Shown: positions 1 through 64,000 of the stretch, piece by piece
Position numbering within the stretch: the first letter of the stretch is position 1
Layout: every line of letters begins with the position of its first letter
From: Streptomyces sp. NBC_01445
Lineage (GTDB): Bacteria; Actinomycetota; Actinomycetes; Streptomycetales; Streptomycetaceae
Length of the DNA stretch: 64,000 nucleotides
NCBI RefSeq assembly: GCF_035918235.1
Contig: NZ_CP109485.1
Location: 7,293,001 to 7,357,000, forward strand
Direction of reading: 5' to 3'
Notes under the pieces: generated by a model
The model's input: only the letters and a program-made list of their open reading frames with translations
The model's database searches: none
What the model was told of the DNA's origin: nothing
Position numbers and translations under genes: made by a program

Positions 1-369
1 CCGGCGACGTACCAGCTGGTGTCGACCCAACTCGTCGAGGATGCCGTCGTGTTCGTCAAGGGCCGCCTCGACAAGCGCGAGGACGTGCCGCGCCTCGTCG
101 CGATGGAACTCATGGTCCCCGACCTGTCGAACGCCGGGACCAACGCGCCTGTGACGATCACCATCCCCACGGTGAAGGTGACCCCGCCGATGGTCAGCAG
201 GCTCGGCGAGATCCTCAGCCACCACAAGGGCAACAGCGAGGTGCGGATCAAGCTCCAAGGGGCCCGTAAGACAACGGTGCTGCGGCTCGACCGGCACCGC
301 GTGCAGCCCGATCCCGCGCTCTTCGGCGACCTCAAGGTGCTGCTCGGGCCGTCCTGTCTGGCGGGCTGA
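1..369 (+). CDS. dnaE: DNA polymerase III alpha subunit, C-terminal part (5' end outside window)
   Basis: The reading frame is open from base 1, so only the last 122 residues of the replicative polymerase subunit are here. The visible part is the C-terminal OB-fold-like region of DnaE: it contains a stretch like VEDAVVFVKGRLDKREDVPR followed by a domain ending at GPSCLAG and a TGA stop. DnaE synthesises the chromosome as the catalytic subunit of the holoenzyme; the catalytic PHP and polymerase domains lie upstream of the window. The gene is followed after about 40 bases by a strong hairpin terminator. Identification rests on recognised sequence similarity of the tail and on gene order next to the his operon as I recall it in streptomycetes. 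Confidence 0.85.
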   Translation, partial: PATYQLVSTQLVEDAVVFVKGRLDKREDVPRLVAMELMVPDLSNAGTNAPVTITIPTVKVTPPMVSRLGEILSHHKGNSEVRIKLQGARKTTVLRLDRHRVQPDPALFGDLKVLLGPSCLAG

Positions 370-411
370 GGCGGCGGGCAGCGAGGAGCCTGAGGCGTTG
401 GCGGTTACGTG

Positions 412-453
412 AGTGAGGGGCGTTCCCGGAAGATTCCGGGAACGCCCCTCACT
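412..453. terminator. Bidirectional hairpin terminator between dnaE and the small minus-strand gene
   Basis: A perfect 19-bp inverted repeat (AGTGAGGGGCGTTCCCGGA and its complement) at 412-430 and 435-453 encloses the 4-base loop AGAT. It sits between the convergent ends of dnaE and the 59-residue gene, so it probably ends both transcripts. There is no long U-run, as is common for Streptomyces terminators. Confidence 0.85.
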
Positions 454-488
454 GTGTGCCCAGAGGGCTACCTGCCTTGCGGAAGGCG

Positions 489-668
489 TCAGTTGTGGCC
501 GAAGCGGCGCTGGTGCTTACGGGCAACATCCGCGGGGGTGCCCTGAGCCTGCGACTGCATCTCCGACTGGGCTTCCATACCGGCCGACTTGGCCTTCTCG
601 GACGCCTGCTCGGAGGCGGAAGCGCGGCTGCGCTGGTCGCCCTGCTTGCGGTTCTTGTTCTTGGCCAT
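489..668 (-). CDS. Small hydrophilic Streptomyces protein, 59 aa
   Basis: Too short for usual gene callers, but well supported: ATG at 668, a strong AGGAGG ribosome binding site 8 bases upstream (677-682 on the plus strand), and a sensible stop before the terminator. The 59 residues begin MAKNKNRKQGDQ and end KHQRRFGHN; the composition is rich in Lys, Gln, Ser and Ala with no hydrophobic core, so it is probably unstructured or a short helix. I recognise it as a conserved hypothetical type of streptomycetes with no known function. It is monocistronic and converges on dnaE. Confidence 0.75.
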   Translation of the reverse strand: MAKNKNRKQGDQRSRASASEQASEKAKSAGMEAQSEMQSQAQGTPADVARKHQRRFGHN

Positions 669-975
669 GGTGACTGCCTCCTGCGGGGGGTCTAGGGGCC
701 AGGGCCGGATTCAGATTCACATATGCTGACGAGGCACGCATTTCAGAGAATTACCGTGCGTTATAAGCGCTGTCAGGGCGTTGTCGGAGCCGCATCGGGA
801 GTTCTGTGAGCGGGCCGGTTCGGGAATTCGTCCGATCCGCCACGCCGAAGATCGAGTTCGGGCCGTTAACCTCCGCGTGGTCGGGCAGACTCGAAGGAAA
901 CCCGAAGCGAACCCGCGATCGTCGACACCGTGGGACCTCCGGACGCCGGTAATTCAGCGAAAGAGGGTGGATCGC
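669..975. other. Divergent intergenic region, promoter-bearing
   Basis: About 307 bases between the divergent small gene and the NYN gene. The left edge holds the AGGAGG site of the minus-strand gene. A relatively AT-rich patch at about 720-765 (around GAGAATTACCG and GTTATAAGC) is the likeliest promoter area. No further gene is supported: frames reading into the NYN gene here lack a ribosome binding site. Confidence 0.4.
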
Positions 976-2301
976 GTGGACCGTTGCATCGTCCTGGTGG
1001 ACGCCGGTTACCTGCTGGGGGCCGCCGCGAGTCTCCTCGCGGGGGAGCCGTCCCGGTCCCGGATCGCCGTCGATCACGTCGCCCTCATCCAGGGGCTGCG
1101 TGAGCGCGCCGAATCCGACACCGAGCGGCAACTTCTGCGGATCTACTGGTTCGACGGGGCGCCGGACCGGGTGCCCCAGCCCGAGCACCGCCGGCTCCGC
1201 GTGATGCCCCGCGTGACCGTGCGGCTCGGTGCGTTGACGCGGAGCGACGGGCGGTGGGCGCAGAAGGGGGTCGACGCGGCGATGCACGCCGAGCTGACCG
1301 AACTCGCCCGTAACCGCGCCTGCTCCGACATCGTGCTCGTCACCGGCGACGGCGATCTGCTGCCCGGCATGATGGCCGCGAAGGAGCACGGGGTCGCCGT
1401 GCACCTGTGGGCCGTGCAGGCCGCCGACGGCGACTACAACCAGTCCGAGGACCTCGTCGCCGAGGCCGATGAGCGGCGCGTGCTCGACCGGGCCTGGATC
1501 ACCAAGGCCGTGCGGGCCAAGGAAGTCGGCGGGATCTGTGCGCCGCAGCCCGCTCCGCGGCCGGAGATCGCGGCGATTCTGTCCGCGCCGCTGCCCGAGT
1601 CGGCGCTTGCCTCCGCGGCGGGGCACTCCGCTGATCTGTCCGATGTGGCGGGGGGCGGTGGCGCCTCCGTCTCCGGCGGGGGGCCGGGGGGTGCGGCGGG
1701 CGGTGACGGTGCCGATCATGGGGTCGCCGCGCGTGAAGGTGACGGCGGAGGGACCGAGGACGAGCGGGGTGGCGTGGGGAGGGGCGTGCCCACGCCCAAG
1801 GACCTCGCGGCCCTGCGGGGGCCCGGTGCCGCTCCTGGGCTCGGCGCGCATCCTCATGTCCATCCCGCGCAGCACCCCGCCAATGCGACGTTGCGGTGGT
1901 CGTCCGACAAGGGGTGGGTCGAGCGGCCCGGGGTCGTGGGGGAGTCCGCGGACGCGGCGTCCCTGCCGACGCTGGCGCAGCTGACCACCGCGGAGCAGCG
2001 GTGGGCCGACCGCGAGGAGGACATCACCACCGTCGGGGGTGACCCCTTCGAGGTGGGGCAGGTGTTCGCCCGGCGGTGGATGGAGCGGCTGGGGGACCAG
2101 GTGGAGTTGCAGAAGCTGTCCACCATGTATCCCCGGGTGCCGCATCGCATTGACGGGGAGCTGCTGCGGTATGCCGCGCGGTTCGGGCTCCTTGCCCATA
2201 AGGACGATCAGATCGACGAGCACGATCGGTATGCGATTCGGGCCGGGTTCTGGCGCGAGGTTGATGTGCGTAGCGCTGCGGAGCGGGTTGCTGCGGAGTA
2301 G
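976..2301 (+). CDS. NYN (PIN-like) domain protein, putative RNase
   Basis: 441 residues starting at GTG 976, preceded by an AAGAGGGTGG ribosome binding site; upstream in-frame codons look non-coding. Residues 1 to about 170 form a NYN/PIN-like fold: the first acidic position is in VLVDAGYLL, another in KGVDAAMH, and a third cluster in VTGDGDLLPGMM, the usual metal-binding aspartates of this nuclease family. A long Gly/Ala-rich linker (about residues 215-300) precedes a C-terminal helical domain of about 100 residues. NYN proteins act on RNA; the target here is unknown. The gene is followed by an ABC exporter on the same strand after about 130 bases, with its own promoter. Confidence 0.8.
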   Translation: MDRCIVLVDAGYLLGAAASLLAGEPSRSRIAVDHVALIQGLRERAESDTERQLLRIYWFDGAPDRVPQPEHRRLRVMPRVTVRLGALTRSDGRWAQKGVDAAMHAELTELARNRACSDIVLVTGDGDLLPGMMAAKEHGVAVHLWAVQAADGDYNQSEDLVAEADERRVLDRAWITKAVRAKEVGGICAPQPAPRPEIAAILSAPLPESALASAAGHSADLSDVAGGGGASVSGGGPGGAAGGDGADHGVAAREGDGGGTEDERGGVGRGVPTPKDLAALRGPGAAPGLGAHPHVHPAQHPANATLRWSSDKGWVERPGVVGESADAASLPTLAQLTTAEQRWADREEDITTVGGDPFEVGQVFARRWMERLGDQVELQKLSTMYPRVPHRIDGELLRYAARFGLLAHKDDQIDEHDRYAIRAGFWREVDVRSAAERVAAE

Positions 2302-2418
2302 GAGGCGGTCCTGCCTGGGGTGGCGGTCCCTCGGTGCCTCTACGTGGATGGGTGCGGGGCGCGTCCCGATTTCGGTGGCATGTCCCTACCCGGGCGTCGT
2401 CGGGAGGGTGCGACCCCG

Positions 2419-2424
2419 TAGTCT
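2419..2424 (+). promoter_or_regulatory. Putative -10 hexamer for a leaderless ABC transporter transcript
   Basis: TAGTCT ends 8 bases before the GTG at 2433 and there is no ribosome binding site in front of that GTG, which fits a transcript that begins at the start codon. Confidence 0.4.
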
Positions 2425-2432
2425 CGTCCTTC

Positions 2433-3455
2433 GTGAGTACGCGCACGGCACAGGCGGCCCCCAGAGGGCGACGGGGGGATGTGGTGTGCGTCGTGCGGGA
2501 TCTCGTGCGTACGTATCCCGCCACCCGCGGGCGTCGCGGAGCGCCCGGGAGTGCTGCGATCCGGGCCACCGACGGGGTGTCCCTCGAGATCCGGCGCGGG
2601 GAGATCTTCGGGCTGCTCGGGCCGAACGGCGCCGGTAAGTCCACCCTCGTACGGCAGCTGACCGGACTGATGCGGCCCGACAGCGGGAGCGTCGGGATTC
2701 TGGGGCACGACATCGTCCGGTATCCGGAGCGGGCCTCGCGGATTCTGGCCTATCTGGGGCAGGAGTCGAGCGCTCTGGACGAGCTGACCGTGTCGCTCGC
2801 CGCCGAGACGACCGGGCGGCTGCGGGGGCTCGATCTGCGTACGGCCCGTGCCGAGCGGGACGCCGTGGTCGAGGAGCTGGGGCTCGGGGCGATCGCGTCG
2901 CGGCCCCTGAAGAAGCTTTCCGGCGGGCAGCGGCGGCTTGCCTGCTTTGCTGCCGCCCTTGTGGGGGAGCGGCCGCTGCTTGTGCTGGATGAGCCGACCA
3001 CGGGGATGGATCCTGTCGCCCGTCGGGCCGTCTGGGCCGCCGTCGACCGGCGGCGGGCCGAGAGCGGCGCCACGGTCGTGCTGGTCACCCATAACGTCAT
3101 CGAGGCCGAGACCGTGCTCGATCGCGTCGCTGTTCTGGACCGCGGGCGCGTCATCGCCTGCGACACCCCGGCCGGGCTGAAGGAGAAGGTCGCCGGCGAG
3201 GTGCGTGTCGAGCTCGTGTGGCGGGAACGGGCGCCGCTCGATGTGCCTGCCGTCGCCGCGCTGCGGGCTTTTGCTGTCGAGTCCGGGCGCCGCTGGTCGC
3301 TGCGGCTCGGCCCCGACGAGGCGCGGGCCGCCGTCGCCGCCGTCACCGGCGGCCCCGCGTTCGCCGCCCTTGACGATTTCTCCCTGACCACGCCGAGCCT
3401 GGAAGATGTGTATCTGGCCCTCGGCGGCGAGGCCAAGGGACTGGTGAAGTCTTGA
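2433..3455 (+). CDS. ABC transporter ATP-binding protein (export type)
   Basis: 340 residues from GTG 2433. Walker A (GPNGAGKST, about residues 63-71), signature (LSGGQRRL, about 162-169), Walker B (LLVLDEPTTGMDP, about 182-194) and the switch histidine (VTH, about 220) are all intact, so it should hydrolyse ATP. The roughly 100-residue tail after the nucleotide-binding domain is typical of DrrA/CcmA-like exporters. It works with the permease that starts 60 bases downstream; together they form a two-gene ABC-2 type exporter whose cargo cannot be told from sequence. The missing ribosome binding site and the TAGTCT hexamer just upstream suggest leaderless translation. Confidence 0.88.
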   Translation: MSTRTAQAAPRGRRGDVVCVVRDLVRTYPATRGRRGAPGSAAIRATDGVSLEIRRGEIFGLLGPNGAGKSTLVRQLTGLMRPDSGSVGILGHDIVRYPERASRILAYLGQESSALDELTVSLAAETTGRLRGLDLRTARAERDAVVEELGLGAIASRPLKKLSGGQRRLACFAAALVGERPLLVLDEPTTGMDPVARRAVWAAVDRRRAESGATVVLVTHNVIEAETVLDRVAVLDRGRVIACDTPAGLKEKVAGEVRVELVWRERAPLDVPAVAALRAFAVESGRRWSLRLGPDEARAAVAAVTGGPAFAALDDFSLTTPSLEDVYLALGGEAKGLVKS

Positions 3456-3515
3456 ACACGGCGGCCCCCATGGACGTAGTACCCGACGGAACAGTCACGA
3501 CAGGAGTCGCGCACC

Positions 3516-4349
3516 GTGAGTGTCGTACCCGCTGAGGCCCTTCAGGGCGGCGCCCGGGCGGGCGCGAGCGGGCTGAGTGCCGAGGTTGACGCCGTCGGCG
3601 AGCTCGCCCCGAGGGCCCGGCTCCTGCCGTCCCTCGCGGCCGTGTACCGCGCTCAGCTCTCGCGGGCGCGCGTCGCCAGGATCCCCCTGCTCTTCGTCGC
3701 CACCTTCCAGTCCGTCGGCATCATGATCCTGATGCGGGGCGTGGTGGACGGGGGCCGGGAGGCCCAGGCCGTTGTCGCCGGGTCCAGCGTGCTGGTTGTG
3801 GCGTTTGTGGCTCTTAATCTGCTCGCGCAGTATTTCGGGCAGTTGCGGGCCGCCGGCGGGCTCGACCACTACGCGACGCTGCCCGTGCCGCCCGCCGCCG
3901 TGGTGCTGGGCGCCGCCGGTGCGTACGCCTCCTTCACCGTGCCGGGGACCGTGGTGACCGCCGTCGTCGGCTGTGTCATGTTCCAGCTCCCGCTCGCGCA
4001 CCTGTGGGTGCTCGCCGCCGTCATCCCGCTCGCCGGTGCCGCGCTCTCCGGGCTCGGCGCCGCACTCGGGCTGCTCGCGCCGCGGCCCGAACTGGCCACG
4101 CTGCTCGGCCAGTTGGGCATGTCCGCGGCGCTCCTGCTCGGCGTCCTGCCGGCCGACCGCATGCCGGGGATCATCCAGTACGCGCGCGATCTGCTGCCGT
4201 CGACGTACGGCGTCGAGGCCTTCGCCCGCACTTTCGGGGCGCATCCGGACTGGGGCGTCGTGCTCCTCGATCTGGGTGTCTGCGCGGGCGTCGGCGTCGC
4301 CTCGCTGGCCCTTGCGACCTGGGCGTACCGCCGGGCAGCCGTCCGGTGA
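3516..4349 (+). CDS. ABC-2 type transporter permease
   Basis: 277 residues from GTG 3516, with an AGGAG ribosome binding site at about 3502. After a cytoplasmic N-terminus of about 50 residues the protein has six hydrophobic segments (for example those around VGIMILMRGVV, SVLVVAFVALNLL, VVLGAAGAYASF, LWVLAAVIPLAG, GMSAALLLGVL and VVLLDLGVCAGVG), the usual topology of an ABC-2 permease. It is placed directly behind the ATPase and is its membrane partner. The exported substrate is unknown; drug or lipid export is common in this family but is inference. Confidence 0.85.
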   Translation: MSVVPAEALQGGARAGASGLSAEVDAVGELAPRARLLPSLAAVYRAQLSRARVARIPLLFVATFQSVGIMILMRGVVDGGREAQAVVAGSSVLVVAFVALNLLAQYFGQLRAAGGLDHYATLPVPPAAVVLGAAGAYASFTVPGTVVTAVVGCVMFQLPLAHLWVLAAVIPLAGAALSGLGAALGLLAPRPELATLLGQLGMSAALLLGVLPADRMPGIIQYARDLLPSTYGVEAFARTFGAHPDWGVVLLDLGVCAGVGVASLALATWAYRRAAVR

Positions 4350-4383
4350 CGCGCGGTTCGCGGGCGCCTGGCACGATGGCAGG

Positions 4384-5043
4384 GTGACCGCACCGCTGAC
4401 GCCACGACCCCAGCAACCCCAGCAACCCCAGCACGACCCCTGGCAGGCCTCCGGGCCCGCGGGTGCTGTGCCGTCGCACGCTCACGAGCACCAGGAGGAC
4501 GGGCCAGGGATGAGGACCGAGTTGCGGGAGGCCGCCGTCGTCACGGTCACGCTGGCCGTGTGCGGCCTGCTCCTGGGCGGGCTGTGGATGTGGCTCGCGC
4601 CGCATGTGCCGCTCGTCGCGGACGCGCAGGCCGTCTACCTCAAGGACACCGAGGGCGAGCAGGCCGTCGGCGTCGACGGGACGTTCACCCTGCTCGGCGT
4701 CGCGTTCGGCGTGGTCAGCGCGGTCGCCGTTTTCCTGTGGCGCAAGCGCGGCGGCGTACCGCTCGTCGTCGCCCTGGCCGTCGGCGGACTCCTCGGCGGG
4801 CTTCTCGCCTGGCGGTTCGGGGTCTGGCTCGGCCCGACGCAGGACGTGGCGGCCCACGCCAAGGAGGTCGGCAAGGGCGTCACGTTCGACGCGCCGCTCG
4901 AACTCAACGCGAAGGGCGCGCTCCTCGCCTGGCCGCTCGCCGCGATGATCGTCCACCTCGGCCTGACCGGCCTGTTCGGGCCCCGCGATCCCGACCCGTA
5001 CTTCGACACCCACTACCCGCAGGACACCCCTCCGGCTCCCTGA
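4384..5043 (+). CDS. DUF2567-type membrane protein
   Basis: 219 residues from GTG 4384. A Pro/Gln-rich cytoplasmic N-terminus (about 45 residues) is followed by four hydrophobic segments, the first starting near VVTVTLAVCGLLLGG and the last near LLAWPLAAMIVHL, and a short acidic/proline tail. The pattern, including the extracellular YLKDTEGEQAVGVDGTF-like loop after the first helix, matches the actinobacterial DUF2567 family, whose function is unknown. A CACGAT hexamer at 4372-4377 lies 6 bases before the GTG, so a leaderless transcript separate from the ABC genes is likely. Confidence 0.75.
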   Translation: MTAPLTPRPQQPQQPQHDPWQASGPAGAVPSHAHEHQEDGPGMRTELREAAVVTVTLAVCGLLLGGLWMWLAPHVPLVADAQAVYLKDTEGEQAVGVDGTFTLLGVAFGVVSAVAVFLWRKRGGVPLVVALAVGGLLGGLLAWRFGVWLGPTQDVAAHAKEVGKGVTFDAPLELNAKGALLAWPLAAMIVHLGLTGLFGPRDPDPYFDTHYPQDTPPAP

Positions 5044-5052
5044 GGGCGGCTC

Positions 5053-5127
5053 TCAGGCGGGCCTGCGCCCGTGATTGGCCTTGTGCTTCCTGACCCGCCA
5101 CTTCCGCTTGCGCGTCCTCTTCGACAT
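5053..5127 (-). CDS. Putative ribosomal protein bL37-like, 24 aa
   Basis: A 24-residue very basic protein starting MSKRTRKRKW and ending KANHGRRPA, from ATG 5127 with GAGGA 4 bases upstream. The size, charge and the ANHG-K/R-RP ending match the small large-subunit protein bL37 described from mycobacterial ribosomes; it would be an rRNA-binding tail-like protein. The start codon and ribosome binding site lie inside one arm of a perfect palindrome (5122-5156), so initiation may be controlled by RNA folding or by a DNA-binding protein. Confidence is limited by the short length; ribosomal assignment is from memory of the family. Confidence 0.65.
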   Translation of the reverse strand: MSKRTRKRKWRVRKHKANHGRRPA

Positions 5128-5156
5128 GTCCTCGGTATTTAGCCGAGGACATGTCG
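5122..5156 (-). promoter_or_regulatory. Perfect 14-bp palindrome overlapping the bL37-like start codon
   Basis: CGACATGTCCTCGG and its exact complement at 5122-5135 and 5143-5156, separated by 7 bases. Read on the minus strand, the distal arm carries GAGGAC-ATG, the ribosome binding site and start codon of the small gene, so the RNA hairpin would hide them. As DNA the same element could be an operator around a promoter, since the spacer is AT-rich. Confidence 0.6.
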
Positions 5157-5203
5157 TGCGTCGAGAGGTGGCGGGGATTCCGGGTTGCCGGGGGTCGGCG
5201 GCG

Positions 5204-5713
5204 TCAGGTGCGGCCGATGGGGGCCAGGACCGCGGACGTGAGCGTCGCCAGGTCCGTGGGGGCCAGCTCCACCTCCAGGCCGCGGCGGCCCGCCGAGACA
5301 CAGATCGTGACGTGCGCCCGCGCCGAGTCGTCCAGGACCGTACGCAGCTTCTTGCGCTGGCCCAGCGGGGAGATGCCGCCCCGCACATAGCCCGTGGTGC
5401 GCTCCGCCGCCGCCGGGTCGGCCATCGCGGCCCGCTTGCCGCCGACCGCAGTGGCCAGGGCCTTCAGGTCGAGCTGGCCCGCCACGGGCACGACGGCGAC
5501 GGTCAGCTCGCCGTCCACGTCGGCGACGAGCGTCTTGAACACCCGGTCGGGGGAGACGCCCATCGCCTCCGCCGCCTCGTCCCCGTACGAGGGATGGGCC
5601 GGGTCGTGCTCGTACGCGTGCGTCGTGAAGGGCGTGCCCGCGGCGGTGAGCGCCACGGTCGCGGGAGTTCCCCCGGACTGCTGCTTCTTGGACTTCTTCG
5701 CCAACGTCCTCAT
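5204..5713 (-). CDS. ybaK: Cys-tRNA(Pro)/aminoacyl-tRNA deacylase, YbaK/EbsC family
   Basis: 169 residues forming a single YbaK-type editing domain. The family hydrolyses mischarged Cys-tRNA(Pro) (and related errors) in trans in the cytoplasm. Visible family features are a basic N-terminus, a VFKTLVADVDGEL-like strand with the conserved lysine, the VAGQLDLKALA segment, and GGISPLGQRKKL with the conserved Gly-Ser/Thr-Pro loop. The length fits the family (150-170). The start is uncertain: ATG 5713 is used here, but a TTG four codons later is better spaced from the GAGGAC motif. It is followed on the same strand by the bL37-like gene. Confidence 0.85.
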   Translation of the reverse strand: MRTLAKKSKKQQSGGTPATVALTAAGTPFTTHAYEHDPAHPSYGDEAAEAMGVSPDRVFKTLVADVDGELTVAVVPVAGQLDLKALATAVGGKRAAMADPAAAERTTGYVRGGISPLGQRKKLRTVLDDSARAHVTICVSAGRRGLEVELAPTDLATLTSAVLAPIGRT

Positions 5714-5740
5714 GCCTTACGTCAGTCGGGACCGGCCACG

Positions 5741-6523
5741 TCAGTTGAGGCTGGTCGCCTGCCGGGTCAGGTCGCCGGCCGGCAAGGACGGCAGATTACG
5801 GATGATCGCCGTCTCGGCGCGAAGGAGTTTCAGCTCGTCGCGCAGGCGCGACGCCGTGTCCGGGGCCTGGAGGAGGCGCTGCTTCGTCGGTACGTCGAGG
5901 ACGGCCGCCGCGGCCACCAGGTACGACACGACGGACGGGTCGTCGGGCAGGTCGGCGCCCGTGGCCAGGGAGCGCTCACGGGCGCCCGCGAGCCGCTTCT
6001 GGTAGGAGCGGAAGGCGCGCAGCACGCCCTCGGCGAGGGCGCCCGCCTCGTCGCCCGGCTCCTCGGGCAGCTCCTCGACCTCGGCGGTCAGATAGGCGCC
6101 CGACGCGTCGACCGAGTGCACCTTCACGCGGGTCGTGCCGGTGGCGAGCACCTCGAAGCTGCCGTCGGCGCGCTCGCGGATCGTCGCGGCGTCGGCGATG
6201 CAGCCCACGCCGTGCAGGGCCTTGATCGGGTCGTCGCCGAAACCCGCGGCCGGGCCCGCCTCGGCGGCGGTCTTCGCCGCCTGGTCAGGCATGCCGGGGG
6301 CGCTGGGCGCGACCTCGTGGCCGTCGCGGATCGCCACGACGGCGAACCGCCGCGGCTCGTCGGAGTCGGTGGGGTCGCCGGAAGCCTCGGAACCCCCGGA
6401 GGAGGTCTTCAGCAGGTCGCGCATCATGGCGCGATAGCGCTCCTCGAACACGTTCAGCGGAAGCACGAGTCCCGGGAACAGCACCGAGTTGAGCGGAAAG
6501 AGCGGAAGCCGGACGGTGGTCAC
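5741..6523 (-). CDS. LON peptidase substrate-binding (LAN/PUA-like) domain protein
   Basis: 260 residues from GTG 6523. The N-terminus VRLPLFPLNSVLFPG followed by LPLNVFEERY is the hallmark of the Lon N-terminal domain, but no ATPase or protease domain follows, so this is a stand-alone substrate-binding type protein. An insert of about 40 residues rich in Gly, Ser and Asp (about 55-95) interrupts the domain. A TAGGCT hexamer 8 bases upstream of the GTG overlaps the end of the preceding gene and suggests leaderless expression. Its client proteins are unknown. Confidence 0.85.
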   Translation of the reverse strand: MTTVRLPLFPLNSVLFPGLVLPLNVFEERYRAMMRDLLKTSSGGSEASGDPTDSDEPRRFAVVAIRDGHEVAPSAPGMPDQAAKTAAEAGPAAGFGDDPIKALHGVGCIADAATIRERADGSFEVLATGTTRVKVHSVDASGAYLTAEVEELPEEPGDEAGALAEGVLRAFRSYQKRLAGARERSLATGADLPDDPSVVSYLVAAAAVLDVPTKQRLLQAPDTASRLRDELKLLRAETAIIRNLPSLPAGDLTRQATSLN

Positions 6524-6534
6524 GACGGTCAAGC

Positions 6535-7566
6535 CTAATGGGAGCCGGAGGTGAGAGGTCCGCGACCGGTGTCGCGACCCCCGAGCGTACGGGCCGCGGC
6601 GACCTCGATCCGTACCCCGTCGCGCAGTTCCAGGAACTGTCCGAGCGGGTCGTCCGAGATCCGGTCCCAGGGGAAGGACGTCGCGTACGGGCCGGTCAGG
6701 CGCAGCTGTTCCAGGGCGTCGGACCAGCGCTCCAGGCGGACCAGGACGTAGGTCAGGAGGTTGCGGACCTCGGCCGGCCAGGGGTCGTCGGCGCTGTACT
6801 CGCGGGACAGGGCGATCGCCAGGTCGGCGGCCTCGTCCAGGCGCTCGCGGGGCACCTTCGCGGCCGGTCCCGGGCCCACCTCGCTCGTCAGGTACGCGAA
6901 CGCGGCCCGCACCGGGAGCGCCTGCACCAGGGATCCCGGCAGGGCGTCCTGCGCCGCGCGCTCGGCGAAGTCGAAGCACTCGCGGTGCGAGCCGTACCAG
7001 GCGGCCGACAGGTACTGGAGCGCCGACACATGGCAGCCGTAGTGGTGTGGGGAGCGGCGCACGGCCTCGGCCCAGAGCTTCTCGAAGACGGTGTGCGAGG
7101 CGTTCGTGCCGCGCGCGTGGTCGAGGGCGACCCGCCATGGCACCGGGTCGCCGGGGTCGCCCTCGGCGGCGGCGGTGATCAGCGGCGTCACCTCGCGCAG
7201 CAGCTCGGCGCGGGCGGGCGACTCCCAGCCGCGCGCTACTTCCAGCTCGGCCTTGACGAGGAGGGCGTCCGGGTCGTGGGGCGCCGCGAACCGCCAGTCG
7301 TCGAACCATTCGCCGCGCGATCTGGCGAAGGCGGCGAGCCGGGTGACGTAGCGGTCCCTGTTCTCCCACTCGCCGGCCTCGCGGGTGGCGGCCAGCAGCT
7401 TGGCGGCCGCCTCGTACTCGCCCCGGCCCGCGGCGACGAGCGCCGGCGCGAGGCGTTCGTCGGGGACGTCGAGGAGGACGTCGTCGTCGGCGGGCAGGCC
7501 GGCCGCGAGACCCGAGGTGTGGCGGACCATCCGCGCGGTGCGGATGAGGGCGCGCAGCAGTGCCAA
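6535..7566 (-). CDS. Helical-repeat (TPR-like) hypothetical protein
   Basis: About 343 residues if translation starts at the TTG at 7566, which has GGGGAGCGGGG 8 bases upstream; the frame stays open to 7653 but that extension looks non-coding. The sequence is almost wholly alpha-helical, with paired helices such as LVAAGRGEYEAAAKLLAATR and a series around SALQYLSAAWYGSHRECFDFAERAA that resemble TPR units. No catalytic motif or signal peptide is visible, so it is probably a cytoplasmic scaffold-type protein. It ends 11 bases before the LON-domain gene, with which it may be functionally linked. I do not recognise a named family. Confidence 0.65.
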   Translation of the reverse strand: MALLRALIRTARMVRHTSGLAAGLPADDDVLLDVPDERLAPALVAAGRGEYEAAAKLLAATREAGEWENRDRYVTRLAAFARSRGEWFDDWRFAAPHDPDALLVKAELEVARGWESPARAELLREVTPLITAAAEGDPGDPVPWRVALDHARGTNASHTVFEKLWAEAVRRSPHHYGCHVSALQYLSAAWYGSHRECFDFAERAAQDALPGSLVQALPVRAAFAYLTSEVGPGPAAKVPRERLDEAADLAIALSREYSADDPWPAEVRNLLTYVLVRLERWSDALEQLRLTGPYATSFPWDRISDDPLGQFLELRDGVRIEVAAARTLGGRDTGRGPLTSGSH

Positions 7567-7672
7567 GGTGTGGACCCCGCTCCCCGTCGCTCGGTTGATG
7601 GTTGCGCTGGGATGACGGCTGGAATGCGCCCATGGTTGCCCGCGGTCCGGCAAAAAATGCGAGGGGGCCCGG

Positions 7673-9247
7673 TCAGTTTCTGCGGAGCAGCCGGGTGGCC
7701 CCCGCGGCGACCGTCGTGGCGAGGATCCAGCCGAGCAGGATCAGCGCGGTCGCGGCCCACTGCCAGCCGCCCCGCAGCTGCCAGTAGCCGTCCTGGCCCA
7801 GGTCGATGACGGGCAGGATGAGATCGAGCGAGAAGAGTGCGGGACTCCAGTTCGGCGACTCGCCCGGTTTGATGGCCGGATGTGACGAGTGGGAGAAGGC
7901 CAGCGTGCTCGCCGCCCACAGCACGGCCATCCACACCGCGGCCCGCCCCGGGCGGTACCCGTAGGCGACCGTCCAGTCCTGGATGTATCCCCAGATCTTC
8001 GCGGCGGGCGGCAGCGTCTCGCGGCGGCGGCGCTGCTTGGCGAGCAGCACCTCGCGCGCGTCGGCGTCCTCGCCGCTGTTGCGCAGCACGGCCGCGAGCT
8101 TCTCGTACGGCTCCGGGCTGTACTCCGGAGTCGCGGCCGACAGCCACTCCAGGCGCCGCGACAGCGGGAACGGGCCGGAGGGGATCAGGTTCTCGTACGT
8201 GAAACCGCCCACGCGCAGACCGCCGGGGCCCGGCCAGCTCGCCGCCCTGTCGATGAGGTTGACGACCTTCGCGCCGGACAGGACGATCCGCCCGCGCTGC
8301 GGCCGCTCGCACAGGAAGCGCAGCTCGGGCGTCTGGATGCGGCGCAGCGACACCTCCTGGTCGTTCTCCAGATGGAAGCGCGCCTGGTCGAGGTCGACGG
8401 CGTCGCCGAACCGGCCGTCGTCGAGCCGGACCCCGCCCTGGCACTCGAAGCGCTGCACGCGGGTGCCCTGGGCCGGTGTCGTGCCGCTGGTCTGGAGCGG
8501 ATTGCCGACGCCGGCGGGGGTCAGATACAGGGACCGCTCGACCGTCAGCTGCGGCGCGTTGAGCGCGCGGCGCCCGTACGCGTTGGAGAGCCGGCTGCCG
8601 CGCAGGCTGAGCGACACACCGATCTGCGCGCCGCGCAGGCTGAGCTCGCCGTGCGTCTCCAGCATCTCGGCCTGGAGGTCCTGGCCGACGGACATGCCGT
8701 CCGCCATGATCGACTTGCCGCGCCGGTCGCGGTACACGACGGCCTGGTTGAGCAGCAGGTCCGTGCCGATGTGGGCGTCGGTGAGGCGTACGCCGCTGTG
8801 GAAGCGGCAGCGCGGCAGATGCAGATCGCCCTCCGTGTGGACGCGGGCGCCTTCCAGGCGGGGGATCGAGCAGTCGACCAGGCGCAGGGTGGTGAACCTG
8901 GCCTCGGGAAGCAGGATCTCCTTCTCGAAGCGGCACTGCTTCATCTCGACGTACGGCACGACCCCGCCGCCCGCGACGTCGAGCACGTCGGTGATCTGTA
9001 CGCCCTTGAGCTTGAGTGACGCGACACGCCCCGACAGCGCGGGCGGCCCGTCGAGCAGCAGCCAGGCCACGATCCGCGCCCGCACGCTGCGGCCGGGCCC
9101 CCAGGCGTGACCGCCGTGCGGGTCGTCCACGTCCGGGTCGCCCGAGCTCAGGTCGTAGACACTGCCGTTGCGGAAGGCCTGCCACATGCCGATCTCGGTG
9201 CCCGTGAGACCGTCCGGCGGATCACCGATGCCGGTACCGTCGACCAC
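7673..9247 (-). CDS. Large membrane protein with beta-helix-like repeats and C-terminal membrane segments
   Basis: 524 residues from GTG 9247, with a GGGGAGGAAG ribosome binding site. Residues 1 to about 370 contain repeating short segments of the kind xLxLxxxxL spaced by about 20 residues (for example GDLHLPRCRFHSGVRLTDAH, GELSLRGAQIGVSLSLRG), which look like a right-handed beta-helix or pentapeptide-like solenoid. The last 150 residues hold two or three hydrophobic helices (around AAVWMAVLWAASTLAF, LFSLDLILPVIDLG and ATALILLGWILATTVAAGA), a layout reminiscent of ion-channel tails. Such proteins are sometimes annotated as membrane oxidoreductases without support; I see no cofactor motif. It is transcribed divergently from the his operon. 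Confidence 0.65.
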   Translation of the reverse strand: MVDGTGIGDPPDGLTGTEIGMWQAFRNGSVYDLSSGDPDVDDPHGGHAWGPGRSVRARIVAWLLLDGPPALSGRVASLKLKGVQITDVLDVAGGGVVPYVEMKQCRFEKEILLPEARFTTLRLVDCSIPRLEGARVHTEGDLHLPRCRFHSGVRLTDAHIGTDLLLNQAVVYRDRRGKSIMADGMSVGQDLQAEMLETHGELSLRGAQIGVSLSLRGSRLSNAYGRRALNAPQLTVERSLYLTPAGVGNPLQTSGTTPAQGTRVQRFECQGGVRLDDGRFGDAVDLDQARFHLENDQEVSLRRIQTPELRFLCERPQRGRIVLSGAKVVNLIDRAASWPGPGGLRVGGFTYENLIPSGPFPLSRRLEWLSAATPEYSPEPYEKLAAVLRNSGEDADAREVLLAKQRRRRETLPPAAKIWGYIQDWTVAYGYRPGRAAVWMAVLWAASTLAFSHSSHPAIKPGESPNWSPALFSLDLILPVIDLGQDGYWQLRGGWQWAATALILLGWILATTVAAGATRLLRRN

Positions 9248-9403
9248 GACTCGTCTTCCTCCCCGTAGACCCCCGGATCCTCACGGAGCCCCGCACGTCC
9301 CGGTACGGCTCCGCTACTCGCGGGTTTAGTACAACTGTTCATGCCCGCTGAGTGACGGGCTGAACGCTACTGGTGAAGGTCATCCTCCGGTCTCGCGCAG
9401 TGA

Positions 9404-9426
9404 TCCGTATCAGCCATTGATACGGA
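9404..9426. promoter_or_regulatory. 9+9 bp palindrome upstream of hisD, candidate operator
   Basis: TCCGTATCA at 9404-9412 and its exact complement TGATACGGA at 9418-9426 around a 5-base spacer. The centre lies about 50 bases before the hisD start and about 26 bases before the -10 hexamer, a position suited to a transcription factor of the histidine operon or of the divergent membrane-protein gene. Confidence 0.55.
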
Positions 9427-9451
9427 CGTCGGGCGCTGATGTGACGTCTGC

Positions 9452-9457
9452 GAGAAT
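9452..9457 (+). promoter_or_regulatory. Putative -10 hexamer of the his operon
   Basis: GAGAAT ends 7 bases before the hisD GTG and no ribosome binding site precedes that GTG, so the operon transcript is probably leaderless. Confidence 0.45.
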
Positions 9458-9464
9458 TGAGCAC

Positions 9465-10787
9465 GTGATCTCCCGAATCGATCTGCGCGGCGACGCCCTC
9501 CCCGAGGGCCCCGCACTGCGCGACCTGCTGCCCCGAGCCGACTTCGACGTTCAGGCCGCCCTCGAGAAGGTGCGTCCGATCTGCGAGGCCGTGCATCATC
9601 GTGGCGACGCGGCGCTGATCGACTACGCGGAGCAGTTCGACGGCGTGAAGCTGGAGTCCGTACGGGTTCCCGCCAAGGCCCTCCAGGACGCCCTGGAGCA
9701 GCTCGACCCCGCCGTGCGCGCGGCTCTGGAGGAGTCGATCCGCCGGGCCCGCATCGTCCACCGCGAGCAGCGCCGCACCACCCACACCACGCAGGTCGTC
9801 CCCGGCGGCTCGGTCACCGAGAAGTGGGTGCCCGTCGAGCGCGTCGGCCTGTACGCGCCGGGCGGCCGCTCCGTCTACCCGTCCTCCGTGATCATGAACG
9901 TGGTGCCCGCGCAGGAGGCCGGGGTCGAGTCGATCGCCCTCGCGTCCCCCGCCCAGGCCGAGTTCGGCGGACTGCCGCACCCGACGATCCTGGCCGCGTG
10001 TGCGCTGCTCGGCGTCGACGAGGTCTACGCGGCGGGCGGCGCCACGGCCGTCGCGATGTTCGCGTACGGCACCGAGTCCTGCCCGCCGGCGAACATGGTC
10101 ACCGGACCCGGCAACATCTGGGTCGCCGCGGCCAAGCGCTACTTCACGGGTCTCATCGGCATCGACGCCGAGGCGGGCCCGACCGAGATCGCGGTCCTCG
10201 CGGACTCCACCGCCGACCCGGCGCACGTCGCGTCCGACCTGATCAGCCAGGCCGAGCACGACCCGCTCGCCGCCGCCGTCCTCGTCACCGACTCGGCCGA
10301 GCTCGCGGACGCCGTCGAGAAGGAGCTGGAGCCGCAGGTCGCGGCCACCAAGCACATCGACGACCGGATCCTCCCGGCCCTGCGCGGCAGGCAGTCCGCG
10401 ATCGTCCTGGTCGACGGGGTCGACGAGGGCCTGCGCGTCGTCGACGCATATGGCGCCGAGCACCTGGAGATCCAGACCGCCGACGCCGCCGCGGTCGCCC
10501 AGCGCGTGAAGAACGCCGGCGCGATCTTCGTCGGCCCCTGGGCACCGGTGTCCCTCGGCGACTACGCCGCGGGCTCCAACCACGTGCTGCCCACGGGCGG
10601 CTGCGCCTGCCACTCGTCCGGTCTGTCCGTCCAGTCCTTCCTGCGCGGCATCCACATCGTGGACTACACGCGCGACGCACTCGCCGACGTCGCCCACCAC
10701 GTGGTCACGCTCGCCGAGGCGGAGGACCTGCCCGCGCACGGCGCGGCGATCAAGGCAAGGTTCGAATGGAAGGTTCCCGGCCAGTGA
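9465..10787 (+). CDS. hisD: Histidinol dehydrogenase
   Basis: 440 residues from GTG 9465; upstream codons are in frame but lack support. HisD is the zinc enzyme that oxidises L-histidinol to histidine in two NAD-dependent steps, the last reactions of the pathway. The nucleotide-binding stretch around [16 protein letters not shown], the [14 protein letters not shown] segment and the [10 protein letters not shown] motif are all present, as are the zinc-ligand region around [10 protein letters not shown] and the C-terminal GxNHVLPT motif. Length is typical. It heads an eight-gene operon and its stop overlaps the hisC start by GTGA. Confidence 0.97.
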
Positions 10788-11899
10788 CCGGCATCGACGA
10801 TCTGCCCGTACGGGACGAGCTGCGCGGCAAGTCCCCGTACGGCGCCCCCCAGCTCGACGTACCCGTACGCCTGAACACGAACGAGAACCCCTACCCGCTG
10901 CCCGAGGCGCTCGTCGAGCGGATCGCGGAGCGGGTCCGCGAGAGCGCCCGCGACCTCAACCGCTACCCCGACCGGGACGCGGTCCAGCTGCGCACCGAGC
11001 TCGCCGGCTATCTCACGCGCACCGGCGGCCACCACGTCGGCATCGAGAACGTCTGGGCCGCCAACGGCTCGAACGAGGTCATCCAGCAGCTCCTGCAGAC
11101 CTTCGGCGGCCCCGGCCGCAGCGCCATCGGCTTCGAGCCCTCGTACTCGATGCACGGCCTCATCGCGCGCGGCACCGGCACCGGCTGGATCTCCGGACCG
11201 CGCAGCGCGGACTTCACCATCGACGTGGAAGCGTCCGTGCGGGCCATCGCGGAGAACCGCCCGGACGTCGTCTTCATCACGACGCCCAACAACCCCACCG
11301 GCAGCGCGGTCCCGCCCGAGACGGTCCTCGCCCTGTACGAGGCCGCACAGGCGGCCAAGCCGTCCATGGTCGTCGTCGACGAGGCCTACATCGAGTTCAG
11401 CCACGGGAATTCTCTTCTCCCGCTGCTCGAAGGCCGGCCGAATCTCGTCATCTCGCGCACCATGTCGAAGGCGTTCGGCGCGGCGGGCCTGCGCCTCGGC
11501 TACATGGCCGCCGCCCCCGCTGTGGTCGACGCCGTCCAGCTGGTGCGCCTGCCGTACCACCTGTCGGCCGTCACCCAGGCCACGGCGCTCGCCGCCCTCG
11601 AGCACACCGACACGCTCCTCAAGTACGTCGAGCAGCTCAAGGACGAGCGCGACCGCCTGGTGACCGAGCTGCGGGCGACGGGCTACGAAGTGACCGACTC
11701 GGACGCCAACTTCGTGCAGTTCGGCCGGTTCGAAGGCGAAGGTGCCGCGCACGCGGTGTGGCAGCAGATCCTCGACCGGGGCGTCCTGGTCCGGGACAAC
11801 GGCGTACCCGGGTGGCTGCGTGTCTCCACGGGCACCCCGGACGAGAACGACGCGTTCCTCGATGCGGTACGCGCAATCAAGAAGGAGCGGAACGCATGA
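10784..11899 (+). CDS. hisC: Histidinol-phosphate aminotransferase
   Basis: 371 residues from GTG 10784, sharing GTGA with the hisD stop. A fold-type I PLP enzyme that converts imidazole-acetol phosphate and glutamate to histidinol phosphate. The N-terminal [11 protein letters not shown] motif, the VVDEAYIEF segment with the PLP-ring aspartate and the Schiff-base lysine in [17 protein letters not shown] are visible. Length and position between hisD and hisB are standard for actinobacteria. Its stop overlaps the hisB start by ATGA, so translation is probably coupled. Confidence 0.97.
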
Positions 11900-12489
11900 G
11901 TCGCGTAGGCAGGGTGGAGCGGACCACCAAGGAGACCGCGGTCCTCGTCGAGATCGACCTCGACGGCACCGGCAAGGTCGAAGTCTCCACGGGCGTGGGC
12001 TTCTACGACCACATGCTCGACCAGCTCGGCCGCCACGGCCTCTTCGACCTCACGGTCAAGACCGAGGGCGACCTGCACATCGACACGCACCACACCATCG
12101 AGGACACCGCCCTCGCGCTCGGCGCCGCCTTCAAGCAGGCGCTCGGCGACAAGGTCGGCATCTACCGCTTCGGCAACTGCACCGTCCCGCTGGACGAGTC
12201 GCTCGCCCAGGTCACGGTCGACCTCTCCGGCCGCCCCTACCTGGTGCACACCGAGCCCGAGAACATGGCCCCCATGATCGGCTCGTACGACACGACGATG
12301 ACCCGGCACATCCTGGAGTCGTTCGTCGCGCAGGCCCAGATCGCGCTGCACGTCCACGTCCCGTACGGGCGCAACGCGCACCACATCGTGGAGTGCCAGT
12401 TCAAGGCGCTGGCCCGCGCGCTGCGTTACGCGTCCGAGCGCGACCCGCGCGCCGCGGGCATCCTTCCGTCCACGAAGGGCGCCCTCTAA
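11896..12489 (+). CDS. hisB: Imidazoleglycerol-phosphate dehydratase
   Basis: 197 residues; monofunctional dehydratase as in actinobacteria, without the phosphatase domain seen in enteric bacteria. It converts imidazole glycerol phosphate to imidazole acetol phosphate using a dimanganese site built by His/Glu motifs: [13 protein letters not shown] and [10 protein letters not shown] in the first half and [13 protein letters not shown] in the second. All are intact. Starts at ATG 11896 within the hisC stop (ATGA) and ends three bases before a 54-residue membrane-protein gene. Confidence 0.97.
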
Positions 12490-12492
12490 GCC

Positions 12493-12657
12493 ATGAACGG
12501 CCTCAACACCGTCCTCATCGTCGTCGGTCTCTTCCTGATCGGCGGCGTCATCTCCTTCGTCAAGCAGGGCTTGCCCAAGGGCCTGATCGCGCTGCTCTCC
12601 ATCGCCGCGGCCATGTGCCTGGTCTCCGGCGTCCTGCGGCTCGACTACTGGAACTGA
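12493..12657 (+). CDS. 54-aa two-helix membrane protein inside the his operon
   Basis: An ATG at 12493, three bases after the hisB stop, opens 54 codons ending LDYWN. Two hydrophobic helices (about residues 5-22, [18 protein letters not shown], and about 29-48, [19 protein letters not shown]) flank a short positive loop FVKQGLPKG, so it should sit in the cytoplasmic membrane as a hairpin. It is followed 20 bases later by hisH on the same strand and is almost certainly co-transcribed with the pathway genes. I recognise no named family and no role in histidine synthesis is known to me. Confidence 0.75.
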
Positions 12658-12677
12658 GGGGCAGGGAGCAGCCAGCC

Positions 12678-13340
12678 ATGACTTCAGCCAAGCCCGCCGG
12701 CACGGCCGGCAAGAAGGTCGTCGTCTTCGACTACGGGTTCGGCAACGTCCGTTCCGCCGAGCGGGCCCTGGCCCGCGCGGGCGCGGACGTCGAGATCACC
12801 CGCGACTTCGACACCGCACTCAACGCCGACGGCCTCCTCGTCCCCGGCGTCGGCGCCTTCGCCGCCTGCATGAAGGGCCTCAAAGAGGTGCGCGGCGACT
12901 GGATCATCGACCGCCGCCTCGCCGGCGGCCGCCCCGTGATGGGCATCTGCGTCGGCATGCAGATCCTCTTCGCGCGCGGCATCGAGCACGGCGTCGAGGC
13001 CGAGGGCCTCGACGAGTGGCCCGGCACGGTCGAGCCCCTCAAGGCCGAGATCGTCCCGCACATGGGCTGGAACACGGTCCGCCCGCCGCAGGACACCGAG
13101 CTCTTCGCCGGTCTCGACAGCGACGCCCGCTTCTACTTCGTGCACTCCTACGCCGTGCAGCAGTGGGACTTCGAGGTCGGCAACGTCCACATGCGCCCGC
13201 CCAAGGTCACCTGGGCCACGCACGGCGAGCCGTTCATCGCCGCCGTCGAGAACGGCGCACTGTGGGCGACACAGTTCCACCCCGAGAAGTCCGGCGACGC
13301 CGGCGCCCAACTCCTCACGAATTGGATCGGAACCCTCTGA
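12678..13340 (+). CDS. hisH: Imidazole glycerol phosphate synthase, glutaminase subunit
   Basis: 220 residues from ATG 12678, with GGGAGCAGCC upstream. A triad glutamine amidotransferase that feeds ammonia to HisF. The oxyanion region VPGVGAF, the nucleophile in [10 protein letters not shown] and the His-Glu pair in [12 protein letters not shown] are visible. An extra Ala/Gly/Lys-rich N-terminus of about 11 residues precedes the usual start [11 protein letters not shown]. Its stop overlaps the priA start (TGATG). The partner subunit HisF is two genes downstream. Confidence 0.96.
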
Positions 13341-14068
13341 TGTCCCGCACGCTCGAACTCCTCCCCGCCGTCGACGTCCGCGACGGCCAGGCCGTACGTC
13401 TCGTGCACGGCGAGTCCGGCTCGGAGACCTCCTACGGTTCCCCGCTCGAGGCCGCCCTCGCGTGGCAGCGCTCCGGCGCCGAGTGGCTGCACCTCGTGGA
13501 CCTGGACGCCGCGTTCGGCACCGGCGACAACCGCGCGCTGGTCGGCGAGGTCACCGGCGCCATGGACATCAAGGTCGAGCTGTCCGGCGGCATCCGCGAC
13601 GACGCCACGCTCGCCGCCGCGCTCGCCACCGGCTGCACCCGCGTCAACCTCGGCACCGCCGCCCTGGAGACCCCCGAGTGGGTCGCCAAGGTCATCGCCG
13701 AGCACGGCGACAAGATCGCGGTGGGCCTGGACGTGCGCGGCACCACGCTGCGCGGCCGCGGCTGGACCCGCGACGGCGGCGACCTCTACGAGACGCTCGC
13801 GCGCCTCGACTCCGAGGGCTGCGCCCGCTACGTCGTCACCGACATCGCCAAGGACGGCACGCTGCAGGGCCCGAACCTGGAGCTCCTGAAGAACGTCTGC
13901 GCGGCCACCGACCGCCCGGTCGTCGCCTCCGGCGGCGTCTCGTCGCTCGACGACCTGCGGGCCATCTCCGAGCTCGTCCCGCTCGGCATCGAGGGCTCGA
14001 TCGTCGGCAAGGCGCTGTACGCGAAGGCCTTCACGCTGGAAGAGGCGCTCGCCGCGGTGGCGTCATGA
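13340..14068 (+). CDS. priA: Bifunctional HisA/TrpF isomerase PriA
   Basis: 242-residue (beta/alpha)8 barrel at the hisA position. In actinobacteria this protein isomerises both ProFAR (histidine pathway) and phosphoribosyl-anthranilate (tryptophan pathway), and no trpF is found in the trp genes of this window, which fits that role. The first catalytic aspartate is in LPAVDVRDG, the second in [15 protein letters not shown]; phosphate-binding loops [10 protein letters not shown] and [13 protein letters not shown] are intact. It begins inside the hisH stop and overlaps ridA by ATGA. The dual function is from family knowledge. Confidence 0.95.
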
Positions 14069-14466
14069 CCGACGGCGTACGCAGGGTCGGCTCGGACGGG
14101 CCGTGGGAGGAGGCCGTGGGCTACTCGCGCGCGGTCGAACTGCCCAACGGCCTTGTCCTGGTGTCCGGTTGTACGTCCGTGGTCAACGGCGTCATCGACG
14201 CGGGAACGCCGTACGAGCAGACGCTCAACGCGTTCCAGGCCGCGTTCGACGCCCTCAAGACCCTGGGACTCGGGAGCGAGCATGTGGTGCGCACCCGTAT
14301 GTACATCACCCATGCGCGCGATGTGGACGACGTGGGCCGGGCCCACAAGGAGCTGTTCGACGCCGTCCGCCCCGCCGCATCCATGATCATCGTCTCCGGC
14401 TTCATCGACCCGAGCCTGGTCGTCGAGGTCGAGGTGGAGGCGTACCGAGGAGACACACCGTCATGA
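14065..14466 (+). CDS. ridA: RidA-family enamine/imine deaminase
   Basis: 133 residues from ATG 14065, overlapping both priA (ATGA) and hisF (ATGA). RidA proteins hydrolyse reactive enamines and imines released by PLP enzymes. The [16 protein letters not shown] start, the RTRMYITH segment with the conserved substrate-binding arginine and the [15 protein letters not shown] end are characteristic. The tight coupling within a histidine operon suggests protection of a pathway enzyme or metabolite, but which one is inference. Confidence 0.9.
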
Positions 14467-15218
14467 CGCTGGCCGTACGGGTCATCCCCTGCCTGGACGT
14501 GGACAACGGACGGGTCGTCAAGGGCGTCAACTTCCAGAACCTGCGCGACGCGGGCGACCCCGTCGAGATGGCGAAGGTGTACGACGCCGAGGGCGCCGAC
14601 GAGCTGACGTTCCTCGACATCACGGCGTCCTCCGGCAACCGCGAGACGACCTACGACGTGGTGCGCCGCACCGCCGAACAGGTCTTCATCCCGCTCACCG
14701 TCGGCGGCGGCGTCCGCACGGCGGACGACGTGGACAAGCTGCTGCGGGCCGGCGCGGACAAGGTGGGCGTGAACACGGCCGCCATCGCCCGCCCCGAGCT
14801 GATCCGCGAGATCGCCGAGCGGTTCGGTCGCCAGGTGCTCGTCCTGTCGGTCGACGCGCGACGCACGCCGTCCGGCACGTTCGAGGTGACGACGCACGGG
14901 GGCCGCAAGTCCGCCGGGATCGACGCCGTCGAGTGGGCGCACGAGGCCGCCGAGCTCGGCGCGGGCGAGATCCTGCTCAACTCGATGGACGCCGACGGCA
15001 CGAAGGACGGCTACGACATCGAGATGATCGCCGCCGTCCGCAAGCACGTCACCGTGCCGGTGATCGCGTCCGGCGGCGCGGGGCGCCTCGAACACTTTCC
15101 GCCGGCGATCGCCGCGGGCGCCGACGCGGTGCTCGCCGCGTCCGTCTTCCACTTCGGCGATCTGCGGATCGGCGAGGTCAAGGAGACACTGCGCGAGGCG
15201 GGACACCCCGTCCGCTGA
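14463..15218 (+). CDS. hisF: Imidazole glycerol phosphate synthase, cyclase subunit
   Basis: 251-residue (beta/alpha)8 barrel that joins ammonia from HisH to PRFAR, giving imidazole glycerol phosphate and AICAR. Catalytic aspartates are in [14 protein letters not shown] and [16 protein letters not shown]; the phosphate loops [11 protein letters not shown] and [12 protein letters not shown] are intact. It is the last gene of the operon, starting in the ridA stop, and is followed 20 bases later by a hairpin terminator. Confidence 0.97.
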
Positions 15219-15238
15219 CACCGGAGCGCGCACTCTCA

Positions 15239-15274
15239 GGCCCCGGCCGCCCACAAGGGCGGCCGGGGCCTTTT
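15239..15274 (+). terminator. Rho-independent-type terminator of the his operon
   Basis: A perfect 14-bp GC-rich stem (GGCCCCGGCCGCCC with its complement) around ACAA at 15239-15270, followed by TTTT. Confidence 0.9.
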
Positions 15275-15334
15275 GTCCGGCCTGACGCGCGGCCCGATGC
15301 GCGGGATTGGCCTGGCCCTGATGCGCAGGATCAA

Positions 15335-15356
15335 TTGCGCAATTTATCTTGCGCAA
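15335..15356. promoter_or_regulatory. Twin TTGCGCAA operator of the ArsR-type regulator
   Basis: The 8-bp palindrome TTGCGCAA occurs at 15335-15342 and again at 15349-15356, 14 bases apart, inside an unusually AT-rich stretch 28 bases before the regulator gene. The whole element, with flanking A and T, is itself palindromic. It is a likely autoregulatory site. Confidence 0.6.
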
Positions 15357-15383
15357 TATTTCTTTCGTATCTAGCCTCATGCC

Positions 15384-15971
15384 ATGACCGACAAGCAGAC
15401 CCGCCGCATCACCGACCTCGGCACCCTCAAGGCGCTCGCCCACCCGCTGCGCTCGCAGCTGTACCGCGCCCTGGTCGTCGCCCGCACGGCGACCGCGTCG
15501 CAGCTCGCCGAGCAGGTCGACGGGGCTGTCTCCCTGGTCAGCTACCACCTGCGCAAGCTCGCGGACGCCGGGCTCATCGAAGAGGCGCCCGGGGCGCAGC
15601 GCGACGGCCGCGAGCGCTGGTGGAGGCCCGCGTCCGAAGGCGTCAGCATCCACGAGGCGGACTTCGGCGACGCCCCCGAGAAGGCCGCGGCACACCAGGC
15701 TGCCACCCGGCTCTTCTACGAACAGCGCAGCGAGCTCTACCGCCACTACCTCGACGAGCGCACCACCTGGGCCCCCGAGTGGCGCGCCGCGTCCTCGGAC
15801 TCAGAGGCCCTGATGCCTCTGACCGCGGCCGAACTGACCGAGCTGACAGGCGAGTTGCTCACCGTCATCAGGAAGTACGACGAGCAGGGCCGCGCCGCAC
15901 AGGCCGCGGGCGACACCGAAGGGCGCGAGAACGTCGCGCTGCACGTGTACGGCTTCCCGTTCCGCGCCTGA
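15384..15971 (+). CDS. ArsR-like winged-helix transcriptional regulator
   Basis: 195 residues. The N-terminal 90 residues form a winged helix: ALAHPLRSQLYRALV, then the recognition part TASQLAEQVDGAVSLVSYHLRKLADAGLIEE and a basic wing with RERWWRP. The C-terminal 100 residues are helical with many charged side chains and two Tyr/Trp-rich patches, likely a dimer or ligand domain. It lies 14 bases before an MFS exporter, the usual regulator-exporter pairing, and downstream of a twin-palindrome operator. The ligand is unknown. Confidence 0.88.
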   Translation: MTDKQTRRITDLGTLKALAHPLRSQLYRALVVARTATASQLAEQVDGAVSLVSYHLRKLADAGLIEEAPGAQRDGRERWWRPASEGVSIHEADFGDAPEKAAAHQAATRLFYEQRSELYRHYLDERTTWAPEWRAASSDSEALMPLTAAELTELTGELLTVIRKYDEQGRAAQAAGDTEGRENVALHVYGFPFRA

Positions 15972-15985
15972 GAGGACCACCTCCC

Positions 15986-17233
15986 ATGACTGTGACCGCG
16001 CCCCTCACCGGCACACCCGCCCCCGGCACGCCCGCCCACCGCGACGGCAACGTGCTGCGCTGGCTCGGGGCGTACGCCTCCTCGATGATCGGCGACAACA
16101 TCTACTACGTCGCCCTGTCCTGGGCGGCCGTCCAGTCGGGCAGCCCCTCGCAGGCCGGGCTCGTCATGGCGGTGAGCGCGGCACCCCGGGCCCTGCTGAT
16201 GCTCGGCGGGGGAGTGATCGCCGACCGGCTCGGGCCGCGCCGCATCGTCATCGCCAGCGACGCCGTGCGCAGCGCCGCGGTGCTCGGCGTCGCCGGGCTC
16301 TTCCTCGCGACCCGACCGGGCCTGTGGCCGCTCACCTTCCTCGGCCTGGTCTTCGGCATCGTCGACGCCCTCTTCCTGCCGGCCGTCGGCGCACTGCCCG
16401 CCCGCGTCACCGGACGCGACCAGCTCGCCCGGGTCCAGGGCATGCGCGGACTCGCGGTCCGCCTCGCCAACGTCGTGGGCGCGCCCCTGGGCGGTCTCGG
16501 CGTCGCACTCGGCGGCCCCGCGGCGGCGTTCGGCGCGGCCGGACTGCTGTTCGCGATCTCGCTGCCGCTCCTGATGTCCCTGCGCATCCGGGACCTGCCC
16601 GACACGGGCGGCAAGAGCGGCGCCCCGGCGAGGAACGGCCTCGCGGACGGCCTGCGTCACATCCGCCGCCACAGCGTCCTCGCCCCGCTGGTCGTCGTCA
16701 TCGGCCTCAGCGACCTCGGCTTCGTCGGCCCCCTGAACGTCGGCCTGACCCTCCTCGCCGACCAGCGCGGCTGGGGCGCCTCAGGGATGGGCTCGGTGCT
16801 CGCCGGGTTCGGTGTCGGCGCGGGCGCGGCCTCGCTGCTCCTCGCCGTCCGCGGCCGGGTGCCGCGCGCGGGTCTCGTCCTCGCCGCGACCATGGGAGGC
16901 GGCGCCGTCGCCATCGGCGCGCTCGCCTTCGTACCGCACCTCGCCGCCGCGGTCGCCGTCGCGCTGGCCATCGGGCTGCTCGCCGGTCTCAGCGGCGCCC
17001 TGTGCGGAGCGCTCACGCAGACCCACGCGGACCCGGCCTACATCGGCCGGGTCACCGCCGTCACGAGCCTGTCCAGCCTCGGCCTCGTCCCGCTCACCAT
17101 GCCGCTGACCGGCGCGGCCGTCGGCCTGTGGGGCACCGGTCCCGTCTTCGTGGCCAGCGCTGCGATCTGCGCCCTCGCCGGCGTCTACGGCCTGTGCCGC
17201 GCGCCCCTGCGCCGCGCCGAACTCCCGGCCTGA
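15986..17233 (+). CDS. MFS exporter
   Basis: 415 residues from ATG 15986, with AGAGGACC upstream. About 12 hydrophobic segments; the loop between segments 2 and 3 has the family pattern [15 protein letters not shown]. The protein resembles enterobactin-exporter-like MFS efflux pumps. It is co-transcribed with the ArsR-type regulator, which probably represses both genes until the pump substrate binds. It ends 7 bases before the convergent TIGR03085 gene with no separate terminator between them. Confidence 0.88.
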
Positions 17234-17240
17234 ACGCGCG

Positions 17241-17876
17241 TCAGATGCCCAGCTGCTTCGCCTCGTGCAGCTTGCCGATCGCGTCCTTCTCGCCCTCCGT
17301 CTCCACCCGCGCCGCGTCCTGCCGGCCGAAGGCGAACATCAGCAGCTCGGAGGGCTCACCGGTCACCGTCACCACGGGCGTGCCCTTGTGCGCCACCGCC
17401 GTGCGGCCGTCCGGGCGGCGCAGGACCAGGCCGACCGGCGACTTGCGGCCGATCACACGGGCCATCCGCTCGAGGCGCGACCACAGCACGTCCGCGAAGA
17501 CCGGGTCGAGCTCGCGCGGCGTCCAGTCCGGCTGCGCGCGGCGCACGTCCTCCGTGTGGACGAAGAACTCGACCGCGTTCGACGCCTCGTCGATCTGCTT
17601 GAGGGAGAACGGCGAGAAGCGCGGCGGGCCCGTCCTGATCAGCTGGATCAGCTCGTCGAAGGGCTTCTCGGCGAACTCGGCCTGCACCCGCTCCAGGCGC
17701 TGCGCCAGCTGCTTGATCACGATCCCGCCCGCGGCGTCCGCACGGCGCTCGCGCACCACGACATGGGCCGCGAGGTCACGGGCGGTCCAGCCTTCGCACA
17801 GGGTCGGGGCGTCGGGGCCCGACGCCTCCAACAGGTCGGCGAGAAGAAGTCGTTCACGCTTCGCATGGGTCGACAT
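17241..17876 (-). CDS. TIGR03085-family DinB-like metal-binding protein
   Basis: 211 residues from ATG 17876. The start [20 protein letters not shown] followed by [19 protein letters not shown] is the four-helix DinB/mycothiol-dependent-isomerase-like pattern, with the metal histidine in AAHVV and another in [12 protein letters not shown]. Family members are found in mycothiol-producing actinobacteria; the reaction is not established. The C-terminal part ends [17 protein letters not shown] hexamer at 17883-17888 is 6 bases before the ATG, suggesting a leaderless mRNA. Longer in-frame starts are unlikely. Confidence 0.82.
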
Positions 17877-18001
17877 ACAGCCAGCGTACGACCGCCCGAC
17901 CGGTCCGCCCACCCGTCACCCGGCACCACCCCTCCATGTGGCGCTCCGCCCCGCTGCTCTCAATCAGTGGACGCCCGCCCGAAGAGGCACGCGCGGCGCG
18001 G

Positions 18002-18007
18002 CACAAT
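18002..18007 (+). promoter_or_regulatory. Putative -10 hexamer of hisI
   Basis: CACAAT ends 7 bases before the hisI ATG and no ribosome binding site is present, as in a leaderless promoter. Confidence 0.45.
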
Positions 18008-18014
18008 GGTCCGT

Positions 18015-18389
18015 ATGACCAGCACGCCCCCGCCCAGCAGCCTCGACCCCGCCGTCGCCGCCCGCCTCAAGCGCAGCGCCGACGGCCTGGTCCCCGCGAT
18101 CGCCCAGCAGTACGACACCGGCGAGGTGCTCATGCTCGGCTGGATGGACGACGAGGCGCTGCACCGCACGCTGACGACCGGCCGCTGCACGTACTGGTCC
18201 CGCAGCCGCCAGGAGTACTGGGTCAAGGGCGACACCTCCGGCCACTTCCAGCACGTGAAGTCGGTCGCCCTCGACTGCGACGCGGACACCCTCCTGGTGA
18301 AGGTGGACCAGGTCGGCGCGGCCTGCCACACCGGCGACCGCACCTGCTTCGACGCGGGCGAGCTGACGGTGACCGGCACGGGCGCCTGA
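18015..18389 (+). CDS. hisI: Phosphoribosyl-AMP cyclohydrolase
   Basis: 124 residues, monofunctional (no HisE domain). It opens the adenine ring of PR-AMP in the third step of histidine synthesis. The zinc and magnesium ligand motifs are intact: [12 protein letters not shown] with the acidic cluster and [10 protein letters not shown] with the cysteine pair; the [16 protein letters not shown] stretch is the family signature. It is separate from the main his operon by about 2.8 kb, has its own leaderless-type promoter and ends before a hairpin. Confidence 0.96.
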
Positions 18390-18399
18390 GACCACTGCC

Positions 18400-18429
18400 G
18401 CGCCGCCCGTTCCACGGACCGGGCGGCGC
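18400..18429 (+). terminator. Hairpin terminator between hisI and trpE
   Basis: A perfect 10-bp stem GCGCCGCCCG/CGGGCGGCGC with a 10-base loop. It lies 10 bases after hisI and upstream of the trpE promoter, without a U-run. Confidence 0.6.
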
Positions 18430-18452
18430 ACCCGACCCGCCCGGACACGCCC

Positions 18453-18458
18453 TAAGCT
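18453..18458 (+). promoter_or_regulatory. Putative -10 hexamer of trpE
   Basis: TAAGCT ends 6 bases before the trpE ATG. The resulting transcript would have no 5' leader, so no leader-peptide attenuator can exist from this promoter. Confidence 0.45.
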
Positions 18459-18464
18459 CTTCCT

Positions 18465-19946
18465 ATGGATCTCGAGACCTTCCGCAAGCTCGCGACCGAC
18501 CGCCGAGTGATCCCCGTCAGCCGCAAGCTCCTCGCGGACGGCGACACCCCCGTCGGTCTGTACCGCAAGCTGGCCGGTGAACGCCCCGGCACGTTCCTCC
18601 TGGAATCCGCGGAGAACGGCCGCTCGTGGTCCCGCTACTCCTTCGTCGGCGTCCGTTCCGCCGGCACCCTCACCACCCGCGACGGCCAGGCGCACTGGCT
18701 CGGCACCCCGCCCGTCGGCGTCCCCACCCACGGCGACCCGCTCGCCGCCCTGCGCGCCACCGTCGAGACCCTCCACACCCCCCGCTACGAGGGCCTGCCC
18801 CCGTTCACCGGCGGCATGGTCGGCTACCTCGGCTACGACATCGTGCGCCGCCTGGAGAAGATCGGCCCCGGCGAGCGCGACGACCTGAAGCTCCCCGAGC
18901 TGACGATGCTGCTCACCAGCGACCTCGCCGTGCTCGACCACTGGGACGGTTCGGTCCTGCTGATCGCCAACGCGATCAACCACAACGACCTCGACACCGG
19001 CGTCGACGAGGCGTACGCGGACGCCGTGGCCCGCCTCGACGCGATGGAGGCCGACCTCTCCCGGCCCGTCGTCCAGGCCCCCGCCTCGCTCCCCCCGTCC
19101 GAACTCCCTCAGTTCACCGCTCTGTGGGGCGGCACGGACTACCAGGAGGCCGTCGAGGACATCAAGGAGCGCATCAGGGCGGGCGAGGCCTTCCAGGTCG
19201 TGCCCTCGCAGCGCTTCGAGACGCCGTGCACGGCCAGCGCACTCGACGTCTACCGGGTCCTGCGCGCCACCAACCCGTCGCCGTACATGTACCTCTTCCG
19301 CTTCGACGGGTTCGACGTGGTCGGCTCGTCGCCGGAGGCCCTCGTCAAGGTCGAGGACGGGCGCGCCATGGTGCACCCCATCGCCGGGACCCGGCCGCGC
19401 GGTGCCACGCCCCAGGAGGACCAGGCGCTCGCCGACGAGCTCATGGCCGACCCCAAGGAGCGCGCCGAGCACCTGATGCTCGTCGACCTCGGTCGCAACG
19501 ACCTCGGCCGAGTCTGCGAGCCGGGCTCCGTCGAGGTCGTCGACTTCATGTCCGTCGAGCGGTACTCGCACGTCATGCACATCGTGTCGACCGTCACCGG
19601 CCGGGTCGCCCCGGGCACCACCGCCTTCGACGTCCTCACCGCCTGCTTCCCCGCGGGCACCCTCTCGGGCGCGCCCAAGCCGCGCGCGATGCAGATCATC
19701 GACGAGCTCGAACCCTCCCGGCGCGGCCTGTACGGCGGATGTGTCGGATATCTCGACTTCGCCGGGGGCTCCGACACGGCCATCGCCATCCGCACCGCGC
19801 TCCTGCGTGACGGCACCGCATATGTGCAGGCCGGAGCGGGTGTCGTCGCCGACTCCGATCCCGTGGCCGAGGACACCGAGTGCCGCAACAAGGCGGCGGC
19901 GGTGCTGCGCGCCGTGCACACGGCCAACCGGATGCACGGCGCCTGA
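18465..19946 (+). CDS. trpE: Anthranilate synthase component I
   Basis: 493 residues that convert chorismate to anthranilate with ammonia from a separate TrpG. The N-terminal [18 protein letters not shown] patch is the tryptophan feedback-binding site, so the enzyme should be allosterically inhibited. The chorismate-binding C-terminal half shows [31 protein letters not shown] and [15 protein letters not shown] intact. No trpG or trpD is nearby, so the other subunits are encoded elsewhere. It is followed 22 bases later by a TIGR02234 membrane protein that is commonly associated with it. Confidence 0.96.
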
Positions 19947-19968
19947 CGCCGTGGGGGATAGTGGGGAG

Positions 19969-20625
19969 GTGACTTCCGCAGTGCCATCCCCCCGAACCGA
20001 AGCCGGGACCGCCTCCTCGGAGACGGCCGCCGCGCGCAACGGCCGCCGCAGCCTCGCCGCAGCGCTTCTGTTCGGCGCCCTCGGCGCGGCGGTGGCCCTG
20101 CTCTCCTCGCGGCAGGAGTGGGCCTCCGGGTCCGCGACCGTGCCCGGCGGCAGCTTCCCGCTCACCGCCAAGGGCAGCGACGTCACCGGAGTGCCCGCGG
20201 CCCTCGCCATAGTGGGGCTCGCGGCCCTCGTCGCCGTCTTCGCGGTCCGCCGCGCAGGGCGCATGCTCGTCGCCGGGCTCCTCGCGCTCAGCGGCGCGGG
20301 CGCCGTCGTCGCCGCCGTCCTCGGCGCGACCGACAGCGCCGCCCTCGACGAGAAGGCCGCAGAGGTCTCCGGCAACACCGCCGCCACCATCGGCTCCCTC
20401 GGTCACACCGTTTGGCCGTACGTCGGTGCCGCGGGCGGCGCGCTCATCCTCCTGGCCGGTCTGCTCGCCCTGCGCTTCGGCCGGTCCTGGCCATCGATGG
20501 GCGGACGCTACGAGCGAGACGGCACCCCGCGGCCCCGCAAGGCGGCCCGACCCGTCGATCCCGAGCGCCCCGAGGAGCTGTGGAAGGCCCTCGACCGGGG
20601 CGAGGACCCCACACACGAGGCATAG
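19969..20625 (+). CDS. TIGR02234-family trp-region membrane protein
   Basis: 218 residues from GTG 19969, 22 bases after trpE. Four hydrophobic segments (beginning near AAALLFGALGAAVALL, ALAIVGLAALVAVFAV, MLVAGLLALSGAGAVV and VGAAGGALILLAGLLAL), an SSRQEW motif after the first, and a cytoplasmic tail ending with a WKALDRGEDPT motif mark the family named after its location in actinobacterial trp regions. Its role is unknown. A GATAGT hexamer at 19957-19962 sits 6 bases before the start with GGGGAG between, so it may have its own promoter as well as read-through from trpE. Confidence 0.85.
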   Translation: MTSAVPSPRTEAGTASSETAAARNGRRSLAAALLFGALGAAVALLSSRQEWASGSATVPGGSFPLTAKGSDVTGVPAALAIVGLAALVAVFAVRRAGRMLVAGLLALSGAGAVVAAVLGATDSAALDEKAAEVSGNTAATIGSLGHTVWPYVGAAGGALILLAGLLALRFGRSWPSMGGRYERDGTPRPRKAARPVDPERPEELWKALDRGEDPTHEA

Positions 20626-20766
20626 CGGGGCCCCGGACCCCGAGTGCCGCCCATGCCCGCGAGTGCGGGACAATGGGCAAGAGCGTCCGGCTCACCACCC
20701 AGCGCGGTGCCACGCGCGGGGTACGGGGCCACGCATCAGCCACGCATTGAGCAACGAGGAGCAACC

Positions 20767-21009
20767 ATGGCGGACAGCAGCCACGGACACACCCCGGCCG
20801 CCTGGACCGGTGTCATCATCGCCTTCATCGGTTTCTGCGTCGCGGGCGCCTTCATGGTGATGGGCGACCCCGTCGGCTTCTGGGCGGGCATGGCCCTGCT
20901 CGCCGTCGCCGCGGTCGTCGGCGGCGCCATGAGCGCCGCGGGTCTCGGCAAGCCGAAGCCGCAGTCGCTGCCGGCCGTCTCGCCCGAGGTCGTCGCCGCG
21001 GAGGCCTGA
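20767..21009 (+). CDS. HGxxPAAW-family small membrane protein
   Basis: 80 residues from ATG 20767 with GAGGAG 6 bases upstream. The N-terminal HGHTPAAW motif gives the family its name. Two hydrophobic helices follow (about residues 13-31 and 37-58), then a Pro/Lys-rich tail. It is typical of the actinobacterial trp neighbourhood and of unknown function; probably a small inner-membrane protein. It is followed by a strong terminator. Confidence 0.85.
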   Translation: MADSSHGHTPAAWTGVIIAFIGFCVAGAFMVMGDPVGFWAGMALLAVAAVVGGAMSAAGLGKPKPQSLPAVSPEVVAAEA

Positions 21010-21024
21010 GCCTCATCCACGTCG

Positions 21025-21063
21025 CGAGAGGCGGCCCGGCACCTGGTGCCGGGCCGCCTCTCG
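21025..21063 (+). terminator. Strong hairpin terminator after the HGxxPAAW gene
   Basis: A perfect 19-bp stem (CGAGAGGCGGCCCGGCACC with its complement) at 21025-21043 and 21045-21063 around a minimal loop, 16 bases after the stop codon. Confidence 0.85.
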
Positions 21064-21105
21064 TGTGTTCCGCGCCGCCGACGGGCGGACCCGGCAGCCC
21101 CGATG

Positions 21106-21111
21106 CACAAT
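21106..21111 (+). promoter_or_regulatory. Putative -10 hexamer of the DUF2752 gene
   Basis: CACAAT ends 6 bases before the GTG at 21118, which has no ribosome binding site. The same hexamer serves hisI. Confidence 0.4.
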
Positions 21112-21117
21112 TCACGG

Positions 21118-21573
21118 GTGAACGCCGAAACGGACACCTCCGCGGCCACCCTGACCAGCGGCGCCGGCAGCGTCGGCGCCTCACTGCGGCGACTGGCCGT
21201 CCCTCTCGGTGTCCTCGCCGCGGTCGGCGCGGGCTTCGCGTATGTCGGGTCCGTCGACCCGAACGAGCCGGGCCACTACCCCGCCTGCCCGCTGCTCCAC
21301 TACACGGGGATCTACTGCCCCGGCTGTGGCGGCCTGCGCAGCGCCCACGCGCTCGTGCACGGCGATCTCACGGCCGCTCTCGGGGACAACGCGCTCGCCG
21401 TCGCGGGCTGTGCCGTCTTCGCTGTCCTGTGGGTGGTATGGGCCGTACGGGTGGGACTGGGACGGCCGGTGCGGATCGATCTCGGACGCCCCCAGCTGTG
21501 GGCCGTGGGCGCCGTGGTCCTTGTCTTCACGGTTGTCCGGAACCTGCCTCTAGGTGGCTGGCTCCATCCTTGA
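21118..21573 (+). CDS. DUF2752 membrane protein
   Basis: 151 residues from GTG 21118. The central motif TGIYCPGCGGLRSAHALVHG with its CPGCG cysteines and histidine is diagnostic of DUF2752, a family of small three-helix membrane proteins. Hydrophobic segments are near LAVPLGVLAAVGAGF, ALAVAGCAVFAVLWVVWAV and LWAVGAVVLVFTVV. The function is unknown; the Cys/His set suggests metal binding or redox activity. It lies alone between a terminator and the trpC promoter region. Confidence 0.85.
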   Translation: MNAETDTSAATLTSGAGSVGASLRRLAVPLGVLAAVGAGFAYVGSVDPNEPGHYPACPLLHYTGIYCPGCGGLRSAHALVHGDLTAALGDNALAVAGCAVFAVLWVVWAVRVGLGRPVRIDLGRPQLWAVGAVVLVFTVVRNLPLGGWLHP

Positions 21574-21650
21574 TCAACAGTATTTGTCCAGGTAGTGGGA
21601 CCGGCGTCAACCGGATGCGGAGCCTTCGCCCTCCTCCGGATATCATCGCT

Positions 21651-21722
21651 GTGAACAGTGGATTGCTCGCTGGGCAATCAGCTTCCACCGCTCCACCGTC
21701 AGGAAGGGGGCCGCTCGCGTGA
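21651..21722 (+). CDS. Possible 23-codon upstream ORF coupled to trpC
   Basis: GTG at 21651 opens 23 codons and its TGA (21720-21722) overlaps the trpC start as GTGA. A GATATC/TATCAT hexamer at 21639-21646 lies just upstream, so the ORF could be translated from the transcript's first base. It contains no tryptophan codon, so it is not a classical attenuator leader. The GC3 pattern is ordinary and the peptide looks low-complexity (Ser, Ala, Pro, Gly). Coding status is uncertain; it may simply provide ribosomes to trpC, which also has its own AGGAAGGGGG. Confidence 0.35.
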
Positions 21723-22528
21723 GTGTGCTCGACGAGATCATCGACGGAGTCCGTGCCGACCTCGCGGAGCGGCAGGCGCACGTCAGCCTCGACGAGCTCA
21801 AGGAGCGCGCGGCCAAGGCACCCGCCGCCAAGGACGGAGTGGCCGCCCTGCGCGGTGACGGCGTCAAGGTGATCTGCGAGGTCAAGCGCTCGAGCCCGTC
21901 CAAGGGCGCGCTCGCCGCGATCGCCGACCCGGCCGGCCTCGCCGCCGACTACGAGGCGGGCGGCGCCGCCGTCATCTCCGTACTGACCGAGCAGCGCCGC
22001 TTCGGCGGTTCGCTCGCCGACCTGGAGGCCGTGCGCGCCAAGGTCGACATCCCGATCCTGCGCAAGGACTTCATCGTCACCTCGTACCAGCTGTGGGAGG
22101 CCAGGGCGTACGGCGCCGACCTCGCGCTGCTGATCGTGGCCGCCCTGGACCAGCCCGCCCTCGAGTCGCTCATCGAGCGCGCGGAGTCCATCGGGCTCAC
22201 GCCGATCGTCGAGGTGCACGACGAGGACGAGGTCGAGCGCGCCGTGGACGCTGGCGCCCGCATCATCGGCGTGAACGCGCGCAACCTCAAGACCCTCAAG
22301 GTCGACCGCGACACGTTCCAGCAGGTCGCCCCGGAGATCCCCGACCACATCGTCAAGATCGCCGAGTCGGGCGTGCGCGGCCCGCACGACCTGATCGCGT
22401 ACGCCAACGCGGGCGCGGACGCCGTCCTCGTGGGCGAGTCCCTCGTGACCGGCCGCGACCCGCGCACCGCGGTCTCCGACCTCGTTGCCGCAGGCGCCCA
22501 CCCGGCGCTGCGCCACGGCAGGAGCTGA
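21719..22528 (+). CDS. trpC: Indole-3-glycerol phosphate synthase
   Basis: 269 residues from GTG 21719 with AGGAAGGGGG upstream. A (beta/alpha)8 enzyme that closes the indole ring from CdRP. The catalytic lysine in [13 protein letters not shown], the [12 protein letters not shown] segment with the second lysine, the [11 protein letters not shown] motif and the VAESG-type phosphate loop are present. First gene of the trpC-trpM-trpB-trpA cluster, whose missing isomerase step should come from PriA. Confidence 0.96.
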
Positions 22529-22537
22529 CCCTCCCCG

Positions 22538-22684
22538 ATGCCCATTGCCGCCCGCCTCGCACCCGGCTGCCGCCCCCGCGGCTGCCGGGCGCCGGCGCGG
22601 CGGGTGCACGGGCGCCGGGTGCGTTATGTCATCGGCGACGAGCCGGGTCAGGTCAACGGCATGCGATGGTGCGGGCGCGACTAG
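22538..22684 (+). CDS. trpM: TrpM/TrpX-like small protein between trpC and trpB
   Basis: 48 residues from ATG 22538, 9 bases after trpC, with GGAGCTGACC upstream. The N-terminal half is Arg/Pro/Cys-rich and the C-terminal half, RRVRYVIGDEPGQVNGMRW, looks like a folded conserved core. In Streptomyces coelicolor a small gene in exactly this position (trpX, later trpM) modulates tryptophan synthesis and development; the identification here is by position and size, not by alignment. It would be co-translated with the enzyme genes. A 141-base gap separates it from trpB. Confidence 0.65.
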   Translation: MPIAARLAPGCRPRGCRAPARRVHGRRVRYVIGDEPGQVNGMRWCGRD

Positions 22685-22825
22685 CGCCCACCGAGGCCCC
22701 CGACGCCGGCACCCGGCACCGGGGGTTGTGCCCACCCGTCCCGCCGTGCGGGACGCCTGCCCACGACGGGCAGGGGCAGTGCCCGACCCCATCGCACTCG
22801 TCAGACCCAGACAGACAGGTCACCC

Positions 22826-24111
<1,286 letters not shown>

Positions 24112-24115
<4 letters not shown>

Positions 24116-24927
24116 GCGGCAACATCCAGCTGTTGAACGACACCCTCGCCGCCGCGCGCGCCGAGGGCCGCTCCGCCCTCATCGCCTATCTCCCGGCCGG
24201 GTTCCCGACCGTGGACGGCGGCATCGAGGCCATCAAGGCCGTCTTCGACGGAGGCGCCGACGTCGTGGAGGTCGGGCTGCCGCACAGCGACCCGGTCCTC
24301 GACGGTCCCGTCATCCAGACCGCGGACGACATCGCGCTGCGCGGCGGCGTCCGGATCGCCGACGTGATGCGCACGGTCCGTGAGGCCCACGAGGCGACCG
24401 GCAAGCCGGTCCTCGTCATGACGTACTGGAACCCCATCGACCGGTACGGCATCGAGCGGTTCACCGCCGAGCTGGCCGAGGCGGGCGGCGCGGGCTGCAT
24501 CCTGCCCGACCTGCCCGTCCAGGAGTCGGGGACCTGGAGGGAGCACGCGGACAAGCACGGCCTCGGGACCGTCTTCGTCGTCGCCCCCAGCAGCAAGGAC
24601 GAGCGCCTCGCGACGATCACCGCCGCGGGCTCCGGCTTCGTGTACGCCGCCTCCCTGATGGGCGTCACCGGCACCCGCGAGTCCGTCGGCAACCAGGCCC
24701 AGGACCTCGTGCGCCGCACCAAGGCCACCACCGACCTGCCGGTCTGCGTCGGCCTGGGCGTCTCGAACGCGAAGCAGGCGGCCGAGGTCGCCGGGTTCGC
24801 CGACGGGGTCATCGTCGGCTCGGCGTTCGTGAAGCTGATGCTGGACGCCGACGACGAGGCCGCCGGTCTCGCCGCCGTGCGGGCGCTCGCGGCGGATCTC
24901 GCGGACGGGGTGCGCGCCAAGGCGTGA
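24112..24927 (+). CDS. trpA: Tryptophan synthase alpha subunit
   Basis: 271 residues from GTG 24112, coupled to trpB. A TIM barrel that splits indole-3-glycerol phosphate. The [16 protein letters not shown] start, the catalytic glutamate in [16 protein letters not shown] and the aspartate in [10 protein letters not shown] are visible, as are the phosphate-binding GLGVSNAKQ and GVIVGSAFV loops. Last gene of the trp cluster and followed by a terminator. Confidence 0.97.
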
Positions 24928-24978
24928 CCCGTCGCGTCGTCACCCATCGTGTCGTAACCCGTATGGGTGGACCTGGGG

Positions 24979-25010
24979 CCGGGGAGGCACGCTGGTGCCT
25001 CCCCGGTTCG
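24979..25010 (+). terminator. Terminator of the trpCMBA operon
   Basis: A perfect 12-bp stem CCGGGGAGGCAC/GTGCCTCCCCGG with a GCTG loop (24979-25006), followed by TTCGTTT. It ends just before the start of the thioredoxin-like gene. Confidence 0.85.
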
Positions 25011-25020
25011 TTTGGCGGGT

Positions 25021-25800
25021 GTGAGCGAGAAGAACCGTGACGGAAAGCGCACCGCCCGTGACCGGCTGGCGGAGGAGCGCGAGAAGCAGAGAGCCAAGGA
25101 CAGGCGCCGCAGGGGCGTGATCGTGGGGGGCGCCGTCGTGGGCGTCCTCGCGCTGGCCGCCGTGATCGGGGTGATCGCGGCGAATTCCGGCGACGACAAG
25201 AGCGACGCCTCGGGGCCCGTCGTGGCCCCCCAGGGCGCGGTCGGCAAGGACAGCCTCGCGATCCCGGTCGGCAAGGACAGCGCGAAGTCGACGCTCACGG
25301 TGTGGGAGGACTTCCGCTGCCCAGCGTGCAAGGCCTTCGAGGACGCCTACCGCACGACGATCCACGAGCTGACCGACTCCGGGCAGCTCAAGGTCGAGTA
25401 CCACTTGGCCACACTCATCGACAAGAACATGGGCGGCAGTGGCTCCCTGCGCGCGGCGAACGCGGCGGCGTGCGCCCAGGACGCCGGGAAGTTCCCCCCG
25501 TACCATGACGTCCTCTACGAGAACCAGCCGCCGGAGACCGACGACGCCTTCGCGGACAACGGCAAGCTGATCGAGCTCGCCGGCAAGGTCGGCGGCCTCG
25601 TGACGCCGGACTTCAAGAAGTGCGTCGACGACGGCAGCCATGACAGCTGGGTCAAGAAGTCGGACCAGGCGTTCCAGGCCGGCGGCTTCCAGGGCACGCC
25701 GACAGTGCTCCTGAACGGGAAGAACGTGTTCGGCGACCAGGCCAACCCGCTGACCCCCGCGAAGCTGAAGCAGATGGTGCAGGCGGCCGACAAGTCGTAG
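25021..25800 (+). CDS. Membrane-anchored DsbA-family thioredoxin-like protein
   Basis: 259 residues from GTG 25021. A strongly charged cytoplasmic N-terminus (about 35 residues, EKQRAKDRRRRG at its end) leads into one membrane helix (about 36-57, VIVGGAVVGVLALAAVIGVIA), so the rest is outside the cell. The extracellular thioredoxin-fold domain has the active site FRCPACKAFE (a CPAC dithiol), a helical insert and the cis-proline motif GTPTVLLNG. It probably catalyses or repairs disulfides in secreted proteins. Another Cys pair lies in the insert. Lgt follows 90 bases later. Confidence 0.88.
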   Translation: MSEKNRDGKRTARDRLAEEREKQRAKDRRRRGVIVGGAVVGVLALAAVIGVIAANSGDDKSDASGPVVAPQGAVGKDSLAIPVGKDSAKSTLTVWEDFRCPACKAFEDAYRTTIHELTDSGQLKVEYHLATLIDKNMGGSGSLRAANAAACAQDAGKFPPYHDVLYENQPPETDDAFADNGKLIELAGKVGGLVTPDFKKCVDDGSHDSWVKKSDQAFQAGGFQGTPTVLLNGKNVFGDQANPLTPAKLKQMVQAADKS

Positions 25801-25890
25801 GAGCGGCAGGAGACGCGGGGGTCTCGTTATGGACCCGTAGCCGGGCTGATTGCCGCCGCCACGGCCCGGCACGGTAGCGTCGACATCGCC

Positions 25891-26889
25891 ATGAATCTTG
25901 CCTTCATCCCCAGCCCGTCACACGGAGTGGTCTATCTCGGACCCATTCCGCTGCGCGGCTACGCGTTCTGCATCATCATCGGCGTCTTCGTGGCCGTCTG
26001 GCTCGGCAACAAGCGCTGGATCGCCCGCGGCGGGCGGTCCGGCACCGTGGCCGACATCGCGGTCTGGGCCGTGCCGTTCGGCCTCGTCGGCGGCCGGCTC
26101 TACCACGTGATCACGGACTACGAGCTGTACTTCAGCGAGGGCCGCGACTGGGTGGACGCCTTCAAGATCTGGGAGGGCGGCCTCGGGATCTGGGGTGCCA
26201 TCGCGCTCGGCGCGGTGGGCGCGTGGATCGGGTGCCGCAGGCGCGGCATCCCGCTCCCGGCCTACGCCGACGCCATCGCACCCGGCATCGCCGTCGCGCA
26301 GGCCATCGGCCGCTGGGGCAACTGGTTCAACCAGGAGCTGTACGGCAAGCCCACCGACCTGCCGTGGGCCCTGAAGATCACGTCGTCGACGGACGGGCGC
26401 GTGCCGGGCACGTACCACCCGACCTTCCTGTACGAGTCCCTGTGGTGCATCGGTGTCGCGCTGCTCGTCATCTGGGCGGACCGCCGCTTCAAGCTCGGCC
26501 ACGGGCGCGCCTTCGCGCTCTATGTCGCCGCGTACTGCGTGGGCCGCTTCTGGATCGAGTACATGCGCGTCGACGACGCGCACCACATCCTCGGCCTGCG
26601 GCTCAACGACTGGACCGCGATGGGTGTCTTCCTGCTCGCGGTGATCTACATCGTGATCTCGACGAAGATCCGCCCTGGGCGCGAGGCGGTCGTGGAACCG
26701 GGCACCGGTGACGATGCCGAGGACAAGGCTGAGGACAAGGGCGACGACGCCGATCCCCAGGACAAGGCCGAAGGCGAGGCCGAGTCCAAGGAGAAGGAGC
26801 CGGCCGCGTCCGAGGACGAGGCCGAGGAGCAGTCCGACAAGGATGAGGCCAACGGCGAGTCAGGGGCGACCAAGGCCGGGAAGAGCTAG
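25891..26889 (+). CDS. lgt: Prolipoprotein diacylglyceryl transferase with acidic C-terminal tail
   Basis: 332 residues. Lgt attaches diacylglycerol to the lipobox cysteine of prelipoproteins. Seven membrane segments occupy about residues 15-265; the family signature GRWGNWFNQELYG with its essential arginine is intact, as is the N-terminal GPIPLRGYAFCII region. The last 65 residues are an unusual cytoplasmic tail rich in Glu, Asp, Lys and Ala (EDKAEDKGDDADP and similar), seen in several actinobacterial Lgt proteins and probably disordered. The gene ends 23 bases before a convergent terminator. Confidence 0.95.
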   Translation: MNLAFIPSPSHGVVYLGPIPLRGYAFCIIIGVFVAVWLGNKRWIARGGRSGTVADIAVWAVPFGLVGGRLYHVITDYELYFSEGRDWVDAFKIWEGGLGIWGAIALGAVGAWIGCRRRGIPLPAYADAIAPGIAVAQAIGRWGNWFNQELYGKPTDLPWALKITSSTDGRVPGTYHPTFLYESLWCIGVALLVIWADRRFKLGHGRAFALYVAAYCVGRFWIEYMRVDDAHHILGLRLNDWTAMGVFLLAVIYIVISTKIRPGREAVVEPGTGDDAEDKAEDKGDDADPQDKAEGEAESKEKEPAASEDEAEEQSDKDEANGESGATKAGKS

Positions 26890-26912
26890 CTGAGCCTCAC
26901 CACCCGTACGTC

Positions 26913-26953
26913 GACGGGGGCGCCGGATCGCATCGATCCGGCGCCCCCGTCGC
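26913..26953. terminator. Bidirectional terminator between lgt and the CitE-like gene
   Basis: A perfect 19-bp inverted repeat (CGACGGGGGCGCCGGATCG with its complement) at 26913-26931 and 26935-26953 around CAT, between two convergent genes. Confidence 0.85.
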
Positions 26954-26963
26954 TCTGTCCCGG

Positions 26964-27800
26964 TCAGCCCCCGCGGCGGCGCGACGCCAGCGCAAGGACC
27001 CGGCGCGCGTCCGAGACGATCGCCGCGTCGACGAAGCGGCCGTCGGGCAGGGCCAGGGCCCCCGCCTCCGTGGAGGCGGCGCCGACGACCTCCGCCGCCG
27101 CGTCGACCTCCGCCGCCGTCGGCAGGAACGTCGCCTCGATGACGGGAAGCTGGCGGGGGTGGATCGCCATGCGGCCGAAGAAGCCGAGCGCACGGCCCTG
27201 TGAGCACGAGCGGGCCAGGCCCACCGTGTCGCGGATGTCCGGATAGACGGACTGCGGCGGCGGGGGCAGCGCAGCGGCGCGCGCGGCAACCACCGCCCGC
27301 CCCCGTGGCCACGCCAGACCCTCGCCGTTCGCCAGGCCGAGCTCCGCCCGCAGATCCGACTCGCCCAGCGCGATGCCGCGTACGCCGGGATGCCGGGCGA
27401 TCTCGTACGCGTGCTCGACGCCGAGCGCCGACTCCAGGAGGGCGTACAGGGGCGGCACCTCGACCGACCAGTCCGATACGCGGTCCAGGTCGGCGGGGCC
27501 GTGGACCTTGGGGAGGCGCAGGGCGCCGAGGCCGGGGAGCGGGGTGAGACGTCTGACCTCGGACTCGGCGCGCGGCGAGTTCAGCGCGTTGACCCTCACG
27601 TGCACCGGCACCGGGTGCTTCTCGGCGAGGAGCTCGGCGGTCGCGTCGAGGGCGTACGCCTTGCGGTCGGGGGCGACCGCGTCCTCCAGGTCGATCAGGA
27701 CCACGTCGGCGCCCGAGTCGAGCGCCTTCGCCACGACCTCCGGCCGGTCTCCCGGGGCGTAGAGCCAGGTCAGGAAGGTCTCGTAGGACTGGGCGGTCAC
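26964..27800 (-). CDS. HpcH/HpaI-family (CitE-like) lyase
   Basis: 278 residues from GTG 27800, overlapping the CoA-transferase stop by GTGA. A TIM-barrel lyase of the citrate lyase beta/malyl-CoA lyase type: the phosphate/CoA region SGADVVLIDLEDAVAPDRK, the arginine in VPVHVRVNAL, the metal glutamate in ALLESALGV and the GESDLRAELG aspartate motif are intact, so a divalent-metal C-C lyase acting on a CoA thioester is likely. Last gene of the seven-gene LacI operon; the CoA-transferase upstream would activate its substrate. The exact acid is unknown. Confidence 0.85.
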   Translation of the reverse strand: MTAQSYETFLTWLYAPGDRPEVVAKALDSGADVVLIDLEDAVAPDRKAYALDATAELLAEKHPVPVHVRVNALNSPRAESEVRRLTPLPGLGALRLPKVHGPADLDRVSDWSVEVPPLYALLESALGVEHAYEIARHPGVRGIALGESDLRAELGLANGEGLAWPRGRAVVAARAAALPPPPQSVYPDIRDTVGLARSCSQGRALGFFGRMAIHPRQLPVIEATFLPTAAEVDAAAEVVGAASTEAGALALPDGRFVDAAIVSDARRVLALASRRRGG

Positions 27801-29005
27801 AGCGCGCCCGCTTCGCGGAGGGTGGTGATCTCCGAGGGGGTCAGACCGAGGCCCGTGAGGATCTCGTCCGTGTCGGCGCCGTGGGGGCGGCCGGCCCACC
27901 TGATCGCGCCGGGGGTCTCGGAGAGGCGGAACAGTACGTTCTGCATCTTGACGGTGCCCAGCTCGGGGTCGGGCACCTCGGTGATCGAGTCGAGCGCCCG
28001 GTACTGCTCGTCCTCCATCACGTCGCGGATGTCGAAGACGGGGGCGATGGCGGCCTCCGCCTTCTCGAAGGCGGCGAGGACGTCGTCCCGCGAGTGCCGG
28101 GCGATCCATGAACCGACCGCCGCGTCGAGTTCGTCGGCGTGCCCCGCGCGGCCCGAACCCGTCGCGAACCACGCCTTGTCGATCAGCTCGGGGCGGCCGA
28201 CCAGGCGCATCACGCGCTCGGCGATCGACTGGGCGGACGTGGAGACGGCCACCCACTTGTCGTCGCTCGTGCGGTACGTGTTGCGCGGGGCGTTGTTCGT
28301 GGAGCGGTTCCCCGTGCGCGGCTGTACGTAGCCGAGCTGGTCGTACCAGATGGGCTGCGGGCCGATGACCGTCAGCATCGGCTCGATGATTGCCATGTCG
28401 ACGACCTGGCCCCGGCCGGTCCGCTCGCGGCCCTGGAGCGCGGCCATCACCGCGTACGACGTGGAGAGCGCGGCGATCGAGTCCGCGAGGCCGAACGGGG
28501 GAAGCGTCGGGGGGCCGTCGGGCTCGCCCGTGAGCGCCGCGAAGCCACTCATCGCCTCGGCGAGCGTGCCGAAGCCGGGGCGGCGCGAGTACGGTCCGAA
28601 CTGGCCGAAGCCGGTGACGCGGGTGAGCACCAGGCGCGGGTTGGCGGCGCTCAGCTCCTCCCAGCCGAGGTTCCACTTCTCCAGGGTGCCGGGGCGGAAG
28701 TTCTCGATCAGGACGTCGGCGTCCGCGACCAGCTTGAGGAGGATCTCGCGCCCGCCCCGCGTGGAGAGGTCGAGCGTGATGTTCCGCTTGTTGCGGCCGA
28801 GGAGCTTCCACCACAGGCCGACGCCGTCCTTCGACGGACCGTGGCCACGGGACGGGTCCGGTTTACGGGGGTGCTCGACCTTGATCACGTCGGCGCCGAA
28901 GTCGCCCAGCATGGTGGCGGCGAGGGGGCCGGCGAAGAGGGTGGCGAGGTCGAGTACGCGTAGGCCTTGCAGGGGGGCGGGGGTGTTGGACGCAGGGGAT
29001 TTCAT
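27797..29005 (-). CDS. CaiB/BaiF family CoA-transferase
   Basis: 402 residues from ATG 29005, overlapping the upstream gene by ATGA and the CitE-like gene by GTGA. A class III CoA-transferase: LRVLDLATLFAGPLAATMLGDFG start, the IKVEHP strand, LLGRNKRNITLDL and the catalytic aspartate in PFGLADSIAAL are present. It should move CoA between two carboxylic acids. Being sandwiched between a glycohydrolase-type gene and a lyase suggests the three act in one catabolic route, which is inference from context. Confidence 0.9.
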   Translation of the reverse strand: MKSPASNTPAPLQGLRVLDLATLFAGPLAATMLGDFGADVIKVEHPRKPDPSRGHGPSKDGVGLWWKLLGRNKRNITLDLSTRGGREILLKLVADADVLIENFRPGTLEKWNLGWEELSAANPRLVLTRVTGFGQFGPYSRRPGFGTLAEAMSGFAALTGEPDGPPTLPPFGLADSIAALSTSYAVMAALQGRERTGRGQVVDMAIIEPMLTVIGPQPIWYDQLGYVQPRTGNRSTNNAPRNTYRTSDDKWVAVSTSAQSIAERVMRLVGRPELIDKAWFATGSGRAGHADELDAAVGSWIARHSRDDVLAAFEKAEAAIAPVFDIRDVMEDEQYRALDSITEVPDPELGTVKMQNVLFRLSETPGAIRWAGRPHGADTDEILTGLGLTPSEITTLREAGAL

Positions 29006-30420
29006 GTGCGGGCCTCCAGAGTGAGCCTGGCCAGTTCGTCGAAGCCGATCCCGTCGAAGTCGGCGACCGAGGTCGACAGACGGTTCTTGAGCGGGGCGGT
29101 CCAGCGGTCGTCGATCGCGTCGGCGGAGCCGGCGAGGAGTCCGGCGATCGAACCGGCCGTCGCGCCGTTGGAGTCGGTGTCCCAACCACCCGACACCGCA
29201 CGGCAGATGGACCCCGTGAAGTCGCCGTCGGCGTGGGTGAGCGCGGCGGCGAGCAGCGCCGCGTTGGGCAGGACGTGCACCCAGTGGTGGTCGTGGGCGT
29301 AACGGGCGTGGAGCGTGTCGACGACTGATGCGAAGCCCGCCGGGGTGCCGGTGGGTTCGGCGCGGGCCGTCTCGATGCCGAAGCGGATCGCTTGGGCGTA
29401 GCGGGAGTCGGGCGGGATCACGGAGAGGGCTGCGTCGAGGGTGGCTTGGACGGTGGGGGCCGTGCCTGAAGGTGCTGACGCGTGGGCGATGGCCGCCGCT
29501 ACGAACATCTCGCCGTAGACGCCGTTCGCCGTGTGCGTCAACGTCGCGTCCCTGTGCGCCAGTTCGGCTGCTCCGGCGGGGTCGCCCGGGTTCGTCCAGC
29601 CGAAGATGTCCGCGCGGATCTGGGCGCCGATCCACTCCCGGAACGGGTTGTGATGCACGGCCGTGTCCGGGGGCTCGATGCCGTCCAGGAGATTGCGGTA
29701 CGCGACGCGCTCCGCGGTGAACGTGCGGCCCGCCGGCAACTCGTCGAGCCAGAGCTGCGCCACGTCCGCGGTGGTGAAGTCGGCGCCGTGGCGCTGGAGC
29801 AGGAGCAGACCGAGGAGCGGGTAGTTGAGGTCGTCGTCCTCGGGCATGCCGTCGATGTTCTCGGCGAGGGAGGTGGGGCGGGAGCGGCGGTTCCAGGGGT
29901 AGCGCTCCGCCACGTCCTGCGGGAGGTTCCGGTGCGTGAACCAGGTGTTCAGGGGCCAGTTGGACGTGGATTTCGCGATGGCCCGGATGCCGCGCAGGGG
30001 GAGTTTCTCGACGGGTTTGCCGAGGAGGCAGCCGACGGCTCTGCCCAGCCAGGATGCGTGCAGGCCTTTCGCTTCGGAGGTCTCTGGGGGTGCTGCTCCC
30101 AGACTCCCGCGTTCCTTGTCCTCAAGCGTCGGACGGGCTGGGCGGGGGGTCAGCTGTCTGATTTCCGGCAAGGATGTCGGCTCAAGTGCCCTCAACGGGC
30201 TCTGTGTCGAAGCCAGTTCGTCCAGGAGCTGCTGTGCCAGGGATCGTAGCTTCGGGTCCTGGGGCGGTGGTGACGCTCCCGCGCGCTCGGGGGGCGGGTG
30301 GCCTCCTGCCTCGCGCCAGCGGCGCTCCACCCCGCTTGCGTTCCGGCCCTCCTGTGCCGCCTGGCGCAGCTCGTGGCCGAGCAGGTCCTCGGGCTGGACC
30401 CAGGTGAGGCGCAGCATCAC
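29002..30420 (-). CDS. ADP-ribosylglycohydrolase family protein (ARH copy 4, N-terminal extension)
   Basis: 472 residues from GTG 30420, with an N-terminal extension of about 120 residues rich in Pro, Glu and Arg before the conserved domain starts at WLGRAVGCLLGKPVEKLPL. The acidic metal motif that is TDDT in classical members reads PEDDDLNY here, and the C-terminal motif SGGWDTDSNGATAG is complete, so a dinuclear magnesium site is plausible. The family removes ADP-ribose from proteins or cleaves related N- or O-glycosides. Part of a run of four homologues; it overlaps both neighbours. Target unknown. Confidence 0.85.
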   Translation of the reverse strand: MMLRLTWVQPEDLLGHELRQAAQEGRNASGVERRWREAGGHPPPERAGASPPPQDPKLRSLAQQLLDELASTQSPLRALEPTSLPEIRQLTPRPARPTLEDKERGSLGAAPPETSEAKGLHASWLGRAVGCLLGKPVEKLPLRGIRAIAKSTSNWPLNTWFTHRNLPQDVAERYPWNRRSRPTSLAENIDGMPEDDDLNYPLLGLLLLQRHGADFTTADVAQLWLDELPAGRTFTAERVAYRNLLDGIEPPDTAVHHNPFREWIGAQIRADIFGWTNPGDPAGAAELAHRDATLTHTANGVYGEMFVAAAIAHASAPSGTAPTVQATLDAALSVIPPDSRYAQAIRFGIETARAEPTGTPAGFASVVDTLHARYAHDHHWVHVLPNAALLAAALTHADGDFTGSICRAVSGGWDTDSNGATAGSIAGLLAGSADAIDDRWTAPLKNRLSTSVADFDGIGFDELARLTLEART

Positions 30421-31613
30421 GACACCGCGGTGGCGGTGAGTTCTGCGAACGCCGCCTCGTGGGACCGGCGGCGGGTCATGTCCTTGGCGAAGACCTCACG
30501 CGTGACCCGGGCCAGTGAGGCCGCCGGCGTGTACAGGTCGAGCCTGCTCGCGCGGGCCACCTCCCCGCTCCACTCCCGCGGCACCGCCGGCTCCCCGTAC
30601 AGCGCGCCCACGATCGCTCCGCTCATCGTCGCGATCGAGTCGCAGTCCCGGCCGTAGTTGACCGCACCGAGGACCGTCTGGCGGAAGTCGCCCCGGCCGA
30701 CCAGGAGCATCCCGAGCGCGATCGGCAGCTCCTCGATCGCGTGGAGGCGGGACGGGCGGCGCGCCCCGAGCGACGGCTTGCGGTACTCCGGGCCCACCGT
30801 GTCGAAGGGTGTGATCGCCTCGCGCAGCGGTCCCAGCGCGTCCTCGAAGTCCGTGTAGCCGCACGCCACTTCGCATACCGCTTCGATCGCCGACCTCGTG
30901 CCGTCCTTCGCGAGGGCCAGGGCGTCCTCCACCACCGACTCCGGTGTCGCGCCCGGCCTGAACGCCGCGGCCACCGCTGCCGCGAAGACGCCCGCCGCCT
31001 CCCTGCCGTACGACGACTGGTGCGCGCCCGCCACGTCCAGCGCCTCCTCGTACGCCCTGGCCGGGTTGCCCGCGTTCACCGCTCCGACCGGAGCCATGTA
31101 CATCGCCGCGCCGCAGTTCACGATGTTGCCCACGCCCGCCTCGCGCGGGTCCACATGGCCGTAGTGGATGCGCGCCACGATCCACTTCTCCGCCAGGAAG
31201 ATCCGTTGCAGCGGGAGCGCCTCCGCCTCCAGCTCCGGGATCCAGCGCGTGTTGGTGATCAGGTCGGGGACGAGGTGGTCCGCGACCGCGTACGCGTCCA
31301 GGTGGTCCCGTACGTTCTCGTAGACCCTGATCAGCGCGTGCGTCATCAAGGTGTCGTCCGTGACGTGACCGTCGCCCTTGTGGTACGGGGCGATCGGGCG
31401 CGCCGTGCGCCAGTCGTCCTTGTGGAACGGCTCCACGATGCCGCGGACCCGGCCGCCGTGGCGCTCCGCGATCGCCTCCGGCGTCCAGCCCTCCACGGGG
31501 CCGCCCAGCGCGTCGCCCACCGCCGCGCCCACGAGGGCCCCTGTGGTGCGGTCCTCCAGGGAGAAGGGGGTTGAGATTGAGTTTTGAGTGCGGGCTGTTG
31601 TGGGGGTTGTCAT
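30417..31613 (-). CDS. ADP-ribosylglycohydrolase family protein (ARH copy 3)
   Basis: 398 residues from ATG 31613. All family motifs are there: VGAAVGDALGGPVEGW near the start, HVTDDTLMTHAL with the TDDT metal ligands, and VNYGRDCDSIATMSGA with the Asp-x-Asp near the end. It is the most canonical member of the four tandem homologues. It shares ATGA with the gene before it and GTGA with the gene after it, so the three are translated as a coupled unit. Confidence 0.9.
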   Translation of the reverse strand: MTTPTTARTQNSISTPFSLEDRTTGALVGAAVGDALGGPVEGWTPEAIAERHGGRVRGIVEPFHKDDWRTARPIAPYHKGDGHVTDDTLMTHALIRVYENVRDHLDAYAVADHLVPDLITNTRWIPELEAEALPLQRIFLAEKWIVARIHYGHVDPREAGVGNIVNCGAAMYMAPVGAVNAGNPARAYEEALDVAGAHQSSYGREAAGVFAAAVAAAFRPGATPESVVEDALALAKDGTRSAIEAVCEVACGYTDFEDALGPLREAITPFDTVGPEYRKPSLGARRPSRLHAIEELPIALGMLLVGRGDFRQTVLGAVNYGRDCDSIATMSGAIVGALYGEPAVPREWSGEVARASRLDLYTPAASLARVTREVFAKDMTRRRSHEAAFAELTATAVS

Positions 31614-32809
31614 CGGGCGCCTTTCGGTGTGGTTGCCCTGGTCAGGTCTGCTGCGATGGCTACGAGGTCCGTTCCCGCCAGGCGCGGCAGCGCGCAGCCC
31701 GCGAGCCTGCGGCAGGCGTTCCGCCAGCTCGCCGGGAGCGTGTCGGCTCCGCCGATCGCGCCCGTCAGTGCGCCCGCCAGCGCCGGGGCCGAGTCCGCCA
31801 CCCGCGAGAGGCACGCCGCCGTGGGCACCGCCTCCGTCACGTCGCCGCCGGCCGCGGTCGCCACGGCCAGGGCCACCGGGACCGTCTCCGCTGCCGCGAT
31901 GCCGTAGCTGTAGACGTGGTCGACGATCTCGTGCTCCAGGACCGGGACCAGCGCGAACGCGTTTCCCGGCAGGCCCGGGCGGGCCGCGGCCGCCCTTCGT
32001 GCCAGGTCCACCGCGTGCAGCGCGTTGCGGCGGATCTCGGTTCCCTCGGGCAGCTGGGCCAGCGCTGCGTCCACGCAGGCGTCGACCGGGGCGCCGCCCA
32101 GCGCTGCCGCTACGGCTGCCGCCATCGCTCTCGCGCCGTGGACTCCGTCGCCGTCCTGGGTGTAGCGGGCGTCGAACTCCGCCAGTTCCGCGGCCGGTTC
32201 GGGGTCGCCCGGGTGGACCACGGCCAGTACCGCGGCGCGTACACAGGCCGCGTCGTCGAAGTAGTGCGGGTTGTCGTGTCCCGTGGCCGGAGGGCTCAGA
32301 CCCGCCGCCAGGTTGCCCAGGCCCGCTCGTACGGAGATGCGTGCCCGCATTGGCATGCGCGCCGACTCGATCTCGTCCGCTCGGGCCGTTGCTTCGGCCA
32401 CCTCGGCGGCGAGGGTGTTCCAGGCGAGGGCCAGTGCCGTGCGTACGTGTTCGTCCGGGGGGACGTTCGTGCTGTGGGCTCCCGCCTTGGTGGCGTTCAG
32501 GATCGACGCCGCTGTGAACGCCGCCCATTCGGCGTCGTCCGACGGGCCCAGGCGCAGGGGTTCCGGGGGTTGGTTCAGCGCGATCGGTACGGGGAGTGTC
32601 GTCGTCGCGTTCTGTTCCGCGAACGTGTCCAGTTCTCGGGTCAGGCGGCGGGTCCAGTCGGGGAGGCGGGCCGCGCGGTGTCTGCCTGAGGGCCAGCCTG
32701 CGGCGTCGCCTGCGGCGATGCCCAGTAGCAGTCCCTCGATCCGGTGGGGGGTGGTGGGGGTTCCGGTGGTGCGGGGGGTTGTCCGGGTGGTGACGGTTGG
32801 TGGCGTCAT
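31610..32809 (-). CDS. ADP-ribosylglycohydrolase family protein (ARH copy 2, degenerate metal site)
   Basis: 399 residues from ATG 32809, with AGAGAGGCC upstream; the longer frame to 32968 has no ribosome binding site and crosses the inverted repeat. The fold is recognisable (LLLGIAAGDAAGWPSGRHR, GDGVHGARAMAAAVAAAL, LAGALTGAIGG), but the metal motifs are altered: the TDDT position reads PSDDAEW, and the usual G-x-D-x-D pattern reads SRVADSAP, with one aspartate lost. It may be a pseudo-enzyme, or act on a different substrate in a complex with its neighbours. It is in frame and intact otherwise. Confidence 0.8.
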   Translation of the reverse strand: MTPPTVTTRTTPRTTGTPTTPHRIEGLLLGIAAGDAAGWPSGRHRAARLPDWTRRLTRELDTFAEQNATTTLPVPIALNQPPEPLRLGPSDDAEWAAFTAASILNATKAGAHSTNVPPDEHVRTALALAWNTLAAEVAEATARADEIESARMPMRARISVRAGLGNLAAGLSPPATGHDNPHYFDDAACVRAAVLAVVHPGDPEPAAELAEFDARYTQDGDGVHGARAMAAAVAAALGGAPVDACVDAALAQLPEGTEIRRNALHAVDLARRAAAARPGLPGNAFALVPVLEHEIVDHVYSYGIAAAETVPVALAVATAAGGDVTEAVPTAACLSRVADSAPALAGALTGAIGGADTLPASWRNACRRLAGCALPRLAGTDLVAIAADLTRATTPKGAR

Positions 32810-32878
32810 GGTGTGCTGGCCTCTCTGGGGGCGGGTGCCGGCTTGTTCCGGGCTCCTGCTCGCGCCGGTGGTGGGTGC

Positions 32879-32982
32879 GGGGCCGGGCCGGTATGTCTGT
32901 CCTCGCTTGGATGGTTCGGCGTCGGATTTCGTCGGCGTCAGTTGTGTGTGCCGGCTCCGGGCGGACATACCGGCCCGGCCCC
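32879..32982. repeat. 19-bp perfect inverted repeat with 66-base loop in the ARH operon
   Basis: GGGGCCGGGCCGGTATGTC at 32879-32897 is repeated inverted at 32964-32982. It lies in the 246-base gap between ARH copies 1 and 2, the only large gap in this operon. The transcript could fold into a long stem, giving processing or partial termination between the two genes. Confidence 0.6.
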
Positions 32983-33055
32983 TTTCGCTCGGGCGCCAGT
33001 GCGGCTGCTCGGGGGCCGGGGTCCCCCTGTGCTTGTACGTGGATGGGTGCGGGGG

Positions 33056-34165
33056 TCACGGTGTGGTCCCCTTCGGGGGTTTGGGCGGGAGGGGTGGCGT
33101 GGGGGTCAAGGTGTCGGCGATGTCCAGGATGTGACGTCCCTTCATCGACGGGAGGCAGTTGCCTCGGACCGGGCCGATGGTCGTCGCCCAGTCGGCGGGG
33201 ATCGCTCGTTCGCCGCGCAGTGCGCCGGCCAGGGCGCCCGCCACCGCGGCCGTCGTGTCCGCGTCGCGGCCCATGTTCACCGCCATCAGGACCGACTCCC
33301 TGAACTCGCCCCGGGCCGCCGCGAACGCTCCGAAGGCCAGGCCCACCGCCTCCGGGGCCAGGTCCGGCCAGGGGTAGCCGCCGATCACCACGGCCCGGCG
33401 TACCTCTCGTTCCATGGAGAGTTGCGTCCCCTCGGCGTCGCGGCGGGCGCAGCGGGCCGCAGCCACCGCGCGGTGCAGGGAGCGTGCTGTCCAGGAGTCC
33501 TCGGGGACCACGGACAGGGCCGCCTGGACGACTGCGTCCGGGTTGTGGCTCACCATCGCCGCCGCGACCCCGGCCGCCACCGCCCGGCCTCCGTGGATGC
33601 CCTCCCCGTCGTGCGACACCGTGCCGTCCACCGCTACGAGGCGTGCCGCCTCCGCCGGGCGGCCCGCCGCGTACACCCCGAACGGGGCCGCCCGCATGGC
33701 CAGTCCGTCGCTCCACGCGTGGCGGTGCTGCGCCGAGATGGGTGCCGCCAGGCCCCGGCGCAGGTTCTCCAGAGTTCCTCTCTCGCTGAAGCCCGCACCT
33801 CGGAACGGGCCCTCGTCGCGGTCGGCGATCCATGTGTGCCAGGCCGCCTCGACATGTCCCACGGTGAGCGCCGAACCGTGCTCCGCCAGTAGGAGGCCGG
33901 AGAAGATCGCGTACTCGGTGTCGTCCGTGCCCGCCGGGTCCGGCGAGACGAACCCCTCGATACGGCCCCATCGCTCGCGGATCTGGGACGGCTTCATGTT
34001 CTCTGCGGGCGCGCCGAGCGCGTCGCCCACCGCGAGGCCGAGCAGCGCTCCGCGGGCCCGGTCCCGCAGGGAGATCGTGGCCGGCGGCTGGCGGTGCGGG
34101 ACCGTGCCGAGCCTTCGCGGACCGTCCGCGCCCGCCGGCGGGTCGGGGTCGAGGCTGACGCTCAT
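33056..34165 (-). CDS. ADP-ribosylglycohydrolase family protein (ARH copy 1)
   Basis: 369 residues from ATG 34165. Motifs are complete: ALLGLAVGDALGAPAENMKP at the N-terminus, AGTDDTEYAIFSG with the metal ligands, GEGIHGGRAVAAGVAAAM in the middle and VNMGRDADTTAAVAGALAGA at the end. It is the first of the four homologues, 34 bases downstream of the LacI-type regulator and linked to it by a 13-codon mini-ORF that overlaps both. The C-terminus is a Pro/Thr-rich tail (LTPTPPLPPKPPKGTTP). A hydrolase of an N-ribosyl-type bond is likely; the physiological substrate is not known. Confidence 0.9.
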   Translation of the reverse strand: MSVSLDPDPPAGADGPRRLGTVPHRQPPATISLRDRARGALLGLAVGDALGAPAENMKPSQIRERWGRIEGFVSPDPAGTDDTEYAIFSGLLLAEHGSALTVGHVEAAWHTWIADRDEGPFRGAGFSERGTLENLRRGLAAPISAQHRHAWSDGLAMRAAPFGVYAAGRPAEAARLVAVDGTVSHDGEGIHGGRAVAAGVAAAMVSHNPDAVVQAALSVVPEDSWTARSLHRAVAAARCARRDAEGTQLSMEREVRRAVVIGGYPWPDLAPEAVGLAFGAFAAARGEFRESVLMAVNMGRDADTTAAVAGALAGALRGERAIPADWATTIGPVRGNCLPSMKGRHILDIADTLTPTPPLPPKPPKGTTP

Positions 34166-34203
34166 GGCGTGTTCGGGCTCTGCGAGGTGCGGTTGGCGCT
34201 CAT
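34162..34203 (-). CDS. 13-codon mini-ORF bridging lacI-type gene and ARH copy 1
   Basis: ATG at 34203 overlaps the regulator's TGA (ATGA), and its own TGA at 34164-34162 overlaps the ATG of ARH copy 1 (ATGA). The peptide MSANRTSQSPNTP is too short to be a functional domain; the arrangement instead looks like a relay that lets ribosomes reinitiate across the gap. Whether it is translated is unknown. Confidence 0.4.
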   Translation of the reverse strand: MSANRTSQSPNTP

Positions 34204-35237
34204 GTGGACCTCGTGTTCTCGGTCGGTGCTGTGGATGCGCGGACCACCAGGCGGGGTGGGGCCGTGGCCGTGGTGCCGCGAGGCGTCGGGGCCGTGCCGT
34301 CCAGGCGTTCCACCAGGAGTTCGGCCGCTCGCCGCCCGCGTTCTGTCGAGCCCAGGTCGACGCTGGTCAGCGGGGGCCAGACCGACTGGGCGAGCACGCT
34401 GTCGTCCATCCCCGCGACCGCTACGTCCTGCGGTATGCGCAGGCCCCGCGAGTGCAGCGCGCGGGCCGCGCCGAGCGCCAGCTGGTCGTTGGCGCAGAAG
34501 ACGGCGTCGGGGCGCCGGGCGAGCAGTTCCGCGGCAGCCAGGGCCCCCGCCTCGATGCCGAACCCGGTCTCGACGACCAGCGTGTCGTCGTATACGAGTC
34601 CGCACTCGGCGAGAGCCGCGCGGTAGCCCTCCTCGCGGTTGCGGCCGGGGACCGTGTCGGAGGGGCCGTTGATGAACGCGATGCGTCGGCAGCCGGTGTC
34701 GTGCAGATGGCGTACGGCCAGGGCCGCGCCCGTCACCGAGTCGGCGCGGACGCTGTCCACGGGCACCCCGGACGGCAGGGAACCCATGACCACGACGGGG
34801 CCCGCCGCGCAGGTCAGCGCCTCGATGTGGTCGTCGGTGATGCGGATGGGGCAGATGATCAGGCCGTCGCTGGTGCGGTCGCCGAGGCTGCGCAGGACGG
34901 CCAGTTCGTCGTCGACGACCGCGTCCGTGGAGTGCAGGAGCAGGCGGTAGCCGTGGTTCTTGGTGACGCCCTGGACGGCGCGGACCATCGCCACGTAGGC
35001 CGGATTGCCGATGTCCGGCAGCGCGAACGTGAGCTGCCGGGTCCGGCCGTCCTTGAGGGAGCGGGCCACGGCGTTGGGTACGTAGCCGAGCTCCGACGCG
35101 GCGCGCTCCACCCGTTCGACGGTCTCCCGCCGCGCGCCCAGACCGTTGAGGACGCGGGAGACCGAGGCGATGGAGACCCCGGCCCGCCGCGCGATCGACA
35201 CGATCGTCGGCTGGCCGCCGCCCGGCACCGGAGACAT
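34200..35237 (-). CDS. LacI-family transcriptional regulator
   Basis: 345 residues from ATG 35237 with GGTGAGGAG upstream. The N-terminal helix-turn-helix reads TIVSIARRAGVSIASVSRVLNG, with the hinge-helix region YVPNAVARSLKDGRT next, and a periplasmic-binding-protein-like sensor domain follows (FALPDIGNPAYVAMV, AFINGPSDTVPGR, DAVFCANDQLALGA, VAGMDDSVLA). Sugars or nucleosides are the usual ligands. A LacI-box lies 22 bases upstream, so it probably represses itself and the six downstream genes. That makes the operon an inducible catabolic unit, by inference. Confidence 0.92.
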   Translation of the reverse strand: MSPVPGGGQPTIVSIARRAGVSIASVSRVLNGLGARRETVERVERAASELGYVPNAVARSLKDGRTRQLTFALPDIGNPAYVAMVRAVQGVTKNHGYRLLLHSTDAVVDDELAVLRSLGDRTSDGLIICPIRITDDHIEALTCAAGPVVVMGSLPSGVPVDSVRADSVTGAALAVRHLHDTGCRRIAFINGPSDTVPGRNREEGYRAALAECGLVYDDTLVVETGFGIEAGALAAAELLARRPDAVFCANDQLALGAARALHSRGLRIPQDVAVAGMDDSVLAQSVWPPLTSVDLGSTERGRRAAELLVERLDGTAPTPRGTTATAPPRLVVRASTAPTENTRST

Positions 35238-35258
35238 GGGTTCGCTCCTCACCGCATG

Positions 35259-35272
35259 TGGAAACGTTTACA
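35259..35272. promoter_or_regulatory. LacI-type operator
   Basis: TGGAAACGTTTACA, a near-palindrome centred on the CG pair as in known LacI/GalR boxes, 22 bases upstream of the regulator start. A weaker half-site-like GATGTTTCC lies about 10 bases further upstream. Confidence 0.7.
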
Positions 35273-35510
35273 GGTGTTGCGGCGATGTTTCCCCCGTCCG
35301 TCAACGCTCCGATCATGTGATCCATCTCTCGGGTGACGGCGAGGGCCGTTCGAGCGGGTGGGCAAAGCGGTCGAAAGCCCTGGTAAGTACGGCCTTCCTT
35401 GCTGGCGGGGGCCCGATTCCGTGCGTACTTTCGAAGCTGTTGAGGGGGGAGTCCGGGCCCGCGGGAACGCCGCGCGGCATCGGCTCCGTACGAGAGGAGC
35501 ACTGGGCGGA

Positions 35511-36242
35511 ATGGCCATCATCGAGACCGAAGCGACGCTGCACGACGCGCACCGCGACAACCACACGCACCGCGATGTCAACGGTGGCTGGCTGCGCCCC
35601 GCGGTGTTCGGCGCGATGGACGGGCTCGTCTCGAACCTGGCCCTGATGACCGGTGTCGCGGGCGGCGCCGTGTCGCAGCAGACGATCATCATCACCGGGC
35701 TCTCCGGCCTGGCCGCCGGCGCCTTCTCCATGGCCGCCGGCGAGTACACCTCCGTCGCCTCCCAGCGCGAGCTGGTCGAGGCCGAACTCGACGTCGAGCG
35801 ACGGGAGTTGAGGAAGCACCCCGCGGACGAGGAGCGGGAGCTCGCCGACCTCTACATGTCGCGCGGCGTGGAGCCCGACCTCGCCCGCGAAGTCGCGCGC
35901 CAGCTCTCGAAGGACCCCGAGCAGGCTCTTGAGATCCACGCGCGCGAGGAGCTGGGCATCGACCCGGGCGACCTGCCGTCGCCGACGGTCGCCGCCGTCT
36001 CCTCCTTCGGGTCCTTCGCGCTCGGCGCCCTGCTTCCGCTGCTGCCCTATCTGCTGGGTGCGAGCGCCCTGTGGCCCGCGGTCCTGCTCGCGCTCATCGG
36101 CCTCTTCGCCTGTGGGGCGATCGTGGCCAAGGTGACGGCGCGGTCCTGGTGGTTCAGCGGGGTGCGCCAGCTGGCTCTCGGTGGTGCCGCGGCGGGTGTG
36201 ACGTATCTCCTGGGCAGCCTGTTCGGTACGGCCGTAGGATGA
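35511..36242 (+). CDS. VIT1/CCC1-family transporter
   Basis: 243 residues from ATG 35511. The family exports iron or manganese into a compartment or out of the cell. The first membrane pair carries DGLVSNLALMTGVAGG and AAGAFSMAAGEYTSV, both hallmarks; the cytoplasmic metal-binding domain of about 80 residues is helical and rich in Glu and Arg, and three further membrane helices end with VTYLLGSLFG. The N-terminal THRDVNGGWLRPAVFGAMDG is also typical. It stands alone between the divergent LacI operon and gltB; no metal-responsive site was recognised. Confidence 0.9.
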   Translation: MAIIETEATLHDAHRDNHTHRDVNGGWLRPAVFGAMDGLVSNLALMTGVAGGAVSQQTIIITGLSGLAAGAFSMAAGEYTSVASQRELVEAELDVERRELRKHPADEERELADLYMSRGVEPDLAREVARQLSKDPEQALEIHAREELGIDPGDLPSPTVAAVSSFGSFALGALLPLLPYLLGASALWPAVLLALIGLFACGAIVAKVTARSWWFSGVRQLALGGAAAGVTYLLGSLFGTAVG

Positions 36243-36316
36243 CGCCCCAGTGATGGCTATACGGGTCTCTGTATAAGTAGCCGTTACTTGGCGGTTTCGA
36301 TTGCTTAACGGCGGGG

Positions 36317-36361
36317 CATGAGCCGTAAGCGCTGCGGGCAACGACGCCCGCCTCGCTCATG
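36317..36361 (+). other. Stem-loop downstream of the VIT gene
   Basis: An outer 7-bp stem CATGAGC/GCTCATG (36317-36323 with 36355-36361) and an inner 6-bp stem GCGGGC/GCCCGC (36334-36339 with 36346-36351) with a one-sided internal loop. It could end the VIT transcript or be part of a structured leader of gltB. Confidence 0.4.
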
Positions 36362-36497
36362 GACCCGCGGACATCGATCTGCCCGTGAAGGTCGCTATTT
36401 CCGCCGCTGTTCCGTCATCGGGAGCGGCACCGCCACCGCCACCGCGGTGTCCGCATGTTGGAACGGAGTATCCGGTTCCCGAGAACCGCTCCATCAT

Positions 36498-36513
36498 GTA
36501 ACTTGTACGAAAT
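36498..36513 (+). promoter_or_regulatory. Possible GlnR box half-site upstream of gltB
   Basis: GTAAC-N6-GAAAT matches the GTnAC-N6-GAAAC consensus half-site of the actinobacterial nitrogen regulator GlnR in nine of ten fixed positions. Only one half-site pair is seen 75 bases before gltB, whereas strong GlnR sites have two, so binding may be weak. Confidence 0.45.
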
Positions 36514-36588
36514 TTGCACCCCAGCAGAGGGCCAACGTCGTCCCTCGGCAGATGTCATATGCCAAGCAAAACGACGACGGGAGAGCCG

Positions 36589-41176
<4,588 letters not shown>

Positions 41177-41184
<8 letters not shown>

Positions 41185-42637
41185 TCCCAAGGGCTTTCTC
41201 AACCATGGCCGCGAGGTCGCCAAGACCCGTCCGGTCGGCGAGCGCGTGCGGGACTGGAACGAGGTCTACGTTCCCGGCTCCCTGCTCCCCATCATCAGCA
41301 AGCAGGCCGGCCGCTGCATGGACTGCGGCATCCCGTTCTGCCACAACGGCTGCCCGCTCGGGAACCTGATCCCCGAGTGGAACGACTACGCGTACCGCGA
41401 GGACTGGTCGGCGGCGCAGGAGCGGCTGCACGCCACCAACAACTTCCCGGAGTTCACCGGCCGCCTCTGCCCGGCGCCCTGTGAGTCGGCGTGCGTGCTC
41501 GGCATCAACCAGCCGGCCGTCACCATCAAGAACGTCGAGGTCTCGATCATCGACCAGGCGTGGGACCGCGGCGATGTCGCGCCCCAGGCCCCGGAGCGCC
41601 TCTCCGGCAAGACCGTCGCCGTCATCGGCTCGGGCCCGGCGGGCCTCGCCGCCGCCCAGCAGCTGACGCGGGCCGGCCACACGGTCGCCGTCTACGAGCG
41701 CGCCGACCGCATCGGCGGCCTGCTCCGCTACGGCATCCCCGAGTTCAAGATGGAGAAGCGCCACATCAACCGCCGCATCGAGCAGATGCGCGCGGAGGGC
41801 ACCAAGTTCCGTACGGGCGTGGAGATCGGCCGCGACATCGACGCCGCGAAGCTGCGCAAGCGCTACGACGCCGTGGTCATCGCCGCCGGTGCCACAACCG
41901 CCCGCGACCTGCCGGTCCCGGGACGTGAACTCAAGGGCGTCTACCAGGCGATGGAGTACCTGCCCCTGGCCAACAAGGTCCAGGAGGGCGACTACGTCAC
42001 CACGCCCGTCTCCGCCGAGGGCAAGCACGTCGTCGTCATCGGCGGCGGCGACACCGGCGCGGACTGCGTGGGCACCGCCCACCGCCAGGGCGCGGCCTCG
42101 GTCACGCAGCTGGAGATCATGCCGCGCCCCGGTGAGGACCGGAACGCGGGCCAGCCCTGGCCGACGTTCCCCATGCTCTACAAGGTGACGTCCGCGCACG
42201 AGGAGGGCGGCGAGCGGGTCTACTCCGTCTCGACCACCCACTTCGAGGGCGACGAGGACGGCAACGTCCAGTTCCTGCACCTCGCCGAGGTGGAGTTCAT
42301 CGACGGCAAGCTGACGCCGAAGCCGGGCACGGAGCGAAAGATCCCCGCCCAGCTCGTCACGCTCGCCATGGGCTTCACGGGCACGGACCAGGACAACGGC
42401 CTCGTCTCCCAGTTCGCCCTGGACCTCGACGCGCGCGGCAACGTGGCGCGCGACGACGAGTTCCAGACCAACGTCCCCGGCGTCTTCGTCGCCGGTGACG
42501 CCGGCCGCGGCCAGTCACTCATCGTGTGGGCCATCGCGGAGGGCCGCTCGGCCGCCCGCGGGGTCGACCGCTTCCTGACCGGTGCCAGCGAACTGCCGGC
42601 CCCGATCCGCCCGACGGACCGCTCCCTGACGGTCTGA
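41177..42637 (+). CDS. gltD: Glutamate synthase, small subunit
   Basis: 486 residues from ATG 41177, inside the end of gltB. It carries electrons from NAD(P)H via FAD and 4Fe-4S clusters to GltB. Cysteine clusters [17 protein letters not shown] and [12 protein letters not shown] are at about residues 47-63 and 95-110, the FAD motif [14 protein letters not shown] follows, then the NAD(P)H motif [11 protein letters not shown] and the terminal [17 protein letters not shown]. All are intact. No clear terminator follows; a structured repeat begins 64 bases downstream. Confidence 0.97.
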
Positions 42638-42701
42638 CCGACGTGACGGCGGCCTGACGGCGGCCCCTCAAAAGACGTCCCGTACAACGGCGTACGGAAC
42701 T

Positions 42702-42765
42702 GAGCGCGACGCTCGCCCCACTGTCCCCGACCGGACGACTGGGCGGGCGTCGCGGTGCGTCTGCC
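42702..42765. repeat. Structured direct repeat, copy A (toxin/immunity locus)
   Basis: 64 bases identical to 43958-44021, beginning GAGCGCGACGCTCGCCCCAC. It contains a GAGCG-CGA-CGCTC hairpin and an imperfect CCCA...GTCC/GGAC...TGGG stem. About 20 bases upstream each copy has a CCGTAC-N6-GTACGG hairpin whose loop sequence differs between copies. Both copies lie just 3' of a minus-strand immunity-type gene. Confidence 0.8.
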
Positions 42766-42786
42766 CTCTGCCGCGCCGCGGGTCAC

Positions 42787-43791
42787 TCACTGCGTGACGA
42801 GCCGGAGCGGATGGTGCGGGTCGCGGGGGCACACGGCGATGGTCAGGCGGCCGCGGCCGGGGGAGACGCGGGTCGGGGTGTTGGCGCCCCGGGCATCACT
42901 GTCCTGCCGGTCCTCGTACGGGATCCAGCTGGTCGTGCTGGGATTCCACTCGGTGGCGGCCGCGGTCAGGAGCGGGAAGAGGTCCGCGTCGCAGGCGGCG
43001 CAGTTCAGGCGGGTCGGCCCCGTGAGGTTCCAGGCGATGTGACCGCCGACCTTCCAGCCGGGGGCCGTCGACAGGTCCGACACGTAGACTTCGTCCTCGT
43101 CCTCCTCCTCGCCGTCGGGCGCGGCCCAGCGCTCGATGCGCTCCTGCAGCCCGGGGCCGAGCTCCTCGAACCACGGGTACTCGGTGACCACTTCGGGGTG
43201 CAGGACGCACGCACTCGGGACGAGCTCCTCGCGGCCCACGACCTCGGGCACCGGCTGCTCGGAGAGCGGCTCGGTGACGTCCGCGGCATGACGCCGTCGG
43301 AGGTGGACGTGCGGCTCGTGGCGGGACTCGCCGTGCCGCTCGTAGCCGCACCAGAACACCTGGAGCAGATCGCCCTCTTCGGGGAACGGGAGTCCGGGGA
43401 CGTCACGGCGGTGGAGCTGGGCGACGGCGAGCAGCGGGATCGGGTCGCTGTCGGTCAGGTCCGGGGCGTGCCGGCCACGCTTGGAACCGGCGAGTTCGGC
43501 GCGCTCCTCGGCGTTCGGGCCGGACCGCGGATCGCGCCGCCAGGCCCGGTCCAGGATCTCCCGCTCGCGCAGGACATCGGCGTAGCGGTAGCCGCTGGAC
43601 CGCTTGTGCGGGATCGTGCAGACCGGCCACGGCTCTCCTGCGGGCCACAGCATCGGACCGCCGACCGAGCTGTCGTGCACCGTGGGGGTGCCGGGCCGTG
43701 GATGCAGCCGGGTCGCCGAGCGTCGCAGCGCACCCAGCTCGGGGAAGAGCGCTTCGACGTCGACAGGGCGGGGCGGGGTGGTGCGCGGCAT
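42787..43791 (-). CDS. DUF1963-like protein, paralogue 1 (putative immunity-type)
   Basis: 334 residues from ATG 43791. The layout (GPMLWPAGEPWPVC, LLAVAQLHRRDVPGLPFPEEGDLLQVFWCG, GGHIAWNLTGP with a CAAC pair, SWIPYEDRQD) resembles the DUF1963/YwqG family of soluble proteins found near secreted toxins. It shares its first residues (MPRTTPPRPVDVEA) and overall order with the paralogue at 44716-45708. It is preceded by a decayed copy of the RHS 3' end, the same relation that paralogue 2 has with the intact RHS gene. I infer an immunity or accessory role; direct evidence is missing. Confidence 0.7.
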   Translation of the reverse strand: MPRTTPPRPVDVEALFPELGALRRSATRLHPRPGTPTVHDSSVGGPMLWPAGEPWPVCTIPHKRSSGYRYADVLREREILDRAWRRDPRSGPNAEERAELAGSKRGRHAPDLTDSDPIPLLAVAQLHRRDVPGLPFPEEGDLLQVFWCGYERHGESRHEPHVHLRRRHAADVTEPLSEQPVPEVVGREELVPSACVLHPEVVTEYPWFEELGPGLQERIERWAAPDGEEEDEDEVYVSDLSTAPGWKVGGHIAWNLTGPTRLNCAACDADLFPLLTAAATEWNPSTTSWIPYEDRQDSDARGANTPTRVSPGRGRLTIAVCPRDPHHPLRLVTQ

Positions 43792-43871
43792 GGGTCAGGG
43801 CTCCCGGGCATCGGGTGTCGGTCACAGACGGTCGGCGAGGGCGGAGGGGACTCTATCCGCTCGGGATCCGC

Positions 43872-43907
43872 TCAGGGTTTCCAGCCGGGGTTTGCGGTGC
43901 GTACCCC
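43872..43907 (-). pseudogene. Orphan 3' end of an RHS toxin gene
   Basis: The last 11 codons of this segment read GVRTANPGWKP and stop, matching the C-terminus GVRTAIPGWNP of the intact RHS protein at 45786. Downstream DNA to the next ATG is also alike (GGGAGCCCTGACCC against GGGAGTCCTGGCCG). Upstream similarity is lost, so only a tail remains. The rest of the 309-base gap to 44100 holds the structured repeat. Confidence 0.65.
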
Positions 43908-43957
43908 CGAGGCCTGACAGCCCGTCAAAATCCCCCCGTACAAAGGAGTACGGCACC

Positions 43958-44021
43958 GAGCGCGACGCTCGCCCCACTGTCCCCGACCGGACGACTGGGC
44001 GGGCGTCGCGGTGCGTCTGCC
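43958..44021. repeat. Structured direct repeat, copy B (toxin/immunity locus)
   Basis: Identical for 64 bases to copy A at 42702-42765, in the same orientation, 1.26 kb away. It lies 3' of the 165-residue putative immunity gene. The two copies bracket paralogue 1 and the orphan RHS tail, as expected of a cassette duplicated or exchanged through the repeats. Confidence 0.8.
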
Positions 44022-44100
44022 GCCAATCCGCCAGGTCGCGCACGGGCAGAGAGACGTCGTCCCTTTCCCGGCTGGGCGGGCGTACGAATCAGAGACCCGC

Positions 44101-44598
44101 TCAACCGCGATTCTCGTAGCGGTAGTTGTAGTACTCCTTGCCGCCGACCAGGACCGAGGTGACACAACGCGGCAGGCCGTCGGCGTCCCGCTCGACCTCC
44201 TGCGAGGTCTGCCGGGTGAAGCCGAGGGACACCCCGGGGATCACCGGGTACTCGGGCTGCGACGTGTCGACCGTCCAGCCCCGCTCTGCGGCGCGCGTGA
44301 AGAGGCTCTGGGCGGGGGTGGTGAACACCTCGTCCCCATCGAGCAGGACGCGGGTGCTGGACGTGCGGCCTTCGCCGGGCCACCACAGCTCGATCGCGGT
44401 GACGGCGGTGCCGCCCTCTACCAGGGCCTGTACACCGACGTGGTCGAGGGTCCAGGAAGCCTTCGCCGAGTTCCGGCTGGGACGGCGCAGCACGCGGGAC
44501 TCGCCCCAGTTGTCGGGCGCCGCGGCGAGCGCTTCGTCGAGCGTCATGCCCAGCAGGATCGGCGCGACTCCGCGCGGCGGGTCGAGTACCAGATCCAT
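44101..44598 (-). CDS. Putative immunity protein, 165 aa
   Basis: 165 residues from ATG 44598, soluble, mixed alpha/beta, starting MDLVLDPPRGVAPILLGMTL. The opening GMTLDEALAA and the later VVTAIELWWPGEG and GVSLGFTRQT segments look like small immunity-type or SMI1-like proteins encoded behind polymorphic toxins, though I cannot assign a family. It starts within a few bases of the stop of a decayed DUF1963-like fragment. Position in an RHS locus is the main reason for the proposal. Confidence 0.6.
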   Translation of the reverse strand: MDLVLDPPRGVAPILLGMTLDEALAAAPDNWGESRVLRRPSRNSAKASWTLDHVGVQALVEGGTAVTAIELWWPGEGRTSSTRVLLDGDEVFTTPAQSLFTRAAERGWTVDTSQPEYPVIPGVSLGFTRQTSQEVERDADGLPRCVTSVLVGGKEYYNYRYENRG

Positions 44599-44601
44599 CG
44601 G

Positions 44602-44700
44602 TTACCTCTTGCCTCTCGTTCGCCGGGTGGCCGTGCGGCGCAGCGCGTTCAACTCGGGGAAGAGGCCTTCGACATCGACGGGCGGGGTCTCACGAGGCGT
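44602..44700 (-). pseudogene. Decayed 5' end of a third DUF1963-like gene
   Basis: 33 codons reading TPRETPPVDVEGLFPELNALRR and onward, clearly homologous to the start of both intact paralogues (MPRTTPPRPVDVEALFPELGALRR). The expected ATG is ACG, three bases are missing near the start and the frame stops at TAA 44602 just before the next gene. It shows that a gene was lost here by deletion. Confidence 0.75.
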
Positions 44701-44715
44701 GGGCCAGGGCCCCGG

Positions 44716-45708
44716 TCACTGGGTGACGAGGCCGAGCGGATGGTGCACGTCAAGGGGACACACGGCGATGGTCAGTCGGCCACGGCCGGGGGACACCCGG
44801 GTAGGAATGTTGGCGCGCCTGACATTGCGGTCCTGCTGATCCTCGTAGGGGATCCAACTGGTGGTGGCCGGGTCCCATTCGCGCCGGTCCGCGGTGAGGA
44901 GCGGGATGAGTTCTGTTCCGCAGGCGGAGCAGTTCAGGGGGGCCGGGCCGGTGAGGTTCCAGGCGATGTAGCCGCTGATCTTCCAGCCGGGGGCCGTGGA
45001 CAGATCGGAGATGTACTGCGGGCCCTCGTCCTCCTCCGGTCCCTCCCACGCGTCGATGCGGTCCTGCAGAGACGGGTCCAGGACCTCGAGGTAGGGGTGC
45101 TCGACGATCTCCTCGGGGTGCAGCACGCAGGGGGACGGCACAAGTTCCTCACGGCCGACGACCTCGGGCGCCGGCTGCTCGGTCAGCGGCGTGCCGATGT
45201 CCACCGACCGGTGCCGGCGGAGTTGTACGTGGAGTTCGTGGCCGGTCTCTCCGTGCAGTTCGAATCCGCACCAGAAGACCTGGAGCAGGTCTCCTTCGTC
45301 CGTGTCGGGCAGGCCGGGGACGTCGCGGCCGTACAGCTGGGCCACGGCGATCATCGGTACGGGATCCGTGTCGGCGAGGTGCGGGGCGTGCGGGCCGGCC
45401 TGGACACTGTCGATGAACTCGGATTCCCAGGCGGTCGGCCCGGCCGGGTCGCGCTGCCGTGCCTGTTCCAGGATCTCCCGTTTGCGCAGCACGTCGGCGT
45501 AGCGGAAACCGCTGCCACGCTCGTGCGGGACGGTGCACATCGGCCAGGGCTCGTCGGCGGGCCACAGGAGCGGCCCGCCGACCGAACTGTCACCTGCCGT
45601 GGGGATGCCACGACGCGGGTGGAGCCGCGTGGCGAAACGGCGCAGGGCGACCAGCTCGGGGAAGGCTGCTTCTACGTCGACGGGGCGGGGCGGGGTGGTG
45701 CGGGGCAT
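44716..45708 (-). CDS. DUF1963-like protein, paralogue 2 (putative immunity-type)
   Basis: 330 residues from ATG 45708, 77 bases downstream of the RHS toxin gene and on the same strand, the classic immunity position. It shares with paralogue 1 the same N-terminus, GGPLLWPADEPWPMC, the VAQLYGRDVPGLP segment, a central acidic stretch, GYIAWNLTGPAPLNCSAC and the ending LTIAVCPLDVHHPLG. The two proteins differ most in the middle and acidic stretch. Function as protection against the RHS nuclease is inferred from position and from the family's association with toxin loci. Confidence 0.75.
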   Translation of the reverse strand: MPRTTPPRPVDVEAAFPELVALRRFATRLHPRRGIPTAGDSSVGGPLLWPADEPWPMCTVPHERGSGFRYADVLRKREILEQARQRDPAGPTAWESEFIDSVQAGPHAPHLADTDPVPMIAVAQLYGRDVPGLPDTDEGDLLQVFWCGFELHGETGHELHVQLRRHRSVDIGTPLTEQPAPEVVGREELVPSPCVLHPEEIVEHPYLEVLDPSLQDRIDAWEGPEEDEGPQYISDLSTAPGWKISGYIAWNLTGPAPLNCSACGTELIPLLTADRREWDPATTSWIPYEDQQDRNVRRANIPTRVSPGRGRLTIAVCPLDVHHPLGLVTQ

Positions 45709-45785
45709 CGGCCAGGACTCCCGGGGATCGGGGGCGGGTTCGGACGCGGGTTCGGTGTCGGGGGTCGGAGGGGGACTCTACCCAC

Positions 45786-48700
45786 TCAGGGATTCCACCC
45801 GGGGATGGCGGTGCGCACCCCGCCCGCAGGGTTGTCGAGCGAGTCGACCAGTGAGAACCCCTTGTTGCCGTACGCCGCGTACTCGAAGCGGATGGGGACG
45901 GGATTGGTCCCCGCGTAGATCGGGGTGATGTCGTACTGGATGACCTCGTCCTTGTCGTCCACGGCCCGGTAGATCTTGTCCTCGATCAGATCCCGCTGGT
46001 AGGGCGAGTTGGTGGGGTTGTTCGTCTGGGTCACGAGGTTGTGCTTGGCCGCGTGCCCCACACCCGCGCCGCCGAGACGGTTGGCCAGGAGATGGCCGCG
46101 GGCCTCGTTGAACGCCGTCCCGTGACCGCGCCAGCCGGGCGGCTTGGACTTGCCCGCCTCCGTACCCGAGTCCAGCATCTCCGGCCGGATGCAGGCGGAC
46201 ACGCCGGTCGGGCGGCCGAGGTGGTCCAGTGGCCTGTAGCGGATGCTCCCGCCGTGGCCGTTGCTGCCCTGGGTCCACTCGTAGTGGTCCTTGCGGCACG
46301 GCGCGAGGCCGACCGGGTCGTAGAGGTCCAGCGGGTTGCTGACGTACGCGACCGGGTTGGGCGCCGGCATCAGGCCGAGCGGGTCCGGGCTGACGTACCG
46401 CGCCGTCTCTGGGTCGTAGTGCCGGAAGTAGTTGTAGTGGAGCCCGGTCTCGGGATCCGCGTACTGGCCGGGATAGCGCAGCGGCGTGTGCGCGGCGGCG
46501 TCGGGATTGACGGCGGTGGTGCCCCAGACCGTGGTGCGGGATCGCCAGGCGATCGTGCCGTTCTCGTCGACGAGCTCGGTCGGGGTGCCGACGAGGTCCG
46601 AGACGATGGCGAAGAAGCGGGTGTCGACCTCGTCGTCGGACAGCCGCTTGCGCTCGTACTGGACCAGCGGCCGGAAGCCGTCGTGGTCCCACGTGAGCGT
46701 GGTGCCGGTGGCGGTGTCCACCTGCTCGGTCAGGCGGGTGCCGTCCCACGTGAAGAGGGTCTCGTCGAGCACCGAACCCGTGTTGTCCAGACGGTACTTG
46801 GCGGTGCGACGGCCCAGCGGGTCGTACCGGTAGTGCCAGGTGGCGCCGTCCGGTGTGGTGCATGAGGTCAGGCGGTCCTCGGCGTCCCAGCTGTAGCGCC
46901 AGACGTCGGGCTTGCGGGACAGGCGCTTCTTGACGCGCTCGACGAGACGTCCGGCGTCGTCGTAGCGGTAGTGGGTGTGTCCGGCGCGGGTGACGCGGGT
47001 GCCGGTGTAGTCGCGTTCGCCACGCGCGCCCGGGTCCGCGGCGCGGTCCGGCCAGTGGGCGGTGACCTGGTTGCCGGACGCGTCGTACGCGTAGTTCTCC
47101 GGCCCGGCGGGGCCCGCCGCGTCCAGGGGCCGGCCGATCGGGTCGAGGGTGTACGTGGTGCCGCGTCCCGTGACGGCCTCGTGGACGCCGGTGAGATGAC
47201 TGTCGGCCCGATAGGTGTAACTGCGTGCGCGGATGCGACGGCCGGGCCCAACGGTGAGGTTCTGCCCGCTGAGCCGGTCTCCCGCGTCCCAGTCCGACGT
47301 GAGGCTCAGTGTTCCGTCCACGGTGCGTTCGGTCTCGCGGCCGAGGAGGTCGTGGCCGAAGGCCAGGGCATGCCGGCCGTCCACGGTGAGGGCGGTGCGG
47401 TTGCCGACCGGGTCCCACCCCAGCTCGGTCAGCGCACCGGTGGGGGTGGTGCGCGAAGTGCGGCGGCCCGCCCGGTCGTAGCCGAGACGCAGGGTGGCGC
47501 CGTCCACGGTCTGGGTCAGCAGGTGTCCGGCGACATCGTAGGTGAACTCCAGGCCGCACTGCGGACTTTGGGCCGCGGTGAGGCGGGATGCTTCGTCGTA
47601 CGAGAACGACGTACGCGTGTCCCCCACGGTTTTCGCGGCGAGCCTGCCGTTCGCGTCGAACTCGTAGCCGACGGTCTGCCCGGCCGCGTTGGTGCGGGTG
47701 GTGAGATGCCCGGCGGCATCGTAGGCGCAACGGCTGGTGCGGCCGTCGAAGTCGGTCTCGGTGAGCACCCGGCCGACGGCGTCGAAGGTGTAGGTCCACG
47801 CCAGCCCGGCCGGATTGACCACCTGGGTGAGGCGTTGCTCCGTGTCGTGGACGAAGGTATGCGTGCTGCCGTCCGGCGTGGTGCGGGCGGAGAGCAGGTC
47901 GAACGGGCCGAAGGCGGAGGCGGTGACGCCGCCGAGCTGATCGGTGTGCCGGACGCAGTTGCCCTCGCCGTCCCACTCCCACGCCTCGTGGCTTCCGTCG
48001 GGGGCGGTGCGCGTGCGGAGCCTGCCCTCGGCGTCCCAGGCCATACGGCTGGTGCGGCCGAGCGCGTCGGTCAGTTCGACGGGCTGTCCGAAAGAGTCCC
48101 GGCGGCAGACGGTGCGGGCACCGCGCGCGTCCTGAACCGCGACCGGGAGCCCTGCCGCGTCATGGGACATGCGCAGGGTGGTGCCGAGCGGGTCGGTGAT
48201 GCTCTCCAGCGCGCCGGTCGCGTCGTGGGTGAAGCGGTGGACGGCGCCGTCCGGCCCGACGACCGCAGTGCGATTGCCCCGCTCGTCGTACTCCTGGTGG
48301 GTCACGGCACCGTCTGGAGCGATGATGGAGACCGGCATGCGCAGGGCGTCGTAGCCGAGGCGCGTGACGGTCCCGTCGGGGGCCGTCAGTGCGGTCACGT
48401 TCCCGTCCGCGTCGCGCTCCCAGCGAGTGGTGCGCCCGAGCGGATCGGTGTGGGACATGAGGCGGTCCTGGCTGTCCCACTGCTGGGTGGTCGTGTGGCC
48501 GAGGGGGTCGGTGATGGCGATGACCTGGCCGTGGTGGTTGGCCCGGTAGACCGTGGCGTGCCCGAGGGAGTCGGTGTAGGTGACCGTGCTGGTGCCGTCC
48601 GGCTCCACATCGCCGTATGAGATACGGGAGTTGAGGATGCCGTCGGTGCCCCGGGTCTCGACGACCCGGCCGCCGGCGTCGTACGCGTAGTCGAAGGCGG

Positions 48701-50534
48701 TGTCGTTGGAGTCCCGCCAGCCGGTGACACGGTGGACGCCGTCGTAGCCGAAGCGGGTCGCAGCACCGACGGCGTTGCAGATCTCGACGAGGTCACCCGC
48801 CTCGTCGTACCGGAAGGTGCGCAGCGTCACGGGCCGGCCGTCGTCGAGCACCGACAGGGCGGTGACCTGGCCCTGTTCGGCCTCGGAGTCGACGAGGACG
48901 CGGTATCCGCCGCTGTGCGTGACGCTGAGCGGGACGTCGTGTTCGTCGCGCTCCACGGTGACGGTGTTGCCGTTGCGGTCCTCGATGCCGACCAGCCACC
49001 ACATGTCATCCCGGGCGGCGGCGGCTTCGAAGTGGCGGGTGAGGCCGGTGTACGGATCCTGCACCGTCAGCACGTAGCTGCTGTCGCGCGTGACATACGT
49101 GAGGGGCAGCCGCTCCCCGGCGGCCGGACCGACCCGGTCGCCGGGCAGATCGGGCAGCCGGGGATACGCCAGAGCCGAGCCGTCCTCCCGGTGCCACCAG
49201 AATCCGCCCAACGCCTCGTCCTGCTCCAGGCGTTCGTCGAGCGTGCAGGCCCAGGACGGGCCGAAGGAGCGGCCCCCGTCGTATCCGGACAGGTGCGTGC
49301 GACACAGGATCAGCGGCAGTACGCCGGGCAGTGCCACATCGGTCTGGGCGAGGATCATCTGCCCGTTGGCCATGTCGATCGGGTCGCCGCACGTCTCCTT
49401 GTTCTGCAACGAGCGTGCCCTCTGGGACAGTTCGGAAGACGCCAGCTTCAGCTTGTCCTGCAGGCCCTTTGCGCGGCCGTCATCCACGCCGGGGCCGCCG
49501 CTCTTGCCGTCGCCCTGCTTGCCGGCGTCGATGGCGTCGACCCTGTTCCGTACGTCATGGTCCTTGCCCTTGTGGATACGAGAGGTGGCCTTGACCCGGT
49601 CGGGAACGGTCTCGGTCACATGCTTGGCGATCTTGGTGAGGGCTTTGTCCGTGCCCTTGAGCGCGCCGTGCAGCACGCTGTCGAACGCCTGGGTGAACGG
49701 GTCGCGGCCCTTGCTGCGGCCGAACGCGCCGCGGGCCCGGCCCAGCGGGTCGGAGGCGGCCGTCTTGAGGTCGCCACCGTGCCGGGAGACCTTGCCCGCG
49801 CCGTCCTCGAACTCGATGTGATCGATCTTGGTGGCCTTCTGCGGGCCGGCGCCGGAACCTTCGGAGTTGCCCCCGGCAGAGGCGAGTTGCATCCCGCCGT
49901 GCCCGTCCTTGCCGTGCCCCGCGCCGCCGCCGCCGCTGCTGCCGTCGGCCGGCGGTATGGAGAACGCGCCTTCGGCCAGGTCGAGGACCATGTCCTCGAC
50001 CATCGCCTCCAGCTTGGCGTTGACCGGCTCGGTCAGCTTGGCGATCACCTCGTCGACGATCCGCTCCACGGCCTCGTCGAGGATGCGCTTGACCGCCTGC
50101 CGCATCGCCGCGATCTCGGCTGCGCCGAGCACGGCCGACAGGCCACCGGTGACCCACGCGAGTCCGATGGAGAGGCCCACCGACCCTGCCATGATGGCGA
50201 GTTCGGCCTCGGCCTTGCGTTTCATCCCCTCGATGATGACCGCGAGCCCGTCACAGGCGTCCGCGAACAGCCGGGCAAGCTCCGGGAGCTTCTCCAGGTG
50301 ACTGCCCTTCACCTTTGCCCAGTGTTTCTCCATCGCGTCGACGGCCCAGCCCTCGGATGAGGAAAGGAGACGGCTGAACGCCTTGTGCGCGTCGCCCCCG
50401 TGACCCTCGAACTTCTCCGCGAACTCCCGCATGGCGTCGGCCATTTCGCGGTAGTCGTCCTCGTCCACGTTCGGGAAGTTGATGCCGATGAAATCCAGGA
50501 CCTCGTCCAGCCAGCCCGGAATCGTGTAACCCAT
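45786..50534 (-). CDS. RHS-repeat polymorphic toxin with C-terminal NS_2-type nuclease
   Basis: 1582 residues from ATG 50534 with GGGAAGG upstream. An N-terminal helical region of about 100 residues (YREMADAMREFAEKFEGHGG, EGWAVDAMEKHW) resembles WXG100 proteins and may direct export by the type VII system. After two hydrophobic helices and a Gly/Ser linker comes a DUF6531-like start (CGDPIDMANGQM, about residue 382), many RHS/YD repeats (YDAAGHLTTRTNAAGQT type), and the core end RYVSPDPLGL near 1380. The tail from about 1405 is a DNA/RNA non-specific endonuclease-like domain with RGHLLANRLGG (about 1479) and downstream Asn residues. Probable interbacterial nuclease toxin. Confidence 0.9.
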   Translation of the reverse strand: MGYTIPGWLDEVLDFIGINFPNVDEDDYREMADAMREFAEKFEGHGGDAHKAFSRLLSSSEGWAVDAMEKHWAKVKGSHLEKLPELARLFADACDGLAVIIEGMKRKAEAELAIMAGSVGLSIGLAWVTGGLSAVLGAAEIAAMRQAVKRILDEAVERIVDEVIAKLTEPVNAKLEAMVEDMVLDLAEGAFSIPPADGSSGGGGAGHGKDGHGGMQLASAGGNSEGSGAGPQKATKIDHIEFEDGAGKVSRHGGDLKTAASDPLGRARGAFGRSKGRDPFTQAFDSVLHGALKGTDKALTKIAKHVTETVPDRVKATSRIHKGKDHDVRNRVDAIDAGKQGDGKSGGPGVDDGRAKGLQDKLKLASSELSQRARSLQNKETCGDPIDMANGQMILAQTDVALPGVLPLILCRTHLSGYDGGRSFGPSWACTLDERLEQDEALGGFWWHREDGSALAYPRLPDLPGDRVGPAAGERLPLTYVTRDSSYVLTVQDPYTGLTRHFEAAAARDDMWWLVGIEDRNGNTVTVERDEHDVPLSVTHSGGYRVLVDSEAEQGQVTALSVLDDGRPVTLRTFRYDEAGDLVEICNAVGAATRFGYDGVHRVTGWRDSNDTAFDYAYDAGGRVVETRGTDGILNSRISYGDVEPDGTSTVTYTDSLGHATVYRANHHGQVIAITDPLGHTTTQQWDSQDRLMSHTDPLGRTTRWERDADGNVTALTAPDGTVTRLGYDALRMPVSIIAPDGAVTHQEYDERGNRTAVVGPDGAVHRFTHDATGALESITDPLGTTLRMSHDAAGLPVAVQDARGARTVCRRDSFGQPVELTDALGRTSRMAWDAEGRLRTRTAPDGSHEAWEWDGEGNCVRHTDQLGGVTASAFGPFDLLSARTTPDGSTHTFVHDTEQRLTQVVNPAGLAWTYTFDAVGRVLTETDFDGRTSRCAYDAAGHLTTRTNAAGQTVGYEFDANGRLAAKTVGDTRTSFSYDEASRLTAAQSPQCGLEFTYDVAGHLLTQTVDGATLRLGYDRAGRRTSRTTPTGALTELGWDPVGNRTALTVDGRHALAFGHDLLGRETERTVDGTLSLTSDWDAGDRLSGQNLTVGPGRRIRARSYTYRADSHLTGVHEAVTGRGTTYTLDPIGRPLDAAGPAGPENYAYDASGNQVTAHWPDRAADPGARGERDYTGTRVTRAGHTHYRYDDAGRLVERVKKRLSRKPDVWRYSWDAEDRLTSCTTPDGATWHYRYDPLGRRTAKYRLDNTGSVLDETLFTWDGTRLTEQVDTATGTTLTWDHDGFRPLVQYERKRLSDDEVDTRFFAIVSDLVGTPTELVDENGTIAWRSRTTVWGTTAVNPDAAAHTPLRYPGQYADPETGLHYNYFRHYDPETARYVSPDPLGLMPAPNPVAYVSNPLDLYDPVGLAPCRKDHYEWTQGSNGHGGSIRYRPLDHLGRPTGVSACIRPEMLDSGTEAGKSKPPGWRGHGTAFNEARGHLLANRLGGAGVGHAAKHNLVTQTNNPTNSPYQRDLIEDKIYRAVDDKDEVIQYDITPIYAGTNPVPIRFEYAAYGNKGFSLVDSLDNPAGGVRTAIPGWNP

Positions 50535-50709
50535 CCCCGTTTGCCTTCCCCCGTGGCGCTCGGCAGCCTGTGCATGCCTAACTCATACGCATGTTCGAGG
50601 GTAGTTGGTGGGGGTGACGCCTGTGTAGGTGGTGCCGGTCGGGGCATGTGGAACCGGGACTTGAGTGGGCGTCATATGCGTCTGTGTCGTGGTCCCACCC
50701 CTTCGGCGG

Positions 50710-51615
50710 TTACGGCACCCGGTACGTCTCCCCGTACACCTTCCACACCAGCGGTGTCTTCAGGGTCAGGTTGCCGTCGTAGAGGAACTGCCGCTGGGCC
50801 GTGTCGATGCGGGTCGTGTCGCGGTCCGGCTTCTTCGCCTTCATCGCCGTGCGGCGCACGTCGAGGAAGATGTCGAGGTACGCCTTCTCCTTGCCGCCCT
50901 GCGCCGGGGTGTCCGCCTCCCGCATGGCCTTCTCGCGCAGGCCGTAGAAGCCGCTCGGGCCGGTGCCGGGGCCGTGCAGGACCATCGCGTCGTAGTAGAT
51001 GAACTGGCCGAGCGTGCCCAGGCCGTCGAGCTTGGCGAGGCGGACGGCCGGGTCGAAGTAGACGCGGTCGCGCTCGGAGTTCTGGGCGGCGCGGAAGGCG
51101 GGGTCGGACGCCTCCTTCTTCCACGCCGCGGTGAAGCCGGGGTCGAGGCCCTCGTGGGAGTCCGTGCCGTCGACCTTGCGCAGGGCGGGCAGATAGCGGG
51201 CGAGGCCGTTGTCCGGGTGGGCCTTCGTGTACCGCTCGACGAGGGTGAGAAGGTCGTGCGTGCCGGTGCAGAAGCCGATGATCCCGGCCGTGTAGCCCTG
51301 CCCGTCCTCGATGTCCTCGATGTAGCCGTACTGGCCGCGCCAGTCGAGCGTCGAGTTCTCCGCGCTGGCCACGATCTGCTGGGCGAGCTCCTTCTTCGCG
51401 GGCGCGGAGAGGCCCGGCGGCAGATCGGCGATGGCGTCGTCGTCGGCCTTCTTCTCCGCGGCGGCCTTGGCCGCCTCGGCGTCCCCGCCGGAGCGCTGCG
51501 ACGAGGACGTGCGGTGCGAGCCGCCCTTGCCGTCGTCGTGTCCGGGCGTGAAGAGGAACACCGCGACCGTGGCGACCGGAGCCACGGCCAGGAGTATGCA
51601 GCCGGCGCGTTTCAT
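50710..51615 (-). CDS. csn: Secreted chitosanase, GH46 family
   Basis: 301 residues from ATG 51615, preceded by TAATCT 7 bases upstream, so probably leaderless. MKRAGCILLAVAPVATVAVF is a secretion signal or anchor, followed by a Ser/Gly/Lys/Ala-rich spacer to about residue 75. The catalytic domain shows IVASAENSTLDWRGQYGYIE and EDIEDGQGYTAGIIGFCTGT, which carry the catalytic Glu and Asp of GH46, and ends with the Tyr-rich YGETYRVP. It cleaves chitosan between glucosamine units outside the cell. A palindrome and an 11-bp tandem repeat lie in its upstream region. Confidence 0.92.
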   Translation of the reverse strand: MKRAGCILLAVAPVATVAVFLFTPGHDDGKGGSHRTSSSQRSGGDAEAAKAAAEKKADDDAIADLPPGLSAPAKKELAQQIVASAENSTLDWRGQYGYIEDIEDGQGYTAGIIGFCTGTHDLLTLVERYTKAHPDNGLARYLPALRKVDGTDSHEGLDPGFTAAWKKEASDPAFRAAQNSERDRVYFDPAVRLAKLDGLGTLGQFIYYDAMVLHGPGTGPSGFYGLREKAMREADTPAQGGKEKAYLDIFLDVRRTAMKAKKPDRDTTRIDTAQRQFLYDGNLTLKTPLVWKVYGETYRVP

Positions 51616-51664
51616 GCGGCTCAGATTACGTGGCGCACACATCCGCCCCGGCGCTCACCGGTAT

Positions 51665-51677
51665 TGACTAAAAGTCA
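51665..51677. promoter_or_regulatory. 13-bp palindrome upstream of the chitosanase gene
   Basis: TGACT-AAA-AGTCA, a perfect 5+5 bp palindrome about 50 bases from the chitosanase start and just upstream of its -10. It could bind a repressor such as the ROK-type regulators known for streptomycete chitosanases, but the sequence was not matched to a known operator. Confidence 0.4.
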
Positions 51678-51697
51678 GTTCGGCCCCAGTCTCGGGA

Positions 51698-51785
51698 CGA
51701 GCCGAGCGTGAACCGAGCGCGAGCCGAGCGCGGACCAAGTGCGGATCAGGTGCGAGCCGGACGTGAACCGCGCGCTGACCGGGAG
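51698..51785. repeat. 11-bp imperfect tandem repeat, eight units
   Basis: Eight consecutive 11-bp units: CGAGCCGAGCG, TGAACCGAGCG, CGAGCCGAGCG, CGGACCAAGTG, CGGATCAGGTG, CGAGCCGGACG, TGAACCGCGCG and CTGACCGGGAG, with ACC/GCC at the same position in nearly every unit. The period is close to one DNA turn, so it may present a phased binding face. It sits between the divergent chitosanase and 80-residue genes. Confidence 0.75.
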
Positions 51786-51791
51786 GTCGCT

Positions 51792-52034
51792 GTGAGCAAC
51801 GAAGCACGGGCACAGCTGAGTACCGAAGCGAGTGCCGAACTCGGTGCCGAACTGGGGGATCAACCCCCGGAGGCCTTCGGCGAGTTGACTGAATCGCAGA
51901 CCCTGCTCCTGGCCGCCGCCCTGCGCCGCGAGCGCGAGAGCCGCGCCGCCGGACTCGGTGAGGCCGCCGAGGAGGCGCTGAAGCTGGTCCCCGCCCTCGC
52001 CCGCGGACCTGTCCGCCGCATCCTCTTCCGCTAG
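51792..52034 (+). CDS. Hypothetical 80-aa helical protein
   Basis: 80 residues from GTG 51792, with GGGAGG 6 bases upstream. Mostly alpha-helical, with Ala/Glu-rich segments (SNEARAQLSTEASAELGAEL) and an amphipathic helix LLLAAALRRERESRAAG before a basic Arg-rich end RGPVRRILFR. I do not recognise a family. It is followed by a hairpin and, 81 bases on, by a helical-repeat protein on the same strand; the two may be functionally paired. Confidence 0.55.
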   Translation: MSNEARAQLSTEASAELGAELGDQPPEAFGELTESQTLLLAAALRRERESRAAGLGEAAEEALKLVPALARGPVRRILFR

Positions 52035-52088
52035 GGCCCTTCGTTCGGATCACGCCGGGTTCGCAGGCCTGATCCAAATGAAAGGCCC
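52034..52088 (+). terminator. Long imperfect hairpin between the 80-aa gene and the repeat-protein gene
   Basis: GGGCCCTTCGTTCGGATCA at 52034-52052 pairs with TGATCCAAATGAAAGGCCC at 52070-52088 at 16 of 19 positions, with one further G-T pair, and a 17-base loop. It lies directly after the stop codon of the 80-residue gene and before the ribosome binding site of the next, so it could terminate, attenuate or protect the mRNA. Confidence 0.55.
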
Positions 52089-52114
52089 AAGGCCTCTTGA
52101 TAGGAGACGTGCAC

Positions 52115-53224
52115 ATGGCTGTCACGGACAAGCTGCGGGGCCGGGCCGAGGTCCTCAAGATCGCGAGGCTGCTCGACGCCGAGCCCGAGAGCCTCGGCTT
52201 CCTGCTGGAGCTGCCGCCGGACGACGTGCGCCGCTTCCACGAGCAGACGGTCGCCGCCCTGTTCGACCGGATGCCCGACATGCTGGACCGGATCGCGGCG
52301 GCCACCAAGCTGGTGCCCGCCGGGGTCGCCGCCGCGATCTCGCAGAAGGCGCTCGGGCCGCGCCTGGCCGCCGCGGTCGCCGGGCGCCTCGACCCCCAGC
52401 GCGCCGCCGACATCATCGAGAAGCTTCCCGTACCGTTCACCGCCGAGTCGTGCGCGCACCTCGACCCGCGCCGCATCCCCGGCATCGTGGACCGGCTCGA
52501 CGAGAACCTCGTCGTCCGGATCGCGGTGGCGCTCGCCGAGCGCGGCGACCATCTGACGATGGGCCGCTTCGTCGGCCATCTGCGGGACGCGGCGCTGACC
52601 CGGATCCTGCCGCAGGTCGACGACGCGGCCGTGCTGCGCACCGGTTTCGCCATCGACCGGCCCGAACGCACCGGCCGTATCGTCGAGTTGATGGGGGAGG
52701 AGCGGCTGGCGCAGGTCATCGCGTCCGCCGCGACCGAGGAGCTGTGGCCCCAGGCGCTGGCCGTGGCCGGGATGGTGACCGGGGAACAGCGGGGCCGGAT
52801 CGCCTCGCTCACGGCCGCGCAGCCCGTCGATCGGCTCGACTCGCTGGTCGCCACGGTCGCCGACCAGGACCTGTGGGAGTCCCTGCTCCCGCTGGTGGCG
52901 CTGCTCGGTGAGGACGAGCGCAGGGCGGTCGCGGCACTGCCGTCACTGCGGGGCGACGGTGCCATTGAGGGTGTCGTACGGGCCGTGGTGGCGACGGGGC
53001 TGTGGGCGGAGTTCCTGCCGCTGGCGGAGATCCTGCCGGACGAGTCCCGCCGGGAGGTCGCCGCGGCGGCCGGCGCGCTGCCCGCGCCGGAACTCGACGC
53101 GCTGGCCCGCGAGGTGGACAAGCAGGACCTGTGGGACCTGGTCCTGCCCCTGGTGGAACTGATGGACGACGCCGGCAAGGAACGGATCCTCGAACTGCCG
53201 GCGTTCCAGGAGCAGGCGCAGTGA
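52115..53224 (+). CDS. Alpha-helical repeat protein, 369 aa
   Basis: 369 residues from ATG 52115 with TAGGAG 9 bases upstream. The second half has at least three similar units of roughly 40-45 residues: LVATVADQDLWESLLPLVAL, VVRAVVATGLWAEFLPLAEI and LAREVDKQDLWDLVLPLVEL, each ending in an acidic helix. This looks like a HEAT- or MgtE-N-type solenoid used for protein binding. No catalytic motif, signal or membrane segment is seen. It ends 12 bases before the convergent rhomboid gene. No known function. Confidence 0.7.
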   Translation: MAVTDKLRGRAEVLKIARLLDAEPESLGFLLELPPDDVRRFHEQTVAALFDRMPDMLDRIAAATKLVPAGVAAAISQKALGPRLAAAVAGRLDPQRAADIIEKLPVPFTAESCAHLDPRRIPGIVDRLDENLVVRIAVALAERGDHLTMGRFVGHLRDAALTRILPQVDDAAVLRTGFAIDRPERTGRIVELMGEERLAQVIASAATEELWPQALAVAGMVTGEQRGRIASLTAAQPVDRLDSLVATVADQDLWESLLPLVALLGEDERRAVAALPSLRGDGAIEGVVRAVVATGLWAEFLPLAEILPDESRREVAAAAGALPAPELDALAREVDKQDLWDLVLPLVELMDDAGKERILELPAFQEQAQ

Positions 53225-53236
53225 CAACCCGTCCCT

Positions 53237-54151
53237 CTACGGCTGCTTGAGGAGCGTCAGCGCCACAAGGAGTACGAGCAGCGCCGCGCACGCCGAGCCC
53301 TGCACCAGGGTGCGGCGGGCGCGGGGCGCGTAGGCGAGGGCGAGGGTGGCCGCGCCGCCCGTGAGCAGGCCGCCCAAGTGGCCTTGCCAGGAGGCGAATC
53401 CGGCCGAGATCAGCATCCACAGCAGGAAGTAGGCCATGAACCGGTTGACGCCGCTCATGTCCGCGCCCAGACGCCGCGCCATCACGTAGTACGCGGCGCC
53501 GAGCCCGAAGATCGCGCCCGACGCACCGACCGTGAGGGTGCCCGGGGCGATCAGGTAGACGAGCACGGAGCTGCCGAACGCGGACAGGAAATAGACGCCG
53601 AGATAGCGGACGCGGCCCAGCTGCGTCTCGACGACACGGCCGAGGTTCCACAGCGAGTACATGTTGAACAGGATGTGCAGGATCCCGAAGACGCCCTCGG
53701 TGGCCGGCATGTGGAGGAACGCGCCGGTGATCATCCGGTACCACTCGCCCGCCACCACCCCCTCCGCGTGGAAGTCGGCCGGGAACCCGTCCTGGTACAC
53801 GTAATGCCCGCCGTCAGGGCCGACGAGCCCCGCGCCCAGCATCCCGAACCGGTCCACCACGGCCGGGCGCACCAGCTCGGCGAGGTAGGCCACGATGTTC
53901 AGGCCCATCAGGACGTACGTGACGAGCGGGACGGCCGAGACCCGTCCGCCGAAGACCGTGCGGGCCTGGCGGACCGAGCGGACGCCCTCCTTCACGCAGT
54001 CGGGGCAGTGGTGGCCGACGGCCGCCGACCGCATGCAGTCGGGGCAGATGGGCCGCTCGCAGCGGGTGCAGCTGACGTAGGTCTCCACCTTGGGATGGCG
54101 GTAGCAGGTGGTGACCGCGGGGGTCGTGGCGGGCTGGGACTCGGCTTCCAC
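53237..54151 (-). CDS. Rhomboid-family intramembrane serine protease with N-terminal zinc ribbon
   Basis: 304 residues from ATG 54151. The N-terminus carries a Cys/His set (CYRHPKVETYVSCTRCERPI followed by CPDCMRSAAVGHHCPDC) that should bind zinc in the cytoplasm. Seven hydrophobic segments follow; the catalytic serine is in TVGASGAIFGLGAA and the histidine in WQGHLGGLLTGG, and the HxxxN-type loop HILFNMYSLW is present, so the active site is complete. It should cleave membrane proteins. The substrate is not known. Confidence 0.9.
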   Translation of the reverse strand: MEAESQPATTPAVTTCYRHPKVETYVSCTRCERPICPDCMRSAAVGHHCPDCVKEGVRSVRQARTVFGGRVSAVPLVTYVLMGLNIVAYLAELVRPAVVDRFGMLGAGLVGPDGGHYVYQDGFPADFHAEGVVAGEWYRMITGAFLHMPATEGVFGILHILFNMYSLWNLGRVVETQLGRVRYLGVYFLSAFGSSVLVYLIAPGTLTVGASGAIFGLGAAYYVMARRLGADMSGVNRFMAYFLLWMLISAGFASWQGHLGGLLTGGAATLALAYAPRARRTLVQGSACAALLVLLVALTLLKQP

Positions 54152-54224
54152 GGCCGGCTCCTCTGTGGTTCGGGGAGGGGGACAGAGCCGGTGGGGACGG
54201 CGGCGAACAAAATAGCGAACGCCG

Positions 54225-55175
54225 TCAGGCCGCGGTGCCCGGGGTGTGGGTCAGCCAGGCGGCGGCCCGCGCGAGCGCCGCGTCCGCCTCGGGCAGGAAC
54301 CCGGCCGCGCCCAGGAACCCGTGGAACATCCCCGGATACAGCGCCACCTCCGCCCGCACTCCCGCCCGCGCGAGCCGCCGCGCGTACGCGAGCCCCTCGT
54401 CACGCAGCGGGTCGCAGTCCGCGAGGAGCACGAGGGCGGGCGGCAGACCGTCGAGTTCGGGCGCGAGCCCGGGGGACGCGGCGACGGGATCGCCACCGGC
54501 GCCGAGGTACTGCTCCCAGTACCAGCGCATATGAGCCGTCGTGTGGAAGAACCCCCGCTCGAACGCCACCGGGGACTCGCCGCCGAGCCGGTGGTCGAGC
54601 ACGGGGTACAGCAGCAACTGGCCCGCGACCTTTGGACCCTCGGGGTCGCTCAGCGCCCGCAGGGCCACGGCCGCGGCCAGGTTGCCGCCGCTGGAGTCCC
54701 CGGCGACGAACAGCCGGTCCGGGTCGCACCCCAGCTCCCGCGCGTGCGCGGCGGCCCACCGCGCGGCGGCGTACGCGTCGTGGGAGGCGGCGGGGAAGGG
54801 GTGCTCGGGCGCGCGTCGATAGTCGACGGAAACCACCAACGCGCCGGTCAGTGCGGCGAGTTGACGGCACAGCCCGTCGTGCGTGTCGAGGTCGCAGAGC
54901 ACCCATCCGCCGCCGTGCAGGAACACCACGAGCGGGCGCGGGCCGTCGGCCTCGGGCTCGTAGATCCGTACGGGCACGGGCGCGTCGAGGCCCTGCGCCG
55001 GCACAAGGCGCTCGGTGACCGACCGCATCGGCACGGACGGCTTCCCGAGCCCCGCCCGCGCGGCGGCCCGCAGGGCGCCCGCGTCGAGGGGGCCGTCGGC
55101 CGGGTCGGGGAACGCGGCCGACATGGCGTCGCACAGGGTGCGCGCCGGCGGGGTGAGGGGATCGTGCGTCGTCAT
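54225..55175 (-). CDS. Alpha/beta hydrolase, hormone-sensitive-lipase type
   Basis: 316 residues from ATG 55175, overlapping the SDR gene by ATGA. The HGGGW oxyanion motif, the nucleophile in FVAGDSSGGNLAAAVAL, the aspartate in LLADCDPLRDEG and the histidine in YPGMFHGFLG form the full carboxylesterase triad. It cleaves esters of small or medium acids. Co-transcription with the SDR and luciferase-like genes places it in the catabolic block; it may release an acid or alcohol for these enzymes. Confidence 0.88.
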   Translation of the reverse strand: MTTHDPLTPPARTLCDAMSAAFPDPADGPLDAGALRAAARAGLGKPSVPMRSVTERLVPAQGLDAPVPVRIYEPEADGPRPLVVFLHGGGWVLCDLDTHDGLCRQLAALTGALVVSVDYRRAPEHPFPAASHDAYAAARWAAAHARELGCDPDRLFVAGDSSGGNLAAAVALRALSDPEGPKVAGQLLLYPVLDHRLGGESPVAFERGFFHTTAHMRWYWEQYLGAGGDPVAASPGLAPELDGLPPALVLLADCDPLRDEGLAYARRLARAGVRAEVALYPGMFHGFLGAAGFLPEADAALARAAAWLTHTPGTAA

Positions 55176-55900
55176 CCGGCCGTCGACCCCCCGTCCACCG
55201 TGAACTCCGTGCCGGTGATGTACGAGGAGGCGTCCGACGCCAGGAACAGGACCAGCTCACCGACCTCCTCGGGGCGTCCCAACCGGCCCAGCGGCAGATG
55301 CGACCAGTCCTTGCCCGAGACCCCGGCGATCATCGGGGTGTCGATGGCGCCCGGGTGCACCGAGTTGACGCGGATCCCGTACCCCGCCAGGTCGAGCGCC
55401 GATGACCGGGTCAGGCCACGCAGGCCGAACTTCGTGGAGCCGTAAGCCGCGTGCCCGGGTATGCCGATGAGACCCGCGGTCGACGAGACGTTGACAACCG
55501 ATCCGCCGCCCGCCTCCTTCATCGCGGGCACCACGGCCTGGATGCCGAGGAACGGGCCGAGGAGATTGACGCGGATCAGCTGCTCGAAGTTCTCCAGCGT
55601 CTCCCGCTCCACCGACGCGGTGCGCCACAGCGCCGCGTTGTTGACCAGTGCGTCGATCCGCCCGAAGGCGCCGAGCGTGGCATCGACGACCTCGCCCCAG
55701 CTGTCCGGGTCCGACACGTCGTGCCGTACGAACAGCCCCTGCCCGCCGAGCGACTTGGCGACCTCGACGCCCTCTTCCTCCCGCATGTCCGTGACCACGA
55801 CCCGCGCGCCGGCCGCCGCGGCGAGAGCGGCCTCCGCCGCGCCCTGCCCGCGCCCCGCGCCCGTGATGACGACGACCTTGCCGTCCAGTGAGACCGTCAC
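55172..55900 (-). CDS. Short-chain dehydrogenase/reductase
   Basis: 242 residues from GTG 55900, overlapping both neighbours. Classical SDR: cofactor motif ITGAGRGQGAAEA, the NNAALW segment, the catalytic Ser in VVNVSSTAGL and the YGSTK pair, and the C-terminal DGGS. The acidic residue after the second strand (TDMREEE) predicts NAD preference. The protein resembles 3-alpha(20-beta)-hydroxysteroid dehydrogenase-type enzymes, which fits but does not prove a role on steroid or cyclic alcohols. Confidence 0.9.
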   Translation of the reverse strand: MTVSLDGKVVVITGAGRGQGAAEAALAAAAGARVVVTDMREEEGVEVAKSLGGQGLFVRHDVSDPDSWGEVVDATLGAFGRIDALVNNAALWRTASVERETLENFEQLIRVNLLGPFLGIQAVVPAMKEAGGGSVVNVSSTAGLIGIPGHAAYGSTKFGLRGLTRSSALDLAGYGIRVNSVHPGAIDTPMIAGVSGKDWSHLPLGRLGRPEEVGELVLFLASDASSYITGTEFTVDGGSTAG

Positions 55901-57030
55901 TTCGCCTCCAGCGTCCGGAAGTGCGGGATGACCTTCTCGCCCCACTGGCGGATGGTCTCCATGCACGCCTCCTGCGGGACCGTGCCCATCTGGATCAGGC
56001 ACATCACCTCGTCCACGCCGATCTCGCGGAGCTGCTCGACGTAACTGATCGCGGTGTCCGCGGAGCCGTAGGCGTGCTCCGCGTTGTAGGTGCCGGTGTC
56101 GACCGGGCGGGCCGGGATGTTCGCCTCGTGGAGCTTGGCGACGAGCTCCTCGCGGTCCCTGGCCATCGCGGCCACGTGGGTCGCCGCGTCATCGGACTCC
56201 GCGTAGGAGGTGGGCGCGGGGGCGTTCCCGTACCAGTGCGCGATCGACTCGGCGAAGAAGCGCTGGCCGCGCGTGCCGAGGCGCAGGGCGAGGTCCGCGT
56301 CGTCGAGGACGACCGTCGGACAGAGCGCCGAGAGGTGGTCGTTGACCTCGGTCGACACGAAGCGCTCGCCGGTGCGGGTCGCGATGGCCTCGTCGTAGAC
56401 CTTGCGCATCGTACGGACGTCGTCGGCGCCGGCGAAACCCATCACCAGGGCCCCGATGCCGAGTTCGGCCGCGAGCTTGAGCGTGTCGTGCTTGGAGCAG
56501 GCCATGAAGAGCGGCGGGTGCGGGGTCTGCACCGGGCGGGGCAGGATCGCGCCGGGCCCGATGTCGATCGAGCCGTGCCACTCGAACTGCTCCTCGCGCC
56601 ACGCCGAGGAGAAGATCCGCAGGGCCTCCTCCATCTGCGGATACGTGTCCTCGGGGCGGACCCCGTACATCCGCATCTCCTGCTTGGTCGCGCCGCGCCC
56701 GGCGCCGATGTCGACGCGGCCGCCGGTGAGCGAGTCGAGCATCGCGGCGCGCTCGGCGACGCGGACGGGGTGCTGGTAGCCGAAGGGCATCGTGACGACG
56801 CCGTGCCCGATGCGGATCCGGGACGTCCTGGCCGCGACCCAGGTCAGGAAGATCTCGGACGCGCTCATGTGCGCGTACTGGGTGAGGGAGTGGTGCTCGA
56901 CCGCCCAGATGCGGTCGAAGCCCATCTCCTCGGCGAAGACGGCCTGTTCGACGCAGTCCCTGAGGACCTGGCGCTCGTTCTCTGGCGTCGGGTCGGCGAG
57001 CTGGGCCTCGAAGATCATGGAGAACTTCAC
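55897..57030 (-). CDS. LLM-class (luciferase-like) flavin oxidoreductase
   Basis: 377 residues from GTG 57030, with GGGAGGATC upstream. The TIM barrel begins KFSMIFEAQLADP and shows the luciferase-like pattern MGFDRIWAVEHHS, RIRIGHGVVTMPF, HPVRVAERAAMLDSLTGGR and VDIGAGRG. Such proteins use reduced FMN or F420. A flavin reductase is encoded 620 bases away on the same strand, suggesting an FMNH2-dependent monooxygenase pair, by inference. It is transcribed divergently from padR, which probably controls it. Confidence 0.85.
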   Translation of the reverse strand: MKFSMIFEAQLADPTPENERQVLRDCVEQAVFAEEMGFDRIWAVEHHSLTQYAHMSASEIFLTWVAARTSRIRIGHGVVTMPFGYQHPVRVAERAAMLDSLTGGRVDIGAGRGATKQEMRMYGVRPEDTYPQMEEALRIFSSAWREEQFEWHGSIDIGPGAILPRPVQTPHPPLFMACSKHDTLKLAAELGIGALVMGFAGADDVRTMRKVYDEAIATRTGERFVSTEVNDHLSALCPTVVLDDADLALRLGTRGQRFFAESIAHWYGNAPAPTSYAESDDAATHVAAMARDREELVAKLHEANIPARPVDTGTYNAEHAYGSADTAISYVEQLREIGVDEVMCLIQMGTVPQEACMETIRQWGEKVIPHFRTLEAK

Positions 57031-57052
57031 GGGGATCCTCCCGAGTGATGTG

Positions 57053-57065
57053 TTTCTAATAGAAA
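57053..57065. promoter_or_regulatory. Palindrome in the padR/LLM promoter region
   Basis: TTTCTA-A-TAGAAA, a perfect 13-bp palindrome 22 bases upstream of the LLM start and 53 bases upstream of padR. A related sequence (CTTCTAGCAGGTATA) follows immediately. Candidate PadR operator. Confidence 0.5.
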
Positions 57066-57106
57066 TACTTCTAGCAGGTATACGTAGGCCGGGGGAAGGG
57101 GCTACG

Positions 57107-57112
57107 TAGACT
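57107..57112 (+). promoter_or_regulatory. Putative -10 hexamer of padR
   Basis: TAGACT ends 6 bases before GTG 57119 and no ribosome binding site is present, pointing to a leaderless transcript. Confidence 0.45.
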
Positions 57113-57118
57113 GCGTGC

Positions 57119-57724
57119 GTGGTGAAGAAGAAGGCGGTAGACGACACGGCGGGCGCGGAGCGCCCCGCACTCCCGGCGACCAGCTGGGCGGTGCTCGGGC
57201 TGCTCTCCTTCGGCGAGGAGCTGTCCGGCTACGACCTGAAGAAGTGGTCGGACTGGTCCCTGCGCTTCTTCTACTGGAGCCCGTCGTTCAGTCAGATCTA
57301 CAGCGAGCTCAAGCGCCTGGAGAAGGCCGGTTACGCGACCTCGCGGATGGTCGCGCAGGAGACCGGTACGCGCGACAAGCGGGTCTATCGGATCACCGAC
57401 GAGGGCATGGAGGCGGTGCGGACCTGGGCGCGCGAGGCGCCCGTGGACCCGCCCGTCCTCAAGCACGGGCCCATGCTGCGGCTCTGGCTCGGGCATCTGC
57501 TCGAAGCCGAACAGATGCGTGAAGTGCTCGCGCGGCACCGTGAGTTCGCCGAGACGATGCGGCTGCGCGCGGAGGAGGACGTGGAGGGCGCGAAGGCCAG
57601 CGAGGCCTGGAGCTATCCGGCGCTCACGCTCAAGTGGGCCGAGCGGTACTACGCGTCCGAGCGTGACCTCGCCGACGCCATGCTCGCGGACATCGAGGAG
57701 CTGGAGCGCGGCAAGCGCCCGTAG
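57119..57724 (+). CDS. PadR-family transcriptional regulator
   Basis: 201 residues from GTG 57119. N-terminal winged helix: TSWAVLGLLSFGEELSGYDL, then YWSPSFSQIYSELKRLEKAG with the YSxL-K motif and the wing KRVYRITDEGMEAV. The C-terminal 90 residues are a long charged coiled-coil helix pair used for dimerisation in subfamily-1 PadR proteins. Its 3' end overlaps the convergent flavin reductase gene by 76 bases. Repression of the divergent luciferase-like gene and of the flavin reductase and FadD-like genes is likely, from context. Confidence 0.9.
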   Translation: MVKKKAVDDTAGAERPALPATSWAVLGLLSFGEELSGYDLKKWSDWSLRFFYWSPSFSQIYSELKRLEKAGYATSRMVAQETGTRDKRVYRITDEGMEAVRTWAREAPVDPPVLKHGPMLRLWLGHLLEAEQMREVLARHREFAETMRLRAEEDVEGAKASEAWSYPALTLKWAERYYASERDLADAMLADIEELERGKRP

Positions 57725-58200
57725 GTGCGCCGGAAGTAGAGCAGCGGCCCTGCGTCGCGGTGCGCGGTCAGTGAGGTGACCCGGCCGAGCGCGATGGCGT
57801 GGTCGCCGCCGTCGAGCACGTCGGCGAGCTCGCACTCGATCGTGGCGAGCGCTCCGTCGAGCAGGGGCGCGCCGTTGCCGCCCGGCCGCCAGGGCGTGCC
57901 CGCGAACTTGTCGCCGCCCGTCACCGCGAAGCGCCGGCACAGCTCGCGCTGGTCCTCGGCGAGGACGTTGACCGCGAACCGACCCGCCGCCCTGATCCGC
58001 GGCCAGGTCGTCGAGGTGTGTGCCGGGCAGAAGCAGACCAGGGGCGGGTCGAGCGAGACCGACGAGAACGACTGCACGGCCATGCCCGCGGGGCAGCCGT
58101 CGCCGTCGAGCGCGGTGATGACCGCGACGCCCGTACAGAAACCGGCGAGGGCGGACTTCAGGTCCTCGGCCGAGGTGGCGGGGTGGGTGGGGATCGGCAT
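57649..58200 (-). CDS. Flavin reductase-like protein
   Basis: 183 residues from ATG 58200. FMN-binding flavin-reductase fold: ALAGFCTGVAVITALDGDG, SFSSVSLDPPLVCFCPAHTS, RFAVNVLAEDQRELCRRFA and GDHAIALGRV are typical. It should supply reduced flavin to a monooxygenase such as the nearby luciferase-like enzyme. The last 20 or so residues (Ser/Ala/Arg-rich) run antisense into padR and look like read-through after the normal domain end LLYFRRTYGRL. Confidence 0.87.
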   Translation of the reverse strand: MPIPTHPATSAEDLKSALAGFCTGVAVITALDGDGCPAGMAVQSFSSVSLDPPLVCFCPAHTSTTWPRIRAAGRFAVNVLAEDQRELCRRFAVTGGDKFAGTPWRPGGNGAPLLDGALATIECELADVLDGGDHAIALGRVTSLTAHRDAGPLLYFRRTYGRLPRSSSSMSASMASARSRSDA

Positions 58201-58219
58201 GTGAGGCCTCCAAGGAATG

Positions 58220-58232
58220 TACCTACTAGGTA
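58220..58232. promoter_or_regulatory. Palindrome in the flavin reductase/FadD promoter region
   Basis: TACCTA-C-TAGGTA, a perfect 13-bp palindrome 20 bases upstream of the flavin reductase start and about 80 bases before the FadD-like gene. A looser version occurs upstream of padR, so the same regulator may act at both places. Confidence 0.5.
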
Positions 58233-58309
58233 TATGCCTAACCGAAACACCTGTGATTGGATACCGGCCACGCTCGCACGTCAAGTACCCCTGATCACAG
58301 GGAGGGTTC

Positions 58310-59893
58310 GTGACCAGCACCACCCCACCGCGCACGCTCGCCCAGCTCCCCGAGTACGCCGCCGCCGCGTACGGCGACCGGGAGGCACTCGCCGACGGCG
58401 AGGTCCGCTGGACCTTCAGCCGGCTGCGCGACGAGATCGCCGCGTCCTCGCGCGCCGCCGTCGCACACGGCATACGCCCCGGCACCCGGGTCGCGATCTG
58501 GGCCGCCAACAGCCGCCAGTGGATCCTCGCCGCACTCGGCGCGGTCGGCGCCGGGGCGGTCCTCGTCCCGGTCAACACACGCTACAAGGCGGCCGAGGCG
58601 GCCGACATCATCCGCCGAAGCGGTGCCGAGATCCTTTACACAGAACGCGGCTTCCTGGGCACCGACTACGTCCACACCTTGACGGCCAGCGGAGAAGACC
58701 TGGGCGCCCTGCACTCCATGGTCGTCCTCCGCGGCGAGGCGCAAGACGACGCCATCGCCTGGGACGCGTACCTGAAGGCGGGCGAGGGTGTCACGGACAC
58801 CGAACGCCTGGCCCGCGCCGCCACCGTGGGCCCCGACGACCTCAGCGACATCCTCTACACCTCCGGCACCACCGGCCGCCCCAAGGGCGTGATGACCACG
58901 CACGGACAGACGGTCCGTCTCTACGAGGAGTGGTCGCGCCAGGTCACGTTGCGCACCGGAGACCGCTACCTCCTGGTGAACCCGTTCTTCCACACGTTCG
59001 GCTACAAGGCGGGCGTCATCGCCTGCCTGCTGCGCGGCGTCACGATGCTGCCGGAGGAGGTCTACGACACGGACCGCGTCCTGGAGCGCATCGCCACCGA
59101 ACGAGTCACCTGCCTGATGGGCCCGCCCACGATCTTCCACGGCCTGATCCACCACCCTCGCCGACATGAGACCGACCTCGGAGCGCTACGACTCGCGGGA
59201 ACGGGCGCCGCAACCATCCCAACGGAACTGGTAGAACTCATCCGCACCGAACTCGGCGCCCCCGACGTGTTCACGGCGTACGGGCTGACCGAGTCGGGAG
59301 GCGTCGTCTCCGTCTGCCCCACGGACGCCGACGCGTGGACCGTCGCGCACACGGTGGGCCGCGCGCTGCCCGGCACCGCGATCCGGATCGCCTCACCGCT
59401 GGGCGACGAACTGCCCGCAGGCGAACCGGGCGAGGTACAGGTGCGCGGCTACCACGTGATGCGCGGCTACCTGGACGACGAAACGGCAACCCAAGAGGCA
59501 GTCCCCCAAGACGGCTGGCTCCGCACGGGCGACATCGGCAAGCTCGACGACCGTGGCTTCCTCACCATCACGGACCGGCTCAAGGACATGTATGTGGTGG
59601 GCGGCTTCAACGCGTACCCGGCCGAGGTGGAGAACACCCTGCTCGGCCACGAACAGATAGTGGACGCCGCCGTAGTGGGCGCTCCGGACGAACGACTCGG
59701 CGAGGTGGGCGTCGCCTTCATCGTCGTATCCGGACCCGTAGACGCAAAGAAGCTCACCGCGTGGACGCGTGAGCGCCTGGCCAACTTCAAGGTCCCGCGC
59801 CGCTTCGTCACAGTCCCGGAGCTCCCGCGCAACGCGGGCGGCAAGCTCCTCAAAGGCGAGCTGCGCCGTACGGCAAGAGGAGAGACCACATGA
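58310..59893 (+). CDS. FadD3-like acyl-CoA ligase
   Basis: 527 residues from GTG 58310 with GGGAGGG upstream. An ANL-superfamily enzyme: ATP motif ILYTSGTTGRPKGVMTTH, the aromatic FTAYGLTESGG, the DGWLRTGDIG and DRLKDMYVVGGFNAYPAEVE hinge, and the catalytic lysine in RNAGGKLLKGEL are intact. The closest type I recognise is FadD3, which ligates CoA to the steroid C/D-ring acid HIP, but benzoate- or long-chain-type ligases cannot be excluded. It overlaps the acyl-CoA dehydrogenase gene by ATGA, so the two act in sequence. Confidence 0.85.
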   Translation: MTSTTPPRTLAQLPEYAAAAYGDREALADGEVRWTFSRLRDEIAASSRAAVAHGIRPGTRVAIWAANSRQWILAALGAVGAGAVLVPVNTRYKAAEAADIIRRSGAEILYTERGFLGTDYVHTLTASGEDLGALHSMVVLRGEAQDDAIAWDAYLKAGEGVTDTERLARAATVGPDDLSDILYTSGTTGRPKGVMTTHGQTVRLYEEWSRQVTLRTGDRYLLVNPFFHTFGYKAGVIACLLRGVTMLPEEVYDTDRVLERIATERVTCLMGPPTIFHGLIHHPRRHETDLGALRLAGTGAATIPTELVELIRTELGAPDVFTAYGLTESGGVVSVCPTDADAWTVAHTVGRALPGTAIRIASPLGDELPAGEPGEVQVRGYHVMRGYLDDETATQEAVPQDGWLRTGDIGKLDDRGFLTITDRLKDMYVVGGFNAYPAEVENTLLGHEQIVDAAVVGAPDERLGEVGVAFIVVSGPVDAKKLTAWTRERLANFKVPRRFVTVPELPRNAGGKLLKGELRRTARGETT

Positions 59894-60930
59894 AATTCAC
59901 ACGGGAACAGAACGACCTGAGGTCAGCCGTAAGGGCGGTGCTGACCCAGCACGAGGGCGCGACGGCCTGGGTCCCGCTCACGGAGGCCGTCGGCGCGGCA
60001 GGCCTAGGGGTGCCGGAGGAGTACGGCGGCGTCGGCGGCGGCACGCTGGAAACATACGTGGTCATGGAGGAACTGGGCCGGACACTCAGCCCGGTCCCGT
60101 ACCTGGCCTCAACCATCTTGGCCACGCAGGCATTGGTCGCCTCCGGCAACGCGAGGGCCTGCGCCGAACTGCTCCCCAGGCTGTCCGACGGCACCGCAGT
60201 AGGAGCGCTGGCCTGGGCGGAAAACGGCAGCTGGGAGCCAAAGGCGCTGAGCGCCCGAGTCCGAGCGGGCCGACTGACAGGTGTAAAGGAACATGTCCTG
60301 ACAGGCCCCGGACACCCGGACACCCTCCTGGTACTGGCCCAAGGCGAAGAAGGCCCCGCCCTCCACCAAGTCACCTGTGCAGACGGCGAGTTCACGCCCC
60401 TCCCCACCATGGACGAGACGCGTCCCCAGGCCCGCATCACTTTCGACGGGACCCCGGACGTCGAGCTCCTGGCCGCAGACGGAGGACGAATCCTGTCCCG
60501 CGTACGGGATCTCGCCTGCACAGCGCTGGCGGCCGAACAGATGGGCGCCGCAACCCAGGCGCTCGTGGACACCATCGAGTACGCCAAGAACCGAGTGCAG
60601 TTCGGACGGCCCATCGGCTCGTTCCAGGCGGTGAAGCACCGCATAGCCGACCTGCACGTCGAACTGGAGGCCGCACGCTCACTCGCCCAAGCCGCCGCAC
60701 ACTCCAACGCGGCACCCCACCTGGCGGCAGCCGCGAAGGCCGCCTCCTCCCAGGCGTACACGAACATCGCCGGCGAGATGATCCAGCTGCACGGCGGCAT
60801 AGGCATCACCTGGGAACACCAGGCGCACCGCCATCTGAAACGAGCGCACTCCGCCCGCCTGCTCTTCGGCGCCCCGGCCGAACACAGACAACGCCTCGCC
60901 GCCGGCTTGGACCTCACCCCAGTGACGTAA
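59890..60930 (+). CDS. Acyl-CoA dehydrogenase, short beta-type subunit
   Basis: 346 residues from ATG 59890. The N-terminal helical domain (GVPEEYGGVGGGTLETYVVMEELG) and C-terminal QFGRPIGSFQAVKHRIADLHV are clear, with an ending LHGGIGITWEHQAHRHLKRAHS. The FAD-binding GT-x-E-I motif and an obvious catalytic glutamate are missing, as in the non-catalytic subunit of the heteromeric acyl-CoA dehydrogenases used for steroid side chains and rings. It is coupled to the FadD-like ligase. The complementary alpha subunit may be the one at the window end. Confidence 0.85.
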   Translation: MKFTREQNDLRSAVRAVLTQHEGATAWVPLTEAVGAAGLGVPEEYGGVGGGTLETYVVMEELGRTLSPVPYLASTILATQALVASGNARACAELLPRLSDGTAVGALAWAENGSWEPKALSARVRAGRLTGVKEHVLTGPGHPDTLLVLAQGEEGPALHQVTCADGEFTPLPTMDETRPQARITFDGTPDVELLAADGGRILSRVRDLACTALAAEQMGAATQALVDTIEYAKNRVQFGRPIGSFQAVKHRIADLHVELEAARSLAQAAAHSNAAPHLAAAAKAASSQAYTNIAGEMIQLHGGIGITWEHQAHRHLKRAHSARLLFGAPAEHRQRLAAGLDLTPVT

Positions 60931-60973
60931 CCTCGGCACTTTCGCCACACCCCAGCACCATCGGAGCCGCCCC

Positions 60974-61540
60974 ATGCCCGGGACCACTGACAACGGCGTA
61001 CGGCTGCTGCCCGCAGCGGAGCGAACCGCCGCGGCCTGGAAGAACGGCGGCGGGGTCACCCGCAACATCGCGGCGTCGCCGCCGGACGCGGGGACGGACG
61101 ACTTCGTGTGGCGGGTGAGCCTTGCGGACGTAGCGGGCGACGGCCCGTTCTCCGCGTTCCCCGACGTCGACCGGACCCTGACGATGGTCGAGGGCGCCGG
61201 CATGGAACTGACGGTCGGCGACGACCACAGAACCGTGGACGAGCGCTACGTGCCACAGGACTTCCGAGGCGACGTCCCGACCGACTGCCGCCTCATCGAC
61301 GGCCCGGTCGTGAACTTCAACGTCATGTGGCGCAGAGGAGCCGGCACGCCCCCCGCGGTGGCAGTGGTCCGAGGCCGCCTCACCATCACCGGCAAGGCCC
61401 TGGTCGTAGCGCTGGACGGCGAGGGCGCGAACGTCGGAGGACATGAGCTCGCCCGCTACGACGCCGCGCTGGTGACCTCGTCCACTGCTGCCGGCGCACT
61501 GCACGCCAGGGGACGCACGGCCGTAGTCACCTTCCCCTGA
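60974..61540 (+). CDS. HutD/Ves-family protein
   Basis: 188 residues from ATG 60974, 43 bases after the acyl-CoA dehydrogenase gene. AAAWKNGGGVTRNIA at the start is diagnostic of HutD, a beta-barrel (cupin-like) protein first linked to histidine utilisation. No hut genes are near. Mid-protein WRVSLADVAGDGPFSAFPDVDR and the LTMVEGAGMEL segment also fit. It may be the last gene of the FadD operon or have its own start. Its biochemical role is not established. Confidence 0.88.
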   Translation: MPGTTDNGVRLLPAAERTAAAWKNGGGVTRNIAASPPDAGTDDFVWRVSLADVAGDGPFSAFPDVDRTLTMVEGAGMELTVGDDHRTVDERYVPQDFRGDVPTDCRLIDGPVVNFNVMWRRGAGTPPAVAVVRGRLTITGKALVVALDGEGANVGGHELARYDAALVTSSTAAGALHARGRTAVVTFP

Positions 61541-62012
61541 GCGCCCCAACCCCGCGACGGAACGGACCACGGCGATCAGCCGCGTACGAAACGGCCGTGG
61601 GCGAGAGGAAGCCCCACCGGCCCGTAGCCGCCCCCCCGACGGGAGGGGACGTGGCGGGATGTGCGCGCGGAGCCACGTGCGGGAGCGCTCGGGCCCACGT
61701 TCCGATGCCCAGAACCCATAGAACAGCGAGCACGTACATCCCGGCGCGGCCCCGCACCCACGAACGGCGAGGCGTCGCAGGCACGGCGCCGCACCCTGAA
61801 CGGCGAGTCGCAGCAGGCACGGCGCCGCACCACGCGGGGCATCCCGCGTGCGTCGACGAGTACGGCGGCCGCCTGATCTTCCAGCGCGGTCCCTGAACGG
61901 CGAGGCGTCGCAGGCACGGCGCCGCCCCCTGAACGGCGAGTGCCCCCACGACCGAGGCCGCGAGGCGCACCGAACCAGAACTGAACCGACCCGCCCCTCC
62001 CTCAGAGCGCAG
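61541..62012. other. Non-coding gap with GC-rich repeats
   Basis: 472 bases without a supported gene; frames here look like arginine/alanine-rich noise. The right part (61761-61946) holds a family of about 36-bp repeats, listed separately. The gap separates two convergent transcription units. Confidence 0.5.
61761..61946. repeat. Repeats of a ~37-bp GC-rich unit
   Basis: The unit GAACGGCGAGGCGTCGCAGG followed by CACGGCGCCGCACCCT occurs at 61761-61797, in a variant at 61798-61833, again at 61894-61930, and in part at 61931-61946. Copies 1 and 3 differ at about two positions. Each contains the palindrome GGCGCC. It resembles dispersed non-coding repeats seen between genes in streptomycetes. 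Confidence 0.75.
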
Positions 62013-62987
62013 TCAGCCGCCAACCCCCTCCGCCAGCACCCGAGCCCGGCAATCCGCAGGTGCCCCCCACGCGTCCCGCAGCGGCCGGGCCTTGCGCAGC
62101 CACAGCGACAGGTCCAGCTCCTGCGTGTACCCGATGGCCCCATGCAGCTGGAGGGCAGCCCGCGCCGCCGCGTAAGAAGCCTCACCCGCCGCAACCTTCG
62201 CCGCGGCGATGTCCCCGGGTGCCATCGAGAGCGCCGCCCCGAACACCAGCGGCCGCGCGAACTCCAGCCCCGTGAGCGCGTCCGCGAGCCGGTGCTTCAC
62301 GGCCTGGAAGGAGCCGATGGGGGAGCCGAACTGGGTGCGCTGCGTGGCGTATTCGACGGTCCGGTGCAGCAGGGAGAGGCCCACACCGAGCGACTGCGCG
62401 GCGGTGAGGAACGCGGCGAGATCCACGGCCCGGGCGGCAGCGTCCCGCACATCCGGCCCGCGCGCGAGCAGCGTCCCACCCTCCACAGACGGCGCGTAGA
62501 GCCGGCGCGCAGGATCGGCGGAGGGCAAGAGAGGCCCGTGGCCGGAGGCAAGCCGCAGCTCATCGCCACAGACGACGAAGACGGCGTCGGCGGAGTCCGC
62601 ATCCAGGACGTAAGAACCATCCACACCGAGGGACGCCACCACATCCCCCGAGGCGATCCCGGGAAGCCACTCCTTGGCAACATCAGGCAGGCAGTCCAGA
62701 AGCCGAGCCACGGCGGCGGTCTCCACCACGGGTCCGGGCACCCCGAACCGCCCCAACTCCGTAAAGGAAACGGCCAGTTCAACCGGCAGGAGCCCCGCCC
62801 CGCCATACGCCTCCGGAACAGCGAGCGCGAAGACACCTGTCCCGCCCAGCCGCGACCACAGCGCCCGCCCGGGCCCGTGATCGCCGGACGACCAGGCGCG
62901 GATCACCTCAGGGGTGTCCGCGGCGGTCAGAAGCCGGTCGAGCGTGCGCCCGAACTCGGCCTGCTCCGCGTCGAGGAGGAACCTCAT
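62013..62987 (-). CDS. Acyl-CoA dehydrogenase, short beta-type subunit
   Basis: 324 residues from ATG 62987, overlapping the following upstream gene by one base (TGATG). The N-terminal SRLGGTGVFALAVPEAYGGAG and the QFGSPIGSFQAVKHRLADAL and ALQLHGAIGYTQELDLSLWL segments identify the family; the normal FAD GT-x-E-I motif and catalytic Glu are not seen. It pairs with the full-type subunit encoded just upstream, the usual two-gene arrangement of a heteromeric dehydrogenase. Confidence 0.87.
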   Translation of the reverse strand: MRFLLDAEQAEFGRTLDRLLTAADTPEVIRAWSSGDHGPGRALWSRLGGTGVFALAVPEAYGGAGLLPVELAVSFTELGRFGVPGPVVETAAVARLLDCLPDVAKEWLPGIASGDVVASLGVDGSYVLDADSADAVFVVCGDELRLASGHGPLLPSADPARRLYAPSVEGGTLLARGPDVRDAAARAVDLAAFLTAAQSLGVGLSLLHRTVEYATQRTQFGSPIGSFQAVKHRLADALTGLEFARPLVFGAALSMAPGDIAAAKVAAGEASYAAARAALQLHGAIGYTQELDLSLWLRKARPLRDAWGAPADCRARVLAEGVGG

Positions 62988-64000
62988 CAGCGCCGTCCCT
63001 TCGGCAGGCCGAGCAGCCGCTCGGCGATGATGTCGCGCTGGATCTCATTGGTGCCCGCATAAATGGGCCCGGCGAGCGAGAAGACATACCCCTCACCCCA
63101 CCCACCGCGGTCATCGGCCAACTCGCCGTCGGAGCCGAGCAGATCGAGCGCGGTCTCATGCAGAGCGATGTCGTACTCCGACCAGAACACCTTGTTCAGA
63201 CTGGACTCGGCCCCGATCGTCTGACCGGCGGCGAACCGCGATGCGTTGGCGTACGTGAACAGCTGATACGCCCGCGCCCCGATCAAGGCATCGGCAACGC
63301 GATCGCGGATCCCGGCATCCTCCCCCCGCTCCCCCCACAGCCGTACGAGCCGATCGGCGGCAGCAAGGAAGCGCCCGGGCGACCGGAGCGTGAGCCCCCG
63401 CTCGTTCCCCGTAGTCGACATAGCGATACGCCACCCGTTGCCCGGCTCGCCGATGACGTCTTCGTCAGGCACGAAGACCCGGTCGAGGAACAGCTCGGCG
63501 AACGCCGGTTTCCCGTCGAGCCGCCCGATGGGCCGCACGGTCACCCCGGGCGCCCGCAGGTCGAACATCAGGTAGGTCAGCCCCTGATGGGGCTTGGGCG
63601 CGTCAGGATCCGTACGGAAGATCCCGAAGGCCCGGTCGGCGAAGGCGGCCCGCGATGACCAGGTCTTCTGCCCGGACAGCAGCCAGCCCCCCTCCGTGCG
63701 CACGGCCCTGGACTTGAGGGACGCCAGGTCGGACCCGGCCTCCGGCTCGGACCAGGCCTGCGCCCAGATCGTCTCGCCGCTCGCCACGGAGGGCAGCACC
63801 CGGGCCCGCTGCTCAGGTGTGCCGTGGTCGAAGAGGGTCGGCGCAAGCAGGTTGATGCCGTTCTGCGAGACACGCCCAGGGGCGCCCGAGGCGTAGTACT
63901 CCTCCTCGAAGAGCAGCCACGAAAAGATGTCGGCGCCCCGCCCCCCGTACTCCTCGGGCCAGGACACCACCGACCAGCGCCCGGCGTGAAGCTGCGCCTC
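62987..64000 (-). CDS. Acyl-CoA dehydrogenase, catalytic-type subunit (5' end outside window)
   Basis: The frame is open to the last base of the window, so the N-terminus is missing; 337 residues and the stop are visible. WPEEYGGRGADIFSWLLFEE, the WSEPEAGSDLASL motif, AQAWSEPEAGSD, the glutamate in TTGNERGLTLRSP and the FAD-binding YAGTNEIQRDIIAERLLGLP are intact, so this is the active subunit. It overlaps the short subunit gene by TGATG. Together they should form an alpha2beta2-type enzyme for a bulky acyl-CoA, with the substrate unknown. Confidence 0.9.
   Translation of the reverse strand, partial: EAQLHAGRWSVVSWPEEYGGRGADIFSWLLFEEEYYASGAPGRVSQNGINLLAPTLFDHGTPEQRARVLPSVASGETIWAQAWSEPEAGSDLASLKSRAVRTEGGWLLSGQKTWSSRAAFADRAFGIFRTDPDAPKPHQGLTYLMFDLRAPGVTVRPIGRLDGKPAFAELFLDRVFVPDEDVIGEPGNGWRIAMSTTGNERGLTLRSPGRFLAAADRLVRLWGERGEDAGIRDRVADALIGARAYQLFTYANASRFAAGQTIGAESSLNKVFWSEYDIALHETALDLLGSDGELADDRGGWGEGYVFSLAGPIYAGTNEIQRDIIAERLLGLPKGRR

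Follow-up and report, generated by a model that had tools for sequence, protein, structure and literature searches.

A reduced operon with four DraG/ARH-fold proteins in Streptomyces sp. NBC_01445 and its possible role in the catabolism of a ribose-containing glycoside

The Pfam family PF03747 carries the name ADP-ribosylglycohydrolase, and the locus described here raises the question of what four of its members do side by side, between a LacI-family regulator and a pair of genes for a class III CoA-transferase and a CitE-like lyase, in a soil-type bacterium. The window is a 64,000-nt stretch of the Streptomyces sp. NBC_01445 genome, and its operon (the window copy) occupies positions 26964-35252 of the minus strand, where ORF calls give seven genes. 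Pfam matches, all above cut-off, comprise PF03747 four times (E = 2e-57, 9e-38, 6e-54 and 1e-48; 131-195 bits vs a cut-off of 26.2), CoA_transf_3 (6e-124, 414 bits), HpcH_HpaI (6e-29), and LacI (2e-12) together with Peripla_BP_3. This bears out the tandem of four homologues noted in the preliminary description: all four belong to the DraG/ARH fold, and they account for 4 of the genome's 11 PF03747 matches within 5 kb of the minus strand. The window copy is not the full form: it has no kinase or importer of its own, both of which are carried by related operons. The explanation we favour, which we rate somewhat better than even, is that a LacI-controlled operon for the catabolism of a ribose-containing glycoside is present here in reduced form.

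The regulator gene (34200..35252, on the minus strand like the other six) encodes 350 amino acids from a GTG start; the preliminary description had taken an alternative in-frame start at 35237, which gives 345. After a gap of 34 bp come ARH1 (33056..34165), with canonical catalytic motifs; ARH2 (31610..32809), which has the PF03747 fold and lacks two of the catalytic acids; ARH3 (30417..31613; the operon name, not human ARH3), with canonical catalytic acids and Ser for Thr in motif 3; and ARH4 (29002..30420), extended at its N-terminus by about 110 residues and with variant motifs (GC for GD, DDD for TDD, and Ser for Thr). The class III CoA-transferase (27797..29005) and the CitE-like (HpcH/HpaI) lyase (26964..27800) complete the set. 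The overlaps described earlier are real: four shared bases join the last five genes (ATGA at ARH2/ARH3 and ARH4/CoA-transferase, GTGA at ARH3/ARH4 and CoA-transferase/lyase), with ARH1 outside this chain and lacking such an overlap in the window. The interval between ARH1 and ARH2 is 246 or 87 bp, the smaller value applying if ARH2 begins at an upstream in-frame ATG at 32968, giving a protein of 452 amino acids. Among 11 Streptomyces loci, the called ARH1 and ARH2 genes overlap in eight (L065-L068, L071, L072, L075 and L076) and do not in L064, L073 and L074. An inverted repeat at 32879..32982, with 24-nt arms that are 92% complementary, falls in the ARH1-ARH2 interval or, with the longer ARH2, in the 5' end of that gene.

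A LacI-type operator at 35259..35272 (TGTAAACGTTTCCA on the minus strand, TGGAAACGTTTACA on the plus strand) lies upstream of the regulator's GTG start (35252), six bases away from it, and is the single match at up to one mismatch in the 11.47 Mb of genome searched. The identical 14-mer also precedes the lacI gene of a relative, L064, so that the earlier assignment of an operator to this regulator is upheld. Of 18 other lacI genes inspected, 12, L064 among them, are preceded by such a palindrome, three (L063, L129 and the second gene of L127) by another palindrome, and three (L065, L095 and one gene of L127) by no such palindrome. The best curated regulator for the window protein is RbsR, at 201 bits and below its cut-off of 382.

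In a phylogenetic tree, each of the four ARH groups forms one clade, with an SH-aLRT support of 100 for ARH3 and of only 94 for the 19 rows of ARH1, although the labels of the rows came from best BLAST hits, so that some clustering is expected. Several branches are long, and the deepest joins are therefore unsure. To name the catalytic residues, we presume that human ARH3 numbering can be placed on the motifs of the operon proteins. The catalytic residues of human ARH3 are E41, D77, D78, D314 and T317 (PMC5727137, partial text). The motif alignment retains the catalytic acids in all rows of ARH1 (27/27), ARH3 (25/25) and ARH4 (25/25), and Ser replaces Thr in every ARH3 and ARH4 row. In ARH2, only 2 of 27 rows (L063 and L129) retain the Glu, and none has the first Asp of motif 3. 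Since two catalytic acids are thus lost and yet ARH1 lies within 2.5 kb of ARH2 in 51 of 53 loci, ARH2 is probably a non-catalytic partner of ARH1. The three motif acids that ARH2 still has, together with the Glu in L063 and L129 and the placement of ARH2 away from ARH1 in G012, count against the favoured explanation. So does the frequent occurrence of ARH4 relatives without ARH3, the two being together in 48 of 117 loci; in favour of the explanation, ARH3 has ARH4 within the same distance of 2.5 kb in 50 of 53 loci.

The first reading to be weighed is that the four proteins are ADP-ribosylhydrolases acting on protein, nucleic acid or small molecules, with the metabolic genes as bystanders. 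All four match PF03747, as this reading expects, but the loop Asn of the DraG GNG motif, which we take to be a defining mark of ADP-ribosylhydrolases, is replaced in every group: by Asp in ARH1 and ARH2 (27/27 each), by Cys in ARH3 (25/25) and by Ile in ARH4 (25/25). The corresponding loop of human ARH3 has the ADP-contacting residues S148, Y149 and G150. None of the four proteins reaches the NCBIfam cut-offs for DraG and Tri1, the Tri1 immunity model giving at most 57 bits vs a cut-off of 490. SCO2028-SCO2031 of S. coelicolor presumably correspond to ARH1-ARH4, to judge from their four consecutive locus tags and what we take to be the trp-lgt neighbourhood. The four SCO proteins are listed as uncharacterised DraG/ARH homologues (PMC9411070, partial text), and SCO2028 and SCO2030 are reported to lack activity on U-alpha-ADPr (PMC13036486, partial text); in the available part of a third paper, SCO2028 is a primer or insert label in the context of trpM (PMC5036795). 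The replaced loop residues and the reported inactivity agree in pointing away from ADP-ribose reversal, the loop argument being indirect. The published assays covered two S. coelicolor proteins and a single substrate, which counts against the favoured explanation. Importer and LacI genes share an operon with these proteins in Actinomycetota and in two MAGs, one of Trueperaceae and one of Bacillota, and a ribokinase gene does so in Actinomycetota and in Paraglaciecola; on these grounds we regard the ADP-ribosylhydrolase reading as very unlikely; the absence of PADLOC matches also argues against it. A toxin-antitoxin, immunity or defence role was rejected, as PADLOC gave no family for the seven proteins and the Tri1 model was not reached. 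By eye, no ADP-ribosyltransferase was noticed among the neighbouring ORFs.

Parts of the gene set are found in Actinomycetota and five other phyla, the latter represented mostly by MAGs. In the fullest relatives, the order is LacI, ABC importer, ARH1-ARH2-ARH3-ARH4, ribokinase, in some cases an FGE-domain protein, CoA-transferase and lyase, and thus the gene order, proposed earlier as the check on the operon, is conserved. All four ARH groups occur in 28 of the 34 fetched loci that have at least two, and as each group is a separate clade, chance proximity of the ARH genes was rejected. Among these 28 loci, 15 have a complete ABC set, 13 a LacI relative, 21 a separate PfkB gene, with an ARH4-PfkB fusion in one more (L067), and 27 both the CoA-transferase and the CitE gene, in a sample partly picked by CoA-transferase hits. 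The permeases and binding protein of related operons match BPD_transp_1 and SBP_bac_1, and a MalK-like ATPase gene comes after the Ignavibacteriota operon L182. In Paraglaciecola, homologues of ARH3, ARH4, PfkB, CoA-transferase and CitE stand beside a TonB receptor, an SSF symporter and a LysR gene. In L062, the N-terminal region of the FGE-domain protein matches nothing significantly in Pfam or the PDB; to the eye, this region is reminiscent of a glycoside hydrolase barrel.

The importer, LacI and ribokinase of these relatives suggest an inducible glycoside pathway and lead away from toxin reversal; this much of the preliminary description is strengthened, while its N-ribosyl bond is a candidate only. 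In Streptomyces, the importer is present at the locus in 4 and absent in 14 of 18 genomes (the window and G012 left out of the count), suggesting that the enzymes are often retained without dedicated uptake. This counts against an imported substrate, and with it against the favoured explanation, and it is what would be expected if the operon instead cleared or recycled internal damaged or unusual ribosylated or nucleotide-sugar metabolites. The presence of a strong ARH2 in 65 of 91 Streptomyces genomes is in line with such internal clearance, as is the report that the repressor of E. coli yegTUV senses internal ADP-glucose (PMC10819704, partial text); ADP-glucose being a compound with an ADP part, that report also speaks against our preferred explanation. 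We consider internal clearance unlikely nonetheless, given that an ABC importer, or a TonB receptor and symporter, is part of the complete forms, and that the window copy has retained its LacI operator. A detached ABC set homologous to the operon importers is encoded elsewhere in this genome (L138); no LacI-like palindrome occurs in the 198 bases that precede its first permease gene, and co-regulation with the operon is therefore not supported.

The nature of the sugar is indicated by the kinase of the related operons. The one kinase tested (L072:5513-6406) passes the NCBIfam ribokinase model TIGR02152 (316.8 vs a cut-off of 299.65) and stays below a second, NF008353 (269.9 vs 341), and the best PDB matches of the related-operon kinase are ribokinases. 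PfkB kinases differ in substrate, and the sugar could be another furanose or pentose (for example arabinofuranose, apiose or a ketose) handled by a re-specified PfkB enzyme. The failure to reach NF008353 and the lack of a kinase gene in some operons (L064, L066 and L068, in addition to the window) fit this alternative and weigh against our explanation. We give the other sugars a low probability, however, in view of the TIGR02152 and PDB matches, and of the ARH-fold chemistry that is known, which is on ribose.

The CoA-transferase and lyase would form an acid branch. In the CoA-transferase, Glu208 stands at the position of an Asp in YfdW and others, presumably the catalytic Asp of formyl-CoA transferase; of 57 aligned rows, 49 have Glu here, the window included, as does 10uh, a chain named formyl-CoA transferase. 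The nearest curated family of the lyase is RipC (NF038242), at 135 bits and far below the cut-off of 375, so that it was not assigned to this family and a substrate deduced from the lyase family alone was rejected; its nearest PDB entries are 9nzb and 8khl. Cyclase, MmgE/PrpD, allantoinase-like and DctM genes neighbour related CoA-transferases, which is suggestive of hydroxy or unsaturated di-acids as substrate and not decisive. The branch is recurrent but optional: a gammaproteobacterium (L184) also has a CoA-transferase and lyase, only 30% and 27% identical, and both are missing from L189, L219 and L226 (otherwise complete operons), from L099, and from KSB1 and Ignavibacteriota loci. The earlier proposal that an acid from the same substrate is metabolised as a CoA thioester gains from the recurrence and loses by these absences, which likewise count against the favoured explanation. 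They would be natural if the substrate were a nucleoside-type N-riboside and the pair served a different compound sharing only the inducer. Operons of Nonomuraea and of other phyla are without the pair, and relatives of the pair elsewhere accompany IclR, cyclase and MmgE/PrpD genes with no ARH gene in the fetched stretch. On the other hand, four-base overlaps tie the pair to the window operon, in Paraglaciecola a pair of distant similarity accompanies ARH3/ARH4 and the kinase, and none of the operon's genes was recognised as one for base catabolism, making the N-riboside reading improbable.

Under the glycoside explanation, LacI would sit on the TGTAAACGTTTCCA operator when substrate is absent, and a breakdown product would free it. 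The glycoside would be taken in by the ABC importer, operon-encoded in relatives and possibly supplied here by the detached homologous set. ARH1, with ARH2 as its putative non-catalytic subunit, ARH3 and ARH4 would then cleave ribosyl bonds, by the two-metal chemistry of the DraG/ARH fold, in substrates without an ADP part, and a ribokinase (here perhaps another kinase of the genome) would convert the released sugar, which we infer to be ribose, to ribose 5-phosphate. A hydroxy acid from the same or a co-occurring compound may be converted to a CoA thioester by the CoA-transferase, and the CitE-like lyase would split this into an acyl-CoA and an oxo acid. A broader proposal is more tentative, and we hold it possible rather than probable: that DraG/ARH-fold enzymes are catabolic ribosidases of a carbohydrate system across six phyla (five known mostly from MAGs), with ARH1 and the degenerate ARH2 as an obligate pair, and that where a PF00756 esterase accompanies the CoA-transferase and lyase, the substrate is an ester between a hydroxy acid and a ribose-containing glycoside, yielding ribose 5-phosphate and a CoA-bound acid. 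If the four proteins do serve sugar catabolism, a conserved pseudo-hydrolase would be given a subunit role, and there would be a nutrient, in use among bacteria of several phyla, still to be identified. Furthermore, the numbers of PF03747 proteins in Streptomyces have been read as a sign of lively ADP-ribosylation metabolism (PMC5087735, partial text), a reading that would then shrink.

Searches of open-access PMC text did not find a description of a four-ARH operon, and several known systems share parts of it. The E. coli yegTUV operon under YegW/GgaR, compared here by description, combines a putative transporter, a putative ADP-ribosylglycohydrolase and a putative sugar kinase under one repressor, as the relatives do, and its function is given as unknown (PMC10819704, partial text). 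It differs in having one ARH protein rather than four, an MFS symporter, a GntR-type regulator reported to sense ADP-glucose, and no CoA-transferase or lyase (same source), and by analogy it may be regarded as a small precedent. Compared with the DraG, ARH1 and ARH3 ADP-ribosylhydrolases of PF03747, a single operon here unites four separate groups, each with the loop Asn replaced, and ARH2 lacks catalytic acids. Itaconate degradation (CoA-transferase, hydratase and the citramalyl-CoA lyase RipC/Ccl) likewise pairs a class III CoA-transferase with the lyase family nearest to that of the operon, but the lyase scores far below RipC membership and the operon has no hydratase, so the acid would already have to carry its hydroxyl. 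Ribose utilisation (RbsR, RbsK) resembles the system in the ribokinase of the relatives and in a regulator scoring best, below cut-off, against RbsR, while differing in that hydrolases precede the sugar step. The LacI-controlled carbohydrate ABC operons of actinobacteria have the same regulator and operator type, binding protein, two permeases, intracellular hydrolases and, in the relatives, sugar kinase; in the operon described here, the hydrolases are PF03747 proteins rather than members of a glycoside hydrolase family, and a branch for acid activation is added.

The seven-gene operon proposed in the preliminary description is real: ORF reading and Pfam assign to the minus strand of the window (26964-35252) a LacI regulator, four PF03747 (DraG/ARH) proteins numbered ARH1 to ARH4 in transcription order, a class III CoA-transferase (CoAT) and a CitE-like lyase (CitE), and the ATGA/GTGA overlaps it reported do connect consecutive genes from ARH2 through CitE. 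The window covers C1:7293001-7357000 of an 11.47 Mb genome. Going by names from ORF reading, the operon's neighbours on one side are lgt, trp genes and a gene for a DsbA-like protein, and on the other a VIT-family gene and gltB. The interval between ARH1 and ARH2 contains an inverted repeat (window 32879-32982) whose two 24-nt arms are separated by 56 nt; a 15-base piece of the arm has one other exact genomic copy, at C1:4055572. The regulator was also said to have its own operator, and TGTAAACGTTTCCA (35259-35272) indeed precedes lacI in the window and in Streptomyces locus L064, with a single occurrence in the window's genome at up to one mismatch. Elsewhere, lacI is preceded by NGTAAACGTTTACN in L066, L099, L124 and L125, by a variant differing in one base in L067, and by GGAAACGTTTCC in L100 and in L062, L111, L112, L126 and L128 of genome group f21; a palindrome of these three types stands before 12 of the 18 lacI genes looked at other than the window's. 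A palindrome of another kind, GCAAGACGTTTTGC, is common to the smaller sister operons L063, L127 and L129, in which LacI and a different sugar ABC set run divergently from an ARH1-ARH2 pair. The L127 operon additionally carries ARH4 and a PfkB kinase gene, and the motif-1 Glu is still present in ARH2 of L063 and L129.

The gene order, whose conservation had been proposed as a check, recurs within Streptomyces, in the f19 and f21 genome groups and in named Actinomycetota relatives. Within the genus, 65 of 91 genomes (own genome counted) matched the ARH2 query with an E value of 1e-100 or below, 13 matched it only more weakly and 13 gave no match; over all genomes searched, 83 of 150 had a match at E 0.001. 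Two forms were read at the gltB-VIT-[operon]-lgt site, one without regulator and importer, ARH1-ARH2-ARH3-ARH4-(PfkB)-CoAT-CitE (e.g., L071-L076), and an importer-bearing form in G059 (L064), LacI-Perm1-Perm2-SBP-ARH1-ARH2-ARH3-ARH4-CoAT-CitE, with two ABC permeases and a binding protein. The window and Streptomyces sp. CB02923 (L196) are intermediates that retain LacI without importer or kinase, and L065, L066 and L067 place the importer-bearing form in a different neighbourhood. Of 18 Streptomyces genomes whose locus was read, a set that leaves out the window and G012, 4 have the importer. In G012 the operon is broken up (L070, L069/L139), with ARH1 but no other ARH gene at the gltB site and ARH2 elsewhere in the genome.

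In f19 and f21 the order is LacI-Perm1-Perm2-SBP-ARH1-ARH2-ARH3-ARH4-PfkB-(FGE-domain protein)-CoAT-CitE (L062, L095, L111, L112, L125, L126, L128), with CoAT and CitE separated by an opposite-strand gene in L111; L093 and L094 follow it but are incomplete at the LacI end, and L124 is interrupted by its contig end. An exception is L099 (G508, f19), which has no kinase or CoAT after ARH4, the CoAT-CitE pair of this genome sitting on a separate contig (L098). The blocks of L100 are shuffled to CoAT-CitE-LacI-ABC-ARH3-ARH4-ARH1-ARH2. Named genomes were scanned with an ARH4 profile, the best 80 of 574 relatives being kept, and the matches listed include Actinopolymorpha, Enemella, Okibacterium, Cryobacterium, Microbacterium, Nonomuraea and other phyla. 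A single ARH group (80 bits or more) was found in 54 of these 80 loci, so ARH4-type genes also exist outside the operon. Trueperaceae locus L191 holds LacI, ABC, ARH1-4, CoAT, a CitE homologue at 30% and the FGE-domain protein (L171 is a Trueperaceae contig fragment), a Bacillota MAG (L176) holds LacI, ABC, ARH1, ARH2, ARH4, a fifth PF03747 group (ARH5), AtuA and DUF4387, and KSB1 and Ignavibacteriota MAGs (L179, L182, L185) hold ABC, ARH1, ARH2, ARH4 and ARH5, where neither CoAT nor CitE was found; the phylum labels of these loci and of L173, L177 and L183 are only as good as their bins, as MAGs may be mis-binned. No kinase was found in L176, L179, L182, L185 or L191. Paraglaciecola arctica (L184) encodes a TonB receptor, the FGE-domain protein, CoAT (30%), ARH4, CitE (27%), an SSF symporter, LysR, PfkB and ARH3, with no ARH1 or ARH2 in the locus.

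Of 34 fetched loci in which gene calls gave two or more ARH groups, 28 have all four; 21 of these 28 have a separate PfkB gene, 15 a complete ABC set and 13 LacI. CoAT and CitE accompany 27 of the 28, a figure inflated by the choice of part of the sample through CoAT hits. Among the seven without separate PfkB, L067 encodes an ARH4 (PF03747)-PfkB/ribokinase fusion as one 803 aa ORF (L067:4340-6751, minus strand). Neighbours were counted across 152 loci, some entered twice under two names (for example L064/L210, L069/L139, L058/L151, L059/L152). With ARH2 at 100 bits and ARH1 at 60 bits, ARH1 lies no further than 2.5 kb from ARH2 in 51 of 53 loci, both exceptions being G012, and ARH2 accompanies ARH1 in 53 of 57, the exceptions being L070, L198, L173 and L177; in the last two the "ARH1" match is ARH5. 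ARH4 accompanies ARH3 in 50 of 53 loci, while ARH4 is accompanied by ARH3 in 48 of 117 and by PfkB in 35 of 117.

A quick-method tree of 88 sequences, in which support reaches at least 95 for 39 of the 85 inner branches, places each group on one side of a branch: ARH1 (19 rows, SH-aLRT 94), ARH2 (19, 100), ARH3 (13, 100), ARH4 (26, 100) and ARH5 (6, 100). Several phyla occur within each of ARH1, ARH2, ARH4 and ARH5, and the ARH3 side holds Actinomycetota and one long Paraglaciecola branch. Five other PF03747 proteins from the window's own genome form a further side (support 89). Given one tree side per group and this phylum spread, the quartet predates the window strain and did not arise by a recent tandem duplication.

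The one operon kinase tested (L072) exceeds the ribokinase cut-off of TIGR02152 and falls short of the one set for NF008353; the nearest kinase in the window's genome is 46% identical to it. The importer proteins fit general ABC binding-protein and permease families and match curated carbohydrate models weakly, and a MalK-like ATPase gene after the L182 operon supports a carbohydrate importer. The nearest importer set in the window's genome is detached (C1:3186338; positions 9336-12402 of L138, which spans C1:3177000-3196900), near a GH95-type gene and without LacI or ARH genes; its binding protein is 62% identical to that of L064 (next best, 32%). A PF00756 esterase adjoins the operon in six of the 152 loci, across three phyla (L062:15939-18014, L128:17938-19899, L184:378-2171, L185:9609-10592, L200:15546-17918 and L203:12133-12990); the four queries of this search came from four of the six, and each of the six carries two or more ARH groups. 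This recurrence is a tentative hint of a substrate containing an ester, although PF00756 is a common family. The FGE-domain protein (L062:3880-5859) recurs in operons L112, L128, L184, L191, L200 and L203; Pfam places a C-terminal FGE-sulfatase-like domain in the L062 and L184 proteins, and the long N-terminal part of the L062 protein has no family match.

For the acid branch, the window CoA-transferase matches its family across the full profile length, with Glu where YfdW and others carry Asp, and the closest relatives of the lyase are RipC/Ccl. Since there is no hydratase among the operon genes, the acid should already bear a beta-hydroxyl; candidates are malate, citramalate and hydroxymethylglutarate. 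Nonomuraea operons L189, L219 and L226 lack the CoAT-CitE pair, and in other phyla it is either absent or replaced; it is thus an optional module. In L176, AtuA and DUF4387 genes (11067-12787) follow the ARH genes in the position taken by CoAT and CitE elsewhere, possibly as an alternative acid branch. In L102, L104 and L120, relatives of the CoA-transferase are accompanied by MmgE/PrpD and cyclase (PF04199) genes, to which L102 and L104 add a CitE-like gene and IclR; this is a second, ARH-free setting of the subfamily.

No description of the present operon was found in the literature searched. SCO2028-SCO2031 are listed among uncharacterised DraG/ARH homologues (PMC9411070), SCO2028 and SCO2030 are reported to be inactive on U-alpha-ADPr (PMC13036486), and many such hydrolases are interpreted as ADP-ribosylation metabolism (PMC5087735). 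The earlier proposal of an inducible pathway that would cleave an N-ribosyl or similar glycoside and use the released acid as a CoA thioester pointed in the right direction. The core of the fullest relatives comprises an importer, the ARH set and a ribokinase; with the importer and ribokinase added in relatives, the operon goes beyond that proposal. The nearest published precedent is E. coli yegTUV, encoding a putative nucleoside symporter, a putative ADP-ribosylglycohydrolase and a putative sugar kinase, repressed by YegW, a reported sensor of ADP-glucose (PMC10819704); this sensing hints that an ADP compound, though less likely, should be given some weight.
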